Shown piece after piece: positions 1-64,000 of a DNA stretch of 64,000 bases. Made by a program: the position numbers and the translations under genes. The notes under the pieces were generated by a model. That model did no database searches, had not been told where the DNA came from, and was given only the letters and a program-made list of their open reading frames with translations. The stretch comes from Burkholderiales bacterium PBB2. GTDB taxonomy: Bacteria; Pseudomonadota; Gammaproteobacteria; Burkholderiales; Burkholderiaceae_C. Where the stretch lies: the NCBI GenBank assembly GCA_002255955.1, contig NKIM01000001.1, positions 186,001-250,000 of the forward strand. The letters are read 5' to 3'. The number at the start of each line of letters is the position of its first letter. Within the stretch, counting starts at the first letter, position 1.

Positions 1-807
1 TGGGAGCCCAAGAACTACGACGGCACCTTCGACGGCCCCCTGCCCTTGCGCAAGGCGCTGGCCAAGTCCAAGAACATGGTGTCCATTCGCGTGCTCAACT
101 CCATCGGCGTCCATTACGCGCAGGAGTGGATCACCCGCTTTGGCTTCGAAGCCGAAAAACACCCGGCCTACCTGACCATGGCCCTCGGCGCCGGCTCGGT
201 GACGCCCATGCAGATGGCCCAGGGCTATGCCGTCTTCGCCAACGGCGGTCATCGCATCACGCCCCAGCTGATCGCCAAGCTGACCGACAACAAGGGCCGC
301 CTGCTGTACGAAGCACCGCAGCTGGAAGTGGGCGAAGACAGCCGTGTGATCGAAGCGCGCAATGCCTTCCTGATGACCAGCCTTTTGCAAGAGGTGACGC
401 GCAGCGGCACGGCCGCCCGGGCTCAAGCCCAGCTCAAGCGACCTGACATCTACGGCAAGACCGGCACCACCAACGACTCGATGGACGCCTGGTTCGCCGG
501 CTACCAGCAGGAGGTGGTGGCCGTGGTCTGGATGGGTTACGACCAGCCCAAGAAGCTGGGCGACCGTGAAACCGGCGGCGGGCTGTCGCTGCCGATCTGG
601 ATCGAGTACATGAGCCAGGCCCTCAAAGGCGTGCCGGTCAGTGAAATGCCGGTGCCCGAGGGCGTGGTCAATCGCAATGGCGAGTGGTACTACGACGAAT
701 ACACCGGCACCGCCGGCGTGCGCGAACTGAGTCAGTCCGAAGGCAAGCTGCCGGGTGCTGCCAGCGAGGACGAGAAGAAGAGCATCCTCGACCTGTTCAA
801 GCGCTGA
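1..807 (+). CDS. mrcA: Penicillin-binding protein 1A, C-terminal part (cut by window start)
   Basis: Bifunctional murein glycosyltransferase/transpeptidase of the inner membrane that polymerises and cross-links peptidoglycan. Only the last 268 residues are present; the frame is open from base 1, so the gene begins before the window. The transpeptidase domain shows the SxN motif (SKN, in ALAKSKN, near residue 23) and the KTGTT motif (YGKTGTTNDSMDAWFAGY) followed by the usual WFAGY block. The SxxK serine lies upstream and is not visible. The tail is short and acidic/basic. It converges with cyaY, and its stop codon lies in the loop of a 10-bp hairpin. The family is certain; PBP1A rather than another class A PBP is likely from the neighbourhood with cyaY. 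Confidence 0.93.
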   Translation, partial: WEPKNYDGTFDGPLPLRKALAKSKNMVSIRVLNSIGVHYAQEWITRFGFEAEKHPAYLTMALGAGSVTPMQMAQGYAVFANGGHRITPQLIAKLTDNKGRLLYEAPQLEVGEDSRVIEARNAFLMTSLLQEVTRSGTAARAQAQLKRPDIYGKTGTTNDSMDAWFAGYQQEVVAVVWMGYDQPKKLGDRETGGGLSLPIWIEYMSQALKGVPVSEMPVPEGVVNRNGEWYYDEYTGTAGVRELSQSEGKLPGAASEDEKKSILDLFKR

Positions 808-818
808 GGCGCTTGAAC
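795..818. other. 10-bp perfect hairpin enclosing the mrcA stop codon
   Basis: The arms GTTCAAGCGC (795-804) and GCGCTTGAAC (809-818) pair perfectly around a TGAG loop that holds the TGA stop of the upstream gene. There is no U-tract on either strand, so it is not a classical intrinsic terminator. It may protect the 3' end or separate the convergent mrcA and cyaY transcripts. Confidence 0.5.
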
Positions 819-848
819 GGCCTCTTCACACCAGCGCGGGCCGACGGA

Positions 849-1235
849 TCAAGCCGGCGTGAACTGCAAGGCCTTGCCACCCTGAGCACTGGCCTGCTCG
901 GACAGCAGCTGGTGGAACTCAACCCCGCTGCGCGTGTCCAGCCAGTGGCCGCCCACAAACCGGAAGTGGTAGCCGCCGGCACGCGCCGCCAGCCAAATTT
1001 CCTGCAGCGGCGCCTGCGTGTTCAGGATGATCTTGCTGCCACCGGGAAAGCTCAGCTCCAGCAGCCCGCCACTGCGGTGGCTGTCGATATCGATCACATC
1101 ACCATCGAGCCAGGCGTCCACCGTCGCCTCGATCCGGTCCAACACGGCGCGGGTGCGCGCCTGGTAGTCGACATCGCTGAGCGGCGTGGCGGCAGGAACG
1201 GCAGACGGGCTGGAGGATTCGGCAGACTGGGACAT
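849..1235 (-). CDS. cyaY: Frataxin-like iron donor CyaY
   Basis: A small cytosolic acidic protein of the frataxin family that binds iron and modulates Fe-S cluster assembly by the Isc system. The reading frame extends upstream, but the family alignment supports the ATG at 1235, giving 128 residues, with an N-terminal extension of about 20 Ser/Ala/Pro residues beyond the E. coli protein. The conserved frataxin core is clear: LLELSFPGGSKIILNTQAPL, then EIWLAARAGGYHF and W. It is divergent from lptM, the standard cyaY-lptM arrangement, and convergent with mrcA. Confidence 0.93.
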   Translation of the reverse strand: MSQSAESSSPSAVPAATPLSDVDYQARTRAVLDRIEATVDAWLDGDVIDIDSHRSGGLLELSFPGGSKIILNTQAPLQEIWLAARAGGYHFRFVGGHWLDTRSGVEFHQLLSEQASAQGGKALQFTPA

Positions 1236-1286
1236 GGTAATGCGGAAGGGGAAAGCGCTCCAGGCAGGCAGCGATAAACTGCGGCC

Positions 1287-1541
1287 ATGAAAGCAAACAA
1301 CGAACAGCTTCGCAGTGTAGGCCCGCGGGCCGCTGGCCCGCAGATGCCAGGGTCTTTGCGCCGCGCGGGTGCAAGCTTCACGCTCTGCCTGAGCCTGAGT
1401 TTGCTCGGCGCCTGCGGCCAGAAGGGGCCACTCTATCTGCCCCAGCCACAAGCCCAAGCTCAGTCCCAGACGCCCGCTCCTTCCACCCAAGGCCAAGCGG
1501 CCAAGACGCCCAGCCCGGCTGCCAGCGCCGCCCGGCCCTGA
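1287..1541 (+). CDS. lptM: Small lipoprotein LptM (YifL)
   Basis: A small outer-membrane lipoprotein that assists maturation of the LptDE lipopolysaccharide translocon. An 84-residue protein with a basic N-terminus, a hydrophobic segment and a lipobox LGAC with Cys43, followed by the diagnostic GQKGPLYLP motif and a Pro/Gln/Ala-rich tail. It is divergent from cyaY. In many proteobacteria lysA follows directly in the same orientation; here a minus-strand ABC transporter converges instead. The ATG at 1287 leaves an unusually long n-region of about 27 residues; a later in-frame start is possible. Confidence 0.88.
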   Translation: MKANNEQLRSVGPRAAGPQMPGSLRRAGASFTLCLSLSLLGACGQKGPLYLPQPQAQAQSQTPAPSTQGQAAKTPSPAASAARP

Positions 1542-1584
1542 AGCAGAACCCCGCGAGCCCTGCCGAGCCTCGCCAGCCGAGGCC

Positions 1585-2580
1585 TCAGATCCGGCCTTCC
1601 TCCACCGCGTGGCAGGCCACGCGAACGCCCTTGAATTCCAGCATGGCCGGGCGCTCGCTCTTGCAGCGCGCACTGGCATGCGGGCAGCGCGGGTGGAAGC
1701 TGCAGCCGCTGGGCGGGTTGAGCGGATTCGGCACCTCGCCCTGCACCGGGGTGCGTGAACGGCCCGTCATGTGGATGTCGGGAATCGCATCCAGCAACAT
1801 GCGCGTGTAGGGATGGCGCGGCCGGGCGAAGAGCTCGCCCTTGTCGGCCAGCTCGACCAGGCGCCCCAGATACATCACCCCCACCTGATCCGAGACATGG
1901 CGCACCACCGCCAAGTTGTGGGAGATGAAGAGGTAGGTCAGGCCGCGCTCACGCTGCAGCTCCTTCATGATGTTGAGCACCTGGGCCTGGACCGAGACGT
2001 CCAGGGCCGAGGTCGGCTCGTCGCAGACCAGAAACTCCGGTTGCGTGGCCAAGGCGCGCGCGATCGAGATGCGCTGCCGCTGGCCGCCCGAGAACTGGTG
2101 CGGGAACTTTTCGCGGTCCGCCGCCGTCAGGCCCACCGATTGCAGCAACTCGGCCACGCGCACACGCTGGGCATCGACGCCATCGATCAAGCCATGCTCG
2201 CGCAGCGGCTCGGCAATGATGTCCTGCACCTTCCAGCGCGGGTTCAGCGAAGCATAAGGGTCCTGGAAGATCATCTGCATGCGCCGACGCAGGGCCAGGG
2301 CGCCGCTGGACGCCAGGGTCTTGGCCGTGTCGGCGCCGTCGAATTCCACGCTGCCGCGGGTTGGCTCGTACAAGCCCACCAGCAGGCGCGCCACCGTGCT
2401 CTTGCCGCAGCCCGATTCGCCCACCAGAGCCAGGGTCTTGCCGCGCTCGATCGAAAAGCTGACGCCATCCACCGCATGGACGAACTGGCGCGGCTTGCGC
2501 TCCACCACCCGGTTCAGCCAGGGCGGGGACACGTCGAAGATTTTTGCGAGGTCTTTCACCTCCACCAAGGGGCGGCTCAT
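1585..2580 (-). CDS. dppF: Dipeptide/oligopeptide ABC transporter ATP-binding protein (DppF/OppF type)
   Basis: Second ATPase of a peptide-type importer; it powers uptake on the cytoplasmic face with DppD. 331 residues. Walker [10 protein letters not shown] near residue 55, signature [15 protein letters not shown], Walker [18 protein letters not shown]-loop SHNLAVV, and the C-terminal oligo_HPY extension with Cys-rich [15 protein letters not shown] characteristic of Opp/Dpp ATPases. It starts at ATG 2580, sharing a 4-bp ATGA overlap with dppD. It is the last gene of the dppBCDF-like operon. Substrate cannot be told from sequence: peptides, glutathione, nickel or opines are all possible. Confidence 0.88.
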
Positions 2581-3563
2581 CGTGCGGCCTCCGCTTGAGT
2601 TGCGGCATGAAGCCAGCAGGCGGCGCGACCGGCGCCCACCGGCACCAGCTCCGGCCGTTCAGTTCGGCAGCGCTCGAACACCTGCGGGCAGCGCGGGTTG
2701 AAAGCGCAGCCCTTGGGAATGGCGTTCAGGCGCGGCATGGCGCCGTCGATCTGCAGCAGGCGCTCACGGTCTTCGTCCATGGCCGGGATGGAGCCCATCA
2801 GACCCGCGGTATAGGGATGGGCGGGCTTGTGGATCACATCATGCACCGGCCCGATCTCGGCCACGCGGCCGGCATACAGCACCGCCACGCGGTCGCAGGT
2901 TTCGGCGATCACGCCCATGTCATGGGTGACCAACATCACGGCCGCGCCCTGCTCCTTGCAGATGCGTTTGAGCAGGGAGATGATCTGCGCCTGGATGGAG
3001 ACATCGAGCGCCGTGGTCGGTTCATCCGCCACGATCAGCTTCGGGCTGGCCGCCAGGGCCAGGGCGATCACCACACGCTGGCGCATGCCGCCCGAGAACT
3101 GGTGCGGGTATTGATCGATGCGCTCGGCCGCCGCGGGAATGCCGGTCTGCTCGAGCAGATCGATGGCCCGCGCACGCGCCTGCGCCTGACTCAGATCCAG
3201 ATGGGTGGTGATGGTTTCGATCAGCTGCTGGCCCACGGTGTAAAGCGGGTTCAGCGAGGTCAGCGGGTCCTGAAAGATCGCACCGATCTGGCGGCCGCGG
3301 ATCTTGCGCATCTGCTCGTAGGGCAGGTTGTCGATGCGCTTGCCTTCAAGCAGGATCTCGCCCGAGGCGATGCGCCCCGGTGGGTCCAGCAGGCCGATGA
3401 TGGCCGCGCCGGTCAAGGACTTGCCGGCACCGGACTCGCCCACCACGCCCAGGATCTCTCCCGGCGCGATGTCGAAATTGATGTCGTCCAGCGCCAGCAA
3501 GGTGCCGCGCCGGGTGGGGAATTCGACCCGCAGATGGCGGACCTCAAGCAAGGGTGTGCTCAT
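2577..3563 (-). CDS. dppD: Dipeptide/oligopeptide ABC transporter ATP-binding protein (DppD/OppD type)
   Basis: First ATPase of the peptide-type importer. An in-frame extension reaches 3689, but the ATG at 3563 ([13 protein letters not shown]) gives the normal family start and 328 residues. Walker A GESGAGKS, signature [15 protein letters not shown], Walker [18 protein letters not shown]-loop THDMGV, and the C-terminal oligo_HPY region [15 protein letters not shown], whose cysteines bind an Fe-S cluster in some relatives. Its stop overlaps the dppF start by 4 bp, implying translational coupling. Confidence 0.88.
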
Positions 3564-3583
3564 GGGCAGGAAAGGTTTGCAAT

Positions 3584-4528
3584 TCAACGCAGGCGGGGAT
3601 TGAGCGCATCGCGCAACCAGTCCCCCAGCAGGTTCACCGACAGGGCGATCAGCACCAGCATCGCGCCGGGCCAGATGGTGATCCACCATTCGCCGGAGAA
3701 CAAAAAGTCGTTGCCCACACGGATCAAGGTGCCCAGCGAGGGGCTGGTCGGCGGCACGCCGACGCCGAGGAAGGACAGGGTCGCTTCGGTGATGATGGCC
3801 GAGGCCACCTGGATGGTGGCCAGCACCAGCACCGGGCCCAGCACATTGGGCAGCACATGGCGGCGCATGATGCGAAGCGGCGTGACGCCGATGACGCGGG
3901 CCGCCTGCACATACTCCTTGTTGCGCTCCACCATGGTGGTGCCGCGCACTGTGCGGGCGTACTGCACCCAGCCGGTCAGCGAGATGGCCAGGATCAGCAC
4001 CAGAAAAGCCAGGGTGTCATGGGCATTCGGGAACATGGCCCGGCCCACACCGTCGATCAGCAGCGCGATCAGGATGGAGGGGAAGGACAGCATGACGTCG
4101 CACACGCGCATGATCAGCGCATCGATCTTGCCGCCGACAAAGCCGGCCAGCAGACCCAGGCCCACGCCCATCACCATGCTCAGCAGCACCGAGGCCAGGC
4201 CGACGAAGAGCGAGATGCGGGCGCCGTACATCAGGGCCGAGAGGATGTCGCGGCCCTGGTCGTCGGTACCGAGCAGGTACTTGCTGCTGCCGCCTTCCAT
4301 CCACGCCGGCGGCAGGCGTGAATCCATCAACTCCAGCGTGGCCAGATCGAAGGGGTTGTGCGGCGCGACGAACTCGGCAAAGACGGCGCAGAACACGCAG
4401 ATCAAGGCGATCACGGCCGCGCCCATCGCCACCGGCGAGCTGCGGAAGGAGTACCAGACATCGCCATCAAAAAAGCGCTGCAGCGCATTCGGCGCAGCAG
4501 GCACGGGCGGGATGGAAGCTTGGCTCAT
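3584..4528 (-). CDS. dppC: Peptide ABC transporter permease (DppC/OppC type)
   Basis: Inner-membrane permease of the importer, 314 residues. It has an N-terminal cytoplasmic segment, one transmembrane helix, the OppC_N region with the periplasmic block ending LLGTDDQGRDILS, and a five-helix BPD_transp_1 domain with the EAA loop EYVQAARVIGVTPLRIMRRHVLPN that docks on the ATPases. The C-terminus DWLRDALNPRLR is typical of the family. It lies 20 bp upstream of dppD and downstream of dppB on the minus strand. Confidence 0.88.
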   Translation of the reverse strand: MSQASIPPVPAAPNALQRFFDGDVWYSFRSSPVAMGAAVIALICVFCAVFAEFVAPHNPFDLATLELMDSRLPPAWMEGGSSKYLLGTDDQGRDILSALMYGARISLFVGLASVLLSMVMGVGLGLLAGFVGGKIDALIMRVCDVMLSFPSILIALLIDGVGRAMFPNAHDTLAFLVLILAISLTGWVQYARTVRGTTMVERNKEYVQAARVIGVTPLRIMRRHVLPNVLGPVLVLATIQVASAIITEATLSFLGVGVPPTSPSLGTLIRVGNDFLFSGEWWITIWPGAMLVLIALSVNLLGDWLRDALNPRLR

Positions 4529-4574
4529 CGGGTCGAGTCTTCTCTGAAATCAAAGGTCAGGCGGCGGGGCGAGT

Positions 4575-5552
4575 TCAATGGGCTTTGCCCTGGGTGCGCA
4601 GGCGCGGGTCGACGGCGAAGTACAGCAGATCCACCAGCAGATTGATGCTGACGAAGATGAAGGAGATCAGGCACAGGTAGGCGGCCATGACCGGGATGTC
4701 GGCGAACTGCACGGCCTGGATGAAGAGCAAGCCCATGCCCGGCCACTGGAACACCGTCTCGGTGATGATGGCGAAGGCAATCAGCTGGCCCAGCTGCAGG
4801 CCGGTGATGGTGATCACCGGCACCAAGGTGTTCTTGAGCGCATGGCCGAAGTACACGGCCTGGTTGCTCAGACCACGGGCGCGGGCGAACTTGATGTAGT
4901 CGGTGCGCAGCACCTCGAGCATCTCGGCGCGCACCAGGCGCATGATCAGGGTCAGCTGGAACACCGACAAGGTGATGGCCGGCAGCAGCACATGTCGCAG
5001 GCCGTCGGCCGTCAGCAAGCCCGTAGTCCAGCTGCCGATCGCAAGCACATCGCCGCGCCCAAAGCTGGGCAGCCATTTGAGCCAGACCGCGAACACCAGA
5101 ATCAGCAGGATACCGATGAGAAAAGTCGGGAGGGACACCCCCAGCAGGGACAGCATCATCAGCAGCTGCGAGCTGGCCTTGCCGCGCCGCAAGGCGGCAT
5201 AGACCCCAAGCGGGATGCCCACCGACAGCGCAATCAAGCCGGCCACCAGGGCCAGCTCCAGCGTGGCCGGCAGGCGCTCGGCGATCAGGTCCGACACCTT
5301 GCGGCCCTGACGCAGGCTCAAGCCAAACTCGCCCTGCACCGCATTGCCTACAAAACGCGCGAACTGCACGGGAAACGGGGCATCCAAGCCCAGGTCGCGG
5401 CGCAAGGCCTCGCGTTGCTCTTGCGTGGCATCCTGGCCCAGCAGGTTGGTGACGGGATCGCCCACATACTGAAACAGCATGAAGGACACGCAGGCCACCG
5501 TGAGCATCACGATAAGAGACTGGACCAGGCGGCGGAGGATGAAAACTAGCAT
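4575..5552 (-). CDS. dppB: Peptide ABC transporter permease (DppB/OppB type)
   Basis: Inner-membrane permease partner of DppC, 325 residues from ATG 5552; the frame runs on to 5690, but the sequence there is not family-like. N-terminus MLVFILRRLVQSLIVML is the typical DppB first helix, followed by GDPV, the periplasmic region with LGLD and the EAA loop TDYIKFARARGLSNQAVYFGHALKN. The C-terminus VDLLYFAVDPRLR is canonical. It is the promoter-proximal gene of the operon. No substrate-binding protein is encoded within the next several kilobases upstream, which is unusual for this class. Confidence 0.88.
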   Translation of the reverse strand: MLVFILRRLVQSLIVMLTVACVSFMLFQYVGDPVTNLLGQDATQEQREALRRDLGLDAPFPVQFARFVGNAVQGEFGLSLRQGRKVSDLIAERLPATLELALVAGLIALSVGIPLGVYAALRRGKASSQLLMMLSLLGVSLPTFLIGILLILVFAVWLKWLPSFGRGDVLAIGSWTTGLLTADGLRHVLLPAITLSVFQLTLIMRLVRAEMLEVLRTDYIKFARARGLSNQAVYFGHALKNTLVPVITITGLQLGQLIAFAIITETVFQWPGMGLLFIQAVQFADIPVMAAYLCLISFIFVSINLLVDLLYFAVDPRLRTQGKAH

Positions 5553-5824
5553 GTCGGTAGGTTCGGTTGGCGGCCTTGGCAAGGGCTGACCCCGACACGG
5601 TCTGTCAAGCGCTCGGCGCTCCCCCATGCATGAATCGGCCTTGTCCGGGCGCGCCCTGCCCCGGTTCGGTCGGTGTTTGAAATCGCTCAAGCATCTCGGA
5701 GCCAGCCAGGCCCCTGCGCTTCAAGTCCGCGCCATCATGGCGAAGAGCGCATCAGACCACAAAGGGGAAAGTCCCGATGCGGTGGGTGCCGAACGCAGCC
5801 CGCGGCTGCGCACGGACGCGGCAC

Positions 5825-6619
5825 TCAGAATCGCAAACTGCCCGCCAGCGGTTGCTGCTCGGCGCTGAGCAGCAGGATGTCACCGTAGCAGGCTTCGGAG
5901 CGGCTGCGGGTGTTGTCGGCATCGGTCATCAAGGCCATGGAGACCAAGCGGCCGGGCGCCTCACCGAACGCACGCTGAAAATCCGCCTGGATATCGCGCC
6001 GCAGCTGCTGCCAGCTGGGTTGCCGTTTGAAACCGCCGGAGCCGACGACGATTTTGCGGATGCGGTCGCTGCGGGCACTGACCACCACCGTCTCCGGCGC
6101 AGCCGAGGCGTCCCAGACGTACATCAGGGTGGCGTAGGGCGGCGCCTCGCCCGTCAAGGTGCGCACCAACTCGAACTGCATGCGATTGGCCAGGGACAAG
6201 CGCGACTCATCGCCCTCAAACCCCAGGAGCAGACGCGCCGGCGCATCGTCGGTCTCGGGCGCCCGAACGGTGGCCTTGGGCGAGTGCTCGCCGATCCAGA
6301 CATCGAACTGAAGCGCCGCCACCTGCTCGGGCGCCAGGTCCAGGCTGCGCCGCCACAAGCTGACCGACTGCTGCGCCTGCGCCAGCACGCAATCGCGCCC
6401 ACCCCGCTGCACGAAGGTGTACGCGGTGGACCGTTTGCCCGGCAACGCGCGCGGCGACCAATCGGCCAGCAGCTCCGGCATCAGGGGCGCTGAAGCCGCA
6501 GTCGGTTCAGATTCGTCGCTGGGCGCACTGGCACACGCGACCAAAGCCAGCGCCAGCAGCGCGCTGCAGGCCCGCGAGCACCCCGTCCATCGTCCACTCC
6601 TGGAATCCATCACCATCAC
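5825..6619 (-). CDS. DUF3047 domain lipoprotein
   Basis: Predicted exported lipoprotein of 264 residues with a basic N-terminus, hydrophobic segment and lipobox LVAC (Cys29) followed by a Ser/Pro/Glu-rich linker. The mature part resembles DUF3047 proteins: a beta-rich fold starting near LLADWSPRALPGKRSTAYTF and including FDVWIGEHS, PPYATLMYVWD and MALMTDADNTRSRSEACYGDILL near the end. Function is unknown; the DUF3047 fold looks carbohydrate-binding-module-like, but no ligand is established here. It stands alone, between the dpp operon and a porin on the same strand. Confidence 0.72.
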   Translation of the reverse strand: MMVMDSRSGRWTGCSRACSALLALALVACASAPSDESEPTAASAPLMPELLADWSPRALPGKRSTAYTFVQRGGRDCVLAQAQQSVSLWRRSLDLAPEQVAALQFDVWIGEHSPKATVRAPETDDAPARLLLGFEGDESRLSLANRMQFELVRTLTGEAPPYATLMYVWDASAAPETVVVSARSDRIRKIVVGSGGFKRQPSWQQLRRDIQADFQRAFGEAPGRLVSMALMTDADNTRSRSEACYGDILLLSAEQQPLAGSLRF

Positions 6620-6666
6620 CTCACCTCAATGCCGAATCAAAGCTCCGCAGCGTGACGATCGCCCAT

Positions 6667-6690
6667 GAAAAAGGCCGCTCGAAGCGGCCT
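6667..6690 (-). terminator. Intrinsic terminator of the downstream porin gene
   Basis: On the minus strand AGGCCGCT-TCG-AGCGGCCT is followed by TTTTTC. It lies 22 bp past the stop of the porin ending at 6712, and the stem is a perfect 8 bp. Confidence 0.85.
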
Positions 6691-6711
6691 GGATTCGAAC
6701 ACAAATCGGGT

Positions 6712-7797
6712 TCAGAAACGGTGACGGATGCCACTGCTGAGGCCGACACGGGTCTTGGCGGTGTTGTCGAAGGACACGGCGCCGCCGAGTTTCGAGTAAT
6801 CCGCCTCGAAGTACACGTCGGTGCGCTTGGAGAAGGCGTAATCCGCCACTGCGGCGACAAAACCGGCCTTGCTCTCGCCGCTCAGGCGATGGTGGCTTTG
6901 CTTGGCATACCAGGCTTGCAAGCCCAGGTTCAACTCTTTGTTCAGCTGGTAGGTGAAGCCCGCAGCCAGCATGTCGCGCTTCTTCACATCGAGACCGGCG
7001 GCATTCAGACGGCTGCTCGGGCTGACCGTATAGTTGGCGGTGTAGGCGATCTGCAGCGCATCGGTACCGGCATCGAACTTGTTCTGACCCCAGGACAGAT
7101 TGGCGTACAGAGGACCGGCGGTGTAGGCGCCACCGACCGTCAGGCCTCGCACCTTGCGACCCGCCGTGTCCTTGACCTCCAGCACACCGGCGCCGAATGC
7201 CAGTTCATCCTTGGCATAGCGCAGAAAGCCGCCCATGGATTTGTCCGGCGTGGCGCCCTCGCCCGCGCTGACCTGCAACTCACCACGGAAGGCACCAGAT
7301 TCCGCCAGGTACTTGACCATATTGCTCTGGCGTCCGGCCATGGCCATCACGGTCTCAGGGCGGAAGATCTCGATGTATGGCGAGTATTTGAAGGAGGAGT
7401 AGGTGCTGGTGTACAGATCGAACAGCACGTTGTACTGGCGACCCAAGGTGAGGCGGCCGTATTCCTTGGATTCCAGGCCCACCCAGGCTTGACGCCAGAA
7501 CTCAGCGGCGGTTTGCGTGCCCGTGTCGGAGTTGAGGCGGTGCTCCAAATTGGCGATCGCCTTGAGGCCACCACCCATGTCTTCCGCGACATTCACGCCG
7601 AGGCGGCTGTTTGACATGCCGCCAGGGATTACCTGGGACAAAGAGTCGCCCTTGCTGGCGGCCGACGACCCCGAATTGGTCGTGTAACGAACACCCACAT
7701 CCAGGATGCCATAGAGGCTCACGCTGGACTGCGCCCAGCCAGAGGACGAGAAAGCGGCCAGCAGGCCCAGGACCACAGCAGTCTTCTTCATCATCAT
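6712..7797 (-). CDS. Gram-negative trimeric porin (Burkholderia type)
   Basis: Outer-membrane general diffusion porin, 361 residues. The start is chosen at ATG 7797 (MMMKKT), 5 nt after an AAGGAGA ribosome-binding site; two further ATGs follow immediately. Signal peptide MMMKKTAVVLGLLAAFSS ends at GWA-QSSVSLYG; mature SSVSLYGILDVGVRYT is the classic start of Burkholderiales porins. Constriction-loop and strand features such as SRLGVNVAEDMGGGLKAI and GRQYNVLFD are present, and the last strand ends GIRHRF with the C-terminal Phe needed for BAM insertion. A second porin lies upstream on the same strand, with its own terminator between them. Confidence 0.93.
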   Translation of the reverse strand: MMMKKTAVVLGLLAAFSSSGWAQSSVSLYGILDVGVRYTTNSGSSAASKGDSLSQVIPGGMSNSRLGVNVAEDMGGGLKAIANLEHRLNSDTGTQTAAEFWRQAWVGLESKEYGRLTLGRQYNVLFDLYTSTYSSFKYSPYIEIFRPETVMAMAGRQSNMVKYLAESGAFRGELQVSAGEGATPDKSMGGFLRYAKDELAFGAGVLEVKDTAGRKVRGLTVGGAYTAGPLYANLSWGQNKFDAGTDALQIAYTANYTVSPSSRLNAAGLDVKKRDMLAAGFTYQLNKELNLGLQAWYAKQSHHRLSGESKAGFVAAVADYAFSKRTDVYFEADYSKLGGAVSFDNTAKTRVGLSSGIRHRF

Positions 7798-7940
7798 CGT
7801 TGTCTCCTTGTAGTGAATGTCTTGTACCGACAAAACCATTCTGTGCGAATGGCACCCACCAAGCGAGCCCGATGTTGCGACCCTCCTACACGCGCAAACC
7901 CTCCCATCGCGCGTCAGGCGCAAGCAAGTTTGGCTGCGGT

Positions 7941-7972
7941 TGAAAACAAAAAAGCCGCCCGAAGGCGGCTTT
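7941..7972 (-). terminator. Intrinsic terminator of the upstream porin gene
   Basis: Minus-strand stem AAAGCCGCC / GGCGGCTTT with a stable TTCG tetraloop, followed by TTTGTTTTC. It lies 29 bp past the porin stop at 8002, so the two porins are probably transcribed separately. Confidence 0.9.
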
Positions 7973-8001
7973 CTAATCAGGCTTGCTTTCGCAGGCTGGG
8001 A

Positions 8002-9006
8002 TCAGAAGCTGTGACGCACGCCGACGTCGAAGCCACCCGAACCGCCACCGGCAACGACGGTCGGTGTGTTCAACACGCCAACCTTGCCTGCGCCCTTGTT
8101 CTCGATCTTGGACACGGTGGTGTACAGAGCGGTGCGCTTGGACAGGTTATGGATGTAACCAGCCGACAGGTGGGTACCGTCGTAAGCCAGCTTCTGGGTT
8201 TCGGCGGAGCCGTTGGCATCAGCCTTGGTCCAGGAAGCCCAGACGCTGCCCGAACCCAGAGGAGCGGTCACAGCTGCAGTGATGATGGTCTGCTTGGCAG
8301 CGCCGAGCTTGTTGGTCGAGAAGGTCAGCGACGGCTTGGCGACGCCCAGGTCGTAAGAACCACCGAAGGAGCTCAGCTTGTACTTGGTGCCCACGCCAGC
8401 TTGCAGGAAGGCAGCGCTGACATGCAGCGGACCAGCAGCGTAACCAGCACGGCCACTGAATGCCTTGTTGGCGTTAGTACCTTCTCCAGCGGCCACGTCG
8501 GCGGCGCCGTAGAAGCCACCCAGGTTGCCCGGCAGCGAGTAGGACACCATGTTGTCAAAACGTGCAACGCTCACGCCGCTGCCCAGGGTGCTGTACAGCT
8601 GGTTGGCCTTGCCCAGGCCGGTGGCCGAGGTCGGGTCAAAGGCTTCGATGTGCAGTTGAGCCACCGACTTGTTGCGACCCAGGCGCACTTCACCGAACTC
8701 GCCAGCCAGGCTCACGGTGGCACGACGGCCCCAGAAACGGTCCTTGTCCGAGGTGCCTGCGTCAGCAGCAACGGAACCTTCCAGCCAGAAGCCAGCCTTC
8801 AGGCCGCCGCCCAGGTCTTCTTCACCGCGCACGCCCAGGCGGCTGCTGGTGTTGCCATCGGTGGCCAGGCTCTTCAGGGTTTGGCCGTTGGCCTTGGTGT
8901 AGCGAGCGGCCACGTCGATCACGCCGAACAGGGTCACCGACGATTGAGCCGATGCCACGGTCGCGAACGAACCCAGGACTGCCAGTGCAACGATTGATTT
9001 CTTCAT
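8002..9006 (-). CDS. Gram-negative trimeric porin (Burkholderia type)
   Basis: Second outer-membrane porin, 334 residues from ATG 9006. A GTG at 9018 is also in frame, but it overlaps the GTGGAG ribosome-binding site that serves the ATG. Signal peptide MKKSIVALAVLGSFATVASA, then mature QSSVTLFGVIDVAARYT. It shares the porin_4 pattern SRLGVRGEEDLGGGLKAGFWLEG and ends DVGVRHSF with terminal Phe. It is clearly diverged from its neighbour and does not look like a recent duplicate. It likely transports small hydrophilic solutes; no specificity can be read. Confidence 0.93.
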   Translation of the reverse strand: MKKSIVALAVLGSFATVASAQSSVTLFGVIDVAARYTKANGQTLKSLATDGNTSSRLGVRGEEDLGGGLKAGFWLEGSVAADAGTSDKDRFWGRRATVSLAGEFGEVRLGRNKSVAQLHIEAFDPTSATGLGKANQLYSTLGSGVSVARFDNMVSYSLPGNLGGFYGAADVAAGEGTNANKAFSGRAGYAAGPLHVSAAFLQAGVGTKYKLSSFGGSYDLGVAKPSLTFSTNKLGAAKQTIITAAVTAPLGSGSVWASWTKADANGSAETQKLAYDGTHLSAGYIHNLSKRTALYTTVSKIENKGAGKVGVLNTPTVVAGGGSGGFDVGVRHSF

Positions 9007-9363
9007 TCGATACTCCACAAAAAATAAGTCAGGCCTCGCTCAAAAGCTCAGCCTCGCCAAAAAGACGCCTCCAGGTTGGACCGAGCCAACCTCCTCGCGT
9101 GGGATCTGGAGCTTCCGGCTTGGATTTCAAGCCGAGCGCTCCGAAAAAGCCCGCTGCGCCAACCCCCTGCAGCGGAAGTTGCCGTATTACACAAGACCTT
9201 GATCCCCCCTGAACACCTCCGACTGTCATATTCAGGGTTTGCGTTGTTGACACACAACGAGAAAGCCTGTTCACAAACTATTCATAAACACTCTCTGTTG
9301 GCCCTTGGAGGTTTACGCCATGCCACTCCTCATTAAACTGCCAGCTCGCTGCCTGTGAGATCC
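9007..9363. other. Intergenic region between porin and coq7; control sequences only
   Basis: No convincing gene. The region separates the divergent porin (minus) and coq7 (plus) genes. It holds a fairly AT-rich stretch around 9225-9300, unusual for this genome, with a perfect TTGACA at 9247. Short open frames here lack family features and codon bias. Confidence 0.5.
9247..9275 (+). promoter_or_regulatory. Possible sigma-70 promoter for coq7
   Basis: Perfect -35 TTGACA (9247-9252), a 17-nt spacer and a weak -10 TTCACA (9270-9275), about 90 bp upstream of coq7. The weak -10 makes this tentative. Confidence 0.35.
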
Positions 9364-10029
9364 ATGAACCACACCCTTGCCTCCTCGGCCACCGCCGACC
9401 GCCTGACGCCGCTCGACCGCTTGCTGTCCAGCGTCGACCATGGCATGCGCACGGTGTTTGCCACGCCGCGCGCAGCGCGGCCGTCACCGGCGCGCGACTG
9501 CGAACCGGCAGATCTGAGCAAGGAAGAAGCGAAACTGTCGGGCGCTCTGATGCGGGTCAACCATGTCGGCGAGGTGTGCGCCCAGGCGCTCTACCAGTCT
9601 CAAGCCCTGTTCAGCCGCGACCCTGCATTGCGCGAGCATTTCAAGGCCGCAGCCCAGGAAGAAGTCGATCACCTGGCCTGGACCCAGAAGCGCCTGGACG
9701 AGTTGGGCAGCCACCGCAGCCATCTCAACCCGCTCTGGTACGGCGGCGCTTTTGCCATCGGCAGTCTTGCCGGCCTGATCGGTGACCGCGTCAGCCTCGG
9801 ATTCGTGGTGGCGACTGAACGCCAGGTCGAGCAGCACCTGGCCTCACACCTACAAGGCCTGCCAGAAACGGACCACGCTTCTCGCGCCATCGTCGCGCAA
9901 ATGAAGCTGGAAGAGGCCCGCCATGCCGACGAAGCCCAGGCCGCAGGCGCCCTGCCCTTGCCCGCGCCGGTTCAGCAGCTGATGCGCCTGGCCGCACGCG
10001 TCATGACCCGCACGGCCCACCACATCTGA
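9364..10029 (+). CDS. coq7: Ubiquinone biosynthesis hydroxylase Coq7 (DMQ monooxygenase)
   Basis: Di-iron monooxygenase that hydroxylates 2-polyprenyl-3-methyl-6-methoxy-1,4-benzoquinone in ubiquinone synthesis; a membrane-associated cytosolic enzyme. 221 residues from ATG 9364 (a GTG nine bases upstream is also possible). The ferritin-like ligand set is complete: E70 in [10 protein letters not shown]100-x-x-H103 in EEVDHLAW, E152 in ATERQVEQH, and E184-x-x-H187 in EEARHADE. Many gammaproteobacteria use UbiF instead; Coq7 is usual in betaproteobacteria. Followed by an OsmC gene on the other strand. Confidence 0.95.
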
Positions 10030-10123
10030 TCCATTCGGATCCGTGAGGCTCTGAAGTCCGCCTCCGCCCAGATTCGGGAACCGAGGCGACGCCAGGACGT
10101 CGTTCCAGAGTCCCTGAGCCGGT

Positions 10124-10546
10124 TCAGACCTCAACGAGTTCCACCGAGGTGGTCATGGCCGCCGTCTTGCCCAACATGATGCTGGCCGAGCAGTACTTTT
10201 CATGCGACAGGGCCACGGCGCGATCCACCGCCTCCTGCTTCAAACCCCGGCCACTGACCACGAAGTGCATGTGGATGGCGGTGAAGACCTTGGGGTCCTC
10301 TTCAGCTCGCTCGGCCTTGAGTTGCACCTGGCAGCCCCGCACATCGTGGCGGCCGCGCTTGAGGATCAGCACCACATCGTAGGCCGTGCAACCGCCGGTG
10401 CCGGCCAGCACGGTTTCCATCGGGCGTGGCGCCAGGTTGTGGCCACCGCCTTGCGGCGCGCCGTCCATGGTCAGCATGTGGCCGCTGCCGGTCTGCGCCA
10501 CAAAGGCCATGCCGTCCGCGCCCATCCAGTTGATCGTGCATTCCAT
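10124..10546 (-). CDS. OsmC/Ohr family protein (YhfA-like)
   Basis: A cytosolic 140-residue OsmC-fold protein. The family uses a pair of cysteines to reduce organic or lipid hydroperoxides. Both are present: Cys53 in GTGGCTAYDVV and Cys119 in HEKYCSASIML, matching the YhfA branch. The conserved PRPMETVLAGTGGC block is intact. It converges with coq7. Peroxidase activity is plausible, but YhfA-type members have no firmly assigned substrate. Confidence 0.85.
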   Translation of the reverse strand: MECTINWMGADGMAFVAQTGSGHMLTMDGAPQGGGHNLAPRPMETVLAGTGGCTAYDVVLILKRGRHDVRGCQVQLKAERAEEDPKVFTAIHMHFVVSGRGLKQEAVDRAVALSHEKYCSASIMLGKTAAMTTSVELVEV

Positions 10547-10628
10547 CGTGTACGTGCTCCAAACGAAAGTGGCGAGCCCAGCCGACTTTGCACTAGAGCT
10601 CTTGGACTAATTAAAGGCGCCAAAAATA

Positions 10629-10658
10629 TTGCACCGCAGCAATTGCTACAGCTAAAAT
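10629..10658 (+). promoter_or_regulatory. Candidate promoter of the small transcript upstream of ilvA
   Basis: -35 TTGCAC (10629-10634), 18-nt spacer, -10 TAAAAT (10653-10658; 5 of 6 to consensus). It lies in an AT-rich island (about 10600-10660) that stands out from the surrounding GC-rich DNA. Predicted start near 10665. Confidence 0.45.
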
Positions 10659-10664
10659 TCTAGC

Positions 10665-10808
10665 CACGCGATCCCCTTGGGCGCAGCCGCCCGGCGTCAA
10701 AACCTTGGCCTGCTGCAGATTCAAGCCTCGGGCTCTCGCACCGTTTGTCTCCTCCACCGCCTCCATGGTGGATTCAACCCGAGCTTGCAAAAGCTCGGGT
10801 TTTTTTTG
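10665..10808 (+). ncRNA. Candidate structured small RNA or ilvA leader with a CCUCC hairpin loop
   Basis: No protein gene occupies 10547-10919, yet a promoter-like sequence and a strong intrinsic terminator bracket about 144 nt on the plus strand. Predicted structure: a GGGCG-CAGC-CGCCC hairpin at about 10679-10692, a TCCACC / GGTGGA hairpin (10753-10758 with 10767-10772) whose 8-nt loop is GCCTCCAT, and the terminator hairpin. A second TCCTCC lies just 5' of the middle hairpin. CCUCC can pair with Shine-Dalgarno sequences. I found no ATG leader peptide rich in Ile/Val/Leu/Thr, so an amino-acid attenuator is not evident. It ends 111 bp before ilvA. Confidence 0.4.
10777..10808 (+). terminator. 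Strong intrinsic terminator upstream of ilvA
   Basis: Perfect 10-bp stem ACCCGAGCTT / AAGCTCGGGT (10777-10786 with 10791-10800), GCAA loop, then TTTTTTTT. No plus-strand protein gene lies directly upstream: coq7 ends 748 bp away, with an antisense gene in between. Confidence 0.9.
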
Positions 10809-10919
10809 GCCTCTTGCGAGCCAAACAGCGCCGAAATGATGCTGAAACCCGCCTGAACCGGGCTGGAGCTGACCCTCGCTTATCATGTTGCGCCGCAACA
10901 GATTTGTATCGGAGACCTC

Positions 10920-12530
10920 ATGGCTGGCCCCGCCCGCACGCTCAAAAGTGGCACCCGCCACGCCCGCAAACCCGCCGCCAAGACCATGGCCGCGGCCGGC
11001 ATGCCCGACCTGATTCCCTCCGACAACAGCTATTTGCAGCGCATTCTCAATGCGCGGGTCTACGAGATTGCCAAGGAAACCTCGCTCACCCCGGCCAAGA
11101 ACCTGAGCAAGCGCCTGGGCAACAAGGTCTACCTCAAGCGCGAGGACGAGCAGCCGGTGTTCAGCTTCAAGCTGCGCGGCGCCTACAACAAGATGGCGCA
11201 CCTGAGCGCCGAGCAACTGGCCCAAGGCGTGATCTGCGCCTCGGCCGGCAACCATGCCCAGGGCGTGGCGCTTTCGGCCAAGAAGCTGGGCTGCCGTGCC
11301 GTGATCGTGATGCCGGTCACCACGCCCAAGGTCAAGATCGACGCCGTGCAAGGCCATGGCGGCGAGGTGGTGCTCTTCGGTGACAGCTTCAGCGACGCTT
11401 ACGGCCATGCCCTGGAGCTGGAGCAGGCCCAGGGCCTGACCTTTGTTCACCCCTTCGACGACCCCGATGTGATCGCCGGCCAGGGCACCATCGCCATGGA
11501 GTTGCTGCGCCAGCACCCCGGCCCGATCGACGCCATCTTTGTCGCCATCGGCGGCGGAGGCTTGATCTCCGGCGTGGCGGCTTACATCAAGGCGGTGCGC
11601 CCGGAGATCAAGGTCATCGGCGTGCAAACCAAGGATTCCGACGCCATGGTGCGCTCGGTGCGCGCCGGCAAGCGGGTGCAGCTCAGCGATGTGGGCCTGT
11701 TCTCGGATGGCACGGCCGTGAAGCTGGTCGGTGAGGAGACCTTCCGCATCACCCGCGCCCTGGTCGACGACTTCGTGCTGGTGGACACCGATGCCGTCTG
11801 CGCCGCCATCAAGGACGTGTTCGAAGACACCCGCAGCATTCTGGAACCTGCCGGCGCCCTGGGTGTGGCCGCCGTCAAACAGTACACGGCCACCCATGGC
11901 TGCAAGGGCCAGACCTTCATCGCCATCACCTGCGGCGCCAATATGAATTTCGACCGCCTGCGCTTTGTCGCAGAGCGGGCCGAGGTGGGCGAGCACCGCG
12001 AGGCCCTGTTTGCCGTCACCATCCCCGAGGAACGCGGCAGCTTCAAGCGCTTTTGCGAACTGCTGGGCCCGCGCAGCGTGACCGAGTTCAATTACCGCAT
12101 CTCGGATTCGGCCCAGGCCCACATCCTGGTCGGCGTGGCCACCCAGAAGCGCGAGGAAGCGGCCAAGCTGGCACGCGCATTTGCCAAGGGAGGCTTCCAG
12201 GCTCTGGATCTGACCGACAACGAGTTGGCCAAGCAGCATGTGCGCCATATGGTGGGCGGCCGCTCCGAATTGGCTCGCAACGAACGGCTCTACCGCTTCA
12301 TCTTCCCCGAGCGCCCGGGCGCCTTGATGCGCTTTCTGTCCACCATGCACCCGGACTGGAACATCAGCCTCTTCCACTACCGCAACCAGGGCGCCGACTA
12401 CGGCCGCATCCTGGTCGGCATCCAGGTGCCGCGCGGCGACAATGCGGCGCTGCGCGACTTCCTGGCTTCGCTGAACTACCCTTTCGAAGACGAGAGCAAC
12501 AACCCGGTCTACCAGCTCTTCCTGCGTTGA
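10920..12530 (+). CDS. ilvA: Threonine ammonia-lyase, biosynthetic
   Basis: PLP enzyme that deaminates threonine to 2-oxobutanoate, first step of isoleucine synthesis. 536 residues from ATG 10920, with GGAGAC just upstream as ribosome-binding site. An N-terminal basic extension of about 28 residues precedes the catalytic domain (about 30-345): PLP lysine K84 in PVFSFKLRGAYNKM, SAGNHAQGVAL, and the glycine loop AIGGGGLISG that holds the cofactor phosphate. The C-terminal third carries two ACT-like regulatory domains (about 355-440 and 450-536), as expected for an isoleucine-inhibited form. It is transcribed alone, downstream of a structured transcript and terminator. Confidence 0.95.
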   Translation: MAGPARTLKSGTRHARKPAAKTMAAAGMPDLIPSDNSYLQRILNARVYEIAKETSLTPAKNLSKRLGNKVYLKREDEQPVFSFKLRGAYNKMAHLSAEQLAQGVICASAGNHAQGVALSAKKLGCRAVIVMPVTTPKVKIDAVQGHGGEVVLFGDSFSDAYGHALELEQAQGLTFVHPFDDPDVIAGQGTIAMELLRQHPGPIDAIFVAIGGGGLISGVAAYIKAVRPEIKVIGVQTKDSDAMVRSVRAGKRVQLSDVGLFSDGTAVKLVGEETFRITRALVDDFVLVDTDAVCAAIKDVFEDTRSILEPAGALGVAAVKQYTATHGCKGQTFIAITCGANMNFDRLRFVAERAEVGEHREALFAVTIPEERGSFKRFCELLGPRSVTEFNYRISDSAQAHILVGVATQKREEAAKLARAFAKGGFQALDLTDNELAKQHVRHMVGGRSELARNERLYRFIFPERPGALMRFLSTMHPDWNISLFHYRNQGADYGRILVGIQVPRGDNAALRDFLASLNYPFEDESNNPVYQLFLR

Positions 12531-12656
12531 CGCGGGGCTGGCCCACGCCCAGCCCAGGCGCCCCAAAAAGGCGCAGGGCAAGTGCGGATGCGCCAGCCGG
12601 CCGCAGGCCCGACAATCCAGCGCCCGCACCCGCCCCGGGTGAGCTGAACACTGCCC

Positions 12657-13760
12657 ATGTCCCTGAACCAGTCCCTGATCTCGCCCACCGCAAATCCCGA
12701 GCTGGAAAAGGCCTTGCGCGACCGCGTCGACCGGCATGCCGCCATTGCCGGCGGCCTGGGCGAGCTGGAACCTTTGGCGGTGCGCCTGGGCCTGGTGCAG
12801 AACTCCCTGACCCCGCGTTTCCGCGACCCGGTGCTCGCCCTGTTCGCCGCCGACCATGGCCTGGTGGTGGATCGCATCGGCCAGCAATGGGGCCGCAGCA
12901 CGCGCGAGCAAGCCCAGTTGGCCCTGCAGAACCGCCTGCCGGTTTCGGTGTTCGCGCGCCTGCAAGGCCTGCAGCTGGCCGTGGTCGACTGCGGCATTGC
13001 CGAATCGCTGCCGCCGCACGCCCGGCTGATGGCGCGCAAGATCGCCCACGGCACCCGCAACACCCGCACCGGCCCGGCCATGACGCTGGAGCAAGCCCAT
13101 GCCGGCGTGCGCGTGGGCATGGAAATCTCGGACAACCTGCCCGGCAATGTGCTGGCCTGCGCCAGCATGGGCCAGGGCTCGGCGGAAAGCGCCGCACTGG
13201 TGCTGTCGCGGCTGATGGACCTGCCCGTGCGTGAGTTTGTGGTTTCCGGCCCCGACATGCGCCAGGACGAGCTCAACCACATCCTCGGCGTGCTGCATGC
13301 CGCGCAGGCGCGGCACCGCGAGGTCAGCGATCCGATGGAGGTGCTGGCGGCTTTCGGCGGCTTCGAGCTGGCGGTGATGATGGGCGCCATGCTGGTGGCC
13401 GCGTCCAAGCGCCATCTGATCATCGTCGACGGCATCACCGCCTGCGCCGCGCTCAAGCTGGCCGCGCGCATCGCTGCGCCGGTGACCGACTACGCCGTGT
13501 TCTGCCGCAGCCATGTGCACCGCGGCTTGGACGAAGCCCTGGCCACCTTCCATGCCTCGGCCCTGCTGGAGCTCGGCATGGACAGCGCCGATGGCACCGG
13601 TGCCACCCTGGCCTGGCCCATGATCCGCGCCGCGGCAGCCTTGCTGACCGATCTGCATGACCTGGCCGAAGCGCGCCCGCCGAACACCGGCAGCGGTGTC
13701 GATTCCTTGGGCGGTGGTGTCTACCGAGACAGCGGCGGCGATCCGCGCCTCAGCGCGTGA
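12657..13760 (+). CDS. CobT-like nicotinate-nucleotide phosphoribosyltransferase, active site altered
   Basis: 367 residues along the whole CobT fold: ADHGLVVD (residues 66-73), the VGMEISDNLPGNV region, FGGFELAVMMGAM, VDGITACAAL and DGTGATLAWPMIRAA. True CobT transfers ribose phosphate to dimethylbenzimidazole in cobamide assembly. In the Salmonella enzyme a glutamate in GELGMANTT and the catalytic-base glutamate in LGEGSGAAL are key; the aligned positions here are Ser170 (CASMGQGS) and Asp312 (ADGTGAT). The nucleotide-binding GxxNTT loop is also changed. No other cobalamin gene is nearby; it sits between ilvA and gspC. It may act on another base or have another function, or Asp may serve as base. 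Database annotation as CobT would be unsafe. Confidence 0.7.
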   Translation: MSLNQSLISPTANPELEKALRDRVDRHAAIAGGLGELEPLAVRLGLVQNSLTPRFRDPVLALFAADHGLVVDRIGQQWGRSTREQAQLALQNRLPVSVFARLQGLQLAVVDCGIAESLPPHARLMARKIAHGTRNTRTGPAMTLEQAHAGVRVGMEISDNLPGNVLACASMGQGSAESAALVLSRLMDLPVREFVVSGPDMRQDELNHILGVLHAAQARHREVSDPMEVLAAFGGFELAVMMGAMLVAASKRHLIIVDGITACAALKLAARIAAPVTDYAVFCRSHVHRGLDEALATFHASALLELGMDSADGTGATLAWPMIRAAAALLTDLHDLAEARPPNTGSGVDSLGGGVYRDSGGDPRLSA

Positions 13761-13784
13761 TGTGAGACGGGCTGTTGCTGGCGC

Positions 13785-14396
13785 TCAGCGCGTTGGCAAG
13801 CCGCTGGGGTCCACACCGTTCTGCTGCTGCAAAGGCTGCGGCGAGCCCGGCGGCGGCAGGTTGGGCCGGAACGGCGGCTGCCCCGGCGGCGCGCCTTCAC
13901 CCATGACATGCGGCTGGCCGCCGATCACGGTCGGCGACACCTGGGCCGTCGGCAGGCTGCCGGTCGCGGCCGGCTGCGGCGGCGCCAGATTCAAAGTCAG
14001 TGTGACCGCGCCCCCTTGACCGAGTTGGGCCGAACGGGCATCGACGGACAGCAGGCGCAACTCACCCTCCAGCACCGCACCGATGCGCACCGTACGCGGC
14101 ACGCCGTCCACGGCGATCAGGGCCACACCCTCACCGGCCTGGCTGGCTTGCAGGTTCTTGGGCGCCACCACGCCGAGCAGGCTGAAGCGGCTCTCGGCCA
14201 CCGGCGGCGCTTCGGCCGCCGCCACCGGGGCGGCGCCGAGCAAGCGGGTCAGGTCTGCGCCAGCGCTGCGCTGCTCGACCACGGCCAGGGCATGAGCCGG
14301 CGCCGACAAGGGTTTTGCCATCAGCTGGATCAGCCAATAGACCGCGGCGCAAGCCAGCAAACCCCAGACCAGAAAAGCCATCATTCGTGCAAGCAT
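13785..14396 (-). CDS. gspC: Type II secretion inner-membrane protein GspC
   Basis: Links the inner-membrane platform to the secretin GspD. 203 residues from ATG 14396; no clear ribosome-binding site, so ATG 14384 is also possible. One N-terminal transmembrane helix (MMAFLVWGLLACAAVYWLIQ) followed by the homology region: SRFSLLGVVAPKNLQ, GVALIAVDGVPRTVRIGAVL and ELRLLSVDARSAQLG. After it comes a Pro/Gln/Gly-rich tail in place of the PDZ or coiled-coil domain found in longer GspC proteins. It is divergent from gspG-F, with 92 bp between, which probably holds both promoters. Confidence 0.82.
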   Translation of the reverse strand: MLARMMAFLVWGLLACAAVYWLIQLMAKPLSAPAHALAVVEQRSAGADLTRLLGAAPVAAAEAPPVAESRFSLLGVVAPKNLQASQAGEGVALIAVDGVPRTVRIGAVLEGELRLLSVDARSAQLGQGGAVTLTLNLAPPQPAATGSLPTAQVSPTVIGGQPHVMGEGAPPGQPPFRPNLPPPGSPQPLQQQNGVDPSGLPTR

Positions 14397-14488
14397 GAGG
14401 CGATTATGATTCAAGCGCTTTGACGAGCCGAGGCCCCGCGCCCCGGTGCTAACCCTTCTCTTCACCACGCAGCCCGTCACGTTCACAC

Positions 14489-14920
14489 ATGAATACAACG
14501 AACTCTCGCCGCCTCGCCCGGGGCTTCACCCTGATCGAGATCATGGTCGTGTTCCTCATCATCGGGCTGATGGGCGCCCTGATCGTGCCCAATGTGATGG
14601 ACCGCCTGCATGAAGCCAAGGTCACGGCCGCCCGCGCCACCATCAACGATCTGATGCAGCAGCTCAAGCTGTACAAGATCGACAACGGCCGCTACCCGAG
14701 CGGCGAGCAGGGCCTGGAATCCCTGGTGCGCAAGCCCACCACCGGCACGCCGCCGGCCAACTGGAAGCCCTACATCGACAAGCTGCCGCTCGATCCCTGG
14801 AAGAACCCCTACCAGTACGCCAACCCCGGCGTGAAGAACGAGATCGACATCTACAGCTTCGGCGCCGACGGCCGCCCGGGTGGCGAAGGCAATGACGCCG
14901 ACATCGGCTCCTGGCAGTAA
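14489..14920 (+). CDS. gspG: Type II secretion major pseudopilin GspG
   Basis: Major subunit of the T2SS pseudopilus. 143 residues. The prepilin peptidase site is RG-FTLIEIMV with Glu at mature position 5, followed by the N-terminal helix and the GspG C-terminal domain with DNGRYPSGEQGLESLV, LPLDPWKNPYQY and the calcium-site region DIYSFGADGRPGGEGNDADIGSW. First gene of the eleven-gene plus-strand T2SS run; no prepilin peptidase gene is in the window. Confidence 0.96.
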   Translation: MNTTNSRRLARGFTLIEIMVVFLIIGLMGALIVPNVMDRLHEAKVTAARATINDLMQQLKLYKIDNGRYPSGEQGLESLVRKPTTGTPPANWKPYIDKLPLDPWKNPYQYANPGVKNEIDIYSFGADGRPGGEGNDADIGSWQ

Positions 14921-15377
14921 GCAGCCCCCCTTGCGCACCCGGCTGCAACGCGGCTTCACGCTGATCGAGTTGCTGGTGGTGGTGGCCATGGTGGCCATCG
15001 CCTCGGCCGCCGTCAGCATGGCCGTGCGTGACCCGGCCGAGGCCCAGCTCGAGCGCGAAGCCGAGCGCCTGGTGGCCTTGTTTGAAACCGCGCGGGCCGA
15101 GAGCCGCGCCGCTGGTATCGATGTGCAATGGGCGCCTCTGCAGCAGGACGCCCGCGACCATTTCCGCTTTGCCGGCCTGCCCCCCACCATCCAGCTGCCG
15201 CGCCGCTGGCTGGGCGAGGGCGTGGCGGTGCAGATCGCCAATGCCCGCAGCGTGCGCCTGGGCCCCGAACCCATGATCGGGCCGCAGCAGCTGCTGCTGA
15301 CCCTGGGCTCCAAACGCCTGCTGCTGAGCACCGACGGCCTGGCGCCCTTCACCGTCAGCCCGGCGCCAGCGCCATGA
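14892..15377 (+). CDS. gspH: Type II secretion minor pseudopilin GspH
   Basis: Minor pseudopilin with prepilin site RG-FTLIELLVVVAMVAIAS. 161 residues from ATG 14892, which overlaps the end of gspG by 29 bp; a GTG at 14880 is an alternative start. The globular part includes LEREAERLVALFETARAESR, a typical GspH helix, and IDVQWAP. It is translationally coupled to gspI by ATGA. Confidence 0.9.
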   Translation: MTPTSAPGSKQPPLRTRLQRGFTLIELLVVVAMVAIASAAVSMAVRDPAEAQLEREAERLVALFETARAESRAAGIDVQWAPLQQDARDHFRFAGLPPTIQLPRRWLGEGVAVQIANARSVRLGPEPMIGPQQLLLTLGSKRLLLSTDGLAPFTVSPAPAP

Positions 15378-15760
15378 CGCAGCGCCTCCAGCGGGGCCAA
15401 CGCGGCCGCAAGGCCGGCTTCACCCTGATCGAAGTGATGGTGGCCCTGGTCATCGTCGCCATCACCCTGGCAGCCGGCGTCAAGGCCGCCGGCGCGCTGA
15501 CCGACAACGCCAGCCGACTGCGCGAGATGAGCGCGGCCCAGTGGTGTGCCGAGAACCAGCTGACCGAGCTGCGCCTGGGCAAGCAGTTCCCCGGGATCGG
15601 CGACAGCGAGTTTTCCTGCGAGCAGTTCGGCCAGAGCTACCGCGGCCGCCTGGTCGTGCGGCCCACGCCCAACCCCAATTTTCGGCGCGTCGATGCCCTG
15701 ATCAGCGCCGATGGCGAGCACAACCTGCTGACCATTTCCACCATCATGGGGCGCTTCTGA
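15374..15760 (+). CDS. gspI: Type II secretion minor pseudopilin GspI
   Basis: Tip pseudopilin, 128 residues. Prepilin site AG-FTLIEVMVALVIVAI, then the GspI signature WCAENQLTELRLGKQFP and a short beta domain. It starts inside the gspH stop (ATGA) and overlaps gspJ by one base (TGATG). An in-frame TTG-like extension upstream is out of register with the family. Confidence 0.93.
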   Translation: MTQRLQRGQRGRKAGFTLIEVMVALVIVAITLAAGVKAAGALTDNASRLREMSAAQWCAENQLTELRLGKQFPGIGDSEFSCEQFGQSYRGRLVVRPTPNPNFRRVDALISADGEHNLLTISTIMGRF

Positions 15761-16473
15761 TGCCGCGCCTGACGCCAAACCTGAGCGCACGCGGCTTCAC
15801 CCTGGTCGAGGTCATGGTCGCCCTCTTGATCATGAGCCTGATGTCGGTGATGGCCTGGAGCGGCATCAACGGCCTGCTCAAGAGCCGCGAGATCGCCCAA
15901 GCCCACCTCGACCACAGCGCCCGTCTGCAAACCGTGATGGCGCAGTGGGAGGCCGATCTGCGCGCCGTGCAGGACAGCGGTGTTGCCCCGGCCTTGGCCT
16001 TCGACGGCGCTGCCCTGCGCATGACCCGCCAGCAGCCCCTGGGCATGCAGGTGGTGGTGTGGAGCTTGCGCGAGGGCCGCCTGCTGCGCTGGGAAGGCCC
16101 GGTGGTGCAGAGCAGCACCGAGCTGAGCGACAGCTTCGAGCGCAGCGCGCGCCTGCAGCCGCAAGACCGCGGCCAGCTACGCGCCCTGGAGGGTGTCGGC
16201 GGCTGGCAGCTTTATTTCTACCGCGGCAATGGCTGGAGCAACGCCCAGTCCAGTGACGACCTCAGCAACGAGGCCGCCCCGCCGATCGCGCCGCCGGCCT
16301 CGGGGAATGGGAACGGCAAAGGTGAGGGCAAGGGCGACGGCGTCAACAAGGACGACAGCGGCCCCAAACGCCAGGTCCTGCCCAGCGGCGTGCGCATGGT
16401 GCTGGACTTCGCGCCCGACAGCGGCTTCAACGGCAAGCTGACCCGGCAAATCATCCTGGGGCCGCAGTCATGA
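15760..16473 (+). CDS. gspJ: Type II secretion minor pseudopilin GspJ
   Basis: Tip pseudopilin, 237 residues from ATG 15760 (the frame is open further upstream but overlaps gspI). Prepilin site RG-FTLVEVMVALLIMSLMS, then the GspJ core with LQTVMAQWEADLRAVQDSG and VVVWSLREGRLLRW. A Gly/Lys/Asp-rich insertion (GNGNGKGEGKGDGVNKDD, about residues 183-200) precedes the last strands. It overlaps gspK by ATGA. Confidence 0.92.
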   Translation: MPRLTPNLSARGFTLVEVMVALLIMSLMSVMAWSGINGLLKSREIAQAHLDHSARLQTVMAQWEADLRAVQDSGVAPALAFDGAALRMTRQQPLGMQVVVWSLREGRLLRWEGPVVQSSTELSDSFERSARLQPQDRGQLRALEGVGGWQLYFYRGNGWSNAQSSDDLSNEAAPPIAPPASGNGNGKGEGKGDGVNKDDSGPKRQVLPSGVRMVLDFAPDSGFNGKLTRQIILGPQS

Positions 16474-17471
16474 ATCGCAGTCGCACGCAGCGGCAGGGTG
16501 GCGCCGCCCTGCTGACCGCCATGCTGATCGTGGCCCTGGTGGCCAGCCTGGCATCGGCCATGGTCTGGCGCCAGTACCGCGCGGTGCAGATCGAGGCGGC
16601 CGAGCGCGCCCGTGCGCAGTCGGCCTGGATTCTGCAAGGGGTGCTCGACTGGGCCCGCCTGATCCTGCGCGAGGACGCACGCGCCAACCTCAACGAGCCG
16701 GTCGACCACCTGGGCGAAGTCTGGGCCGTGCCCCTGGCCGAGGCCCGCCTGTCCACCTTCCTCGCGGCCGACGCCAACAATGCCGAAGACAGCGGCCCCG
16801 AAGCCTTTCTCTCCGGCAGCCTGCACGACGCCCAGGCCCAGTACAACCTGCGCCACCTGCTCGGCGGCACCGAGGTGCCGGCGCAGGAACAGCGCGTGCT
16901 GGAGCGCTTGTGCGACAACGTCGGTGCCCCGCCCGGCACGGCGCAGACCCTGATCCGCAAACTGCGCCTGGCGGCCGACACCGGCAGCAAGGACACCAGC
17001 AAGACCGCCAGCGCCGACAGCAAGAACCCGCCGCTGCCGCCGCGCAACCTCGACCAGCTGGCCTGGTTCGGCCTGACGCCGGAGACCATCGAGCGCCTGC
17101 GCCCGGTGCTGACCCTGCTGCCCCAGAACACACCGGTCAACCTCAACACCGCGCCGCGCGAGGTGATCGCCGCCCTGTTCGACGGCATGGACCTGGCCTC
17201 GGCCGAGCGCCTGGTGCGCAGCCGCCAAAGCCAGCCGCTGAAAAAGGTGCAGGACGCCAGCAGCTTTTTCCCCGGCACGGTGACGCTGAGCTCGGAGCGG
17301 GTCGATGTGAAGTCGTCCTACTTCCTGGTGAAGGGCCGGCTGCGCCTGGACGAGCGGGTCCTGGAAGAACGCGCCCTGGTGCAGCGGCGCAATCTGGACA
17401 TGCTGGTGGTCGAGCGGCAGCGCGTCAACCAGGTGAACTCGGCCGCCACACCGCCGGGCCGCGGCTCCTGA
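16470..17471 (+). CDS. gspK: Type II secretion pseudopilin GspK
   Basis: Caps the pseudopilus tip with GspI and GspJ. 333 residues. N-terminus RQGGAALLTAMLIVALVAS is the GspK-type prepilin segment, which lacks the Glu5 of other pseudopilins, as is normal for GspK. The SAM-like helical region is represented by PVNLNTAPREVIAALF and SAERLVRSRQSQPLKKVQD; the family signature SSYFLVKGRL follows. Downstream are 163 bp with no gene before gspL. Confidence 0.92.
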   Translation: MNRSRTQRQGGAALLTAMLIVALVASLASAMVWRQYRAVQIEAAERARAQSAWILQGVLDWARLILREDARANLNEPVDHLGEVWAVPLAEARLSTFLAADANNAEDSGPEAFLSGSLHDAQAQYNLRHLLGGTEVPAQEQRVLERLCDNVGAPPGTAQTLIRKLRLAADTGSKDTSKTASADSKNPPLPPRNLDQLAWFGLTPETIERLRPVLTLLPQNTPVNLNTAPREVIAALFDGMDLASAERLVRSRQSQPLKKVQDASSFFPGTVTLSSERVDVKSSYFLVKGRLRLDERVLEERALVQRRNLDMLVVERQRVNQVNSAATPPGRGS

Positions 17472-17634
17472 GGGCCCCGAAACACCGCGCTTGGAATCTG
17501 TCAAAGCCCGCATTCCTGGCCCGATAGACGCAAGCCTCAGAACCTCAGGTTTTATAGAGATAAGCGCTAACTGATTGATTCCACATGATCCCGCAAAATA
17601 CGCCACCTAGAATGCGCCAGGCCACCCTGACTCC

Positions 17635-18969
17635 ATGAGTACCCTGCTCCTGTTTCTGCCCCCGCGCAGCCGCTTGCACGCCCAAGGCCGCCCGGCCACG
17701 ACCGTAGACGGTTTGGGCCGCGCGGCCACCCTCGGCCATGGCGCCAGCGCCCCCGGCCGCGACTTCGACTACGTGCTCAGCAGCGATGGCCGCGAGCTCA
17801 GCGAACAAGGCAGCCTGCCGGCGGCGCAGCTGCCCCATGCCGACACGGTGATCGCCATCCCGGCCGAATCGGATGTCTCCTGGCAGCGCGTCACCCTGCC
17901 GCGCGCCGGCCGGCAGATGCGCAGTGCCCTCGCCGGCCTGCTGGAAGAAAGCCTGCTTGACGAGGCCGAGAGCCTGCATTTCGCCATCGAGGCCGAAGCC
18001 CAGGACGGCGACCTCGCCTGGGTGGCCGTGTGCTCGCGTGCCTGGCTGCAGCAGCAGCTGGCCGTGCTGGACGCGGCACAAATCGTGGTCGACCGCATCT
18101 GCCCGCTGAGCTGGCCCGACAGCCCGCCGCGCGGCCATTTCTACAGCACCGGCCAGGAGTTCAACCCCGTGGCCCTGCGCTGGAGCCACCCCGAGGGCGT
18201 GACCAATCTGCCGCTGGAAGGCAGCCTGTCACGCCAGCTCTTCCCCGCCACCCTGGTGCAAAGTTCGCAGTGGAGCGCCGCGCCCGAGGTGGCCGCCGCC
18301 GCCGAGCATTGGCTGGGCACGGCCGTCACCCCGCTGAGCCCGGCGCAACGCGCCCTGGCCGTGATCGACTGCCCCTGGAACCTGCGCCAGTTCGAACTGG
18401 CGCCGCGCACCCGCGGCATCCGTGCCCTGCGCCAGTTCTCGCGCGGCCTGATGCGGCGCAACTGGCGGCCGGTGCGCATCGGCCTGGCCGGCCTGGTGGC
18501 GGTGCAGTTGCTGGGCCTGAACCTGGTGGCCTGGCAGCAGAACGCCCAGCTCAAGGCCCGGCGCGCCGCCATCACCCAGACCCTGACCCAGACCTTCCCG
18601 CATGTGCGCGCGGTGCTGGACGCGCCGGCGCAGATGCAGCGGGAGATCGACGGCCTGCGCGCCCTGGCCGGACGCAGCGGCGACAAGGATTTCGAAACCC
18701 TGCTGGCGGCCGCCGCCACCGCCTGGCCGCAAGACCGTGGCCCGCTGGACAGCCTGAGCTTCGAAGCTGGCCGCCTGCAACTGTCCAGCGCCGGCTGGAG
18801 CGAGGCCCAGATCCAGCAATTCCGCAGCCAGCTGCGCAGCGAAGGCTGGCAGCTGGAAAGCGGTGAAGGCCAGCTGACCCTGAGCCGTCTGCCTGCCGAT
18901 GCGCCCAGCAACCCGGCGGCGCTCCGAAACGCCCTCTCCACCCAGGCCGCGCCCGGGCCCAAGACATGA
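17635..18969 (+). CDS. gspL: Type II secretion inner-membrane protein GspL
   Basis: Bitopic platform protein that recruits the ATPase GspE through its actin-like cytoplasmic domain. 444 residues: cytoplasmic domain about 1-275 (ISP-like pattern with TVIAIPAESDVSWQRVTLP), one transmembrane helix near 285-305 (IGLAGLVAVQLLGLNLVAW), then a periplasmic ferredoxin-like domain. The ATG at 17635 follows a 163-bp gap that is AT-richer than its surroundings and may hold an internal promoter for gspLMNDEF. It overlaps gspM by ATGA. Confidence 0.9.
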   Translation: MSTLLLFLPPRSRLHAQGRPATTVDGLGRAATLGHGASAPGRDFDYVLSSDGRELSEQGSLPAAQLPHADTVIAIPAESDVSWQRVTLPRAGRQMRSALAGLLEESLLDEAESLHFAIEAEAQDGDLAWVAVCSRAWLQQQLAVLDAAQIVVDRICPLSWPDSPPRGHFYSTGQEFNPVALRWSHPEGVTNLPLEGSLSRQLFPATLVQSSQWSAAPEVAAAAEHWLGTAVTPLSPAQRALAVIDCPWNLRQFELAPRTRGIRALRQFSRGLMRRNWRPVRIGLAGLVAVQLLGLNLVAWQQNAQLKARRAAITQTLTQTFPHVRAVLDAPAQMQREIDGLRALAGRSGDKDFETLLAAAATAWPQDRGPLDSLSFEAGRLQLSSAGWSEAQIQQFRSQLRSEGWQLESGEGQLTLSRLPADAPSNPAALRNALSTQAAPGPKT

Positions 18970-19481
18970 GCTTCGACAAGAAACCCTCCGCCCTCGCCGG
19001 CCTGCGAGCCCAGGCCCAGGCGCAGTGGCAGCAGATGGGCGAACGCGAGCGCAATGCCGCGCAGCTGATCGCCCTGCTGCTGGGCCTGGCCCTGCTCTGG
19101 TTTGTGGCCGTACAGCCGGCCTGGCGCACCCTCAGCCAGGCGCCGGCCCAGGCCGAAAGCCTGGAGCGCCAGCTGCAAGAGATGCAAGCCCTGGCCCAGG
19201 AAGCGCAAGAGCTGCGCGCCGCCCCGGCTGTGCCCGCCGCCCAGGCCACGCAGGCGCTGCAAGCCGCCAGCGAGCACCTGGGCCCGGCCGCCCGCCTGCA
19301 GATCAACGGCGACCGCGCCGTGCTGATGCTCAACGGCGTCAGCAGCGAAGCCTTGCAAGCCTGGCTCGGTGAGGCGCGCAGCGCCGCCCGCGCCCGGCCG
19401 CTGGAGGCCAAGCTGCAACGCAGCCCGCAGGGCTTCAACGGCAGCATCGTGCTGAGCCTGCAAGGAGGCTCGGCGCCATGA
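18966..19481 (+). CDS. gspM: Type II secretion inner-membrane protein GspM
   Basis: Small bitopic platform protein that partners GspL. 171 residues: short cytoplasmic N-terminus with the family ERERNAAQLIAL segment, one transmembrane helix (LIALLLGLALLWFVAV), a coiled-coil stretch rich in Gln/Ala/Glu, then a small ferredoxin-like domain. It is linked to both neighbours by 4-bp overlaps. Confidence 0.88.
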   Translation: MSFDKKPSALAGLRAQAQAQWQQMGERERNAAQLIALLLGLALLWFVAVQPAWRTLSQAPAQAESLERQLQEMQALAQEAQELRAAPAVPAAQATQALQAASEHLGPAARLQINGDRAVLMLNGVSSEALQAWLGEARSAARARPLEAKLQRSPQGFNGSIVLSLQGGSAP

Positions 19482-20401
19482 GCCTCTCCCTGAATTTCGG
19501 CCGCAAGAAAGCGCAGACCCCCGAGGCCGCCTCGGTCGGCGGCCCGCTGAGCCACTGGCAGGACAGCCCCAGCCAGGATCTGAGTAAGCGCAGCCGCCAA
19601 GGCCTGCCCCGGCGCTGGAGCATGGCCGGCGCCCTGCTCGGCGCCAGCCTGGCCCTGTTGGCCTTCGCGCCGGCCAGCTGGTTGGCGCGCGGCCTGGCCG
19701 CGGCGAGCAACGACCATGTACTGATCACCGACAGCCGCGGCAGCATCTGGAACGGCAGCGGCGTGCTGGTGCTCAGCGGTGGCGCGGGCAGCCGCGACGC
19801 CGCCATCCTGCCCGGCCGCCTGCGCTGGACCATGGGCTTCAAAGGCCTGGGCCTGGCCCTGAATGCGCGCCAGGACTGCTGCCTCAACGGCGAGCTGCAG
19901 CTGCTGCTGCGCCCGGGCTGGGGCCGCTTCGAGCTGGCCGTGGCCAGCGGCGGCGACTGGCTGGCGCGCCTGCCGGCCGGCCTGCTCTCGGGCCTGGGCA
20001 CGCCCTGGAACACCTTGCAGCTGGGCGGCTCGCTGCGCCTCAGCGCACGCGATCTGCGCCTGGAATGGGTGGGCGGGCGCTGGCGCCAGTTCGGCCAGCT
20101 GGACCTGGATCTGCTGAACCTGTCCTCCCGCGTCTCGACCCTGGCGCCGCTGGGCAGCTACCGCTTTTCGCTCAGCGCCCAGCCGGTGGCACCCGGCGAA
20201 ACCGGCGGCGGCACCAGCCAGATGAGCTTGAGCACGCTGGAAGGCGCGCTGATGCTGAACGGCCAGGGCACGCTGACGGCCGGCAAGCCGCGCTTCACCC
20301 TGGAGGCGACCGCCGCCCCGGGCCGCGAGGCGGCACTGAACAACCTCCTGAACATCATCGGCCGGCGCCAAGGCGCACGGTCCGTCTTTTCGATCGGATG
20401 A
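19478..20401 (+). CDS. gspN: Type II secretion protein GspN
   Basis: Accessory T2SS protein found in a subset of systems; role not settled. 307 residues with a cytoplasmic N-terminus, one transmembrane helix (MAGALLGASLALLAFAPASWLARGL), and a periplasmic beta-rich domain of the GspN/AsmA-like type with ITDSRGSIWNGSGVLVLSGG. Placed between gspM and gspD; its stop overlaps the gspD start by 4 bp (ATGA). Confidence 0.87.
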   Translation: MSLSLNFGRKKAQTPEAASVGGPLSHWQDSPSQDLSKRSRQGLPRRWSMAGALLGASLALLAFAPASWLARGLAAASNDHVLITDSRGSIWNGSGVLVLSGGAGSRDAAILPGRLRWTMGFKGLGLALNARQDCCLNGELQLLLRPGWGRFELAVASGGDWLARLPAGLLSGLGTPWNTLQLGGSLRLSARDLRLEWVGGRWRQFGQLDLDLLNLSSRVSTLAPLGSYRFSLSAQPVAPGETGGGTSQMSLSTLEGALMLNGQGTLTAGKPRFTLEATAAPGREAALNNLLNIIGRRQGARSVFSIG

Positions 20402-22674
20402 GCATGAACGACGACAAGCGAGCGCGCATCGCGTCCCGGGGACGGCAAGCTGGCGTCTCCCTTCTGACCCTGGCCCTGCTGAGCACGCCGGCCCTGAGCC
20501 CCGCCGCGACCAGCAAGCCGCGCGGCAACGGACCGGCCGTCAAGGCGCCGACGCCGGTGACCCTGAACTTCGTCAATGCCGACATCGAGGCCGTGACCCG
20601 GGCCATGGGCGTGATGATGAACCGCCAGTTCATCATCGACCCGCGCGTCAAGGGCCAGATCACGGTCTACAGCGAGCAGCCGGTGACGCCGCGCGAGGCC
20701 TATCTCAACTACCTGGCCGCCCTGCGCGGCCTGGGTTTCACCGTGGTGGAAAGCGCCGGGTTGTGGAAGGTGGTGCCCGAGGCCGATGCCAAGCTGCAAG
20801 CCGGCTCGGTGGCCGTGGACAGCAGCAAGGAGCGCGGCGACCAGATCCTGACCCAGGTCTACCGACTCAACTTCGAGAACGCCAACAACCTGGTGGCGGT
20901 GCTGCGCCCGCTGATCAGCCCCAACAACACCATCAACGCCAACCCCGGCAACAACAGCCTGGTCATCACCGACTACGCTGACAACCTGCAACGCCTGGGC
21001 CGCATCATCGCGGCCATGGACACGGCCGGTGCCACCGACATCGAGCTGGTGCCGCTCAAGCACGCCGTGGCCTCCGACCTGGCGCCCCTGGTGCTGCGCC
21101 TGACGGAAGGCGGCAACGCCGCCGCCGGCGCCCCGGGACAGGGCGGCAGCGGCAGCGTCAATGTGGTGGTGGACCCGCGCGCCAACGCCCTGATCGTGCG
21201 CGCCGCCAACCCGGCTCGCCTGGCCTACACCAAGGGCATCATCGCGAAGCTGGACCAGCCCTCGCTGGACAACAGCCCCTCGGGCAATATCCGCGTCGTC
21301 TACCTGAAGAACGCCGACGCCACCAAGCTGGCCACCGTGCTGCGCGCCGCCTTTGCGGCCACCGGCAGCGGCGGTGCTGGCGGCGCCAGCAGCAGCGGCA
21401 ACAGTGCGGGCGGCGGCTTGAGCAGCCTCAGCGGCGCTGGCGGCCTGGGCTCGGGCAACCTCAGCGGCACGCAGCAGAGCGGCATGGGCAACAGCAGCGG
21501 CAACACCGCATCGGCCGCGGCCACCACGCCGGTCAGCGCCTCGGCCGGCCCCTCGACCGGCGGCTTTGTGCAGGCCGACCCGTCCACCAACGCGCTGATC
21601 ATCACCGCACCCGATCCGCTCTACCGCCAGATCCGCCAGGTCATCGACCAGCTCGACGGCCGCCGCGCGCAGGTCTACGTCGAGACCCTGATCGTCAAGG
21701 TCGACGCCAGCAAGAGCGGCAACTTCGGCGTGCAGTGGCAGAACCTGTTCGGCAACAAGGGCGACAGCAACATCACCGGCGCCGGCACCAATTTCGGCAC
21801 CGGCCCGGGCAACATCATCCAGGGCACAGCCGCGCTGTTCGGCGGCACGACAGGCATTGCCAGCGTCGTCAAGGACGCGCCCACCGGCCTCAATATCGGC
21901 CTGCTGAAGAAGTTCGGCGACCGCTACACCCTGGGCGCCATTGCCAACTTCCTGGAGGCCGAGGCTGGCGCCAATGTGCTGTCGACACCGAATCTGGTGG
22001 CCCTGGACAACGAGGAAGCCAAAATCGTGGTGGGCCGCTCGGTGCCTTTTGTGACCGGCTCCTACACCAACACGGGCAGCGGCAGCAGCACTGGCGCGGT
22101 CAACCCCTTCCAGACCTTCGACCGCAAGGACGTGGGCATCACCTTGCGCATCCGCAGCCAGATCGGCGAAGGCGGCACCGTGCGCATGACCGTGTACCAG
22201 GAGAACTCCTCGGTGGACCCGACCACCAAGGCCGACACCAGCGGCCCCTCGACCGAGAAGAGCTCGATCGAAACCACCATCTCGGTGGACGATGGCCAGA
22301 TCATGGTGCTGGGCGGCCTGCTGAAAGACGAGTTCGCCGACAGCGAGGGCCGCGTGCCCGGCCTGGGCAGCATCCCCCTGATCGGCAATCTGTTCAAGAA
22401 CACCGGCCGTAGCCGCGTCAAGACCAATCTGATGGTGTTCCTGCGCCCAGTCATCATGCGCAGCCAAGAAGCGGCTGACCGCATCACCATGGACCGCTAC
22501 GACCACTTCCGCACCCTGCAGGAATCGGTCAAGCCGGAGTCCAAATTCGCCCTGCCGGACACCGGCACGCCGCTGCTGCCGGCCAATCCCACCGCACCCA
22601 TCGGTGCGGCCAAGGAATCACCCATCGGTGCGGCCAAGCCGCCCGCGGGTGCGGCGGAAAAGGTGGGCCAGTGA
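20398..22674 (+). CDS. gspD: Type II secretion secretin GspD
   Basis: Outer-membrane channel of the T2SS, 758 residues from ATG 20398. Signal peptide up to about residue 33 (LLTLALLSTPALSPAA). N0 domain starts VTLNFVNADIEAVTRAMG; N1-N3 repeats follow (for example LVPLKHAVASDLAPLVLRL). A Gly/Ser-rich loop of about 65 residues lies in N3 near 330-390. The secretin domain includes NVLSTPNLVALDNEEA and the signature VPGLGSIPLIGNLFK followed by TNLMVFLRPVIM. The C-terminal tail has a tandem PIGAAKE/PIGAAKP repeat and no obvious S-domain. No pilotin gene is seen. Confidence 0.95.
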   Translation: MSMNDDKRARIASRGRQAGVSLLTLALLSTPALSPAATSKPRGNGPAVKAPTPVTLNFVNADIEAVTRAMGVMMNRQFIIDPRVKGQITVYSEQPVTPREAYLNYLAALRGLGFTVVESAGLWKVVPEADAKLQAGSVAVDSSKERGDQILTQVYRLNFENANNLVAVLRPLISPNNTINANPGNNSLVITDYADNLQRLGRIIAAMDTAGATDIELVPLKHAVASDLAPLVLRLTEGGNAAAGAPGQGGSGSVNVVVDPRANALIVRAANPARLAYTKGIIAKLDQPSLDNSPSGNIRVVYLKNADATKLATVLRAAFAATGSGGAGGASSSGNSAGGGLSSLSGAGGLGSGNLSGTQQSGMGNSSGNTASAAATTPVSASAGPSTGGFVQADPSTNALIITAPDPLYRQIRQVIDQLDGRRAQVYVETLIVKVDASKSGNFGVQWQNLFGNKGDSNITGAGTNFGTGPGNIIQGTAALFGGTTGIASVVKDAPTGLNIGLLKKFGDRYTLGAIANFLEAEAGANVLSTPNLVALDNEEAKIVVGRSVPFVTGSYTNTGSGSSTGAVNPFQTFDRKDVGITLRIRSQIGEGGTVRMTVYQENSSVDPTTKADTSGPSTEKSSIETTISVDDGQIMVLGGLLKDEFADSEGRVPGLGSIPLIGNLFKNTGRSRVKTNLMVFLRPVIMRSQEAADRITMDRYDHFRTLQESVKPESKFALPDTGTPLLPANPTAPIGAAKESPIGAAKPPAGAAEKVGQ

Positions 22675-24185
22675 GCGTCATGCGCCACCCGCTGCCCTAC
22701 GCCTACGCCAAGGCCAACTCGGTGCTGCTGGAGGACGACGGCGCCAGCCTCGTGCTCTGGGCCCCGGCCGAGATCAGCCTGGCCACCTTGTCCGAGGTGC
22801 AGCGCCTCTACCTGATCGACCGTTTCGAGCAAGAAGCCGCCAGCAGCCTGGCCGAGCGCATCAATGCCGCCTATGCCGGCAGCGAATCGAGCGCGGCCGT
22901 GGTGATCGGCGAGGTCGAGAGCGCGGTGGACCTGAGCCGCATGATGCAGGACCTTCCCGCTGTGGAAGACCTGCTGGAAGCGGCCAATGACGCGCCCATC
23001 ATCCGCATGCTCAATGCCTTGCTGACGCAGGCGGCCAAGGACGGCGCCAGCGACATCCACATCGAGCCCTACGAACGCGCCAGCTCGGTGCGTTTCCGCG
23101 TCGACGGCACGCTGCGCGAAGTGGTGCAGCCCAACCGCGGCCTGCACGCGGCCCTGATCTCGCGCCTGAAGATCATGGCCGAGCTGGATATCGCCGAAAA
23201 GCGCCTGCCGCAGGACGGCCGCATTTCTCTGCGCATCGGCGGCCGCGCCATCGATGTGCGCGTCTCCACCCTGCCCAGCGCCCACGGCGAGCGCGCCGTG
23301 CTGCGTCTGCTGGACAAGACCGAATCGAAGTTCACGCTCGAAGGCTTAGGGATGAGCGGCGATGTGCTGGACGCCTTCAAACGCCTGGTGCAGCAGCCGC
23401 ACGGCATCGTGCTGGTCACCGGGCCCACCGGCTCGGGCAAGACCACCAGCCTGTATGCCTCGCTGCAGACCGTGGACACCAGCACCACCAATGTGCTGAC
23501 GGTGGAAGACCCGATCGAGTACGAGCTGGCCGGCGTCGGCCAGACCCAGGTCAATGCCAAGATCGACCTGACCTTCGCCAAAGCCCTGCGCGCCATCCTG
23601 CGCCAGGACCCGGACGTGATCATGATCGGCGAAATTCGCGATTACGAGACCGCGCAGATTGCCATCCAGGCCTCGCTGACCGGCCACCTGGTGCTGGCCA
23701 CCTTGCACACCAATGACGCCCCTAGCGCCGTCACTCGACTGACGGATATGGGCGTCGAGCCCTTCCTGCTCAGTAGCTCGCTGCTGGGCGTGCTGGCCCA
23801 GCGCCTGGTGCGCAAGCTCTGCCCGGTGTGCAAACGGGCCGAGGTCGTGGACGGCCCCGACGCCGGGCCGCCCCAAGGCGGGGCCAGCCCCCTCGGGGGG
23901 CAGCGCAGCGGCGAAGCAGCAAGCGTGGGGGCTCATGTTCGCTGGCATCCGGTCGGTTGCGAAGCTTGCAGCCGCACCGGCTACAAGGGCCGCACCGGCG
24001 TCTACGAGCTGATGGTGGCCGATGAAGAGGTGCGCCACCTCATGCATCAGCGCGCGGCCGAGAGCGAGCTGCAGGCGGCGGCGCAAAAAGGCGGCCTGCG
24101 CTCCATGCGCGAGGACGGCCAGCGCCTGATCGATGCCGGCATTACCTCGGTCGAAGAAGTGCTGCGCGTGACGCGCGAATCCTGA
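22671..24185 (+). CDS. gspE: Type II secretion ATPase GspE, with a translated palindromic repeat
   Basis: Hexameric cytoplasmic ATPase that drives pseudopilus assembly. 504 residues from GTG 22671 (GTGA overlap with gspD; ATG 22680 also possible). Walker A GPTGSGKTTS (251-260), Asp box, Walker B IMIGEIRD, His box ATLHTND. The C-terminal zinc site has two pairs, CPVC (384-387) and CEAC (430-433), with 42 residues between them. The extra residues (about 395-421: PDAGPPQGGASP then LGGQRSGEAASVG) are encoded by a Burkholderiales-type palindromic repeat, so the zinc loop is expanded by an insertion that kept the frame. Confidence 0.95.
   Translation: MSVMRHPLPYAYAKANSVLLEDDGASLVLWAPAEISLATLSEVQRLYLIDRFEQEAASSLAERINAAYAGSESSAAVVIGEVESAVDLSRMMQDLPAVEDLLEAANDAPIIRMLNALLTQAAKDGASDIHIEPYERASSVRFRVDGTLREVVQPNRGLHAALISRLKIMAELDIAEKRLPQDGRISLRIGGRAIDVRVSTLPSAHGERAVLRLLDKTESKFTLEGLGMSGDVLDAFKRLVQQPHGIVLVTGPTGSGKTTSLYASLQTVDTSTTNVLTVEDPIEYELAGVGQTQVNAKIDLTFAKALRAILRQDPDVIMIGEIRDYETAQIAIQASLTGHLVLATLHTNDAPSAVTRLTDMGVEPFLLSSSLLGVLAQRLVRKLCPVCKRAEVVDGPDAGPPQGGASPLGGQRSGEAASVGAHVRWHPVGCEACSRTGYKGRTGVYELMVADEEVRHLMHQRAAESELQAAAQKGGLRSMREDGQRLIDAGITSVEEVLRVTRES
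23865..23934 (+). repeat. REP-like palindromic element inside gspE
   Basis: About 70 bp running from GGGCCGCCCCAAGGCGGGG through CCAGCCCCCTCGGGGGGC to AGCAAGCGTGGGGGCT. The inner part CCCCCTCGGGGGG is self-complementary. From memory, near-identical sequences recur between genes of Acidovorax, Variovorax and relatives. Only this copy was seen in the window, and it lies within coding sequence between the two Cys pairs of GspE. Confidence 0.7.
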
Positions 24186-24198
24186 GTGCCCCGCTGCC

Positions 24199-25410
24199 AT
24201 GCCGGCCTATAAATTCGAAGCCCTGAACCCGGCGGGCCGCTCCAGCAGCGGCCTGATCGAGGCCGACAACCCGCGCGCCGCGCGCGCCCAGCTGCGCGCG
24301 CAGAACCTGGTGCCGCTGAGCCTGGAGCCGGTGCAACAGCAGGGCCAAGACGGCGGCAGCCGCTTTGCCCGCCGCGTGTTCAGCCCCACGGCCCTGGCTG
24401 TCTGGACACGTCAGCTGGCCGGCCTGGTCGGCTCGGGCCTGCCGCTGGAGCGGGCGCTGACGGCCCTGGCCGATGAGTGCGAAGACCCGCGCCAGCGCGA
24501 GCTGCTGTCCCAGCTCAAGGCCGAGGTCAATGCCGGCGCCAGCTTCGCCCGCGCCCTGGGCACGGCGCCGCGCGAGTTCGACGAGGTCTACCGCGGCGTG
24601 GTCGCGGCCGGCGAGCAAAGCGGCGCGCTCGGGCCGGTGCTGGAAAAGCTGGCCGACGATCTGGAAGAACGTCAGGACCTCAAGTCCAAGCTGATCGGTG
24701 CCATGGCCTACCCGACCATCGTCTCGCTGATCGCCTTCATGATCATCATCTTCCTGGTGACCTATGTGGTGCCGCAGATCGCCGCCACCTTCACCAGTTC
24801 CAAGCGCGCCCTGCCCTGGCTGACCGTGGCCATGCTGGGCACCAGCGACTTCGTGCGCGAATGGGGCTGGCTGATGCTGCTGGCGGCCGTCGGCGGCGGC
24901 ACCGGCCTGTCCTGGGCGCTCAAGCGCCCGGCCTTCCGCCTGCGCTTCGACGCGGCCTTCCTCAAGGTGCCGCTGCTGGGCCGCCTGGCCCGCGGCTACA
25001 ACGCGGCCCGTTTTGCCGGCACCCTGGCCATGCTGGCCGGCTCGGGCGTGCCCATCCTGAAGGCCTTGCAGGCGGCGGCCGAGACCCTGTCCAACCACGC
25101 CATGCGCGCCGACGCGCTCGATGCCCTGGTGCAGGTGCGCGAGGGCGCGCCGGTGGGCTCGGCCCTGGCCGGCAAGAAGCGTTTCCCCGGCATCCTGGCC
25201 ATGTTCGCCCGCCTCGGTGAGCAGACGGGTCAGCTGCCGCAGATGCTGGAGCGCGCGGCCAAACAGCTCAGCGTCGAGGTGCAGCGCCGTGCCCTGGCAG
25301 CCGCCACCTTGCTGGAGCCCCTGCTGATCGTCGGCATGGGCGCGGTGGTGCTGCTGATCGTGATGGCGGTGCTGCTGCCCATCATCCAGATGAACAGCTT
25401 TGTGAAGTAA
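24199..25410 (+). CDS. gspF: Type II secretion inner-membrane platform protein GspF
   Basis: Polytopic platform protein that couples GspE to the pseudopilus. 403 residues with two T2SSF domains: first cytoplasmic domain with TRQLAGLVGSGLPLERALTAL and the first helix IVSLIAFMIIIFLVTYVVPQI; second with FAGTLAMLAGSGVPILKAL and FARLGEQTGQLPQMLERAA; ends with the helix LLIVGMGAVVLLIVMAVLLPI. It is 13 bp from gspE and is the last gsp gene in the run. Confidence 0.95.
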   Translation: MPAYKFEALNPAGRSSSGLIEADNPRAARAQLRAQNLVPLSLEPVQQQGQDGGSRFARRVFSPTALAVWTRQLAGLVGSGLPLERALTALADECEDPRQRELLSQLKAEVNAGASFARALGTAPREFDEVYRGVVAAGEQSGALGPVLEKLADDLEERQDLKSKLIGAMAYPTIVSLIAFMIIIFLVTYVVPQIAATFTSSKRALPWLTVAMLGTSDFVREWGWLMLLAAVGGGTGLSWALKRPAFRLRFDAAFLKVPLLGRLARGYNAARFAGTLAMLAGSGVPILKALQAAAETLSNHAMRADALDALVQVREGAPVGSALAGKKRFPGILAMFARLGEQTGQLPQMLERAAKQLSVEVQRRALAAATLLEPLLIVGMGAVVLLIVMAVLLPIIQMNSFVK

Positions 25411-25430
25411 ACAAGGACGTAGGCGAAGAC

Positions 25431-26327
25431 ATGCCGGCCAATCTCGACGGACAGCTGGTGGTGGCGATTTCCTCGCGGGCGCTGTTCGACTTCGAGGAAG
25501 AGAACCAGTTCTTCGAGGCCGGCAACGACCGCGACTACATGGCCTTGCAGCAAACGCGCCTGGACCAGCCGGCCAAGCCCGGCGTGGCTTTTTCCCTGGT
25601 GCGCAAGCTGCTGGCTTTCAACAGCGAAGGCGCGCCCAAGGTCGAGGTGGTGGTGCTCTCGCGCAACGACCCGATCTCGGGCATGCGGGTGTTCCGCTCG
25701 GCCACGCACTACGGCCTCAACATCCAGCGCGGCGTGTTCACCCGCGGCGAGTCGCCCTGGCGCTATCTGCGCCCGCTCAAGGCCCAGCTCTTCCTCTCGG
25801 CCAATGAGGCCGATGTGCGCAGCGCCCTGCAGGCCGGCGTGGCCGCGGCGCGCGTGCTGCCGCTCTCGGCCCATGCCTCCAGCGCCCACCCGCAGGAGCT
25901 GCGCATCGCCTTCGACGGCGACGCCGTGCTGTTCTCCGACGAGGCCGAGCAGGTGTTCCAGCGCGAGGGCCTGGATGCCTTCCAGAGCCACGAAATCACC
26001 CATGCCAAGACGCCCCTGCCGGCCGGCCCGTTCAAGCCCGTGCTGCAAGCCCTGCACCGGCTGCAGCAGGAGGGTGGCGGCGGCATGAAGGTGCGCACCG
26101 CCCTGGTCACCGCACGCAGCGCACCGGCCCATGAGCGCGCCATTCGCACCCTGATGGACTGGCGCATCGAGGTGGACGAAGCCATGTTCCTGGGCGGCCT
26201 GGCCAAGGGCGAGTTCCTGCGCGAATTCGAACCCGACTTCTTCTTTGACGACCAGGCCGGCCACATCGCCAGCGCCGCCGCCCACGTGCCGGCGGGCCAT
26301 GTCAGCGCCGGCATCGCCAACCACTGA
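25431..26327 (+). CDS. Cytosolic 5'-nucleotidase (PF06189 family)
   Basis: 298 residues of the family related to vertebrate cytosolic 5'-nucleotidase I, which dephosphorylates nucleoside monophosphates. Recognisable blocks: LVVAISSRALFDFEEEN near the start, VVVLSRNDPISGMRVF, IAFDGDAVLFSDEAE with the Asp motif, VRTALVTARSAPAHERAIRTL and FFFDDQAGH with a C-terminal Asp pair. It lies 20 bp after gspF on the same strand, so it may be co-transcribed, but it has no evident link to secretion. Confidence 0.85.
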   Translation: MPANLDGQLVVAISSRALFDFEEENQFFEAGNDRDYMALQQTRLDQPAKPGVAFSLVRKLLAFNSEGAPKVEVVVLSRNDPISGMRVFRSATHYGLNIQRGVFTRGESPWRYLRPLKAQLFLSANEADVRSALQAGVAAARVLPLSAHASSAHPQELRIAFDGDAVLFSDEAEQVFQREGLDAFQSHEITHAKTPLPAGPFKPVLQALHRLQQEGGGGMKVRTALVTARSAPAHERAIRTLMDWRIEVDEAMFLGGLAKGEFLREFEPDFFFDDQAGHIASAAAHVPAGHVSAGIANH

Positions 26328-26454
26328 GCGCCCCGCGAACCGGGCACGCGCTCTGCGCACAAGGCGGGGCCGCCACGGGGCTTACACGGGGCTGAAGACG
26401 CGCGGGCGGCCGAGATAATCGTTGCTCACTTTCAGCGCTCGCGATCCGAGCCTC

Positions 26455-29400
26455 ATGCGCATGAACCCTCGCACCCCGCTTCGGCTGCACCGCCTGACCC
26501 TGGCCGCCGCCATCAGCTGCGCCGCCCTGAGCAGCCTGGCCGCCACCACCGCCGCGTCTGGCAGCAGCACGCCCAACCCCGGCTTCTTCCGCCAGCCCAC
26601 CCTGCAGGGTGAGAACCTGGTCTTCGTCGCCGAAGGCGACCTCTGGCGCGTCAACGCCCAGGGCGGCCGCGCCGAGCGACTCAGCACCCATACCGGCCAG
26701 GAAGGCTCGCCGGTGCTGTCGCGCGACGGCCGCTGGCTGGCCTACACCGCCCAGTACGACGGCCCGGGCGATGTCTACCTGATGCCGGTGCAGGGCGGCC
26801 TGCCGCAGCGCCTGAGCTGGGAGGGCAATGCCGGCCAGCGCGTCTGGGGCTTCAGCGCCCTGGGCGAGGTGATTTACTCCGGCCCCTCGCAGACCGGCCA
26901 GCCGGTGACCCAGCTCTATGCCGTGGACCCAGTCACGCAGACGCGCCGCGCCCTGCCCGTGGCCCAGGCTAGCGATGGCGCCATCAGCAGCGACGGCCGC
27001 CAGCTTTACTTCACCCGCAACGGCCTGCGCGGCGATAACGCCCGCCAGTACCGCGGCGGCGCCTTGGCCCGGCTCTGGACCCTGGACCTGACGGGCACGG
27101 CCGAGGCACGGCCCCTGGTCACGGAGGGCGCCAACGACCGCCTGCCCATGCCCTACCGCACGGCAGCAGGCGAACGCATCGCCTTCCTCTCGGACCGCGA
27201 CGGCACGGTCAACCTCTGGTCGGTCAACGCCCAGGGCCAGGACCTGCGCCAGCACACCACGCACAAGGGCTGGGACATCCGCCACGCCTCGGTGGACGGC
27301 GGCGTGGCGGTCTACGCGCTCGGCGCCGATCTCTACCGGGTCGACCTGAACACCAACACGACCAGCGCGGCGCCCAAACCGATCGCCATCCAGCTCAGCG
27401 GCGACTTTGAACAGCAGCGCCAGCGCTGGGTCAAGAAGCCGCAGGACTTTCTCACCGATGTGGCCCTGGCCCCGAATGGCGAGCGCGTGCTGCTGGCCAG
27501 CCGTGGCCGCCTGGCCACCCAGGGCCTGGGCCAGCTGCGCCGCGCCGAGCTGCCGCAGTCGCCCGACGGCCGCTGCCTGAAAGGCCTGTTCAGTGCTGAC
27601 AGCAAGCAGGTGCTGGCCCTGTGCGATTTCAGCGGTGAGCGCGAGGTCTGGCGCTTTGCTGCCAACGGCCTGGGCAAGCCCGAGCAGATCACCCGTGACG
27701 CGCGCGCTCAGCGCAAGGACATAGCCCTGTCGCCCGATGGCCGCTACCTGGCCCACACCGACAAGGAAGGCCATCTGTATCTGAGTGACCTCAAGGGCAA
27801 CAACGGCCGCCTGATCACGCGCGACAGCCGCAACGCCAGCATCGCCAACCTGAGCTGGGCGCCGGACAGCCGCAGCCTGGCCTTCACGCAAGCCCTGAGC
27901 GATGGCAATCGCGATCAGCTGCAACTGTTCAACTTGGCCGACAACAAGATCCACACCGTCAGCAGCGAACGTTATGACAGCGACTCGCCGGCCTTCTCGC
28001 CGGACGGGCGCTGGCTCTACTTCGTCTCCAACCGCCAGTTCGCCGTCACCGGCCGCGGCTCGCCCTGGGGCGACCGCAATATGGGCCCCTACTTCGACCG
28101 CGGCAGCAAGCTCTTTGCCCTGGCCCTGCAGCCGGGCCTGCGCTTCCCCTTCGCACCCAAGGACGAGTTGGAGCCGCCGGAGCCCAAGCCCGAACTCAAG
28201 CCCGAGTTGAAATCCGAGCTGCGTGCCGATGCCACCAAGGTAGACGGCAAAGCCGACCCGGCCAAGCCCGAGCTGAAACCGGAGCAGAAGCCCGAGCCCA
28301 AACCCAAGCCGCCCATCCATTTCGCCGGCTTGCGCGAGCGCCTCTTCGAGCTGCCACTGCCCGCCGGCAACTACAGCGGCCTGACGACCGACGGCAAGCG
28401 CCTGTGGTTCCTCGACGCCGAGATCAACGGCGGCGAGCGCAAATCGGTGCTCAAGACCGCGGCCATCGACAACCAGGGCGGCAACATCGAAACCGTGGCC
28501 AGCGATGTGCGCAGCATCGAGCTCAGCGCCGATGGCAAGAAGATGCTGGTGGTGCGCAATGGTGCGCCGGGCGCGGCGCCCGAGCTGATCCTCGGCGACG
28601 CCGGCCCCAAGCTGCCGGCCGAGCTGGCCAAGTTCCAGGTGCGCTGGAGCGACTGGCAGATCGCCACCGACCCGCGCGCCGAATGGCGCCAGATGTTCGC
28701 CGATGGCTGGCGCATGCACCGCGACTACTTCTACGACAAGGCCATGCACGGCGTCGACTGGCCCGCCATGCGCGCCAAGTACGAGCCCCTGGTCGAGCGC
28801 GTCAGTGACCGCGCCGAGCTGGCCGAGCTGATGGCGCAGATGATCGGCGAGCTGAGCGCCCTGCACAGCCAGGTCAATGCCGGTGACCTGCGCCAGGCGC
28901 CGGAAGAGCCCGGCCTGGCCGGCCTGGGCGCCCAGCTGAGCCGCACGGCCGACGGTCTGCGCATCGAGCGCATCTACCGCGCCGACCCCGAGCTGCCCAG
29001 CGAGCTGGGCCCCTTGGCCCGCGCCGAGCTGGGCCTGAAGGATGGCGACCTGATCACCCACATCAACGGCCGCAAGGCCAACGAGGTGGCGCATGAGGTG
29101 GAGCTGCTGCGCGGCCAGGCCGGCAAGCAGGTGCTGCTGCAGATCAAGCCGGCCAACGGCGGGCCTGAGCTGCAACGCATCGTCACGCCGGTGGCGCGCC
29201 AGCGCGAGCAACAGCTGCGTTATGCCGACTGGCGTTTCGGCCGCGCGCAGGCGGTGGAGAAGGCGTCCAACGGCCGCATCGGCTATCTGCATCTGCGCGC
29301 CATGGGCCCGGCCGACATCGCCGATTTCGCCCGCGAGTTCTACACCCATGTGGACCGCGAAGGCCTGATCATCGACGTGCGCTTCAACGGCGGCGGCAGC

Positions 29401-29892
29401 ATCGACAGCTGGATCCTGGAAAAGCTCCTGCGCCGCGCCTGGGCCTACTGGCAGCCGCGCTCGCCGGGCGGCGCGCCGGTTCGCTCGAACATGCAGCAGA
29501 CCTTCCGCGGCCAGGTCGTGGTGCTGCAGAACGAGCACACCTACTCGGACGGCGAAACCTTTGCCGAAGGCTTCAAGCGCTTAGGCCTGGGCCCGCTGAT
29601 CGGCACCACCACCTCGGGTGCCGGCGTCTGGCTGTCCGACCAGAACCGCCTGATGGACAACGGCATCATGCGCGCGGCTGAGACCGGCCAGATCGCGCCC
29701 GACGGCCGCTTCCTGGTGGAAGGCATCGGCGTCAAGCCGGACCTGGAGGTGGACAACCTGCCACGCGCCAGCTTCCTGGGTGCTGATGCCCAGCTCGATG
29801 CCGCGATTGCCACCCTCAACAAGGCCATGGCCGAAAAGCCGCGCGCTGAGCCCAAGCCCGGCGCCTATCCGCGGCCGGTGAGCCTGAAGTAA
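26455..29892 (+). CDS. Tricorn-like S41 peptidase, exported
   Basis: Large protease of about 1145 residues. Start taken at ATG 26455 (MRMNPRTP; ATG 26461 also possible), giving a signal peptide ending near SSLAAT. Two N-terminal beta-propeller regions of WD40-like/PD40 repeats (for example GSPVLSRDGRWLAYTAQYDG, DSPAFSPDGRWLYFVSNRQ) cover about 40-580. A Pro/Glu/Lys-rich spacer (about 570-625) contains repeated PELKPE units. The C1 domain carries His804 (GELSALHSQ), a PDZ domain sits near 825-905, and the S41 core has nucleophile Ser1031 in NEHTYSDGETF. The family degrades oligopeptides; export suggests periplasmic action. Strong terminator downstream. Confidence 0.88.
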   Translation: MRMNPRTPLRLHRLTLAAAISCAALSSLAATTAASGSSTPNPGFFRQPTLQGENLVFVAEGDLWRVNAQGGRAERLSTHTGQEGSPVLSRDGRWLAYTAQYDGPGDVYLMPVQGGLPQRLSWEGNAGQRVWGFSALGEVIYSGPSQTGQPVTQLYAVDPVTQTRRALPVAQASDGAISSDGRQLYFTRNGLRGDNARQYRGGALARLWTLDLTGTAEARPLVTEGANDRLPMPYRTAAGERIAFLSDRDGTVNLWSVNAQGQDLRQHTTHKGWDIRHASVDGGVAVYALGADLYRVDLNTNTTSAAPKPIAIQLSGDFEQQRQRWVKKPQDFLTDVALAPNGERVLLASRGRLATQGLGQLRRAELPQSPDGRCLKGLFSADSKQVLALCDFSGEREVWRFAANGLGKPEQITRDARAQRKDIALSPDGRYLAHTDKEGHLYLSDLKGNNGRLITRDSRNASIANLSWAPDSRSLAFTQALSDGNRDQLQLFNLADNKIHTVSSERYDSDSPAFSPDGRWLYFVSNRQFAVTGRGSPWGDRNMGPYFDRGSKLFALALQPGLRFPFAPKDELEPPEPKPELKPELKSELRADATKVDGKADPAKPELKPEQKPEPKPKPPIHFAGLRERLFELPLPAGNYSGLTTDGKRLWFLDAEINGGERKSVLKTAAIDNQGGNIETVASDVRSIELSADGKKMLVVRNGAPGAAPELILGDAGPKLPAELAKFQVRWSDWQIATDPRAEWRQMFADGWRMHRDYFYDKAMHGVDWPAMRAKYEPLVERVSDRAELAELMAQMIGELSALHSQVNAGDLRQAPEEPGLAGLGAQLSRTADGLRIERIYRADPELPSELGPLARAELGLKDGDLITHINGRKANEVAHEVELLRGQAGKQVLLQIKPANGGPELQRIVTPVARQREQQLRYADWRFGRAQAVEKASNGRIGYLHLRAMGPADIADFAREFYTHVDREGLIIDVRFNGGGSIDSWILEKLLRRAWAYWQPRSPGGAPVRSNMQQTFRGQVVVLQNEHTYSDGETFAEGFKRLGLGPLIGTTTSGAGVWLSDQNRLMDNGIMRAAETGQIAPDGRFLVEGIGVKPDLEVDNLPRASFLGADAQLDAAIATLNKAMAEKPRAEPKPGAYPRPVSLK

Positions 29893-29933
29893 GGGCTGAC
29901 GCGGCAGGCACGCTTGCCGTGCCGCTGAAAGAC

Positions 29934-29976
29934 AAACGGGAGGTCCGGTGATACACCGGACCTCCCGTTTTTACTT
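29934..29976. terminator. Bidirectional terminator between S41 peptidase and tyrS
   Basis: 17-bp perfect stem AAACGGGAGGTCCGGTG (29934-29950) with its complement at 29954-29970, a 3-nt ATA loop, then TTTTTA on the plus strand. It serves the convergent peptidase gene and, less strongly, tyrS. Confidence 0.92.
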
Positions 29977-30002
29977 GGGCTGAGGGCGCAGAGCCCAAAG
30001 GC

Positions 30003-31256
30003 TCAGGTCAATGTGACGCGCGCGAACTTGCGCTTGCCCACCTGCACGACCACCGTGCCGGCCTCCAGCTTCAAGCCCTTGTCGCTGACGACCGTGCCGT
30101 CGATGCGCACGCCGCCTTGCTCGATCATTCGCATGCCTTCGCTGTTCGAAGCCACCAGGCCGGCGGACTTCAGAACATTGGCCAGGCCCAGCGGCGCGCC
30201 GCTGAGGCTGACCTCGGGGATCTCATCCGGGATTCCGCCCTTGGCGCGGTTGTTGAAATCGGCCTCGGCCGCTTCGGCCGCCGCGGCGCTGTGGAAGCGC
30301 GCCGTCAGCTCCTTGGCCAGCAGCACTTTCGCTTCCTTGGGGTTGCGGCCGGCGCTGACCTCGCCCTGCAGGGCGGCGATCTCGGCCAGGCTCTTGAAAC
30401 TCAAGAGCTTGAACCATTTCCACATCTGCTCATCGCTGATGGACAGGATCTTGGCGAACATGGAGTTGGCCGGCTCGCTGATGCCCACATAGTTGTTCTT
30501 GGACTTGGACATCTTCTCGACGCCGTCCAGGCCTTCCAGCAGCGGCATGGTCAGAATGCACTGCGGCTCCTGGCCATACTCCTGCTGAAGATGGCGGCCC
30601 ATCAGCAGATTGAACTTCTGATCGGTGCCACCGAGCTCCAGATCGCTCTTCAGCGCCACCGAGTCGTAACCCTGCATCAAAGGGTAGAGGAACTCGTGCA
30701 CCGAGATCGGGGTCTGCGCCGCAAAGCGCTTGGTGAAGTCGTCACGCTCCATCATGCGGGCCACGGTGTACTTCGCCGCCAGCTGGATCATGCCGCGCGC
30801 GCCCAGCGGGTCGCTCCACTCGGAGTTGTAGCGGATCTCGGTCTTGCTTTCGTCCAGCACCAGCTTGGCCTGGGCGTAGTAGGTCTCGGCATTGGCCTTG
30901 ATCTGCTCCGCCGTCAGCGGCGGGCGGGTGGCGTTGCGGCCGGACGGGTCGCCAATCATGGAGGTGAAGTCGCCGATCAGAAAAATCACCTGGTGGCCCA
31001 GGTCCTGCAACTGGCGCATCTTGTTCAGCACCACGGTGTGGCCGATGTGGATGTCGGGCGCCGTCGGATCCAGGCCCAGCTTGATGCGCAGCGGCACGCC
31101 GGTGGCCTCGGAGCGGGCCAGTTTTTGCACCCAGTCGGATTCGGGCAGCAGCTCATCGCAGCCACGCTGGGAGATCGCCAAGGCCTCACGCACGCGATCG
31201 GTGATGGGGAACTGCGTTTTTGCGGCAGGCGTGGCGTTTGTTCGCGGATCGGACAT
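30003..31256 (-). CDS. tyrS: Tyrosyl-tRNA synthetase
   Basis: Class I aminoacyl-tRNA synthetase charging tRNA-Tyr. 417 residues: the HIGH motif is exact (HIGH 70-73, in [11 protein letters not shown]), KMSKS at 248-252, and a C-terminal S4 RNA-binding domain (about 350-417: [20 protein letters not shown]). The active site includes [16 protein letters not shown]. It matches the TyrZ-like subgroup with HIGH rather than HVGH. Divergent from the M23 peptidase gene. Confidence 0.96.
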
Positions 31257-31498
31257 GGGAGCGAGTGGGGCCTGGGTAAAGCCCTGATTTATCGGGTTTT
31301 CGTGGCGTTGACGCGGGGATGGGCTCGTTATACTCGCGCCTGGTTTTGTGACGGCTCACCCTTGAGGAGGGGGCGGCACAGCGGCGGATTCTAGTGGACA
31401 GGCCTGCGGGCGCACTGTGATCCTTCTCGAACGGCACCGGCAGCGTTTGTGCAAGCGGCCACGGTGACCTCTACAAGAAGACCCTGGGAAGCGACAGC

Positions 31499-32884
31499 GT
31501 GAAATTCCGGTTGAACGACGTGAAGATGGCTCTGGCGCGAGCCGACGCCTTTGCCGCGCGCCACCCGCGTGCGCTGACCGGCGGTGTGGTCACCCTGCTG
31601 AGCGGCTTTGCCATCACCGCCTTCGGTATCGCGCCGCTGGCGCCCAATGCCGCCGACCTGCCCCAGCGCACCCTGACCGAACAGATCCAGATCGACGACC
31701 TGGACGCGCAGCTCAGCGCCCTGGCCAGCCACTCGATCGCGCTCAGCCGCAACGAGCTGACCCGCAGCAGCGACACGGTCGAAAGCCTGTTCAAGCGCCT
31801 GGGCGCCTTCGACCCCGAAGCCGCCCAGTTCCTGCGCAAAGATCCCGTGGCCAAGCGCCTGCTGCAAGGCCGCGCCGGCAAGATGGTGCAGCTGACGGCC
31901 GATGCCTCCGGCACGGTCCAAACCCTGGTGGCCCGCTTTCCGGCCGACTCCAGCGAGCAGCCAAGCACGCATTTCAGCCGCCTGAGCATCAGCCGCGGTG
32001 CCGATGGCCAGTTCAGCGCCAAGCTGGAGACCGCGCCGCTGCAAGCGCAGATTCGCCTCGGCAGCGGCACCATCCAGAGTTCGCTGTTCGCCGCCACCGA
32101 CGAAGCCCGCATCCCCGACGCCATCGCCACCCAGATGGCCGATATGTTCTCGGGCGAGATCGACTTCCACCGCGAACTGCGCAAGGGCGACCGCTTCTCC
32201 ATCGTCTACGAAAGCCTGACCGCTGACGGCGAGCCCATCAACTGGAACGGCGCGGCCGGCCGGGTCATCGCCGGCGAGTTCGTCAACAACGGCCGCAGCC
32301 ACACGGCGGTGTGGTTCAAGGACAGCGCCACTGGCAAGGGCAACTTCTACGCCTTTGACGGCCAAAGCAAGCGCCGAGCCTTCCTGGCCAGCCCCATGGA
32401 ATTTTCGCGCGTGACCTCGGGTTTCGCGATGCGCTTTCATCCGATCCATCAAACCTGGCGCCGTCATCTGGGCGTGGACTACGGCGCACCCACAGGCACG
32501 CCGGTTCGCACGGTGGGCGATGGTCAGGTCGAGTTTGCCGGCTGGCAGAACGGTTTTGGCAATGTGGTTCACATCCGCCACAGCGGCGACCGCACCACGG
32601 TCTATGCCCACCTGAGCCGCATCGACGTCAAAAAGGGTCAGCGCGTCGAACAAGGCCAGCGCGTCGGCGCCGTGGGCGCCACCGGCTGGGCCACCGGGCC
32701 GCACCTGCATTTCGAGTTCCGCGTCAAGGGCTCGCACCAGGATCCGCGCATCATTGCCCGGGCCTCGGAGGCGGTCACCCTGCCCAACTACGCACGCAAC
32801 CAGTTCCAGCAAACCGTGGCCAGCGTGAAAACGCAGCTGAGCGTCGCGCAGAGCATGGAATCCGGCGTGCTCGGCGCCGACTGA
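31499..32884 (+). CDS. M23 family metallopeptidase (periplasmic)
   Basis: 461 residues from a GTG start at 31499. N-terminal transmembrane/signal segment (ALTGGVVTLLSGFAITAFGIAPL), an OapA-like/LysM-related middle domain and a C-terminal peptidase_M23 (LytM) domain. Zn ligands: H and D in WRRHLGVDYGAPTGTPV, and the HLHF motif in TGPHLHFEF; catalytic-type His in TTVYAHLSRI. All ligands are present, so it is probably a true endopeptidase acting on peptidoglycan cross-links (MepM-like). The tyrS / M23 / anmK order is conserved across proteobacteria. Confidence 0.92.
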   Translation: MKFRLNDVKMALARADAFAARHPRALTGGVVTLLSGFAITAFGIAPLAPNAADLPQRTLTEQIQIDDLDAQLSALASHSIALSRNELTRSSDTVESLFKRLGAFDPEAAQFLRKDPVAKRLLQGRAGKMVQLTADASGTVQTLVARFPADSSEQPSTHFSRLSISRGADGQFSAKLETAPLQAQIRLGSGTIQSSLFAATDEARIPDAIATQMADMFSGEIDFHRELRKGDRFSIVYESLTADGEPINWNGAAGRVIAGEFVNNGRSHTAVWFKDSATGKGNFYAFDGQSKRRAFLASPMEFSRVTSGFAMRFHPIHQTWRRHLGVDYGAPTGTPVRTVGDGQVEFAGWQNGFGNVVHIRHSGDRTTVYAHLSRIDVKKGQRVEQGQRVGAVGATGWATGPHLHFEFRVKGSHQDPRIIARASEAVTLPNYARNQFQQTVASVKTQLSVAQSMESGVLGAD

Positions 32885-32936
32885 TCTTGCAGTTCGCCTG
32901 CGCAGTTCGACGCGGGCACCTCACGCCGCACACTCC

Positions 32937-34055
32937 ATGAGCGACCTCTTCATCGGCCTGATGTCCGGCACCTCGCTGGATGGGGTCGATGCGGTGTTGG
33001 CCCGCTTTCCCGAGGCCGGCGGCGCCATGCAAACCCTGGGCCACGCCCACCAGCCTTTTTCCAAAGCCTTGCGCGAGAAGCTGCTGAGCCTGAACCAAAG
33101 CGGACCCGACGAGCTTCACCGCGCCGCGCTGGCCGCCAACGCGCTTGCGCGCAGCTATGCGGATCTGGTGGCCCAGTTGCTGGAGCAATGCGCACTGCGC
33201 CCTCAGGACATCCGGGTACTCGGCGCCCACGGCCAAACCGTGCGCCACCGCCCGGGAGAATTTGACGGCATCGGCTACACCAACCAGCTGCTCAACGGCG
33301 CCCTGCTGGCCGAACAAAGCGGCATCGCCGTGGTCTGCGATCTGCGCAGTCGCGATGTGGCCGCCGGCGGCCAGGGCGCGCCCCTGGTGCCCGCCTTCCA
33401 CCGCGCGGTTTTCGGGCGGCCGGACGAAAGCCTTGCGGTGCTCAATATCGGCGGCATCAGCAATATCAGCCTCCTGCCTGCAGACGGCCAAACCCTCGGA
33501 TTCGACTGCGGCCCCGGCAACTGCTTGATGGACGCCTGGATCGCCGAGCACAAAGGTCAGGACTACGACGCCGATGGCGCCTGGGCCGCCCAGGGTCAGG
33601 CTGTGCCCGAGCTCTTGCTCGCCCTGCTGGCCGAGCCCTTCTTCGCCAAGCCACCACCACGCAGCACCGGGCGCGATCTGTTCCATCGCGCCTGGCTGCA
33701 GCAACACCTGGATCGCTTGACCGCCACACCACGGGCCGAGGACGTGCAAGCGACTTTGCTGGAACTGAGCGCACGAGCCGTCGCTGACAGTCTTCGGGCC
33801 GAGAAGCAGGCTTTGAGCCGCCTGTTGGTCTGCGGCGGCGGCGCACTCAACCGTCAGCTGATGCAGCGCTTGCAGGCCTTGTTGCCCGGCACCCAGGTGG
33901 CGCGCAGCGACGACGCCGGCCTGCCGGTGATGCAGGTCGAGGCCGCCGCCTTTGCCTGGCTGGCCATGCGCTTTGTGCGCGGCCTGCCCGGCAACCTGCC
34001 CGCCGTCACCGGTGCGGCCGGGACGCGGATTCTCGGCGCCTTGCATCCGGCTTGA
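32937..34055 (+). CDS. anmK: Anhydro-N-acetylmuramic acid kinase
   Basis: Cytosolic kinase that phosphorylates 1,6-anhydro-MurNAc, giving MurNAc-6-phosphate in peptidoglycan recycling. 372 residues. N-terminal phosphate loop GLMSGTSLDGVDAVLA, GAHGQTVRHRP, NIGGISNIS, and FDCGPGNCLMDAW with the conserved Asp; the C-terminal GGGALNRQLMQRL block is present. It follows the M23 peptidase by 52 bp, a sensible pairing of wall cutting and recycling. Confidence 0.95.
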   Translation: MSDLFIGLMSGTSLDGVDAVLARFPEAGGAMQTLGHAHQPFSKALREKLLSLNQSGPDELHRAALAANALARSYADLVAQLLEQCALRPQDIRVLGAHGQTVRHRPGEFDGIGYTNQLLNGALLAEQSGIAVVCDLRSRDVAAGGQGAPLVPAFHRAVFGRPDESLAVLNIGGISNISLLPADGQTLGFDCGPGNCLMDAWIAEHKGQDYDADGAWAAQGQAVPELLLALLAEPFFAKPPPRSTGRDLFHRAWLQQHLDRLTATPRAEDVQATLLELSARAVADSLRAEKQALSRLLVCGGGALNRQLMQRLQALLPGTQVARSDDAGLPVMQVEAAAFAWLAMRFVRGLPGNLPAVTGAAGTRILGALHPA

Positions 34056-34096
34056 GCCCGGCCTGATCCCGGCTTAAACCCAAGCAAGCGCCCATG

Positions 34097-34124
34097 AAAA
34101 AGCCGCCTCGAGGGCGGCTTTTGT
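34097..34124. terminator. Bidirectional terminator between anmK and erpA
   Basis: Stem AAAGCCGCC (34099-34107) / GGCGGCTTT (34113-34121) with a TCGAG loop; runs of A before and T after on the plus strand give U-tracts in both directions. Confidence 0.85.
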
Positions 34125-34149
34125 CTTGCGCCTTGGGCGCGTACGTCGA

Positions 34150-34524
34150 TCAGACCGAGAAGCTGGAACCGCAGCCGCAGGTGGTGGTCGCGTTCGGGTT
34201 CTTGATCACGAACTGCGCGCCTTGCAGGTCTTCCTTGTAGTCGATCTCGGCACCAACCAGGTATTGCAGGCTCATGGCGTCGATCAAGAGCGTCACGCCG
34301 TTCTTATTCATCTGGGTGTCGTCTTCGTTGACGGCTTCATCGAAGGTGAAACCGTACTGGAAGCCCGAGCAGCCACCGCCTTGCACGAACACGCGCAGCT
34401 TCAGATCGGGGTTGCCTTCTTCGGCCACCAGATCGCGCACCTTTTCGGCCGCGCTGTCGGTGAAGACCAGCGGCACGGGCATCTCGTCGGCACCGGTGGC
34501 GGGATTTTCAAGCACTGCGCTCAT
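34150..34524 (-). CDS. erpA: Iron-sulfur cluster insertion protein ErpA
   Basis: A-type carrier that delivers Fe-S clusters to target proteins, essential in many aerobes. 124 residues from ATG 34524 with AGGA 8 nt upstream. The three cluster cysteines are present: Cys52 in [12 protein letters not shown], Cys116 and Cys118 in the C-terminal [10 protein letters not shown]. Conserved [12 protein letters not shown] and [16 protein letters not shown] blocks mark ErpA. An in-frame upstream extension to 34728 lacks family features. Confidence 0.95.
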
Positions 34525-34660
34525 GTGTATTCCTGATGTTGGCGTTATGCACCGCATTGTCCATGCAAAAGCCTGCGGGACCGCGGTCGCGGCAGCAAGA
34601 CCCCATGCCAGGTGCTGGCAATCGCGCCAGGGCGCAACACAGGGGTCTTCTCTATCTCTT

Positions 34661-34697
34661 CCAGAAACAAACAAGGCCGCTGAAAAGCGGCCTTGTT
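34661..34697 (-). terminator. Intrinsic terminator of rplM-rpsI
   Basis: Minus-strand stem AACAAGGCCGC / GCGGCCTTGTT with a TTTTCA loop, followed by TGTTTCTGG. It lies 43 bp past the rpsI stop and separates the ribosomal operon from erpA. Confidence 0.85.
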
Positions 34698-34739
34698 GTG
34701 AAACGGGCCAACTCGAAAGCCAGCCCATCTGAGAGTCGA

Positions 34740-35132
34740 TCAGCGCTTGCTGAACTGCTTCCGGCGACGAGCGCCGTGCAGACCGACCTTCTTACGCTCG
34801 ACTTCACGCGCATCACGCGTGACGAAGCCGGCGCGGCTCAGTTCGGGCTTCAGGGTCGCGTCGTAATCGATCAGAGCGCGGGTGATGCCGTGGCGCACAG
34901 CACCGGCTTGACCCGACTCACCACCACCGTGAACGTTGACCTTGATGTCAAAGGTTTCGCCATGGTTGGTCAGCAGCAGGGGCTGCTTGGCAATCATGAT
35001 CGAGGTTTGACGGCCGAAGTAGTTCTCGACAGGCTTGCCGTTGACGACGATTTGGCCCGTGCCCTTCTTGATGAAGACACGTGCGACCGACGACTTGCGG
35101 CGGCCGGTACCATAGTTCCAGTTTCCGATCAT
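34740..35132 (-). CDS. rpsI: Ribosomal protein S9
   Basis: Small-subunit protein whose C-terminal tail reaches the P-site tRNA. 130 residues from ATG 35132 (preceded by GTG at 35135; AAGGAG lies upstream). The N-terminal [14 protein letters not shown] and [20 protein letters not shown] blocks and the tail [14 protein letters not shown] with terminal KR are canonical. It lies 9 bp downstream of rplM. Confidence 0.97.
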
Positions 35133-35141
35133 CACCGCTCC

Positions 35142-35570
35142 TTAGATTTCGAGAGCCTTGGGCTGCTGAGCGGCGTGCGGGTGGGTGTCACCGGCATAGA
35201 CCTTCAGCTTCTTCACCATGGCGTAGCCCAGAGGACCCTTGGGCAGCATGCCCTTGACAGCCTTTTCCAGGGCGCGGCCCGGGTGCTTGGCTTGCATGTC
35301 CTTGAACTTGGTGGCGTAGATGCCGCCCGGGAAACCCGAGTGACGGTAGTACACCTTGTCATTGGCCTTGTTGCCAGTGACGCGCAGCTTGTCTGCGTTG
35401 ATGATGACGATGAAATCGCCGGTGTCCACGTGAGGCGTGTAAATGGCCTTGTGCTTGCCGCGCAAACGGAGTGCCACTTCGCTGGCAACACGTCCGAGCA
35501 CCTTGTCGGTGGCGTCAATCACAAACCACTCGTGCGTCACTTCTGCCGGCTTGGCGCTGAAGGTCTTCAT
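35142..35570 (-). CDS. rplM: Ribosomal protein L13
   Basis: Large-subunit assembly protein, 142 residues from ATG 35570. Conserved [16 protein letters not shown], the basic patch [16 protein letters not shown], and [10 protein letters not shown] near the C-terminus. First gene of the rplM-rpsI operon. The mRNA leader is predicted to be about 190 nt long; in E. coli the operon is autoregulated at its leader, so similar control is plausible here but unproven. Confidence 0.97.
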
Positions 35571-35880
35571 GAGTTTCTTTCGAATGCCCGGCAGAACATC
35601 TGCCCGGCGGTCGGATGGCTGATTCATACCCAGACGCGCTACATTCGGTGCCGCTTATCGGGATGTTGCCGGCCTGAAGTTGCCTCCAAGCCCGACCGCA
35701 TCTCGCGACCTCTCACACAAGGCGCATGGGTTTCTTCCCCACAGCCAAATCAGGGGAAGCCCGCGATTGTAGCAGCAGCTGACCCGAAAAGGAAAGGCTG
35801 ATCCACCGATCAAGGGGAGGCAGGCCGCCAGATCCCGGGTTACCATCCGGGTTATTACGTACGACCCCCAGGGTCCAGCC
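35571..35880 (-). promoter_or_regulatory. rplM promoter and long leader; no gene in this gap
   Basis: This gap separates divergent rplM and a GNAT gene. On the minus strand an extended -10 TGCTACAAT (TACAAT at 35766-35771) with only weak -35 sequence would start transcription near 35759, leaving about 190 nt of leader. A hairpin with CAGA/TCTG and flanking GGC/GCC pairs lies about 20 nt before the rplM start, suited to control of translation. Confidence 0.5.
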
Positions 35881-36618
35881 ATGAAACCCGACGTTGACAG
35901 CACCGACAAGGATCTGAAGACCGCGACCGCCGCCGCAGAGGAATCATCCGCCTGGAGTCCGGTCGCTGCCTTGCGACGCATGTCCAGCTGGGTGCCCATC
36001 CGCTCGCTGGCCCGCCGCCACCGCCACCGCATCGCCCAGCATCTGCTGACCTTGAGCGAACGCGACCGCTACTTGCGCTTCGGCTACCCGGCCTCGGACG
36101 AGCAGATCAGCCGCTACGCCATGTCGCTGGATTTCGAGCGCGACGAGGTGCTGGGCATCTTCAACCGCAAGCTGGAACTGGTGGCCATGGCCCACCTCGC
36201 CTACGCGCCGCGGCCGCAGCGCCCGGGCAAGGCCGCCATGGCCGAATTCGGCGTCTCGGTGCTGGGCCAGGTGCGCGGCCGGGGTTTTGGCGCGCGACTG
36301 TTTGAATGCGCGGCCCTGCATGCCCGCAACCGCGGCATCGACACCTTGTTCATCCACGCCCTGAGCGAGAACGCCGCCATGCTCAAGATCGCCCGCAATG
36401 CCGGCGCGACCGTGGAGCGCGATGGCTCGGAATCGGAGGCCTGGCTGCGCCTGCCGCCCGACACCGTGTCCTCGCATGTGGACGAAGCGATCGAGCGCCA
36501 CCTGGCCGAGCTGGACTTCCAGTTCAAGCGCCATGTGCGGGTGATTGGCGACATCCTCGATGGCGTGGCCGAGGTCAAGGCCAAGATCGGCGACGCCGGC
36601 AAGGGCGCCAAGCTCTGA
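35881..36618 (+). CDS. GNAT family acetyltransferase
   Basis: 245 residues. The GNAT fold spans about 45-200: beta strands with EVLGIFNRKLELVAMAHLAY, then motif A with the acetyl-CoA loop GQVRGRGFGARLFECAALHARNRG, and motif B ALSENAAMLKIARNAGA. An N-terminal polar extension of about 35 residues and a charged C-terminal helix (HLAELDFQFKRHVRVIGDIL) are outside the core. The substrate is unknown; the start of the domain (LTLSERDRYLRFGYPASDEQI) resembles stand-alone relatives of protein acetyltransferase GNAT domains. Confidence 0.85.
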   Translation: MKPDVDSTDKDLKTATAAAEESSAWSPVAALRRMSSWVPIRSLARRHRHRIAQHLLTLSERDRYLRFGYPASDEQISRYAMSLDFERDEVLGIFNRKLELVAMAHLAYAPRPQRPGKAAMAEFGVSVLGQVRGRGFGARLFECAALHARNRGIDTLFIHALSENAAMLKIARNAGATVERDGSESEAWLRLPPDTVSSHVDEAIERHLAELDFQFKRHVRVIGDILDGVAEVKAKIGDAGKGAKL

Positions 36619-36836
36619 GCATGGCCGGGGCCGCCCAGCGGCCCGAACGGCGCCGCCTGAGGAACAGCGAAAGTCGCGCTTCGCACACCCTTTCGCTTCA
36701 CCCGCCGACCCCGCGAACTGGCGCCCCTGAACCAGGGGATACACCCAGTTACATGTCATCTTCCTGCGCTACATTTGGTGAATAAGCACCTGATCACAGG
36801 CGCAAAGAATTCAAACCCATTGGGGCTGTCGAGGGC

Positions 36837-37688
36837 ATGCAAAGCACCATTCCGTGGATCATCGCGCTCGCCTCGGGCTTCGGCCTGTTGGCGCTGGCAC
36901 TGCTGTGGGTGCTGCGGCGCTCGGCGCCGCCGACCAAGCCGCTGCCGACCGAATGGTCGCTGACGGCCCGGCCGGTGTTCAGCAGCGATGAGCGGCGCGT
37001 CTACCGCCTGCTCAAGGAGGCGCTGCCCCACCATGTGATCCTGTCCAAGCTGCCCCTGGTGCGCTTTTGCCAGCCGACCGAGGCGCAGGAGGTGCGCTAC
37101 TGGTTCGACCTGCTGGGCGCCATCAACGTCACCTTCGCCATCTGCAGCCCCAACGGCCGTGTGCTGGCGGCCGTCGACCTGGACAGCGAACGCGGCATTT
37201 CGGGCCGCGGCCTGCAGATCAAGCAGTCGGTGCTGGGCGCCTGCCGCGTGCGCTACCTGCGCTGCGCCATCGACAACCTACCCAGCGCGGCCGAGCTGCA
37301 GCTCCTGGTGCCCTTCAGCAACAGCAACTCGCGTGGCCCGCAGGCCGCGCCGATGCCTGGCACGGTGTCGCCTTCGCGACCCAGCCTCAACGGCAGCACC
37401 CCGCGCCGGGCCAGCCGCAAAGGCTTGTGGCAAGACTCGGCCGTGTTCCACGACTCTTTCTTCGCACCCGACAGCCGCTTCGACAACAACGGCATGGTCG
37501 ATGCCCCGCCCCGCGGACACAGCGGCCATAGTGGACACAGCAGCCACCGTGGCGGCCCAGCCTTCCAGAACTCGGTGCCATTCGGTGAGCCGCTGAACGC
37601 CGACGCGCAATACCCGGACGAGGCGCCCAACGACATCGTCGGCCTGGTGGTCGACTCGCCGCGCTACGGCGGCCGGCTGCCCCGCTGA
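36837..37688 (+). CDS. DUF2726 domain membrane protein
   Basis: 283 residues. One N-terminal transmembrane helix (IPWIIALASGFGLLALALLWVL), then a DUF2726 domain (about 48-160: SSDERRVYRLLKEALPHHVI, INVTFAICSPNGRVLAAVDLD, QIKQSVLGACRVRYLRC). DUF2726 resembles a restriction-endonuclease-like fold, but no function is known. The C-terminal 120 residues are low-complexity, with a GHSGHSGHSSH stretch near 225-235 that could bind metal. It ends just before a strong terminator. Confidence 0.75.
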   Translation: MQSTIPWIIALASGFGLLALALLWVLRRSAPPTKPLPTEWSLTARPVFSSDERRVYRLLKEALPHHVILSKLPLVRFCQPTEAQEVRYWFDLLGAINVTFAICSPNGRVLAAVDLDSERGISGRGLQIKQSVLGACRVRYLRCAIDNLPSAAELQLLVPFSNSNSRGPQAAPMPGTVSPSRPSLNGSTPRRASRKGLWQDSAVFHDSFFAPDSRFDNNGMVDAPPRGHSGHSGHSSHRGGPAFQNSVPFGEPLNADAQYPDEAPNDIVGLVVDSPRYGGRLPR

Positions 37689-37750
37689 AGGCGCAAGCCC
37701 TTCGGCCAAAGCCTCAGCCCCCACAGCGCCAGCAGCGCCCAGGCGATACT

Positions 37751-37792
37751 GCGGCGCCGGACCGAACGAGGTCCGGCGCCGCTTTTTGTTTT
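37751..37792 (+). terminator. Strong intrinsic terminator just upstream of the SrkA-like gene
   Basis: 12-bp stem GCGGCGCCGGAC (37751-37762) / GTCCGGCGCCGC (37771-37782), 8-nt loop, then TTTTTGTTTTCC. The T-tract ends about 10 bp before the next start codon. Confidence 0.9.
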
Positions 37793-37800
37793 CCTCACCC

Positions 37801-38877
37801 ATGAACCCAGACCTGGACCGCAGCTTCGGCTCCCTGACCCCCGAATTCATGCTGGATGCGCTGGACGCCGCCGGCCTCTACGGCGACGGCCGCATGCTGC
37901 AGCTGAACTCCTACGAGAACCGGGTGCTGCAGCTGCACCTGGAGGATGGGCGCATTGCGGTGGCCAAGTTCTACCGGCCCGGGCGCTGGAGCGATGCGCA
38001 GATCCTCGAAGAGCACCAGTTCGCGCGCGAGCTGGCCGAGGCCGAGGTGCCCGTGGCCGCGCCCTGGGCGCTGCAGGACATCAAGGGCCAGCTGCATCTG
38101 GCCGGCACGCCGGCGACGCTGGCGCATTTCGGGGACCAGCGCTTTGCCGTCACCCCGCGCCAAGGTGGGCGGGCGCCCGAGCTGGAAGACCCCGAGGTGC
38201 TGCGCTGGATCGGCCGCCTGCTGGCCCGGCTGCACACAGTCGGCCGGCAGCGCCCTTTCGAGCACCGCCTGCGCTGGGCCGGTGCCGAGCCCGGCCGCAT
38301 GGCCCGCGATCTGCTGGTCGCCCTGGACTGCGTGCCCATCGAAGTCTTTCCCGCCTGGGACGCGGTGGTGCAGGCCTGCCTGAGCCGCATCCAGCACATC
38401 TTCGACAGCATCCCGGAGCTGGAGCTGCTGCGCCTGCACGGCGACTGCCACCCCGGCAACATCCTCTGGACGCCCGACCATGGGCCGCATTTTGTGGACC
38501 TGGACGACGCCGTCACCGGCCCGGCGGTGCAGGACTTATGGATGCTGCTCTCCGGCGACGAGGTCGCGGCGCGCCAGCAGCTGTCCTGGGTGCTGGAAGG
38601 TTATGAAACCGTGGCCGAATTCGATCGCCGCGAGCTGCGCCTGATCGAACCCCTGCGCACCCTGCGCATGATTCACCACAGCGCCTGGCTGGCCAAACGC
38701 TGGAACGACCCGGCCTTTCCGCTCGCCTTCCCCTGGTTCGGTACGTCCAACTACTGGCATGACCAGGTCGCCAAACTGGGCGAGCAGCTGGAGGCCATGA
38801 TGCCCAAGGACGAGCGCCCCGTGGATGACTTCCGCGACGATGACGGCGATGTTCAGTTCGACGAGGGGTTCCGCTGA
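37801..38877 (+). CDS. srkA: Stress response kinase A (YihE/SrkA-like)
   Basis: Eukaryotic-like Ser/Thr kinase of the APH/choline kinase fold; in enterobacteria it counters stress-induced death. 358 residues from ATG 37801 (an in-frame TTG at 37786 lies inside the terminator T-tract). Family start FGSLTPEFMLDALDAAG, YENRVLQLHLEDGRIAVAKFYRPGRW with the ATP-binding Lys, Brenner motif LHGDCHPGNILW and metal Asp in FVDLDDAVTGPAVQDLW, all intact. There is no Shine-Dalgarno sequence before the ATG, only the terminator tail, so expression may use a leaderless mRNA or readthrough. Confidence 0.92.
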   Translation: MNPDLDRSFGSLTPEFMLDALDAAGLYGDGRMLQLNSYENRVLQLHLEDGRIAVAKFYRPGRWSDAQILEEHQFARELAEAEVPVAAPWALQDIKGQLHLAGTPATLAHFGDQRFAVTPRQGGRAPELEDPEVLRWIGRLLARLHTVGRQRPFEHRLRWAGAEPGRMARDLLVALDCVPIEVFPAWDAVVQACLSRIQHIFDSIPELELLRLHGDCHPGNILWTPDHGPHFVDLDDAVTGPAVQDLWMLLSGDEVAARQQLSWVLEGYETVAEFDRRELRLIEPLRTLRMIHHSAWLAKRWNDPAFPLAFPWFGTSNYWHDQVAKLGEQLEAMMPKDERPVDDFRDDDGDVQFDEGFR

Positions 38878-38910
38878 AGCTCGGCACGACAGGGCAAAAG
38901 GACTGAAAGC

Positions 38911-38952
38911 AAAAAACCCCCGCAGGCCTGAGACCTGCGGGGGCTTTGTCTT
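38911..38952. terminator. Bidirectional terminator between srkA and htpG
   Basis: 10-bp stem CCCCCGCAGG (38917-38926) / CCTGCGGGGG (38934-38943) with a 7-nt loop. The minus strand continues TTTTTTGC (strong, for htpG); the plus strand continues CTTTGTCTTT. Confidence 0.88.
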
Positions 38953-38976
38953 TCTGCCTGCGCTGCGCGGGGGCGA

Positions 38977-40860
38977 TCAGCCCAGCAGCATGGCGTTGAC
39001 ACGACGCACGTAAGCGGCCGGGTCTTCCAGATGGCCACCCTCGGCCAGCACGGCCTGGTCGAAGATCACCTGCGCCAGATCGTCGAACTGGGCGGCGCCG
39101 TCCAGCTTCTTGATCAGGGCGTGCTCGGCATTGATCTCCAGGGTCGGCAGCGAGGTGGGCGCGGCTTGACCGGCTTGCTTGAGCAGGCGAGCCAGATGGC
39201 CGCTCATATCGCCCTCTTCCACCACGATACAGGCGGGCGAGTCGACCAGACGGGTGGAGACGCGCACGTCCTTGGCGCGCTCTTTCAACGCTTCCTTCAG
39301 ACGGTCCAGCAAGGGCTTGAAGGTTTCGGCCGCTTCTTCGGCCTTCTTCTTCTCGTCCTCATCCTGCAGCTTGCCCAGGTCGATGGCGCCCTTGGCCACC
39401 GATTGCAGCGGCTTGCCTTCGAATTCGAACAGATGGGACAGCATCCACTCGTCCACCCGGTCGGTCAGCAGCAGCACTTCGATGCCCTTCTTGCGGAAGA
39501 TTTCCAGCTGCGGGCTGTTCTTGGCGGCGCTCAAGCTGTCGGCGGTGATGTAGTAGATCGCGTCCTGGTCTTCCTTGGCGCGCTTCAGGTAGTCGGCCAG
39601 GGACACGCCTTCGTCAGCATGGGTGGAGGCGAAGCGCAAGAGCTTGGCCAGACGTTCCTGGTTCTGGTGGTCTTCGCCGATGCCTTCCTTGAGCACCTGG
39701 CCGAAGTCCTTCCAGAAATCGGCGTACTTGGCGCGATCGGCTGCGTCCTCGCTGTCGGCCAGCGATTCCAGCATGCCCAGCACACGCTTGGTCGACCCCT
39801 CGCGGATGGCCTTCACATCGCGGCTTTCCTGCAGCAATTCACGGCTGACGTTGAGCGGTAGGTCGGCCGAGTCGATCACGCCCTTGACGAAGCGCAGATA
39901 GACCGGCATCAACGCCTCGGCGTCATCCATGATGAAGACGCGCTTGACGTAGAGCTTGACGCCACCGCGCTTGTCGCGGTTCCACAGATCAAACGGGGCC
40001 TTCTTGGGGATGTAGAGCAGCTGGGTGTACTCGCTGCGGCCTTCCACGCGGTTGTGGGTGTGGGCCAGCGGCGCTTCGGTGTCGTAGCTGATCTGCTTGT
40101 AGAACTCGTCGTACTGCTCTTGCGTGACTTCGCTCTTGGAGCGCGACCACAGGGCCGAAGCCTTGTTGACCGACTCCCACTCGTCCTTGAGCACCTGCTT
40201 GGCGGCCTCGGCGTCCCACTCTTCCTTCTTCATCAGGATGGGCAGGGAGATGTGGTCGGAGTACTTGCTGATGACCGATTTCAGGCGCCAGGTCTTGAGG
40301 AACTCATCCTCGCCCTCGCGCAGATGCAGGATCACATCGGTGCCGCGGCCGGGCTTGGTGATGGTCTCCACCTCGTAGTCGCCCGTGCCTTCCGACGTCC
40401 AGCGCACGCCCTCTTCGGCCTTCAGGCCGGCGCGACGGGTTTCGACCGTGATGCGGTCGGCGACGATGAAGCCCGAGTAGAAGCCGACGCCGAACTGGCC
40501 GATCAAGTTGGCATCCTTCTTCTGGTCGCCCTCCAGCTTGGCCATGAACTCGCGCGTGCCGCTCTTGGCGATGGTGCCCAGGTGGGCGATGGCTTCCTCG
40601 GCGCTCATGCCGATGCCGTTGTCGCTGATGGTGACGGTGCGGGCGGCCTCGTCAAACGAGACCCGAACTTCCAGGTTCGGCGTGTCCTCGAAGAGCTCGG
40701 CATGGTCCAGCGCCTCGAAGCGCAGCTTGTCGCAGGCGTCCGAGGCATTGGAGACCAGCTCGCGCAGGAAGATCTCCTTGTTGGAATACAGCGAATGGGT
40801 GACGAGGTGCAGGATCTGCTTGACCTCGGCCTGGAAGGCATGGGTTTGTTTTTGTGTCAT
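38977..40860 (-). CDS. htpG: Chaperone HtpG (Hsp90)
   Basis: Cytosolic ATP-dependent chaperone, 627 residues from ATG 40860 (the frame extends to 40935 without family similarity). N-terminal GHKL ATPase: [45 protein letters not shown] and [15 protein letters not shown]. The middle-domain catalytic Arg region NVSRELLQ is present; the C-terminal dimerisation domain ends [11 protein letters not shown]. Controlled by a good sigma-32 promoter about 90 bp upstream. Confidence 0.97.
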
Positions 40861-40946
40861 GGCGTGCCCGTGGATCTTTGAAAAACAAAAGACAAACAAA
40901 AAGACGATGGGCGCGGAACGGCTTGCCGCCCGCACTGGTGAGCGGG

Positions 40947-40974
40947 ATGTGGGGACGCAGCCCGGGGCTTCAAG
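40947..40974 (-). promoter_or_regulatory. Sigma-32 heat-shock promoter of htpG
   Basis: Minus strand CTTGAA (40974-40969), 14-nt spacer, CCCCACAT (40954-40947), close to the RpoH consensus CTTGAAA-N11-16-CCCCATNT. Predicted leader about 80 nt. The -35 box lies in the loop of an inverted repeat whose arms are GCAGCCCGGG (40957-40966) and CCCGGGCTGC (40977-40986). Confidence 0.8.
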
Positions 40975-41030
40975 AGCCCGGGCTGCAAGTTTTGCCGGGC
41001 GGCCCGGTGGGGCTGCGAAAATCCAGCCCC

Positions 41031-41702
41031 ATGAATCCCGCTGCTGCCGACGACAAAGAATCCCTGACCCCGCGCGCCCGCGCCATCCTGTACTGGATGG
41101 ATCTCGCCGGAGTGGCCGTGTTCGCCAGCAGCGGCGCCCTGGCCGCCATGCAGGCCGGGCTGGACCTGTTCGGCGTGCTGGTGCTGGCCGCCATCACCGC
41201 CATCGGCGGCGGCACCCTGCGCGACCTGCTGCTCGGTCGCCACCCCATTTTCTGGATGACGGACACGCGCTACATCAAGGTGATCGGCCTCACCGCCCTG
41301 CTGACCGCCCTGGCCGCCAGCCGCTGGAGCCAGGCCCTGGCCAGCGGCCATGTCGCCCTGGTGCTGGCCGACACCCTGGGCCTGGCCTTGTTCGCCTTGT
41401 GCGGCGCCGAAATCGCCGAAGAGGCCGGCAAGCCACGGCTGGTCGTGGTGCTGCTGGGCACCATCACCGCCAGCGGCGGCGGTGTGCTGCGTGATCTGCT
41501 GACCGGCCAGGTGCCCCTGCTGTTGCGCCGGGACATCTACGCCAGCGCGGCCATCGGCGGCATTGCGGCCTATCTGCTGCTGCGGGCCCTGGGCCTGCCG
41601 CGCCAGATCGCCTTCTTCAGCGGCATGCTGGTGGTGGCGGCGCTGCGCCTGGCATCGCTGCAGCTGGGCTGGCAGCTGCCGGCGCCCCAGCTGCAGGCCT
41701 GA
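41031..41702 (+). CDS. TRIC family cation channel protein (UPF0126, YicG-like)
   Basis: Seven-helix inner-membrane protein of 223 residues made of two UPF0126 repeats. Each has its glycine motif: [13 protein letters not shown] near residue 61 and [13 protein letters not shown] near residue 145. Bacterial TRIC homologues form trimeric monovalent cation channels; the physiological role is unclear. N-terminal extension of about 18 polar residues. It is divergent from htpG, with 170 bp between. Confidence 0.9.
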
Positions 41703-41716
41703 TTGAGCCCGCAGGC

Positions 41717-42028
41717 TCAGTACGACAGCGTGCGCTTGGCCACGTCGACCTTGAGCAAGGCCTTGCTCAGGGCGCCGCTGGTGGCCCGGGCGTAGTCCAT
41801 GGCCCAGGCCGGGTCGCTGAAGGCCGCCGGGCCCACGGCCGCGGCCACGCCGAGAATCTTGTCGGCCAGCAAGACCTTGCCCGAGCCGCGCATGGGCTCG
41901 CACTCGTTCTTGACGTACTGCTCGTCCAGCCACTTGCGGGCGGCCTCAAAGCTCAAGACTTCCTCGGCATCCACCACCAGATCGAACTGCTGGAGCGGGC
42001 TGAACACGACCTTCACTTCACTGCGCAT
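41717..42028 (-). CDS. Small protein of unknown function
   Basis: 103 residues that I do not recognise. No signal peptide, membrane helix or cysteine pair; one Cys. The sequence looks like a compact alpha/beta protein: KVVFSPLQQFDLVVDAEEVLSFEAARKWLDEQY, then a polar turn and Ala-rich C-terminal helices ending KVDVAKRTLSY. Codon use matches its neighbours and the ATG at 42028 is supported by a clean stop to stop frame. It converges with the TRIC gene, with a short TGAGCC/GGCTCA hairpin at the join, and lies downstream of aroG on the same strand (68 bp), possibly co-transcribed. Confidence 0.65.
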   Translation of the reverse strand: MRSEVKVVFSPLQQFDLVVDAEEVLSFEAARKWLDEQYVKNECEPMRGSGKVLLADKILGVAAAVGPAAFSDPAWAMDYARATSGALSKALLKVDVAKRTLSY

Positions 42029-42096
42029 CGCGGGCCTTTCGGGGCTGGAACGGCCCGATTCTGGCTCAGAACCGGGCGGCCGGGCAGGGACTCAAA

Positions 42097-43224
42097 TCAC
42101 GCGCGCGCCGCCTTCACCGCAGCGCTGAGCACCTCCAGCACCTCGAGCGAATCGTCCCAGCCCAGGCAGGCGTCGGTGATGCTCTTGCCGTACTCAAGCT
42201 TCCGGGCATCGTCCTTGCCCGGCGTGAATTTCTGGGCGCCGTCGTGGAGATGGCTTTCGACCATCACGCCGAAGATGCTCTGGCTGCCGGCGCGGATCTG
42301 CGCCGCCACATCGCGCGCCACCTCGAGCTGACGCAGGTGCTGCTTGGAACTGTTGGCATGCGAGCAATCCACCATCAGCGTGGTGTCCAGCTTGGAGGCG
42401 GCCAGGTCCTTGCAGGCGGCGGCCACGTTCTCTGCGTCGTAATTGGGCGCCTTGCCGCCACGCAGGATCACATGGCAGTCCTTGTTGCCCTTGGTCTCGA
42501 CGATGGCGACCTGACCGTTCTTGTGCACCGAGAGGAAATGGTGGCCGCGAGCGGCCGCCTGGATGGCGTCGGTGGCGATCTTGATATTGCCGTCGGTGCC
42601 GTTCTTGAAACCGATCGGGGCGGAGAGGCCCGAGGCCAGTTCGCGGTGCACCTGGCTCTCGGTCGTGCGTGCGCCGATGGCGCCCCAGGAGATCAGGTCG
42701 CCGATGTACTGGGGCGAGATCACGTCCAGGAACTCCGAGCCGGCCGGCACGCCCAGGCGGTTGATCTCCAGCAGCAGCTGGCGGGCGATGCGCAGGCCTT
42801 CGTCGATGCGGTAGCTCTCGTCGAGGTAGGGGTCGTTGATCAAGCCCTTCCAGCCCACCGTGGTGCGCGGCTTCTCGAAGTAGACGCGCATGACAATCTC
42901 CAGCGTGTCGGCGTACTTCTCGCGCTCGAGCAGCAGGCGGCGCGCGTACTCCAGCGCCGCGGCCGGGTCGTGGATGGAGCAGGGGCCGATGATGACCAGC
43001 AGGCGGTCGTCCTTGCGCTGCATGATCTTGCGGATGCTCTGGCGCGTGCCAGCGATCAGCTGCTCCATCGGCGTGCCGCGGATGGGGAAGAAACGGATCA
43101 AGTGCTCCGGCGGCGGCAGCGGCGTGATGTCGACGATGCGCTCGTCATCGGTCGCGCTGGTCTTGTCCTCTTGCGAGTACCAGCGTTCAGCCTGAATTTC
43201 CGGTTTGGCGGACTTGGCATTCAT
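42097..43224 (-). CDS. aroG: 3-deoxy-7-phosphoheptulonate synthase (class I DAHP synthase)
   Basis: Condenses phosphoenolpyruvate and erythrose 4-phosphate, the first step of the shikimate pathway. 375 residues from ATG 43224 (GTG 43239 also in frame). Class I AroFGH type: VIIGPCSIHDPAAALEYA, MRVYFEKPRTTVGWKGLINDP, GARTTESQVHRELASGLS with the metal and PEP sites, and VDCSHANSSKQ. Which aromatic acid inhibits it cannot be read safely, but the upstream attenuator has a leader peptide dominated by Phe codons, suggesting control by charged tRNA-Phe, with Tyr and Trp contributing. Confidence 0.96.
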   Translation of the reverse strand: MNAKSAKPEIQAERWYSQEDKTSATDDERIVDITPLPPPEHLIRFFPIRGTPMEQLIAGTRQSIRKIMQRKDDRLLVIIGPCSIHDPAAALEYARRLLLEREKYADTLEIVMRVYFEKPRTTVGWKGLINDPYLDESYRIDEGLRIARQLLLEINRLGVPAGSEFLDVISPQYIGDLISWGAIGARTTESQVHRELASGLSAPIGFKNGTDGNIKIATDAIQAAARGHHFLSVHKNGQVAIVETKGNKDCHVILRGGKAPNYDAENVAAACKDLAASKLDTTLMVDCSHANSSKQHLRQLEVARDVAAQIRAGSQSIFGVMVESHLHDGAQKFTPGKDDARKLEYGKSITDACLGWDDSLEVLEVLSAAVKAARA

Positions 43225-43280
43225 GGGCGTGACTCTCACTTTCCGTGGTCTGTGTTCGATGCAGCGCGGCTCAAGAGACG

Positions 43281-43314
43281 AAAAAAAACCGCCGGGTGGT
43301 GGACCCGGCGGTTT
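43281..43314 (-). terminator. Attenuator terminator in the aroG leader
   Basis: Minus-strand stem AAACCGCCGGGT (43314-43303) / ACCCGGCGGTTT (43297-43286), loop CCACC, followed by a run of eight or more T. It lies 57 bp before the aroG start and 40 bp after the leader-peptide stop. Its first arm (CCGCCGG) can instead pair with CCGGCGG (43379-43373) at the end of the leader coding region, forming an antiterminator. Confidence 0.85.
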
Positions 43315-43353
43315 CTTGAGATTTGTGCGCTGTGCTTGCTTGTCTTGCTTGGC

Positions 43354-43431
43354 TTACGCGCTCACCTCTCGGCCGCCGGTGCGGTCAGAGAACCAAAAAA
43401 AGCTAAAGAAATAGGTCTTCGGCGAGTGCAT
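43354..43431 (-). CDS. Aromatic-rich leader peptide of the aroG attenuator
   Basis: 25-codon open frame from ATG 43431 to TAA 43354. Residues 7-14 read YFFSFFWF: five Phe, one Tyr and one Trp in eight codons, a stalling block like those of pheA and trp leaders. After it come SDRTGGREVSA and the stop. A terminator follows at 43314-43281, and the CCGGCGG in codons 18-20 can compete for its first arm, so ribosome stalling would favour readthrough into aroG. No Shine-Dalgarno sequence is visible; an extended -10 just upstream suggests a nearly leaderless transcript. Too short for ordinary gene calling. Confidence 0.82.
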   Translation of the reverse strand: MHSPKTYFFSFFWFSDRTGGREVSA

Positions 43432-43438
43432 GGGCTGG

Positions 43439-43447
43439 AATGTAGCA
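43439..43447 (-). promoter_or_regulatory. Possible extended -10 promoter of the aroG leader
   Basis: Minus-strand TGCTACATT, with TACATT at 43444-43439 and the TGn element in front. A TTGTCA lies only 12 nt further upstream, too close for a normal -35. Predicted start is within a few bases of the leader ATG. Confidence 0.35.
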
Positions 43448-43507
43448 CGCAGTTTTTGACAAGCGCTCAGCGCCAGATGAGGCACTGAGGCCTTGGCACA
43501 ACAGGTT

Positions 43508-44980
43508 TCAGGCGGTGCCGCCCACGGTCAGGCCATCGATGCGCAGGGTCGGTTGGCCGACACCCACGGGCACGCTCTGGCCTTCCTTGCCACAGACGCC
43601 CACGCCCGTGTCCAGCTGCATGTCATTGCCGATCATGGTGACGCGGGTCAGTGCATCTGGGCCGTTACCAATGATGGTCGCGCCCTTGACCGGGTACTGG
43701 ATCTGGCCGTTTTCCACCCAGAAGGCTTCGCTGGCCGAGAAGACAAACTTGCCCGATGTGATATCCACCTGACCACCGCCGAAGTTGGTGGCGTACAGGC
43801 CCTTCTTGATGCTGGCGATGATTTCCTTGGGGTCCTTGTCGCCACCGAGCATGTAGGTGTTGGTCATGCGCGGCATGGGCAGGTGGGCATAGCTCTCGCG
43901 GCGGCCGTTGCCGGTCGGGGCCACCTTCATCAGGCGGGCATTCATCGCATCCTGGATGTAGCCCTTGAGGATGCCGTCCTCGATCAGCACATTGCGCTGC
44001 GAGGCGCAGCCCTCGTCGTCAACATTGAGCGAACCGCGGCGGTCGGGGATGGTGCCGTCGTCCAGAACCGTCACGCCCTTGGCGGCCACGCGCTGGCCGA
44101 TGCGGCCGGCGAAGGCGCTGGAGCCCTTGCGGTTGAAGTCGCCTTCCAGGCCGTGGCCGATGGCCTCGTGCAGCAGCACGCCGGGCCAGCCAGGGCCCAA
44201 GACCACGGTCATCTCACCGGCCGGGGCCGGGCGCGAGTCGAGGTTGGTCAGGGCCGCATTGACCGCCTGATCGACATAGCTGGCAATCATCTCGTCGGTG
44301 AAATAGGCCAGGCCGAAACGGCCGCCGCCGCCTCCGCTGCCCACCTCGCGGCGGCCGTTGCTCTCAGCAATCACGGTCACCGACATGCGCACCAGGGGCC
44401 GCACATCGGCGGCCAGGGTGCCGTCGGCGCGCGCCACCAGCACCACATCATGTTCGGCGGCCAGGCCAGCCATGACCTGGGCCACACGCGGGTCCTTGGC
44501 ACGGGCCATGCGCTCGGCGCGCTCCAGCAGGGCGACTTTCTCGGTGCTGTCCAGGCTGGCGATCGGATCGGCCGCGCCGTAAAGCGCACGGCTGGGCGCC
44601 ACCGTGCCAACGCTGGGCACCTTGACGCGGCGGCTCTGGCCGGCGGCGGCGATGCTGCGCACGGTCAGGGCGGCGTCCATCAGGGCCGCTTCGGAAATAT
44701 CGTCGGAGTAGGCAAACGCCGTCTTCTCGCCGGCCACGGCGCGCACACCCACGCCCTGGTCAATGCTGAAGGAACCGCTCTTGACGATGCCCTCCTCCAG
44801 GCTCCAGCCCTCGGCTCGGGTGGTCTGGAAATACAGGTCGGCATCGTCAACCCGGTGTTCGGTGATCAGGCGCAAGGCCTTGGTCAGAACATGTTCGCTG
44901 AGGCCGTAAGGCTCCAGCAATTGGCTGCGGGCTGCTACCAGGCGGGCAAGAGTGGGTTCGCGCGAGATCATGCGGGCCAT
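43508..44980 (-). CDS. tldD: Metalloprotease TldD
   Basis: Zinc protease subunit that, with PmbA/TldE, degrades unfolded peptides and matures some ribosomally made peptides (microcin B17) and the CcdA antitoxin. 490 residues from ATG 44980 (ATG 44971 also possible). The active-site motif HEAIGHGLEGD lies at 271-281, the N-terminal domain has GWSLEEGIVKSGSFSIDQGVGVRAV, and the C-terminal Cys-containing DTGVGVCGKEGQ block is present. The partner pmbA is not in the window, as usual for the unlinked pair. Confidence 0.96.
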   Translation of the reverse strand: MARMISREPTLARLVAARSQLLEPYGLSEHVLTKALRLITEHRVDDADLYFQTTRAEGWSLEEGIVKSGSFSIDQGVGVRAVAGEKTAFAYSDDISEAALMDAALTVRSIAAAGQSRRVKVPSVGTVAPSRALYGAADPIASLDSTEKVALLERAERMARAKDPRVAQVMAGLAAEHDVVLVARADGTLAADVRPLVRMSVTVIAESNGRREVGSGGGGGRFGLAYFTDEMIASYVDQAVNAALTNLDSRPAPAGEMTVVLGPGWPGVLLHEAIGHGLEGDFNRKGSSAFAGRIGQRVAAKGVTVLDDGTIPDRRGSLNVDDEGCASQRNVLIEDGILKGYIQDAMNARLMKVAPTGNGRRESYAHLPMPRMTNTYMLGGDKDPKEIIASIKKGLYATNFGGGQVDITSGKFVFSASEAFWVENGQIQYPVKGATIIGNGPDALTRVTMIGNDMQLDTGVGVCGKEGQSVPVGVGQPTLRIDGLTVGGTA

Positions 44981-45035
44981 TGTAGGAGCGGGCGCGGCCG
45001 CGCAGGGGCGGCGCCCGATTGGCCCTGCCGCTGGA

Positions 45036-45911
45036 TCAGAACGGCCGTGCGAAGGCCTGGGCCAGGGCGTCGTAGATCACCCGCAAGCGTGGCGTGTCAC
45101 GCAGTTCGCGGTGGGCGGTCAGCCACAGGTGCAGGGGCTCGATCGGCAGCTCATGCAGCACCTGCTGCAGGGCCGGGTCGCGTTCACCCAGGGCCACGGC
45201 GCTGACGGCAAGGCCCATGCCCGCGCGCATGGCCTCCCAGACCACCACCTGGTTGTCGCAGCGCAGGCCAAAGAAGCTCACCGGCACCGGCATGCCGGCC
45301 GCGGCAAAGCCGCGCAACATGCGGTCCGAGCGGTCGTAGCCCAGCCAGTCGTGCTCGAGGACATTGGCCATCTGCGGCAGGCCGCGACGGGCGATGTAGT
45401 CGCGATGGGCGAACACGCCGACCGGCCATTCGCTGAGCTTGCGCGCCACCAGCATCTCCTGCTCGGGCCGCACCATGCGCAGGGCGATGTCAGCGCTGCG
45501 CTGCTGCAAGTCCTCTTGCTCGTTGCTGACCACCAGCTCGATCTGCACCTCGGGGTAGCGCTGACGCAGGGCGTGCAAGACCGGCGGCAGGAAATAGGTA
45601 CTGACGATGTCGCTGGCGGTCAGGCGCACCGTACCGGCCAGCGATTGGTCGCGCGCGGCCAAGGCCAGGGCCAGCTCCTGCGCGCCCTCGCGCATGCGCC
45701 GTGCGGCCGGCAGCAAGGCCTGGCCGGCCTCGGTCAGGCTCAAGCCCCGACTGTGGCGCTCGAACAAAACCTGCCCCAGCGACTCTTCCAGCGCCACCAG
45801 CTGCCGGCCCAAGGTGGGCTGGCTCAGGCCCAGCTGCGGCGCAGCCCGGTTGAGCGAGCCGGCTTCGGCCAGGGCGAGAAAAATCTGCACATGCGACCAG
45901 TCCAGGGCCAT
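45036..45911 (-). CDS. LysR family transcriptional regulator
   Basis: 291 residues. N-terminal winged HTH (about 1-62: [36 protein letters not shown]), linker helix, and a substrate-binding domain of periplasmic-protein type ([37 protein letters not shown] onward). It is divergent from the DUF4188 gene across 110 bp. An inverted repeat ATTCA-N4-TGAAT lies 11 bp upstream of its start, suited to autoregulation and control of the neighbour. The inducer is unknown. Confidence 0.92.
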
Positions 45912-45921
45912 GCGGCCTCCA

Positions 45922-45935
45922 ATTCAAAAATGAAT
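45922..45935. promoter_or_regulatory. Possible LysR operator
   Basis: Perfect inverted repeat ATTCA-AAAA-TGAAT in an AT-rich patch between divergent lysR-type and DUF4188 genes. Dyad symmetry with a T-rich/A-rich centre fits LysR-type boxes; its position almost at the lysR start suggests repression of that gene. Confidence 0.45.
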
Positions 45936-46021
45936 ATCTGGGTCGCAATATAGCCAGTTCCGAAACACCGAGCCGGCGCCGACACTGCAAGCCTGTCGAT
46001 GTTTCCCTGACTCCCTCCCTC

Positions 46022-46492
46022 ATGATCCACGCTCAAAGAATGACGGCCCAGATCGACGGCGACTTTGTCGTCTTCCTGATTGGCATGCGCATCAACAAAC
46101 CCTGGTTGCTGCACAAATGGTGGCCGGTGGCGGCCGCCATGCCGCGCATGCTGGCCGAGTTGCGCGCCCAACCCGAGCGTGGCCTGCTGCACGCCGAGAT
46201 GTGGTTCAGCCGCACCGTCATCGGCGTGCAGTACTGGCGCTCGATGGACCAACTGCTGGCCTACGCGAAAGACCGCCAATCGGCCCACCTGCCGGCCTGG
46301 GCGGCCTTCAACAAGGCCGTCGGCAACAACGGCACCGTCGGCGTCTGGCACGAGACCTATTCGGTGCGCGCCGGCGAGCACGAGAGCATCTACCTGAACA
46401 TGCCGGCCTTTGGCCTGGCCCGGGCGGGTGCACTGCAACCGGTGCAGCCGCATCGCGACAGCGCGGCCCAGCGCTTGCGGCGTGAGGCCTGA
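46022..46492 (+). CDS. DUF4188 family protein (monooxygenase-like ferredoxin fold)
   Basis: 156 residues matching the DUF4188 family: [92 protein letters not shown]. These are dimeric alpha-beta-barrel-like proteins often annotated as monooxygenases or transcriptional-regulator partners; in Bacillus relatives the family is involved in aldoxime or phenylacetaldoxime metabolism, but no activity is implied here. Probable target of the divergent LysR regulator. Confidence 0.8.
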
Positions 46493-46688
46493 TGACTGAA
46501 GCCTGAACCCTGAGCCCTGAACCCGACAGGCACAGTGGCTCACAGAGCTTCACGGATCTTTACCGCCCAACGGTCACCGCAGCGCGAGCAGGCGGCGTTG
46601 TGAACAGCATCAAGCCCGCACATCCGCGGCTTGATCCCACCCCGCCACCCCCTGCCCTCGGGCCGGATCGACACAAGGTCTTCACCCC

Positions 46689-47048
46689 ATGAACGCTGCC
46701 GCCACGATGATGACTCGCAAGCTCCGCCTTTCCCTGATCGGCACGGCCCTGCTGGGCCTGATCGCCAGCACCGCCCAGGCCCAGACGCCCACCACCCCGC
46801 GCGTGGATCAGCGCCAGGCCCACCAGCAGGCCCGCATCGCCCAGGGCGCCGCCTCGGGCGCCTTGACCGCCCAGGAAACCCAGCGCCTGGAGCGCGGCCA
46901 GGCCGCCGTGCAGAACGCCGAAGCCCAGGCCAAGGCCGATGGCACCGTCACCCAGCAAGAGCGCCGCCATCTGCACCGCATGCAAGAGCGCAAGAGCGCG
47001 GCCATCCACCGCGCCAAGCACAACGAAAAGACCACGACGGGTCAATAA
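46689..47048 (+). CDS. Small exported helical protein of unknown function
   Basis: 119 residues. Cleavable signal peptide (RKLRLSLIGTALLGLIASTAQAQ), then a short mature protein of two similar helical segments: VDQRQAHQQARIAQGAASGALTAQET and QRLERGQAAVQNAEAQAKADGTVTQQERRHL, each ending in a turn followed by TxQE, rather like EF-hand-sized helix-loop-helix units. Rich in Gln, Arg and His, without cysteine. I know similar periplasmic proteins from Burkholderiales but no function. ATG 46689 is chosen; ATG 46707 would give a tighter signal peptide. Followed by its own terminator. Confidence 0.7.
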   Translation: MNAAATMMTRKLRLSLIGTALLGLIASTAQAQTPTTPRVDQRQAHQQARIAQGAASGALTAQETQRLERGQAAVQNAEAQAKADGTVTQQERRHLHRMQERKSAAIHRAKHNEKTTTGQ

Positions 47049-47090
47049 GGGCCTGAGCGCTGACGCGCCGGCGCCAGACGCCAGCCCACA

Positions 47091-47126
47091 CCCCGCCAGG
47101 ATCAATCCTCGGCGGGGTTCTTCTTT
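47091..47126 (+). terminator. Terminator overlapping the rsmI 3' end
   Basis: Stem CCCCGCCAGG (47091-47100) / CCTCGGCGGGG (47107-47117, one bulged C), then TTCTTCTTT on the plus strand. The loop ATCAAT contains the stop codon of the convergent rsmI gene. Confidence 0.7.
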
Positions 47127-48022
47127 CGTTCCAAGGCCAGCTCGTAGAGGCGGTTGCGCGAAGCGCCGCTCAACTCGGCCGCCAGGCTGACGGCTTGCTT
47201 GAGCGGCAGATCGCGCAGCAAGAGATCCAGCGTGCGCAGGGTCTCGGCCGGCAGGTCTTCGGCCGCGGCCTGGCTGGCGCGCACGGCGTGGAGCACCAGC
47301 ACAAACTCGCCACGCTCGCGCTGCGCATCGGCGGCCAGCCAGGCCGGCAGGCTGGCGGCCGGCGCGGTGTGCACGGTCTCGAACTGCTTGGTCAGCTCGC
47401 GGCAGACCGTCACCCTTTGTTCCGGGCAGAGCTCGGCCAGCAGCGCCAGCAAGGCCTCGATGCGGTGCGGCGCCTCGAACAGCACCTGGCTGCGCCGGCT
47501 GCCCGTCAAAGCCTGCAAGGCGCTGCGGCGCTCGGCGTTCTTGGTGGGCAGGAAACCCGCGAACTCGAAACCTTCGGCCGCCGTGTCGCCGGCCACGCTG
47601 AGCGCCGTGACCGTGCTGCTGGCACCCGGCAAGGGCAGCACGCGCAGCCCAGCCGCGGCCACCGCCGCCACCAGCACCGCGCCAGGGTCGGAGATGGCGG
47701 GCGTGCCCGCATCGCTGATGTAGGCGATGCGCTCGCCCTGCTTCAGCCGCGCCAGCAAGTCGGCGCTGGCCTCATGCTCGTTGTGCTGATGCAGCTTGAC
47801 CAGCGGCTTGTGCAGACCCAGATGGCGCAGCAGGCCGGCGCTGACCCGGGTGTCCTCGCAGGCCACCGCATCGACCAGGCTCAGCACATGGACGGCCCGC
47901 AGGCTGATGTCCGCCAGATTGCCGATGGGCGTGGCCACCACATAGAGCGTGGCTGCAGGATACTGCTGGCCACCCGCGGCGGCTGCAGCCGCCTGCAGGA
48001 GCAGGGAGGCATCGATGTTCAA
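47102..48022 (-). CDS. rsmI: 16S rRNA 2'-O-ribose methyltransferase RsmI
   Basis: Methylates the ribose of C1402 in 16S rRNA using SAM (TP-methylase fold). The core starts [24 protein letters not shown], with [27 protein letters not shown] and [16 protein letters not shown], and ends with the HTH_RsmI region [24 protein letters not shown]. No ATG lies between the upstream ambiguity and the core. A TTG at 48022, preceded 7 nt earlier by GGAGAA, gives 306 residues and a sensible N-terminus. This places its start inside the 5' end of the divergent yraN by 8 bp. Start is therefore inferred. Confidence 0.92.
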
Positions 48023-48458
48023 GTGGGCTTCTCCGAAAAAGACGGGCGCGTCGGCCAGCAAGGCAGCCGCAACAGCAAGCAGCGGCACGCCGACGGCGCG
48101 CCAGCGCCTGGGCCAGGCCGCCGAGGATGCGGCCCTGCGCCATCTGCAGGCCCAGGGCCTGCAATTGCTGGAACGCAATTATCGGGTCGCCGCCGGGCCG
48201 CGCGCCCGCGCGGGCGAGGTGGATCTGATTCTGCGTGCCCGCGACGGCACCCTGGTCTTCGTCGAGGTGCGCGCCCGGGCCGGCCTCTCGCACGGCGGCG
48301 CGGCGGCCAGTGTCACCGCCCGCAAGCAGGCCCGGCTGATTTACGCGGCCCAGCATTACCTGCTGCGGCATGCCAGCCCACCGCCTTGCCGCTTCGATGT
48401 GGTGGCGATCGATGGTGATCAGGTGGAGTGGCTGGTCGCGGCCTTCGATGCGGCTTGA
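48015..48458 (+). CDS. yraN: UPF0102 protein YraN (endonuclease-like)
   Basis: 147 residues from ATG 48015, which has a strong GGGAGG site 6 nt upstream (the frame is open back to 47949). UPF0102 proteins have a restriction-endonuclease-like fold of unknown role. Seen here: [27 protein letters not shown], the metal-site pattern [22 protein letters not shown] (Asp, then E-x-R after the strand), and [16 protein letters not shown]. It is divergent from rsmI with overlapping 5' ends, and upstream of diaA, as in the yraLMN-diaA region of E. coli. Confidence 0.9.
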
Positions 48459-48567
48459 GGCATTCGGGGCCTGCTTCAAGACTCGGCCTCTGCGCCCCCG
48501 CGTGCCGGATCGCGCGCCCTGGGCGGCGAACCCAGGGTTTGCCTGCACTCGCTTATGATCCCGCCAC

Positions 48568-49140
48568 ATGCTAGAGCAAAGAATCCAAACCCAGTTCTTC
48601 GAAAGCGCCGACCTGCTGTACCAGGTGGCCGAGAACCTGTCGCGCCCTCTGGCCGACGCCGCGCAGATGCTGATTGAGGGCATCACCAGCGGTGGCCGCG
48701 TGCTCTGCTGCGGCCAAGGTCTGTCGGCCCTGGATGCCAGCTATATGGCCGCCCTGCTGGTGGGCCGCTTTGAACAAGACCGCCCCGGCCTCGCCGCCTG
48801 GGCCCTGGACGGCCAGGCCCACGGCTGCAGCGCCGAGACGGCCCTGACCCGCCAGGTGCAGACCCATGGCCACCCCGGTGATCTGCTGCTGATCTTCGAA
48901 GCCCAGCCCGATCAGCAAGCCCGCTGGGCACCGGTGCTGGAGGCCGCTCACGCTCAGGAGATGAGCGTGATCGCGTTGACCGGCAGCCCCACCGACGAAA
49001 TGCGCGCCCTGCTGCAAGACACCGATGTGCAGATCCGCGTGCCGCACAGCCGCGCCGCCCGCGTGTCCGAGGCCCAGCGTCTGCTGGCGCACTGTCTGTG
49101 CGACGCGCTCGACCTGCAATTGCTGGGCGCGAGTGAATGA
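48568..49140 (+). CDS. diaA: SIS-domain protein DiaA-like
   Basis: 190 residues of SIS fold. In E. coli DiaA tetramers bind DnaA and promote timely initiation of replication. N-terminus LEQRIQTQFFESADLLYQVAENLSRPLADAAQMLIEGITSGGRVLCCGQGLSALDASYMAALLV matches the phosphoheptose-isomerase/DiaA group, and the gene neighbourhood (yraN upstream, BON lipoprotein downstream) matches diaA-dolP of E. coli. The sugar isomerase GmhA is the main alternative, but its catalytic residues are not evident. Confidence 0.88.
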   Translation: MLEQRIQTQFFESADLLYQVAENLSRPLADAAQMLIEGITSGGRVLCCGQGLSALDASYMAALLVGRFEQDRPGLAAWALDGQAHGCSAETALTRQVQTHGHPGDLLLIFEAQPDQQARWAPVLEAAHAQEMSVIALTGSPTDEMRALLQDTDVQIRVPHSRAARVSEAQRLLAHCLCDALDLQLLGASE

Positions 49141-49220
49141 GTGAGCCTGCAGAGCCTTCACGCTCCGCCGCACGTTCCCGCCGCGCCCCTTCTTCACCGA
49201 CTCACAGCCAAGCCCTGCCC

Positions 49221-49865
49221 ATGAAACTGCTTCAACACCGCAACGCCCGAACCTCGGTCCTGCTGCTCGCGCTGGGCGCAGCCTTCATGTCCACCGCCTG
49301 CGCCCCCCTGGTGCTGGGTGGCGCCATGATGGGCGGCGCCCTGGTCGCCACCGACCGCCGCACCTCGGGCACCCAGGTCGAAGACCAAGGCATCGAACTC
49401 AAGGCCGCCACCCGCATCCGCGAGCAGGTCGGCGACAAAGGCCATGTCAGCGTCAACGCTTACAACCGCATGGTGCTGCTGACCGGTGAAGTGGCCAGCG
49501 AAGCCGAACGCGCCCGGGTCGAGAGAATCGCCGCCGAGGTCGAGAACGTGCGCCAGGTGTTGAACGAAACCGCCGTGCTTGGCAACAGCTCGCTGAGCAG
49601 CCGCGCCAGCGACGTGACGCTGTCCAGCAAGATCAAGCTCAGCCTGGTCGATGCCCGCGACCTGATCTCCAATGCCTTCTACGTGGTGGTGGAGCGCGGC
49701 ACGGTCTACATCATGGGCCGCGTCACCGAGCGCGAGGCCAACCGCGCGGTCGAGATCGCCCGCGGTGTCAGCGGCGTGCAAAAAGTGGTGCGCGCCTTCG
49801 AGATCATCAGCGAGGAAGAACTGGCCCGGCTGACGCCCAAGCGCGTCGAGGGCGCCGGTAAGTAA
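49221..49865 (+). CDS. dolP: BON-domain lipoprotein (DolP/YraP-like)
   Basis: Outer-membrane lipoprotein with two BON domains that bind anionic phospholipid; the E. coli homologue supports envelope integrity and BAM. 214 residues from ATG 49221 (the frame starts at ATG 49137 overlapping diaA, but the signal peptide begins here). Hydrophobic h-region SVLLLALGAAFMSTAC with Cys in a lipobox-like context. BON1 about 60-125 (AATRIREQVGDKGHVSVNAYNRMVLLTGEV) and BON2 about 135-200 (LSSKIKLSLVDARDLISNAFYVVVERGTVYIMGRV). Confidence 0.9.
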   Translation: MKLLQHRNARTSVLLLALGAAFMSTACAPLVLGGAMMGGALVATDRRTSGTQVEDQGIELKAATRIREQVGDKGHVSVNAYNRMVLLTGEVASEAERARVERIAAEVENVRQVLNETAVLGNSSLSSRASDVTLSSKIKLSLVDARDLISNAFYVVVERGTVYIMGRVTEREANRAVEIARGVSGVQKVVRAFEIISEEELARLTPKRVEGAGK

Positions 49866-49914
49866 ACCGGCAAGTAAACGAGCAAATGAGCCGGCCAACA
49901 AGCCGACGATTTGC

Positions 49915-50856
49915 TTACTTCAGGCGCTGGATCAGGCTGGACGTGTCCAGCCGGCCACCGCCCGCAGCCTGCACATCGGCATAGAACTGGTCGACCACGG
50001 CCGTCACCGGCAGGCGCGCACCGTTGCGGCGCGCCTCGTCCAGCACCAGACCCAGGTCCTTGCGCATCCAGTCGACGGCAAAGCCGAAGTCAAACTTGCC
50101 GTCGACCATGGTCTTGCCGCGGTTGTCCATCTGCCAGCTCTGGGCCGCGCCCTTGCCGATGACATCGAGCACCTGCTTCATGTCCAGGCCGGCCTTGTCG
50201 CCAAAGGCGATGGCCTCGGCCAGACCTTGCACCAGGCCGGCGATGCAGATCTGGTTGACCATCTTGGCCAGCTGACCCGCGCCCGACTCGCCCACCCGTG
50301 TCACCGCCTTGGCCATGGCCAGGGTCACCGGGCGGATCTGCTCGAAGGGCTCGGCATCGCCACCGCACATCACGGTCAGCGCACCGTTGACGGCACCGGC
50401 CTGACCGCCCGAGACGGGCGCGTCGATGAAGTGCAGACCCAGGCGGCGCGCCTCGGCATGCAGCTCCCGGGCGACCTCGGCCGAGGCTGTGGTGTGATCC
50501 ACAAACACCGCGCCCGGCGCCATGCCGGCGAAGGCGCCCTGCTCGCCCAGCACCACCGAGCGCAGGTCCTCGTCATTGCCCACGCAGGCAAACACGAGGC
50601 GCGCACCTTGGGCCGCTTCGCGCGGCGTGGCGGCGGCGCGGCCGCGCTCTTGCCCCTCTTGAGCGACCCAGGCCTCGGCCTTGCTGGCCGTGCGGTTGTA
50701 GACCGTCACCTGATGACCGGCGCGGGCCAGATGGCCGGCCATGGGATAGCCCATCACACCCAGGCCCAGAAAGGCCACAGGCTGAGAAGGAAGGGCGTCG
50801 TAAGCGCGCGCGGCGGCGCCGGTGGGGAGATTGGGGAGGGGGGTGGCAGCGTTCAT
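49915..50856 (-). CDS. NAD(P)-dependent beta-hydroxyacid dehydrogenase (3-HIBDH family)
   Basis: 313 residues. Rossmann motif PVAFLGLGVMGYPMAGHLARAGHQVTVYNRT (about 26-56), the substrate block FIDAPVSGGQAGAVNGALTVMCGGD, and the catalytic-lysine segment GAGQLAKMVNQICIAGLVQGLAEA. The family includes 3-hydroxyisobutyrate, tartronate semialdehyde and succinic semialdehyde reductases; specificity cannot be assigned here. An N-terminal extension of about 25 residues precedes the nucleotide site. Converges with dolP, with an imperfect hairpin between them. Confidence 0.88.
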   Translation of the reverse strand: MNAATPLPNLPTGAAARAYDALPSQPVAFLGLGVMGYPMAGHLARAGHQVTVYNRTASKAEAWVAQEGQERGRAAATPREAAQGARLVFACVGNDEDLRSVVLGEQGAFAGMAPGAVFVDHTTASAEVARELHAEARRLGLHFIDAPVSGGQAGAVNGALTVMCGGDAEPFEQIRPVTLAMAKAVTRVGESGAGQLAKMVNQICIAGLVQGLAEAIAFGDKAGLDMKQVLDVIGKGAAQSWQMDNRGKTMVDGKFDFGFAVDWMRKDLGLVLDEARRNGARLPVTAVVDQFYADVQAAGGGRLDTSSLIQRLK

Positions 50857-50912
50857 GCCCCGACTCTAAACCAGGGCCGTGCTCGGCCGCTGCCGCGGCC
50901 GCAACTGCTGGC

Positions 50913-52049
50913 TCAGAGAATGGTGAAGTGCTCGGTGCCGGTGCTCAGATCGCCGGAACGCGCGCGCTCGCTGTTGAGCTTGATCTGCAGACGCAGGTCG
51001 TTGACCGAATCGGCATTGCGCAGCGCGTCTTCGTAGGTGACCTTGCCGCTCTCGTAGAGATCGAACAAGGCCTGGTCAAAGGTCTGCATGCCCTGCTCAC
51101 GCGAGCGCTTCATGATTTCCTTGATCTCGCCGACCTCGCCCTTGAAGATCAGGTCGGACACCAGCGGCGTGTTGAGCAGGATCTCGACCGCCGCCACCCG
51201 GCCCTTGCCCTCGCGGCGCGGCAGCAGGCGCTGTGAAACCAGCGAGCGCAGATTGAGCGACAGGTCCATCAGCAACTGGCTGCGGCGCTCTTCGGGGAAG
51301 AAGTTGATGATGCGGTCCAGTGCCTGGTTGGCGCTGTTGGCATGCAAGGTGGCCATGCAGAGGTGGCCGGTTTCAGCAAAGGCCACGGCATGCTCCATGG
51401 TCTCGCGGTCGCGCAGCTCGCCCATCAGGATCACATCGGGCGCTTGGCGCAGCGAGTTCTTCAGGGCCGATTCCCAGCTGTCGGTGTCGATGCCAACCTC
51501 GCGCTGAGTGACGATGCAATTCTTGTGCGGATGCACGAACTCAATCGGGTCTTCGATGGTGATGATGTGGCCGAAGGTGGTCTGGTTGCGCTCATCGATC
51601 ATGGCGGCCAGAGAGGTGCTCTTGCCCGAGCCGGTGGCGCCCACCACGATCACCAGGCCGCGCTTGAACTGCACCACCTCGCGCAGCACCGGCGGCAGGT
51701 CCAGCGAGGCAATGGTCGGCAGATCGGCTGGAATCGTCCGCAGCACCAGGCCCACCGAGCCCTGCTGCAAAAAGGCATTGACGCGGAAGCGGCCAATGCC
51801 TTGCGGCGAGATGGCGAAATTGCATTCCTTGTTGCGCTCGAACTCGGCCGCCTGCTTGTCGTTCATGATGGAACGCGCCAGCTGCAGCGTGTGCTGGCCG
51901 GTCAGGGGCTGGGGCGAGACCTTGGTGACCTTGCCGTCGACCTTGATGGCGGGCGGAAACTCGGCCGTGAGGAACAGATCCGAGCCCTTGCGCGAGATCA
52001 TCAGGCGCAGCAGATCGTTGATGAATTTCGAGGCCTGATCGCGTTCCAT
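50913..52049 (-). CDS. pilU: Type IV pilus retraction ATPase PilU
   Basis: Accessory retraction motor that acts with PilT on type IV pili. 378 residues: N-terminal domain, Walker A GATGSGKSTS (137-146), Asp box ITIEDPIEFVH, Walker B VILMGELRDRET, His box LCMATLHANSANQ. The extended C-terminus (beyond FEDALRNADS-like region to EHFTIL) marks PilU rather than PilT. It lies downstream of pilT on the same strand, 144 bp apart. Confidence 0.93.
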   Translation of the reverse strand: MERDQASKFINDLLRLMISRKGSDLFLTAEFPPAIKVDGKVTKVSPQPLTGQHTLQLARSIMNDKQAAEFERNKECNFAISPQGIGRFRVNAFLQQGSVGLVLRTIPADLPTIASLDLPPVLREVVQFKRGLVIVVGATGSGKSTSLAAMIDERNQTTFGHIITIEDPIEFVHPHKNCIVTQREVGIDTDSWESALKNSLRQAPDVILMGELRDRETMEHAVAFAETGHLCMATLHANSANQALDRIINFFPEERRSQLLMDLSLNLRSLVSQRLLPRREGKGRVAAVEILLNTPLVSDLIFKGEVGEIKEIMKRSREQGMQTFDQALFDLYESGKVTYEDALRNADSVNDLRLQIKLNSERARSGDLSTGTEHFTIL

Positions 52050-52193
52050 GAGTGAGTCGTCCTAACCGTCTGCTTGAATTGACCGGCGGCAATGTAGCAG
52101 GCTCGCAAGCGAGTGATGGGCGGAATAGCGTGGAAAGTTCTGCCATCACTCACGCGGCTGCCGCCCCATGAGTGACGTCGAACTTTTCGGGCT

Positions 52194-53237
52194 TCAGCCC
52201 GGAAAGTTCTCCGGAAATTTGGCCTTGGCACGGGCCTCGGCCGGCGAAATGATGTTGCGGCGCACCAGGTCGGTAAGGTTCTGATCCAGGGTCTGCATGC
52301 CCACGCTGTTGCCGGTCTGGATGGCCGAGTACATCTGCGCGACCTTGTTCTCGCGGATCAAATTGCGAATAGCCGAGGTGCCCAGCATGATCTCGTGCGC
52401 CGCCACCCGGCCCGAGCCGTCCTTCAGCTTGCACAGGCTTTGCGAGATCACGGCCACCAGGGATTCGGACACCATGGCCCGCACCATTTCTTTTTCAGCA
52501 GCGGGGAAGACATCGACGATCCGGTCCACGGTCTTGGCGGCAGACGAGGTGTGCAAAGTGCCGAAGACCAAGTGGCCGGTTTCCGCCGCGGTCAGGGCCA
52601 GGCGAATGGTTTCCAGGTCACGCATTTCACCGACCAGCACGGCGTCCGGGTCCTCGCGCAGCGCCGACTTCAGCGCGTTGGCAAAGCTCATGGTGTGCGG
52701 GCCGACCTCGCGCTGGTTGATCAGGCTCTTCTTGGACTCGTGCACGAACTCGATCGGGTCCTCGATGGTCAGGATGTGTCCGTACTCGTTTTCGTTGAGG
52801 TGGTTGACCATGCCGGCCAAGGTGGTGGACTTGCCCGAACCCGTGGGGCCGGTCACCAGCACCAGGCCGCGCGGGCGCAGGGCCAATTCGGCAAAGATCT
52901 TGGGGGCGTTGAGCTGCTCCAGCGAGAGGATCTTGCTCGGAATGGTCCGGAACACGGCGCCGGCGCCGCGGTTCTGGTTGAAGGCATTGACCCGGAAGCG
53001 CGCCAGGCCTTGGATCTCAAACGAGAAGTCCACTTCCAGCGATTCCTCGTAGATCTTGCGCTGGGAGTCGTTCATGATGTCGTAGACCATGTCGTGCACC
53101 TGGCGGTGTTCCAGGGCTTCGACATTGATGCGACGCACATCCCCATGCACGCGAATCATCGGTGGCAAGCCGGCCGAGAGGTGCAAGTCGGAGGCCTTGT
53201 TCTTGACCGAAAATGCGAGCAGTTGGGTGATGTCCAT
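52194..53237 (-). CDS. pilT: Type IV pilus retraction ATPase PilT
   Basis: Hexameric ATPase powering pilus retraction and twitching motility. 347 residues: MDITQLLAFSVKNKASDLHLSAGLPP start, Walker A GPTGSGKST (130-138), Asp box LTIEDPIEFVH, Walker B AVLVGEMRDLETIRLALTAAETGHLVFGTLHTSSA, and the AIRNLIRE motif required for retraction. Divergent from yggS, the standard arrangement. Pilus structural genes are not in the window. Confidence 0.97.
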   Translation of the reverse strand: MDITQLLAFSVKNKASDLHLSAGLPPMIRVHGDVRRINVEALEHRQVHDMVYDIMNDSQRKIYEESLEVDFSFEIQGLARFRVNAFNQNRGAGAVFRTIPSKILSLEQLNAPKIFAELALRPRGLVLVTGPTGSGKSTTLAGMVNHLNENEYGHILTIEDPIEFVHESKKSLINQREVGPHTMSFANALKSALREDPDAVLVGEMRDLETIRLALTAAETGHLVFGTLHTSSAAKTVDRIVDVFPAAEKEMVRAMVSESLVAVISQSLCKLKDGSGRVAAHEIMLGTSAIRNLIRENKVAQMYSAIQTGNSVGMQTLDQNLTDLVRRNIISPAEARAKAKFPENFPG

Positions 53238-53263
53238 GATTGAGAGAAAGAGCCTGGGTCATT

Positions 53264-54007
53264 ATGGCGACGATAGCGAACAACATACAAGAACAGCACC
53301 GTCGCATCGCCGCCGCCTGCGAGCGTGCGGGGCGCGCGCAGCATAGCGTGAGCCTGCTGGTCGTCAGCAAGACTTTCCCGGCGGCGGCGGTGCGCGAGGC
53401 CCATGCCGCGGGCGAACGCGCCTTCGGAGAAAACTATGTGCAAGAGGGCCTGGACAAGATCGCCGAGCTCGCAGACCTCCGATCGCAGCTGGCCTGGCAC
53501 CTGATCGGCCCCTTGCAGAGCAACAAGACCCGGCCGGTGGCCGAGGCCTTTGACTGGGTGCACAGCGTGGACCGGCTCAAGACCGCGCAGCGCCTCTCGG
53601 AGCAACGCCCGGACACCTTGCCGCCGCTGAACATTTGCTTGCAAATCAATATCAGCGGCGAGGCCAGCAAGAGCGGCATCGCCCCGGCCGATCTGCCCAC
53701 GCTGGCCCGTGCGGTGGCCGCCTTGCCGCGCCTGCGCCTGCGCGGCCTGATGGCCGTGCCGGAAGCGGCCGCAGACTTTGAAGCACAGCGCCAGCCGCAC
53801 CGTGCCCTGGCTCGCCTGCTGGCCGACTTGAAGCAGCAAGACCCGACCCTGTTTGGCGGCTTGGACACCTTGTCCATGGGCATGAGCGCCGATTTGGAAG
53901 CGGCCGTGCTGGAAGGTGCCACGATGGTGCGCATCGGCTCGGCCATCTTCGGCGCGCGCAGCTATCCCGACAAAAGCGCCGACAGCAACAACAGCGCGCC
54001 CGCGTGA
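53264..54007 (+). CDS. yggS: PLP homeostasis protein YggS/PROSC
   Basis: Cytosolic PLP-binding protein of the alanine-racemase-like fold that keeps free PLP in balance. 247 residues from ATG 53264. PLP lysine K36 in LLVVSKTFPA, then GERAFGENYVQEGLDKIAEL, WHLIGPLQSNKTRPV, and the phosphate-binding end LSMGMSADLEAAVLEGATMVRIGSAIFG. It shares a 4-bp GTGA overlap with a PLP-binding MocR regulator, an informative coupling. Confidence 0.95.
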   Translation: MATIANNIQEQHRRIAAACERAGRAQHSVSLLVVSKTFPAAAVREAHAAGERAFGENYVQEGLDKIAELADLRSQLAWHLIGPLQSNKTRPVAEAFDWVHSVDRLKTAQRLSEQRPDTLPPLNICLQINISGEASKSGIAPADLPTLARAVAALPRLRLRGLMAVPEAAADFEAQRQPHRALARLLADLKQQDPTLFGGLDTLSMGMSADLEAAVLEGATMVRIGSAIFGARSYPDKSADSNNSAPA

Positions 54008-55425
54008 CCCCTCGCTACCAGCAGCTGGCCGATGAATTGGCCGGCATGATCGCGCAAGGTGCACTGCGCGCCGGCGACCGCCTGCCCTCGGTGCGCCAGA
54101 CCTGCCAAAGCCGCGGCCTCAGCGCCGCCACGGTGTTCCAGGCCTACCACCTGCTGGAAGCGCGCGGCCTGGTCCAGGCGGCCGCCCGCTCGGGTTACTT
54201 CGTCAGCGCCCACGCGGGGGCTGCCCAAAGTCCGACGCGATCGTCGCATGCAAGCGATGCCGCGCCTCGAACCATCAGCGAACAAATCTTCGAGCTGCTG
54301 CAGAGCAGCCGCGAGCGCGGGCTGCTGCCCCTGGGCTCGGCCTTCCCCGCCACCGAGCTGTTTCCGCTGGAGCGCCTGCGCCTGGCCCTGGGTGCCGGCA
54401 TGCGCAAACTGGAACCCTGGCAGATCAGCGCCGAGCTGCCCCTGGGCCTGGAAACCCTGAGGCGCCAGATCGCCCTGCGCTACCTGCGCCTGGGCTTGCG
54501 CGTGGCGCCGGAGGACATCGTCATCACCAACGGGGCGCTCGAAGCCCTGCAGCTCTGCCTGCAGACGGTGACCCGGCCGGGTGATGCGGTGCTGGTGGAG
54601 TCGCCCTGTTTTTATGCCGCGCTGCAGGCACTCGAGCGCTTCGGCCTGCGCGCCATCGAAGTGCCGACCGACCGCGCCGAGGGCGCCGATCTGCAGGCCA
54701 TGGCCCGCCTGATCGCCCAGCACCGGCCACGCGCCTGCTGGCTGATGAGCAGCTTCCAGAACCCGCTGGGCTGCACCCTGCCACCCGACAAGAAGCGCGC
54801 CCTGGTGACCTTGCTGGAAGCCGAAGACGTGGCCCTGATCGAGGACGATGTCTACGCCGAGCTGCACCACGGCGCGGAGCCGGTGCTGCCGGCCAAGGCC
54901 TTCGAGCAGCGCGGCGGTGTGATGCACTGCGGCTCGTTTTCCAAATGCCTGGCGCCCGGCTATCGCATTGGCTGGGCCCTGGGCGGGCGCTGGGCGCCGC
55001 AGCTGCAGCGCAGCAAGTTGATGAGCAGCCTGAGCAGCTCACTGCCGGCGCAGGCTGCCCTGGCCGAGTATCTGCAGGACGGCAGCTTCGATGCCCATCT
55101 GCGCCGCCTGCGCGAGGCCCTGGCGCGCCAGATGCGCCGCATGGCCGCCGCTCTGGCCCAGCACATGCCGGCCGGCAGCCGCGTCAGCGAACCGGCCGGC
55201 GGCTACTTCCTGTGGCTGGAGCTGCCCGCCGGCTGCGACAGCCTGGCCCTGCTGCCACGGGCGCGCGAACAAGGCTTCAGCCTGGCGCCGGGGCCGCTGT
55301 TTTCGGCTCACGGTGAGTTTGCCGCCTGCCTGCGCCTGAACTGCGGCCACCCCTGGGGCCCGGCTTGGGAAACAGCCATCGCCGCGCTGGGCGACACGGC
55401 CCGAGCTCAGCTGGGGCAACGCTGA
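54004..55425 (+). CDS. MocR/GabR-type regulator (GntR HTH fused to aminotransferase)
   Basis: 473 residues from GTG 54004. N-terminal GntR winged HTH (about 1-70: YQQLADELAGMIAQGALRAGDRLPSVRQTCQSRGLSAATVFQAYHLLEARGL in short blocks), then a linker and a fold-type I aminotransferase domain (about 90-470). The PLP lysine is K314 in CGSFSKCLAPGYRIGW; DIVITNGALEALQLCL and FQNPLGCTLP are conserved. Targets are unknown. Being translationally coupled to yggS, it may sense PLP or a PLP-dependent metabolite and control vitamin B6 genes, as PdxR does in other bacteria. Confidence 0.88.
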   Translation: MTPRYQQLADELAGMIAQGALRAGDRLPSVRQTCQSRGLSAATVFQAYHLLEARGLVQAAARSGYFVSAHAGAAQSPTRSSHASDAAPRTISEQIFELLQSSRERGLLPLGSAFPATELFPLERLRLALGAGMRKLEPWQISAELPLGLETLRRQIALRYLRLGLRVAPEDIVITNGALEALQLCLQTVTRPGDAVLVESPCFYAALQALERFGLRAIEVPTDRAEGADLQAMARLIAQHRPRACWLMSSFQNPLGCTLPPDKKRALVTLLEAEDVALIEDDVYAELHHGAEPVLPAKAFEQRGGVMHCGSFSKCLAPGYRIGWALGGRWAPQLQRSKLMSSLSSSLPAQAALAEYLQDGSFDAHLRRLREALARQMRRMAAALAQHMPAGSRVSEPAGGYFLWLELPAGCDSLALLPRAREQGFSLAPGPLFSAHGEFAACLRLNCGHPWGPAWETAIAALGDTARAQLGQR

Positions 55426-55514
55426 GCGCACGCTCCGCTGCGCTGCGCTGCTCCATATGTTTTCGGGCAGTTCTGCGCCTGTGCCCGGCCGGCAGCGGCG
55501 GGGATAATCCCGCC

Positions 55515-56252
55515 ATGCCTTCCCTACCGATTCTTGCCCGCGGTCGCCAGACCGCAGCGGGCCTGCTGCTGAGTCTGTTCTGCGCCGCCTCAGCCTCCGC
55601 CGCTCCAGTTTCCGCGGCCCCCGCCGCCACCGTCGAAGACAGCATCGCCCAGCGCGCCCTGGCCTGCACCCAATGCCATGGCCAGCAAGGCCGCGCCGCC
55701 GCCGACGGCTACTACCCGCGCCTGGCCGGCAAGCCGCAGGGCTATCTCTACAAACAGCTGCTCAACTTCCGCGATGGCCGGCGCCATTACGGCCTGATGA
55801 GCGATCTGGTCGACCCCTTGAGCGATGCCTACCTGAACGAGCTGGCGGGCTACTTCGCCAACTTGCACCTGCCCTACCCACCGCCGCAGACCCCGGCCCT
55901 GCCGGCTGCGGCCCTGAGCCGCGGCCAGGAGCTGGTGCTCAAGGGTGACCCGGCGCGCAAGCTGCCGGCCTGTGTGCAATGCCACGGCCAGCAGCTGACC
56001 GGCGTGCAGCCCTTCATCCCGGGCCTGCTGAGCCTGCCGCGCGACTACCTCAACGGCCAGCTCGGCGCCTGGCGCAGCAGCCAGCGCCGCGCCGTGGCGC
56101 CCGACTGCATGGCCTGGATCGCCAAGCAGCTCAAGGAAGACGAGATCAACGCCATCTCGCATTGGCTGGCCGGCCAGCCCATGCCCGCCGGCGCCCGCCC
56201 GGCCGAGAGCCTGCCCGCGCCCTTGCCCATGGAATGCGGGGGGCTCAAGTAA
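55515..56252 (+). CDS. Periplasmic dihaem cytochrome c
   Basis: 245 residues with a signal peptide (RQTAAGLLLSLFCAASASAAP). Two c-type haem motifs: CTQCH near residue 52 and CVQCH near residue 155; the domains share the YYPRLAGKPQGYLYKQLLNFRDGRR pattern of c4/c553-like dihaem cytochromes with a Met ligand in FRDGRRHYGLM. It is immediately followed by a trihaem cytochrome gene, so the two probably form one electron-transfer unit. Confidence 0.88.
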   Translation: MPSLPILARGRQTAAGLLLSLFCAASASAAPVSAAPAATVEDSIAQRALACTQCHGQQGRAAADGYYPRLAGKPQGYLYKQLLNFRDGRRHYGLMSDLVDPLSDAYLNELAGYFANLHLPYPPPQTPALPAAALSRGQELVLKGDPARKLPACVQCHGQQLTGVQPFIPGLLSLPRDYLNGQLGAWRSSQRRAVAPDCMAWIAKQLKEDEINAISHWLAGQPMPAGARPAESLPAPLPMECGGLK

Positions 56253-57539
56253 ATGAAGCTCCGCACCAAACTCCTGGGCACGCTCGCCGCTGGCCTGCTG
56301 CTCGCCGCCCTGGCGGTGCAGCGCCTCAACCATCTGGACGAGAGCGCGCCGCGCAGCACCCCGTTTCAATCGAGCCCGGCCCTGGTCGAGCGCGGCGCCT
56401 ACCTGGCCCGCGCCGGCAACTGCATGGGCTGCCACACCGCCCGTGGCGGCGCCGAGTACGCAGGCGGCCGCGCCATCCCCACGCCTTTCGGCAGTGTCTT
56501 CAGCTCCAACCTCACACCCGATGCCGAGACCGGCCTGGGCCGCTGGAGTGCCGATGAATTCTGGGCCGCCCTGCACAACGGCCGTGGCCGCGACGGCCGC
56601 TTGCTGACGCCCGCCTTCCCCTACGACAACTACGCCCTGGTCACGCGCGAAGACGCTGATGCGTTGTTCGCCTACCTGCAAAGCCTGCCCGCCGTGGCCC
56701 AGCCGCGGCGCGAGCATGAGCTGCGTTTCCCCTACAACACGCAGGCAGCGCTGGCGGTCTGGCGGGCGCTGTACTTCCGGCCGGCCGTGTTCCAAGCCGA
56801 TGCGCAGCGCTCGGCCGAATGGAACCGTGGCGCCTACCTGAGCCAGGGCCTGGGCCACTGCAATGCCTGCCACGCCAGCCGCAACAGCCTGGGCGCCACC
56901 GCCGGCCTGAACGATTTCTCCGGAGGCATGCTCGATGCGCTGGGCTGGTACGCGCCCTCGCTGCACGATCCGGCCGAAGGCAGCGTCGCCAGCTGGAGCG
57001 CGCCCGCTCTGCAGCAATGGCTGAAAAGCGGCCGCAACGATCGGGCCAGCGCGCTCGGCCCCATGAGCGAGGTGATCCGCGGCAGCACCCAGCACCTCAG
57101 CGATGCCGATCTGTCCGCCATGGCCCACTATCTGCAAAGCCTGCCGCAGCACAGCAAGCCCGCCGCAGCGCCCGAGCGCCGCCCCGAGCTCAAGCTGCGC
57201 GAGCAAGGCGCCCAGCTGTTTGCCGACCACTGCGCCAGCTGCCACGGCGGGCAGGGCCAGGGCGTGCCCGGCATCTACCCGGCCCTGGCCGGCAACCGCG
57301 CGCTGCTGATGGCCAACCCGGCCAATCTGCTGCGCATCATCCAGCGCGGCGGCTTCGCGCCCTCGACCGCCGGCAACCCGCGGCCTTTCGGCATGCCGCC
57401 CTTTGCCGGCGTGCTCAGCGACACCGAGCTGGCCGCGGTGGCCAGCTATGTGCGCACCGCCTGGGGCAACCAGCCCCAGGGCGCGCCCGATGTGCGGCCG
57501 CTCGATGTCTTGCAGGCCAAGGACCAGCGGGTCGACTGA
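56253..57539 (+). CDS. Trihaem cytochrome c (alcohol/gluconate dehydrogenase subunit type)
   Basis: 428 residues; its ATG directly abuts the stop of the preceding gene. Uncleaved or cleaved N-terminal hydrophobic segment (LLGTLAAGLLLAALAVQRL). Three haem motifs: CMGCH (about 57), CNACH (about 205) and CASCH (about 330), with the typical ERGAYLARAGNCMGCHTARGG and GVPGIYPALAGNRALL blocks. This architecture matches the cytochrome subunits of membrane alcohol, aldehyde and sugar dehydrogenases, but no dehydrogenase subunit is adjacent. It is likely to pass electrons to a terminal oxidase or to the dihaem partner. Confidence 0.87.
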   Translation: MKLRTKLLGTLAAGLLLAALAVQRLNHLDESAPRSTPFQSSPALVERGAYLARAGNCMGCHTARGGAEYAGGRAIPTPFGSVFSSNLTPDAETGLGRWSADEFWAALHNGRGRDGRLLTPAFPYDNYALVTREDADALFAYLQSLPAVAQPRREHELRFPYNTQAALAVWRALYFRPAVFQADAQRSAEWNRGAYLSQGLGHCNACHASRNSLGATAGLNDFSGGMLDALGWYAPSLHDPAEGSVASWSAPALQQWLKSGRNDRASALGPMSEVIRGSTQHLSDADLSAMAHYLQSLPQHSKPAAAPERRPELKLREQGAQLFADHCASCHGGQGQGVPGIYPALAGNRALLMANPANLLRIIQRGGFAPSTAGNPRPFGMPPFAGVLSDTELAAVASYVRTAWGNQPQGAPDVRPLDVLQAKDQRVD

Positions 57540-57690
57540 CGGAGCCGCTCGCGAAGCGGTAGTTCTTCACGCCAGGCCAGCGTGCCTCGCCAGCAAGGCC
57601 TGCGCGTAACCGCAGCGTCACACGGCAACTTCAGACTGCGCGGCGTTTCCAGGCATCAAGCCGATGCCTGCCGCCCGTCTTGGAGTTGTG

Positions 57691-59322
57691 ATGCCGCATC
57701 CCCGGCCCCCGGTTCGATCCTCGCAATCGGCCTTTTTGTCCCGCCTGCCCGCCCTGAAATTCTGGGCCGGCCTGTCGATTGCCCACAGCCTGGCCCTGTC
57801 CTTCGGCCTGCTGGTGCTGGCCCTGGCCGGCCTGGGCGCCCTGTCCATCCTGCGCCAGCAGGAGATCGATGCCAAAGCCCAGGCCATCAGCGCCGTGCAC
57901 CTGCAAGGCGTGGCCGACAGCTTGCGCCTGGCCGAGCTGGCCACACGCCGGCACTCGCTCGACTACCTGATGGCCATGAGCGAACGCGAGCGCCTGCCCG
58001 AGGTGGAGGCACAGATGCAAGCCGTGGATGCCGAGCTGGAACAGCTGCGCAGCCGCTACGCTGCTCAGACGCAAGACCTGACCCCCGAGCACCCGGAGCG
58101 CCGCATCCTGGCCGATGCCGAGCAGGCCTTGCGCCACTACGGCAGCTTGCGCCAGGGCGTGCAGGCCTTTGCCAAGATGGGCGCCAGCGGCGCGGCCATC
58201 GACCTGATCAGCAGCGAAGGCGCGCGCCGTTTTGCCGATGCGCGCAGCCTGCTGCTGCAGCTGACCGATCTCAACCTGCAGGCAGCGCAGGCCGAGGCCG
58301 CTCAGGCCCATGCCACCTACCAGCAAAGCCGGCGCCAGATGCTGGGGCTGATTGCCGCCCTGGTGCTCACGGCCACCCTGCTCGGCTGGCGGGTCACGCG
58401 TGCCATCACCCGGCCCTTGCGCGATGTGGTGCAGCTGGCCACCGAGGTGGCCGCGGGCAATCTGAGCCGCAGCACGCCGGCCGGCGCCGAGGCGTACAAC
58501 ACCGAGTTGGGCCGCATGAACCGCGCGCTGGTCACCATGACCCTGCGCCTGCGCGACATGGTCGAAGCCGTGCGCCAGGGCGTGGAGACGGTCAGCATCA
58601 CCTCGACCCAGATCTCCAGCGGCAACCAGGACCTGTCGCGCCGCACCGAAAGCTCGGCCGAGCGCCTGCATGCCACCACCCTGCGCATGAGCGCCATGGC
58701 AGCCAGCCTGCGCCAGAGCCAGGGCAGCGCCGCCACCGCCGCGCGCATGAGTGCGGCCGCCGCCGCCCAGGCCGAGGCCGGGGGTAGCGCCGTGCAGCAG
58801 ATGGTGCAGGACATGGGCGAGATTCGCGCCACCGCCCACCAGATCGGCGAGATCACCGGGGTGATCGACGGCATCGCCCGCCAGACCAACATCCTGGCCC
58901 TCAACGCCGCCATCGAAGCCGCACGCGCCGGCGCCCAGGGCAAGGGCTTTGCCGTCGTGGCCGCCGAGGTGCGCCAGCTGGCCCAGCGCAGCAGCCAGGC
59001 CGCGCAGGAGATCAAGCAGCTGATTGCCGCCTCGGTGGACAAGGCCGAAGCCGGCGCGGCACGCGCGGCCGGCGCCGGCACGCAGATGGCCGCCATCGTC
59101 GCCGGCGTGTTCGAGGTGCGTGAACTCATGCACGCCATGCACACCGCAGCGCAGGAGCAAAGCCAGCATGTCGATCAGGTCGAACAGGCCATGCAAGCCC
59201 TGGAACAGATGACCGAGCAGAACGCCGCCCTGGTCGAGCAGTCCACCGCCGCCTGCGCGGCCCTGCACCACCAGGCCCACGGACTGGCCGCCAATATGCG
59301 GCAATTCCGCACCGCCGCCTGA
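57691..59322 (+). CDS. Methyl-accepting chemotaxis protein with an altered trimer contact
   Basis: 543 residues from ATG 57691, which has GGAG five bases before TTGTG-ATG; ATG 57664 is also in frame but has no such site. Architecture: TM1 about 30-53, a periplasmic helical ligand domain of about 160 residues (4-helix-bundle type), TM2 about 215-235, HAMP, and the signalling domain. The hairpin tip reads [21 protein letters not shown]: the residue matching Tsr Phe373 is Arg397, and Tsr Glu391 is Ala. No CheB/CheR-docking pentapeptide at the C-terminus. It is followed by a second receptor with a canonical tip. Confidence 0.9.
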
Positions 59323-59722
59323 ATTCGGCGTCAGGTCACGGCGCTCAGCCGCGGGCTTGACCGCCCGGCTGTCGCTTCCGTGCCGACGGCAAGCCCCTGA
59401 TCCAGGGGCTGGGCGCGACATGCGCGGCGAGCCCGCGCAATTCTTCACGGCACCCTGGCGCCGCGCTGTGCCGAGAGGCGACCGCGGCGGCAGACTGGCG
59501 TCCGCAGTTTTCGCGCGGATCGCCCTTTTGGACCGGACCCTCCGGCCCCGACCCGCCACTGCGACATATGTCACAAGCCGGTCAGGAATCGATGAAATCC
59601 CGCATCAAGAACTTCAGCCCTGGCGCCGAAAGCCTCCCAGGCGCGACAAAGCGCCCGATGGCAGTCCACGAGGCCGGCCCGGCCGCCACAACAACCAGTT
59701 CTTGAAGACGAGGGATTCATCC
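59323..59722. other. Gap between two chemoreceptor genes; no gene seen
   Basis: 400 bp without a supported gene. The frame of the next receptor is open upstream, but its sequence there is Arg/Pro-rich and looks like chance open frame in GC-rich DNA. A palindrome resembling a CRP/Vfr site lies at 59560-59575, and GGAT-rich sequence with a weak ribosome-binding AGGGATTC sits at 59710-59717. Confidence 0.5.
59560..59575 (+). promoter_or_regulatory. CRP-like binding site upstream of the second chemoreceptor
   Basis: TGCGA-CATATG-TCACA matches the CRP/FNR-family consensus TGTGA-N6-TCACA at 9 of 10 positions, and its core GACATATGTC is a perfect palindrome. 148 bp before the start codon. Confidence 0.45.
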
Positions 59723-61276
59723 ATGAACTTTCTGACCCAGCTGCGCATCAGCCAGCGCCTGGCCGTGAGTTACGGTCTGCTGATCCTGCTGCTCATCGCC
59801 ATCGGCAGCTACGGCGCCCGCACCGCCAGCCATCTGGCCAAGGACCTGGACCTGACGGCCAACTCCAGCCTGGTCAAGATCGCCTCAGCGAACGCCCTGG
59901 AAGAACAAGTCAATGTGATCGCCCGCGCCGCGCGCGACCTGCTGCTGCTCGACGAAGCGCGCCAGATCAAGAAGCAAAAGGCCGCCATCGAAGCCGCCCT
60001 GGCCGAGAGCGACAAGCAGATCGAGGCGGTCGAGGCCGCCCTCGATGGCGACAAGGAAAAGCAGCTGGTGGCCCAGGTGCGCGAGCGCAAGACCGCCTTC
60101 GTGGCGGCCGTGGCCAAGTTCCAGAAGATCCAGAAAGACGGCAGCCCGGACGAGGCCCGCGAGAGCCTGATCACCGATGTGCGCCCAGCCCAGCAGGCCT
60201 ACCAAGACGGCTTGAAGGGCCTGGTCGAGCTGCAGTTCGAGAGTGCGCGTGATCTGGCCGTCAGCGGCGGCGAGATGGCCCGCAATGCGGTGCTGCTGAC
60301 CGGCGTGCTGGTGGTGGTGGCCGTGGTCATCGGCGTCGGTGGCGGCCTGGTGATTGCCCGCTCCATCGTGCTGCCGGCCCGCCGCGCCCAAGAAGCGGCC
60401 GAGGCCATCAGCTCGGGCGACCTGACCCTGCACATCCAGGCCGAAGGCCATGACGAACTGAGTCAGATGCTGCGCGCCATGAAGGACATGCAGGCGGCGC
60501 TGACCGGTGTGGTCAGCAGCGTCAGCGATGCGGCCGGCGAAGTGGCCCAGAACTCCTCGGACATCGCCGACAGCAATGTCAATCTGTCCGACCGCACGGC
60601 CCGCTCGGCCGCCAGCCTGCAAAACACCGCCGCCTCGGTGGAACAGATCGCCGCCAATCTGAACGGCGCCAGCGACCTGACCCGCCGCGCCGCCGGCATC
60701 GCCAGCAAGGCGCGCCAATCGGCCTCGGCCGGCGGCGCGGTGGTGGCCAAGGTGGTGGACACCATGGACGAGATCAGCGCCAGCTCGCGCAAGATCGGCG
60801 ACATCATCGGCGTGATCGACGGCATCGCCTTCCAGACCAACATCCTGGCCCTGAACGCTGCCGTGGAAGCGGCGCGTGCCGGCGAACATGGCCGCGGCTT
60901 CGCGGTGGTGGCTTCGGAAGTGCGCGCCCTGGCCTCGCGCTCGGCTTCGGCGGCCAAGGAGATCAAGGTGCTGATCCAGGAATCGTCCGTCAAGGTCGAG
61001 AACGGCACCGCCCTGGTCAACAACGCCGGCGTCACCATCCGCAGCGTGGTCGACGAGGTCAACAATATGGGCCAGCTGATCGAAGAGATCTCGCACTCGG
61101 CCCAGGAACAGGCCGCCGGTGTCGGCGTGGTCAACAACGCCATGAACGAGCTGGACCGCACCACCCAACAAAACACCACCCTGGTCGATGAACTGGGCCG
61201 CTCGACCGATGCGCTCAAGTCCAGTTCCTCGCGCCTGCTCGATGCCGTGGGATTCTTCCGCGCCGTGCCGGCCTGA
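59723..61276 (+). CDS. Methyl-accepting chemotaxis protein
   Basis: Inner-membrane chemoreceptor of 517 residues. TM1 about 15-35, a four-helix-bundle periplasmic domain of the TarH/4HB_MCP type (about 36-190), TM2 about 192-213 ([23 protein letters not shown]), HAMP (about 215-265), then the signalling domain with the tip [46 protein letters not shown], which is canonical apart from one Gln to His. Methylation-type QQ/EE sites flank it. The ligand is unknown. Same strand and 400 bp downstream of the unusual receptor. Confidence 0.95.
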
Positions 61277-61377
61277 CTGAAGGGTTGAGGGGCCGCGCGC
61301 CGCATGGCCCTCGCCTGCACTTTTCTCACCCTGCTTCTTTCTTTTTTTCTCTTTCCTCTCTGCAGTCCAAGACCATC

Positions 61378-61728
61378 ATGATGACGAACCTGAATCGCAC
61401 CTCCTCTTCCCTCCTGCGCGCCGCCGCCCTGTTCTGCGGCGCCCTGGCCCTGGCCTTCAGCGCCCAAGCTGCAGCGCCGAAGATCATCAAGAAGGTGCCG
61501 CCCGAGTTCCCGCGTGAAGCCGAAAAGCAATCCATCACCCGCGGCACCGTGACCGCCAAGATGGCCATCGACGGCGACGGCAAGGTCACCGGCGTGGACA
61601 TCCTGGAAGCGCAACCGCGCAAGGTCTTCGACCGTTCGGTCACCAACGCCCTGATGGACTGGCGCTTCGAAGCCAGCGGCGAAAAGCAGCACCACGAAGT
61701 CAAGCTGGTCTTCAGCAACGAGGACTGA
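61378..61728 (+). CDS. Periplasmic TonB C-terminal domain protein
   Basis: 116 residues from ATG 61378 (a second ATG follows). Signal peptide (LLRAAALFCGALALAFSAQAAA), then little more than a TonB_C domain: PKIIKKVPPEFPREAEKQSITRGTVTAKMAIDGDGKVTGVDILEAQPRKVFDRSVTNALMDWRF in family blocks YPxxA, GxVxVxFxID, AxWxF. There is no Pro-rich spacer and no lasting membrane anchor unless the signal is uncleaved, so it cannot work like classical TonB. No exbBD or receptor gene is near. A 28-nt pyrimidine-only run (61334-61361) lies just upstream, and no Shine-Dalgarno sequence is visible. Confidence 0.82.
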   Translation: MMTNLNRTSSSLLRAAALFCGALALAFSAQAAAPKIIKKVPPEFPREAEKQSITRGTVTAKMAIDGDGKVTGVDILEAQPRKVFDRSVTNALMDWRFEASGEKQHHEVKLVFSNED

Positions 61729-61771
61729 TTGCGGACAGAGCGCCCTGCCTGCGCAGGGGGCTCTGCCTCAA

Positions 61772-61948
61772 TCAGGCCTGAGCGCATGCTTGCGCGAAGG
61801 CTGAACGCCGAGGCACGAAGCAAGCTGCGCAGCATCCGGCGCCTCGTTCAGGCCTGAGCGCAAGCTTGCGCTTGGGCTGATTGCGGACTGTTCCCGCTGC
61901 ATACACAGCAGCGCGTGCATCATTCAGGCCTCAGCGCATGCTGGCGCG
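61772..61948. repeat. Three palindromic repeats at 76-bp spacing
   Basis: TCAGGCCTGAGCGCA-type units begin at 61772, 61848 and 61924, exactly 76 bp apart. Each continues into a dyad: GCGCATGCTTGCGC, GCGCAAGCTTGCGC (perfect palindrome) and GCGCATGCTGGCGC. AGGCCT in the front half is itself palindromic. The sequence between copies is only weakly conserved. CTGATTGCGGAC also occurs twice (61724 and 61877), the first overlapping the stop of the TonB-domain gene. Confidence 0.75.
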
Positions 61949-61963
61949 ACGCCCAAGCAAGCG

Positions 61964-61991
61964 AAAAAAAGCCCGGTCACGCCGGGCTTTT
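61964..61991. terminator. Bidirectional terminator between the TonB-domain gene and the amidase
   Basis: Stem AAAGCCCGG / CCGGGCTTT (gcccgg 61971-61976 with ccgggc 61982-61987) and a TCACG loop. The minus strand ends in seven T after the stem, good for the amidase gene; the plus strand has TTTTCTT. Confidence 0.88.
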
Positions 61992-62015
61992 CTTATGGGG
62001 CCTGACGGCCTGTGC

Positions 62016-63635
62016 TTAGACCTTGCTGAGGAACTTCGGCGCTGCGCGCTTGAGGCTGGCCTGCTCGTAAGCGTAACCGTAGGCCAGGATCTTGGCTTCC
62101 TGCCAAGCCAGGCCGCCGAAGGAAATGCCGGCGGGCAGCTCGGACACCAGGCCCATGGGCACGGTCAGGTGCGGGTAGCCGGCCACGGCAAAGGGCGAGG
62201 TGAAACCGCCGCCGGTGAAGTGATCGCCCAGCAGGGGGTCGGTCAGCCAGGCGAGATTGCCGCTGGGCGCGACCACGGCGTCGAGCTGGTGTTCGGCGAA
62301 CAAGGCGTCCAGGCCTTCCTTGCGGGCATAGCGCTGGTTGGTCTCAACCGCCTGACGGTAGACCTCCGCGTCCAGGCCTTGGGTGGCCTGCGCCATGTCG
62401 AACAACTCCTGGTCGAAGAAGGGCATCACGGTCTTGGCATGGGCCTTGTTCCATTCGATCAGGCCAGCCAGATCCTTGGCCGGCGCGTCGGGCTGGTAGG
62501 CAGCCAGGTATTCGGCCAGGCCGGCCTTGAGCTCGTGCATCAGCACGGTCATTTCGCTCTCGCCGTATTTCTCCTGGTGCGGGATCTTGAGGTCCTGGTC
62601 GACCAGCACCGCCCCCTGGGCCTTGAGCACAGCCAGCGCCTCTTCGAACAAGGCGTTCACCTGCGGCTGCGGCGGTTGGGCGCTGTGCAGCACGCCGATG
62701 CGAGCGCCGCGCAGCGCATCCTTGCGCAGGCCGGCGAGGTAATCAGCCGGTTTGGGCGCGGCGGCGGTGGCGCGGTCCTCAGTGTCGGGCGCAGCCAGCA
62801 CCTGCAGCAGGGCAGCGGCATCGCGCACATGGCGGGTCATGGGGCCGGCCGTGTCCTGGCTGGCCGAGATGGGGATGATGCCGCTGCGGCTGACCAGGCC
62901 CACGGTCGGCTTGAGGCCGACGATGCCGCAGATGCTGGCCGGTGAGGTGATGGAGCCATCGGTCTCGGTGCCCACGGCCAGGGCGCACAAGCCGGCCGCC
63001 ACGGCCACGGCCGAGCCGGAGCTGGAGCCGCTGGGGTTGCGCGCCAGCACATGGGGGTGGCGGGTCTGGCCGCCGCGGCTGCTCCAGCCACTGGTGGAGC
63101 GACTGGAACGGATATTGGCCCACTCGCTGAGGTTGGTCTTGCCCAGGATCAGGGCGCCGGCCGCACGCAGGCGGGTGACCAGAAAGGCATCGCGGCTGGC
63201 ATGCAGGCCGGCCAGCATCAGGGAGCCGGCCGTGGTGCTCATGGCGTCGGCGGTGGCGATGTTGTCCTTGATCAGCACCGGCACGCCGTGCAGCGGGCCA
63301 CGCGGGCCGCGGCGCTTGTCGCGGCGCTCGCGGTCCAGGGCCTGAGCTTCGGCCAGGGCATGGGGGTTGAGCTCGATCACCGAGCGCAGCTGCGGGCCCT
63401 GGCGATCAAGTGTGTTGATGCGGCGCAGGTAATGGCGGGTCAGGCTTTCGCAGCTGAGCTGGCCGCCGGCCAGGCCTTGCTGGATGGCCTGCAGGTCCAG
63501 GGCATCAAAACGCCCCGAAGGCATGGGGGCCACCGGCAGCTGGCTGGCAGCGCCGGCTTGGGTCAGGCCCGCACCGAGGGTCAGGGAACCGGCGACAAAA
63601 CCGCGGCGGTTGAGGAAATTGGCGGGAGCATTCAT
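62016..63635 (-). CDS. Amidase of the amidase-signature family, Tat-exported
   Basis: 539 residues from ATG 63635 (the frame continues to 63716). Twin-arginine signal NRRGFVAGSLTLGAG predicts folded export to the periplasm. The Ser-cisSer-Lys triad is present: Lys in VPVLIKDNIATAD, the Gly/Ser loop NPSGSSSGSAVAVAAG and GTETDGSITSPASICGIVGLKPT. Such enzymes hydrolyse amides ranging from peptide amides to indoleacetamide; the substrate cannot be told. Closest in style to exported amidases or peptide amidase. It stands alone between a terminator and a divergent partial gene. Confidence 0.9.
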   Translation of the reverse strand: MNAPANFLNRRGFVAGSLTLGAGLTQAGAASQLPVAPMPSGRFDALDLQAIQQGLAGGQLSCESLTRHYLRRINTLDRQGPQLRSVIELNPHALAEAQALDRERRDKRRGPRGPLHGVPVLIKDNIATADAMSTTAGSLMLAGLHASRDAFLVTRLRAAGALILGKTNLSEWANIRSSRSTSGWSSRGGQTRHPHVLARNPSGSSSGSAVAVAAGLCALAVGTETDGSITSPASICGIVGLKPTVGLVSRSGIIPISASQDTAGPMTRHVRDAAALLQVLAAPDTEDRATAAAPKPADYLAGLRKDALRGARIGVLHSAQPPQPQVNALFEEALAVLKAQGAVLVDQDLKIPHQEKYGESEMTVLMHELKAGLAEYLAAYQPDAPAKDLAGLIEWNKAHAKTVMPFFDQELFDMAQATQGLDAEVYRQAVETNQRYARKEGLDALFAEHQLDAVVAPSGNLAWLTDPLLGDHFTGGGFTSPFAVAGYPHLTVPMGLVSELPAGISFGGLAWQEAKILAYGYAYEQASLKRAAPKFLSKV

Positions 63636-63895
63636 GGCATCGTGTCCGTGTCGGAGACCGGGGTTCAGGGCGGGCTGGCTTGTTCCAGGACTGCGCGACA
63701 AGACAGGAGCGGGCATTGTGCCGAGGCCACCCGCGCTTGCACCCTAGGGCATGCCCGGGCCGGGGCGCCACAGCAGCGTCATAAAAACCGCTCGGGTGGG
63801 CCAGCGCCGCTCAAGTTCGGGGCCCAACGGTCGAAACCAGAGAATCCCGCCGCTGTCTGCCGCGCTCCACCGGCCTCTTGCCCAGGCCCCATGTC

Positions 63896-64000
63896 ATGGC
63901 TGAAGTTCCCGCCCCGACCCTGCCCGAGCTCGAAGCTGCGCTTGCCCAGATGGTGCAAGAGCGCTACCCCCATGCGGAGAGCGACGACGAAGCCGAGCTG
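63896..64000 (+). CDS. Start of a gene of unknown function (cut by window end)
   Basis: 35 codons from ATG 63896 run open to the end of the window: MAEVPAPTLPELEAALAQM then an acidic stretch VQERYPHAESDDEAEL. The sequence has the codon bias of its neighbours and looks like an acidic helical N-terminus. Another ATG at 63891 is in a different frame with less natural codons. Divergent from the amidase. Too short for a family call. Confidence 0.45.
   Translation, partial: MAEVPAPTLPELEAALAQMVQERYPHAESDDEAEL

Follow-up and report, generated by a model that had tools for sequence, protein, structure and literature searches.

The aroG gene of the window (the whole stretch of 64,000 nucleotides that was analysed) is very probably controlled by ribosome-mediated transcription attenuation, in which a short leader ORF would sense the supply of charged tRNA-Phe, tRNA-Tyr and tRNA-Trp. 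This reading comes from the comparison of leaders in related genomes and from a folding model of the leader with a ribosome placed on it. Aromatic amino acid synthesis begins with the product of aroG, DAHP synthase, and in many families of bacteria, both environmental and host-associated, one cis element that reads the end products appears to govern it. The elements of the locus, from the promoter to the gene, are as follows.

43439..43447, minus strand: extended −10 element TGCTACATT, its end 7 nt before the leader ATG (read from the sequence).
43354..43431, minus strand: leader ORF of 25 codons, MHSPKTYFFSFFWFSDRTGGREVSA followed by a stop codon, probably translated from a leaderless mRNA.
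43390..43413, minus strand: putative regulatory codon block TAT TTC TTT AGC TTT TTT TGG TTC (YFFSFFWF, residues 7–14; sequence and conservation).
43358..43379, minus strand: 5′ arm of the predicted antiterminator (region 2), with CCGGCGG, GAGAG and GCGC, within the leader ORF (folding and shuffle test).
43305..43330, minus strand: 3′ arm of the predicted antiterminator (region 3), with GCGC, TCTC and CCGCCGG (folding, shuffle test and a covarying pair in hand-chosen relatives).
43281..43314, minus strand: intrinsic terminator with a 12-bp stem, a 5-nt loop and eight T, three of them inside the stem (folding and relatives).
42097..43224, minus strand: aroG, type I DAHP synthase, 375 aa from this ATG (Pfam PF00793, TIGR00034).

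The layout described by an earlier sequence-only reading of this DNA was recovered. The minus-strand frame of 25 codons (43431–43354) with YFFSFFWF at residues 7–14 can be read directly; the 12-bp stem with eight T that was said to follow it is present, the stem starting 39 nt past the stop codon. As claimed, aroG begins 57 nt beyond the T run (ATG at 43224), and both Pfam and TIGR00034 identify it as a DAHP synthase gene. The terminator stem, AAACCGCCGGGT-ccacc-ACCCGGCGGTTT, occupies 43314–43286, and the T run (43288–43281) begins inside it. CCGGCGG (43379–43373) is complementary to CCGCCGG (43311–43305), so the pairing suggested between them is possible; the latter, the last part of region 3, doubles as the 5′ arm of the terminator. 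Likewise, an extended −10 element had been placed just upstream of a leader ATG lacking a Shine–Dalgarno (SD) sequence, and TGCTACATT indeed ends at 43439, with SD-like sequence absent.

The aroG product matches the Pfam family DAHP_synth_1 (PF00793) at 6.9e-94 and lies above the cut-off of TIGR00034 (aroFGH); its score against the AroG equivalog model NF006723 is 536.6, below the cut-off of 568. The closest named AroG proteins belong to a Roseateles MAG (90% identity) and to Pelomonas sp. CA6 (87%). AroG proteins 66–71% identical to that of the window were also seen on three MAG contigs labelled Planctomycetota, Verrucomicrobiia and Gemmataceae (L215, L218 and L219), which may have been mis-binned. 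The window's own genome holds another DAHP synthase gene (L002, C44:76619-80506), with about 57% identity to the AroG of the window; the upstream region of this gene was read and contained no aromatic leader, hence the two copies may be regulated differently. On the same strand, 68 nt downstream of aroG, a 103-aa ORF (41717–42028, minus strand) had no match in Pfam or NCBIfam at E 0.001.

By the rule used, the leader is the sole ORF in the window with at least six aromatic residues in eight codons near its stop. No ORF with six aromatic in eight near the stop was found in 60 order-1 random sequences of 64 kb. With nearly the same scan procedure, none of 107 control stretches (450 nt, located 500–950 nt upstream of aroG at 107 loci) reached six in eight, one reaching five.

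An AroG match was present in 198 of 200 genomes of the family. The family sample comprised 149 of these 198, taken from the top of the similarity ranking and including the window's own genome, and for each genome the region upstream of the best aroG copy was read. At least five Phe, Tyr or Trp in eight residues preceded aroG in 147 of the 149 genomes (110/110 in a first set, 37/39 in a second). The aromatic codons are thus retained in close relatives, and the attenuation first proposed from the window's sequence stands on this point. The two exceptions have four aromatic residues of eight in a similar layout, e.g. VYLSYFWHS.

For alignment A1, 109 of the 110 leaders were aligned; L058 was left out, having no terminator by the pattern used, and the start of the L087 leader was shifted by hand beforehand to an in-frame GTG. 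The most constant part of the leaders is FWF, present in 99 of 109 pooled family leaders. Within these 99, the residue two before the Trp is Tyr in 73 and Phe in 18, and positions −4 to −6 are mostly Phe or Tyr (86, 85 and 70 of 99, respectively). Ahead of FWF, the aromatic run varies mainly by Phe/Tyr exchange and by synonymous third-base changes, with both codons of each residue occurring. The Phe codon TTT occupies 300 of 508 family leader positions versus 8 of 46 in three genes around the window, which is only a hint that the rarer Phe codon is favoured in leaders, as the compared positions come from different genomes. The family therefore retains, at the peptide level, a short leader ORF with clustered codons for the end products of the pathway, a feature characteristic of attenuators.

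In leaders that end right after GGCGGA (e.g. L070, L079 and L105), GAGAGG persists at and beyond the stop codon, indicating that past the aromatic block the RNA is kept more than the peptide. This bears on the idea that the strong conservation reflects an additional function in trans of the leader peptide or of the terminated leader RNA, of the kind reported for S. meliloti peTrpL/rnTrpL. In favour of such a role, the peptide is highly conserved in its aromatic part, and termination should release an RNA of about 150 nt; but the preference for RNA over peptide behind the aromatic block in such leaders argues against it, and we regard a function in trans as very improbable.

The terminator hairpin of the window folds strongly in computed folding. 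With a strict pattern, GGCGGT4+ was found in 108/110 relatives of the first set and 35/37 of the second, and L113, one of the two first-set exceptions, has GGCGGTCT6. An intrinsic terminator thus stands between leader and structural gene, as in known attenuators. A generic promoter and terminator scanner called neither element at the window locus (0 found). In our reading, the promoter was missed because no −35 box lies 16–18 nt away, and the terminator because the stem uses up part of the T run.

Upstream of the leader, tldD lies on the same (minus) strand and ends at 43508, only 77 nt before it, and tldD is found upstream in 74/110 family loci. Such proximity would suit an explanation in which the hairpin is merely the 3′ terminator of tldD, the aromatic ORF a chance frame, and the aroG promoter located further down. 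However, leader and terminator stay with aroG at 36/110 family loci with no tldD found upstream, and at 18 named leader loci no tldD was found either (L190 in a weaker form; some of the 18 repeat family loci), absence being judged within about 900–1500 nt of upstream DNA. Moreover, the ORF keeps its aromatic content through synonymous change. We consider the tldD explanation hardly credible, and attenuation of aroG remains the reading preferred.

The window's region 2 folds with region 3 when region 4 is omitted. The antiterminator is longer than the CCGGCGG match first noticed and consists of GGCGG/CCGCC together with a second and a third stem, which in the window are GAGA/UCUC and GCGC/GCGC. 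Structure tests were carried out on 147 pooled leaders (148 minus L113) from 15 families. In 124/147 of these, the start of region 2 lies 12–15 nt beyond the first base of the codon for the last aromatic residue. Compared with composition-matched shuffles, the extension of the antiterminator gave a mean z of −1.91, with 111/147 leaders below −1, versus +0.12 and 21/147 for a control segment; furthermore, the mean z was negative in each of the 15 families. When the stretch from region 2 to region 3 was folded whole and its middle shuffled, the mean z was −1.25 (90/147 below −1).

Covariation was assessed in set A2, a hand-chosen clade (24 of 25 leaders, L174 left out). In three measures (paired cells, cells with changes on both sides, and the covariation score) the structure outscores every one of the 500 shuffles, whereas pairs changed on both sides were matched by 122 of 500 shuffles and further pair types by 500 of 500. 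A single pair carries most of the A2 covariation. The third-stem pair 19–44 is G-C in 11 of the 24 relatives, A-U in 10, unpaired in two and gapped in one. We take the covariation as partial support for the structure, not proof, since related sequences can exceed shuffles without structure. GGCGG/CCGCC hardly varies and so says little on covariation, and RNAalifold on the whole of A1 (109 leaders) returned only the terminator stem, with almost no covariation. The alternative pairing proposed earlier is therefore kept in relatives beyond what composition would give, and covariation bears it out only in part.

Two further comparisons were tried. A swap test of the distal arms, on 107 of 109 leaders (L051 and L078 left out), was set aside: cognate arms gave −9.80 versus −8.64 for permuted arms, but the control gained about as much (−8.56 versus −7.55). 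The base before GGCGG in region 2 and the base after CCGCC in region 3 agree in most, though not all, of 131 rows (C/G 87, T/A 14, T/G 8, A/G 8, C/A 7, A/A 3 and four others), and this comparison is not relied on. A protector hairpin between regions 1 and 2 was not supported (mean z −0.19 versus −0.04 for the control) in a test judged low-power for purine- or pyrimidine-rich segments; UUCUC can pair with GAGAG, a possible 1:2 pairing.

The switch was examined with a masking model, in which the 3′ edge of the ribosome is assumed to lie 12 nt past the first base of the A-site codon and which, being an equilibrium model, ignores transcription kinetics. For the window leader, whose last aromatic codon is 14, the computed probability of the antiterminator is 1.00 through codon 15, 0.48 at codon 16 and 0 from codon 17. 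With the ribosome on the last aromatic codon, P(2:3) exceeds 0.5 in 142/147 pooled leaders, and the antiterminator collapses 1–3 codons past that codon in 136/147; assumed edges of 10 and 14 nt place the collapse in the same range in 136 and 98 of the 147. By computation, then, an antiterminator that excludes the terminator becomes accessible when the ribosome stalls, as attenuation requires. The region 2–3 stretch is at least as stable as the terminator stretch in 123/147 leaders (−29.0 versus −21.6 kcal/mol in the window), and with no ribosome the probability of the antiterminator is above 0.5 in 62/147, the window among them. This folding of the untranslated leader and the unsupported 1:2 hairpin weigh against the attenuation reading.

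These data also speak to the nature of the signal. The commonest aromatic total per leader is seven, with means of 4.67 Phe, 1.61 Tyr and 0.88 Trp. Attenuation could be real but respond mainly to overall translation, or to one amino acid, e.g. Trp at the conserved W, or Phe; Phe being the commonest residue, FWF the most constant part of the family leaders, and untranslated leaders often favouring the antiterminator are each consistent with this. In contrast, all three aromatic residues occur in 120/147 pooled leaders, with Tyr in 141, and for the window leader the masking model predicts that stalling at any codon through 15 would have an identical effect. Overall translation or a single amino acid as the main signal is rather unlikely, and sensing of Phe, Tyr and Trp together is the reading we favour.

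The pattern TGnTAnnnT was found upstream of 101/110 family leaders in the first set and 35/37 in the second. The distance from its end to the start codon is 6, 7 or 8 nt in, respectively, 6, 62 and 25 leaders of the first set and 2, 21 and 10 of the second. An SD-like 4-mer was found in 0/110 and 0/37 family leaders, in contrast to 49 of the 64 aroG starts that could be placed (first set). The usual distance from −10 to start is about 7 nt, which would put the start of transcription at the leader AUG, and the leader mRNA is probably leaderless in the window's family, judging from these sequences. The signature of a leaderless start, a −10 box at about 7 nt and a start codon without an SD, characterises this family and is not general elsewhere. 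The nearly leaderless mRNA suggested by the sequence-only reading is thus upheld within the family by promoter spacing and the lack of SD-like sequence, with no clear extension to all other families.

In other families, an SD-like 4-mer was present in 4/39 leaders, and by eye several leaders in families f4, f23, f40 and f63 retain a close −10-like box. In a Burkholderia-like group (f32: L134, L135 and L149), a TATA-like box was noted by eye about 40 nt upstream of the leader ATG, with no SD; judging from their sequences, these leaders are not leaderless but seem to be preceded by a 5′ UTR that lacks an SD. TTGAC was also observed upstream of the −10 box in family loci, with 13 of 19 counted occurrences at a 19-nt spacer, the usual spacer being 17. 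Surveys of transcription start sites in B. cenocepacia and C. metallidurans report leaderless mRNAs (PMC4603805, PMC7563307), and the word aroG is absent from the main texts of both.

Computation shows that each part is conserved, how the parts are spaced and how they can pair in alternative ways, and from this we infer the start site, the stalling and the regulatory response. Transcription would begin on the leader AUG, give or take a base or two, and a ribosome would load on the 5′ end. When aromatic aminoacyl-tRNA is scarce, the ribosome would stall in the YFFSFFWF block; region 2, starting just ahead of the stalled ribosome, would then pair with region 3, the terminator would be blocked and aroG would be transcribed. 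When aromatic amino acids are ample, the ribosome would move on to cover region 2, region 3 would pair with region 4, and RNA polymerase would stop at the U run.

The masking model suggests that in the window's genome read-through is the default state and that it is translation past the aromatic block that causes termination. A more tentative proposal, which we consider less likely than not, is that in genomes like this one the many-family attenuator has the antiterminator as its default fold and needs no protector hairpin, and that a ribosome loading at once on a leaderless AUG must pass the three-residue aromatic block to turn aroG off. If true, leaderless initiation would be part of the switch logic, and aroG would answer to the aromatic amino acids as well as to the capacity of the cell for starting translation on leaderless mRNA. 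The attenuator exists in many natural variants, some leaderless at the start and others not, and with these it can be tested whether leaderless initiation and a default antiterminator go together.

The distribution beyond the family was followed with a covariance model built from 109 leaders, with which 399 genomes from the order and 274 from the class were searched. Forty-four matches spanning model positions 1–137 were read, 43 outside the window's family and one weak match in its own genome. Among these 44 loci, aroG lies downstream in 39, and the leader reaches five or more aromatic residues of eight in 37; the 39 with aroG fall under 14 family labels other than the window's, of which 13 belong to the order and one (f63) to another part of the class. 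The five loci without aroG are weak matches (E 5e-5 or worse), one of them in the own genome, and L127 and L168–L171, which no aroG follows, were kept out of the pool. This own-genome match (C44, E 6.9e-5), the second of the model in that genome, was rejected, having no aroG, poor aromatic content and an overlapping match on the opposite strand. The tallies of 183/399 and 48/274 genomes mix full-length leaders with bare terminators and are not counts of the element.

Upstream DNA was available for 79 of 80 named aroG loci (L196 left out), and the leader was found at 61 of the 79; seven named loci repeat a family locus. L190 is one further named locus, with a weaker version of the leader and a terminator, and the leader of L239 has five aromatic residues of eight. 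Carriers include Polaromonas, Variovorax, Rhizobacter, Acidovorax, Hydrogenophaga and Comamonas, as well as Burkholderia, Caballeronia, Paraburkholderia, Massilia, Rugamonas and Janthinobacterium. Neither leader nor terminator was found at 17 of the 79 named loci, among them Polynucleobacter, two Cupriavidus loci, Thauera, Azoarcus, Rhodocyclus and Methylotenera.

A scan of 43000–43700 against Rfam gave no family at gathering score, with the T-box riboswitch and Phe/Trp leader models unmatched; the sole match up to E=10 was an unrelated sRNA model on the other strand (22.1 bits versus a gathering score of 97). Enterobacterial DAHP synthase genes are known for repressor and feedback control, as described in PMC5343134. 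The literature search brought up no paper recognised as an account of aroG attenuation in these bacteria; comparative surveys of attenuation to which PMC1262725 refers lay outside its scope. Each unusual aspect of the element has a precedent, in C. glutamicum, S. meliloti or the ilv operons, whereas the combination and its spread were neither found in Rfam nor recognised in the literature searched; we take the element to be a probable further example of ribosome-mediated transcription attenuation.

Like the enterobacterial Phe/Trp attenuators (the pheA, pheST and trp leaders), the aroG element has a short ORF with regulatory aromatic codons, an intrinsic terminator, and an antiterminator sharing the first arm of the terminator. 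Unlike them, it would control DAHP synthase and carries Phe, Tyr and Trp codons in one block, with no SD and no demonstrable 1:2 protector hairpin. The E. coli ilvGMEDA leader senses several amino acids of one pathway family, and this multi-amino-acid sensing would be shared, but the pathway there is the branched-chain one and the leader is SD-led. In the actinobacterium C. glutamicum, one of two DAHP synthase genes, aroF, has a putative attenuator with Phe-Tyr-Phe in its leader peptide, a shorter motif than the long mixed block seen here, the likeness being one of description (PMC4046766). Finally, the trpL/rnTrpL attenuator transcript of the alphaproteobacterium S. meliloti (PMC7298713) has its 5′ end at the ATG of the leader ORF and may act as a leaderless mRNA, as we propose for the aroG leader, but it differs in controlling trpE(G) through Trp codons.
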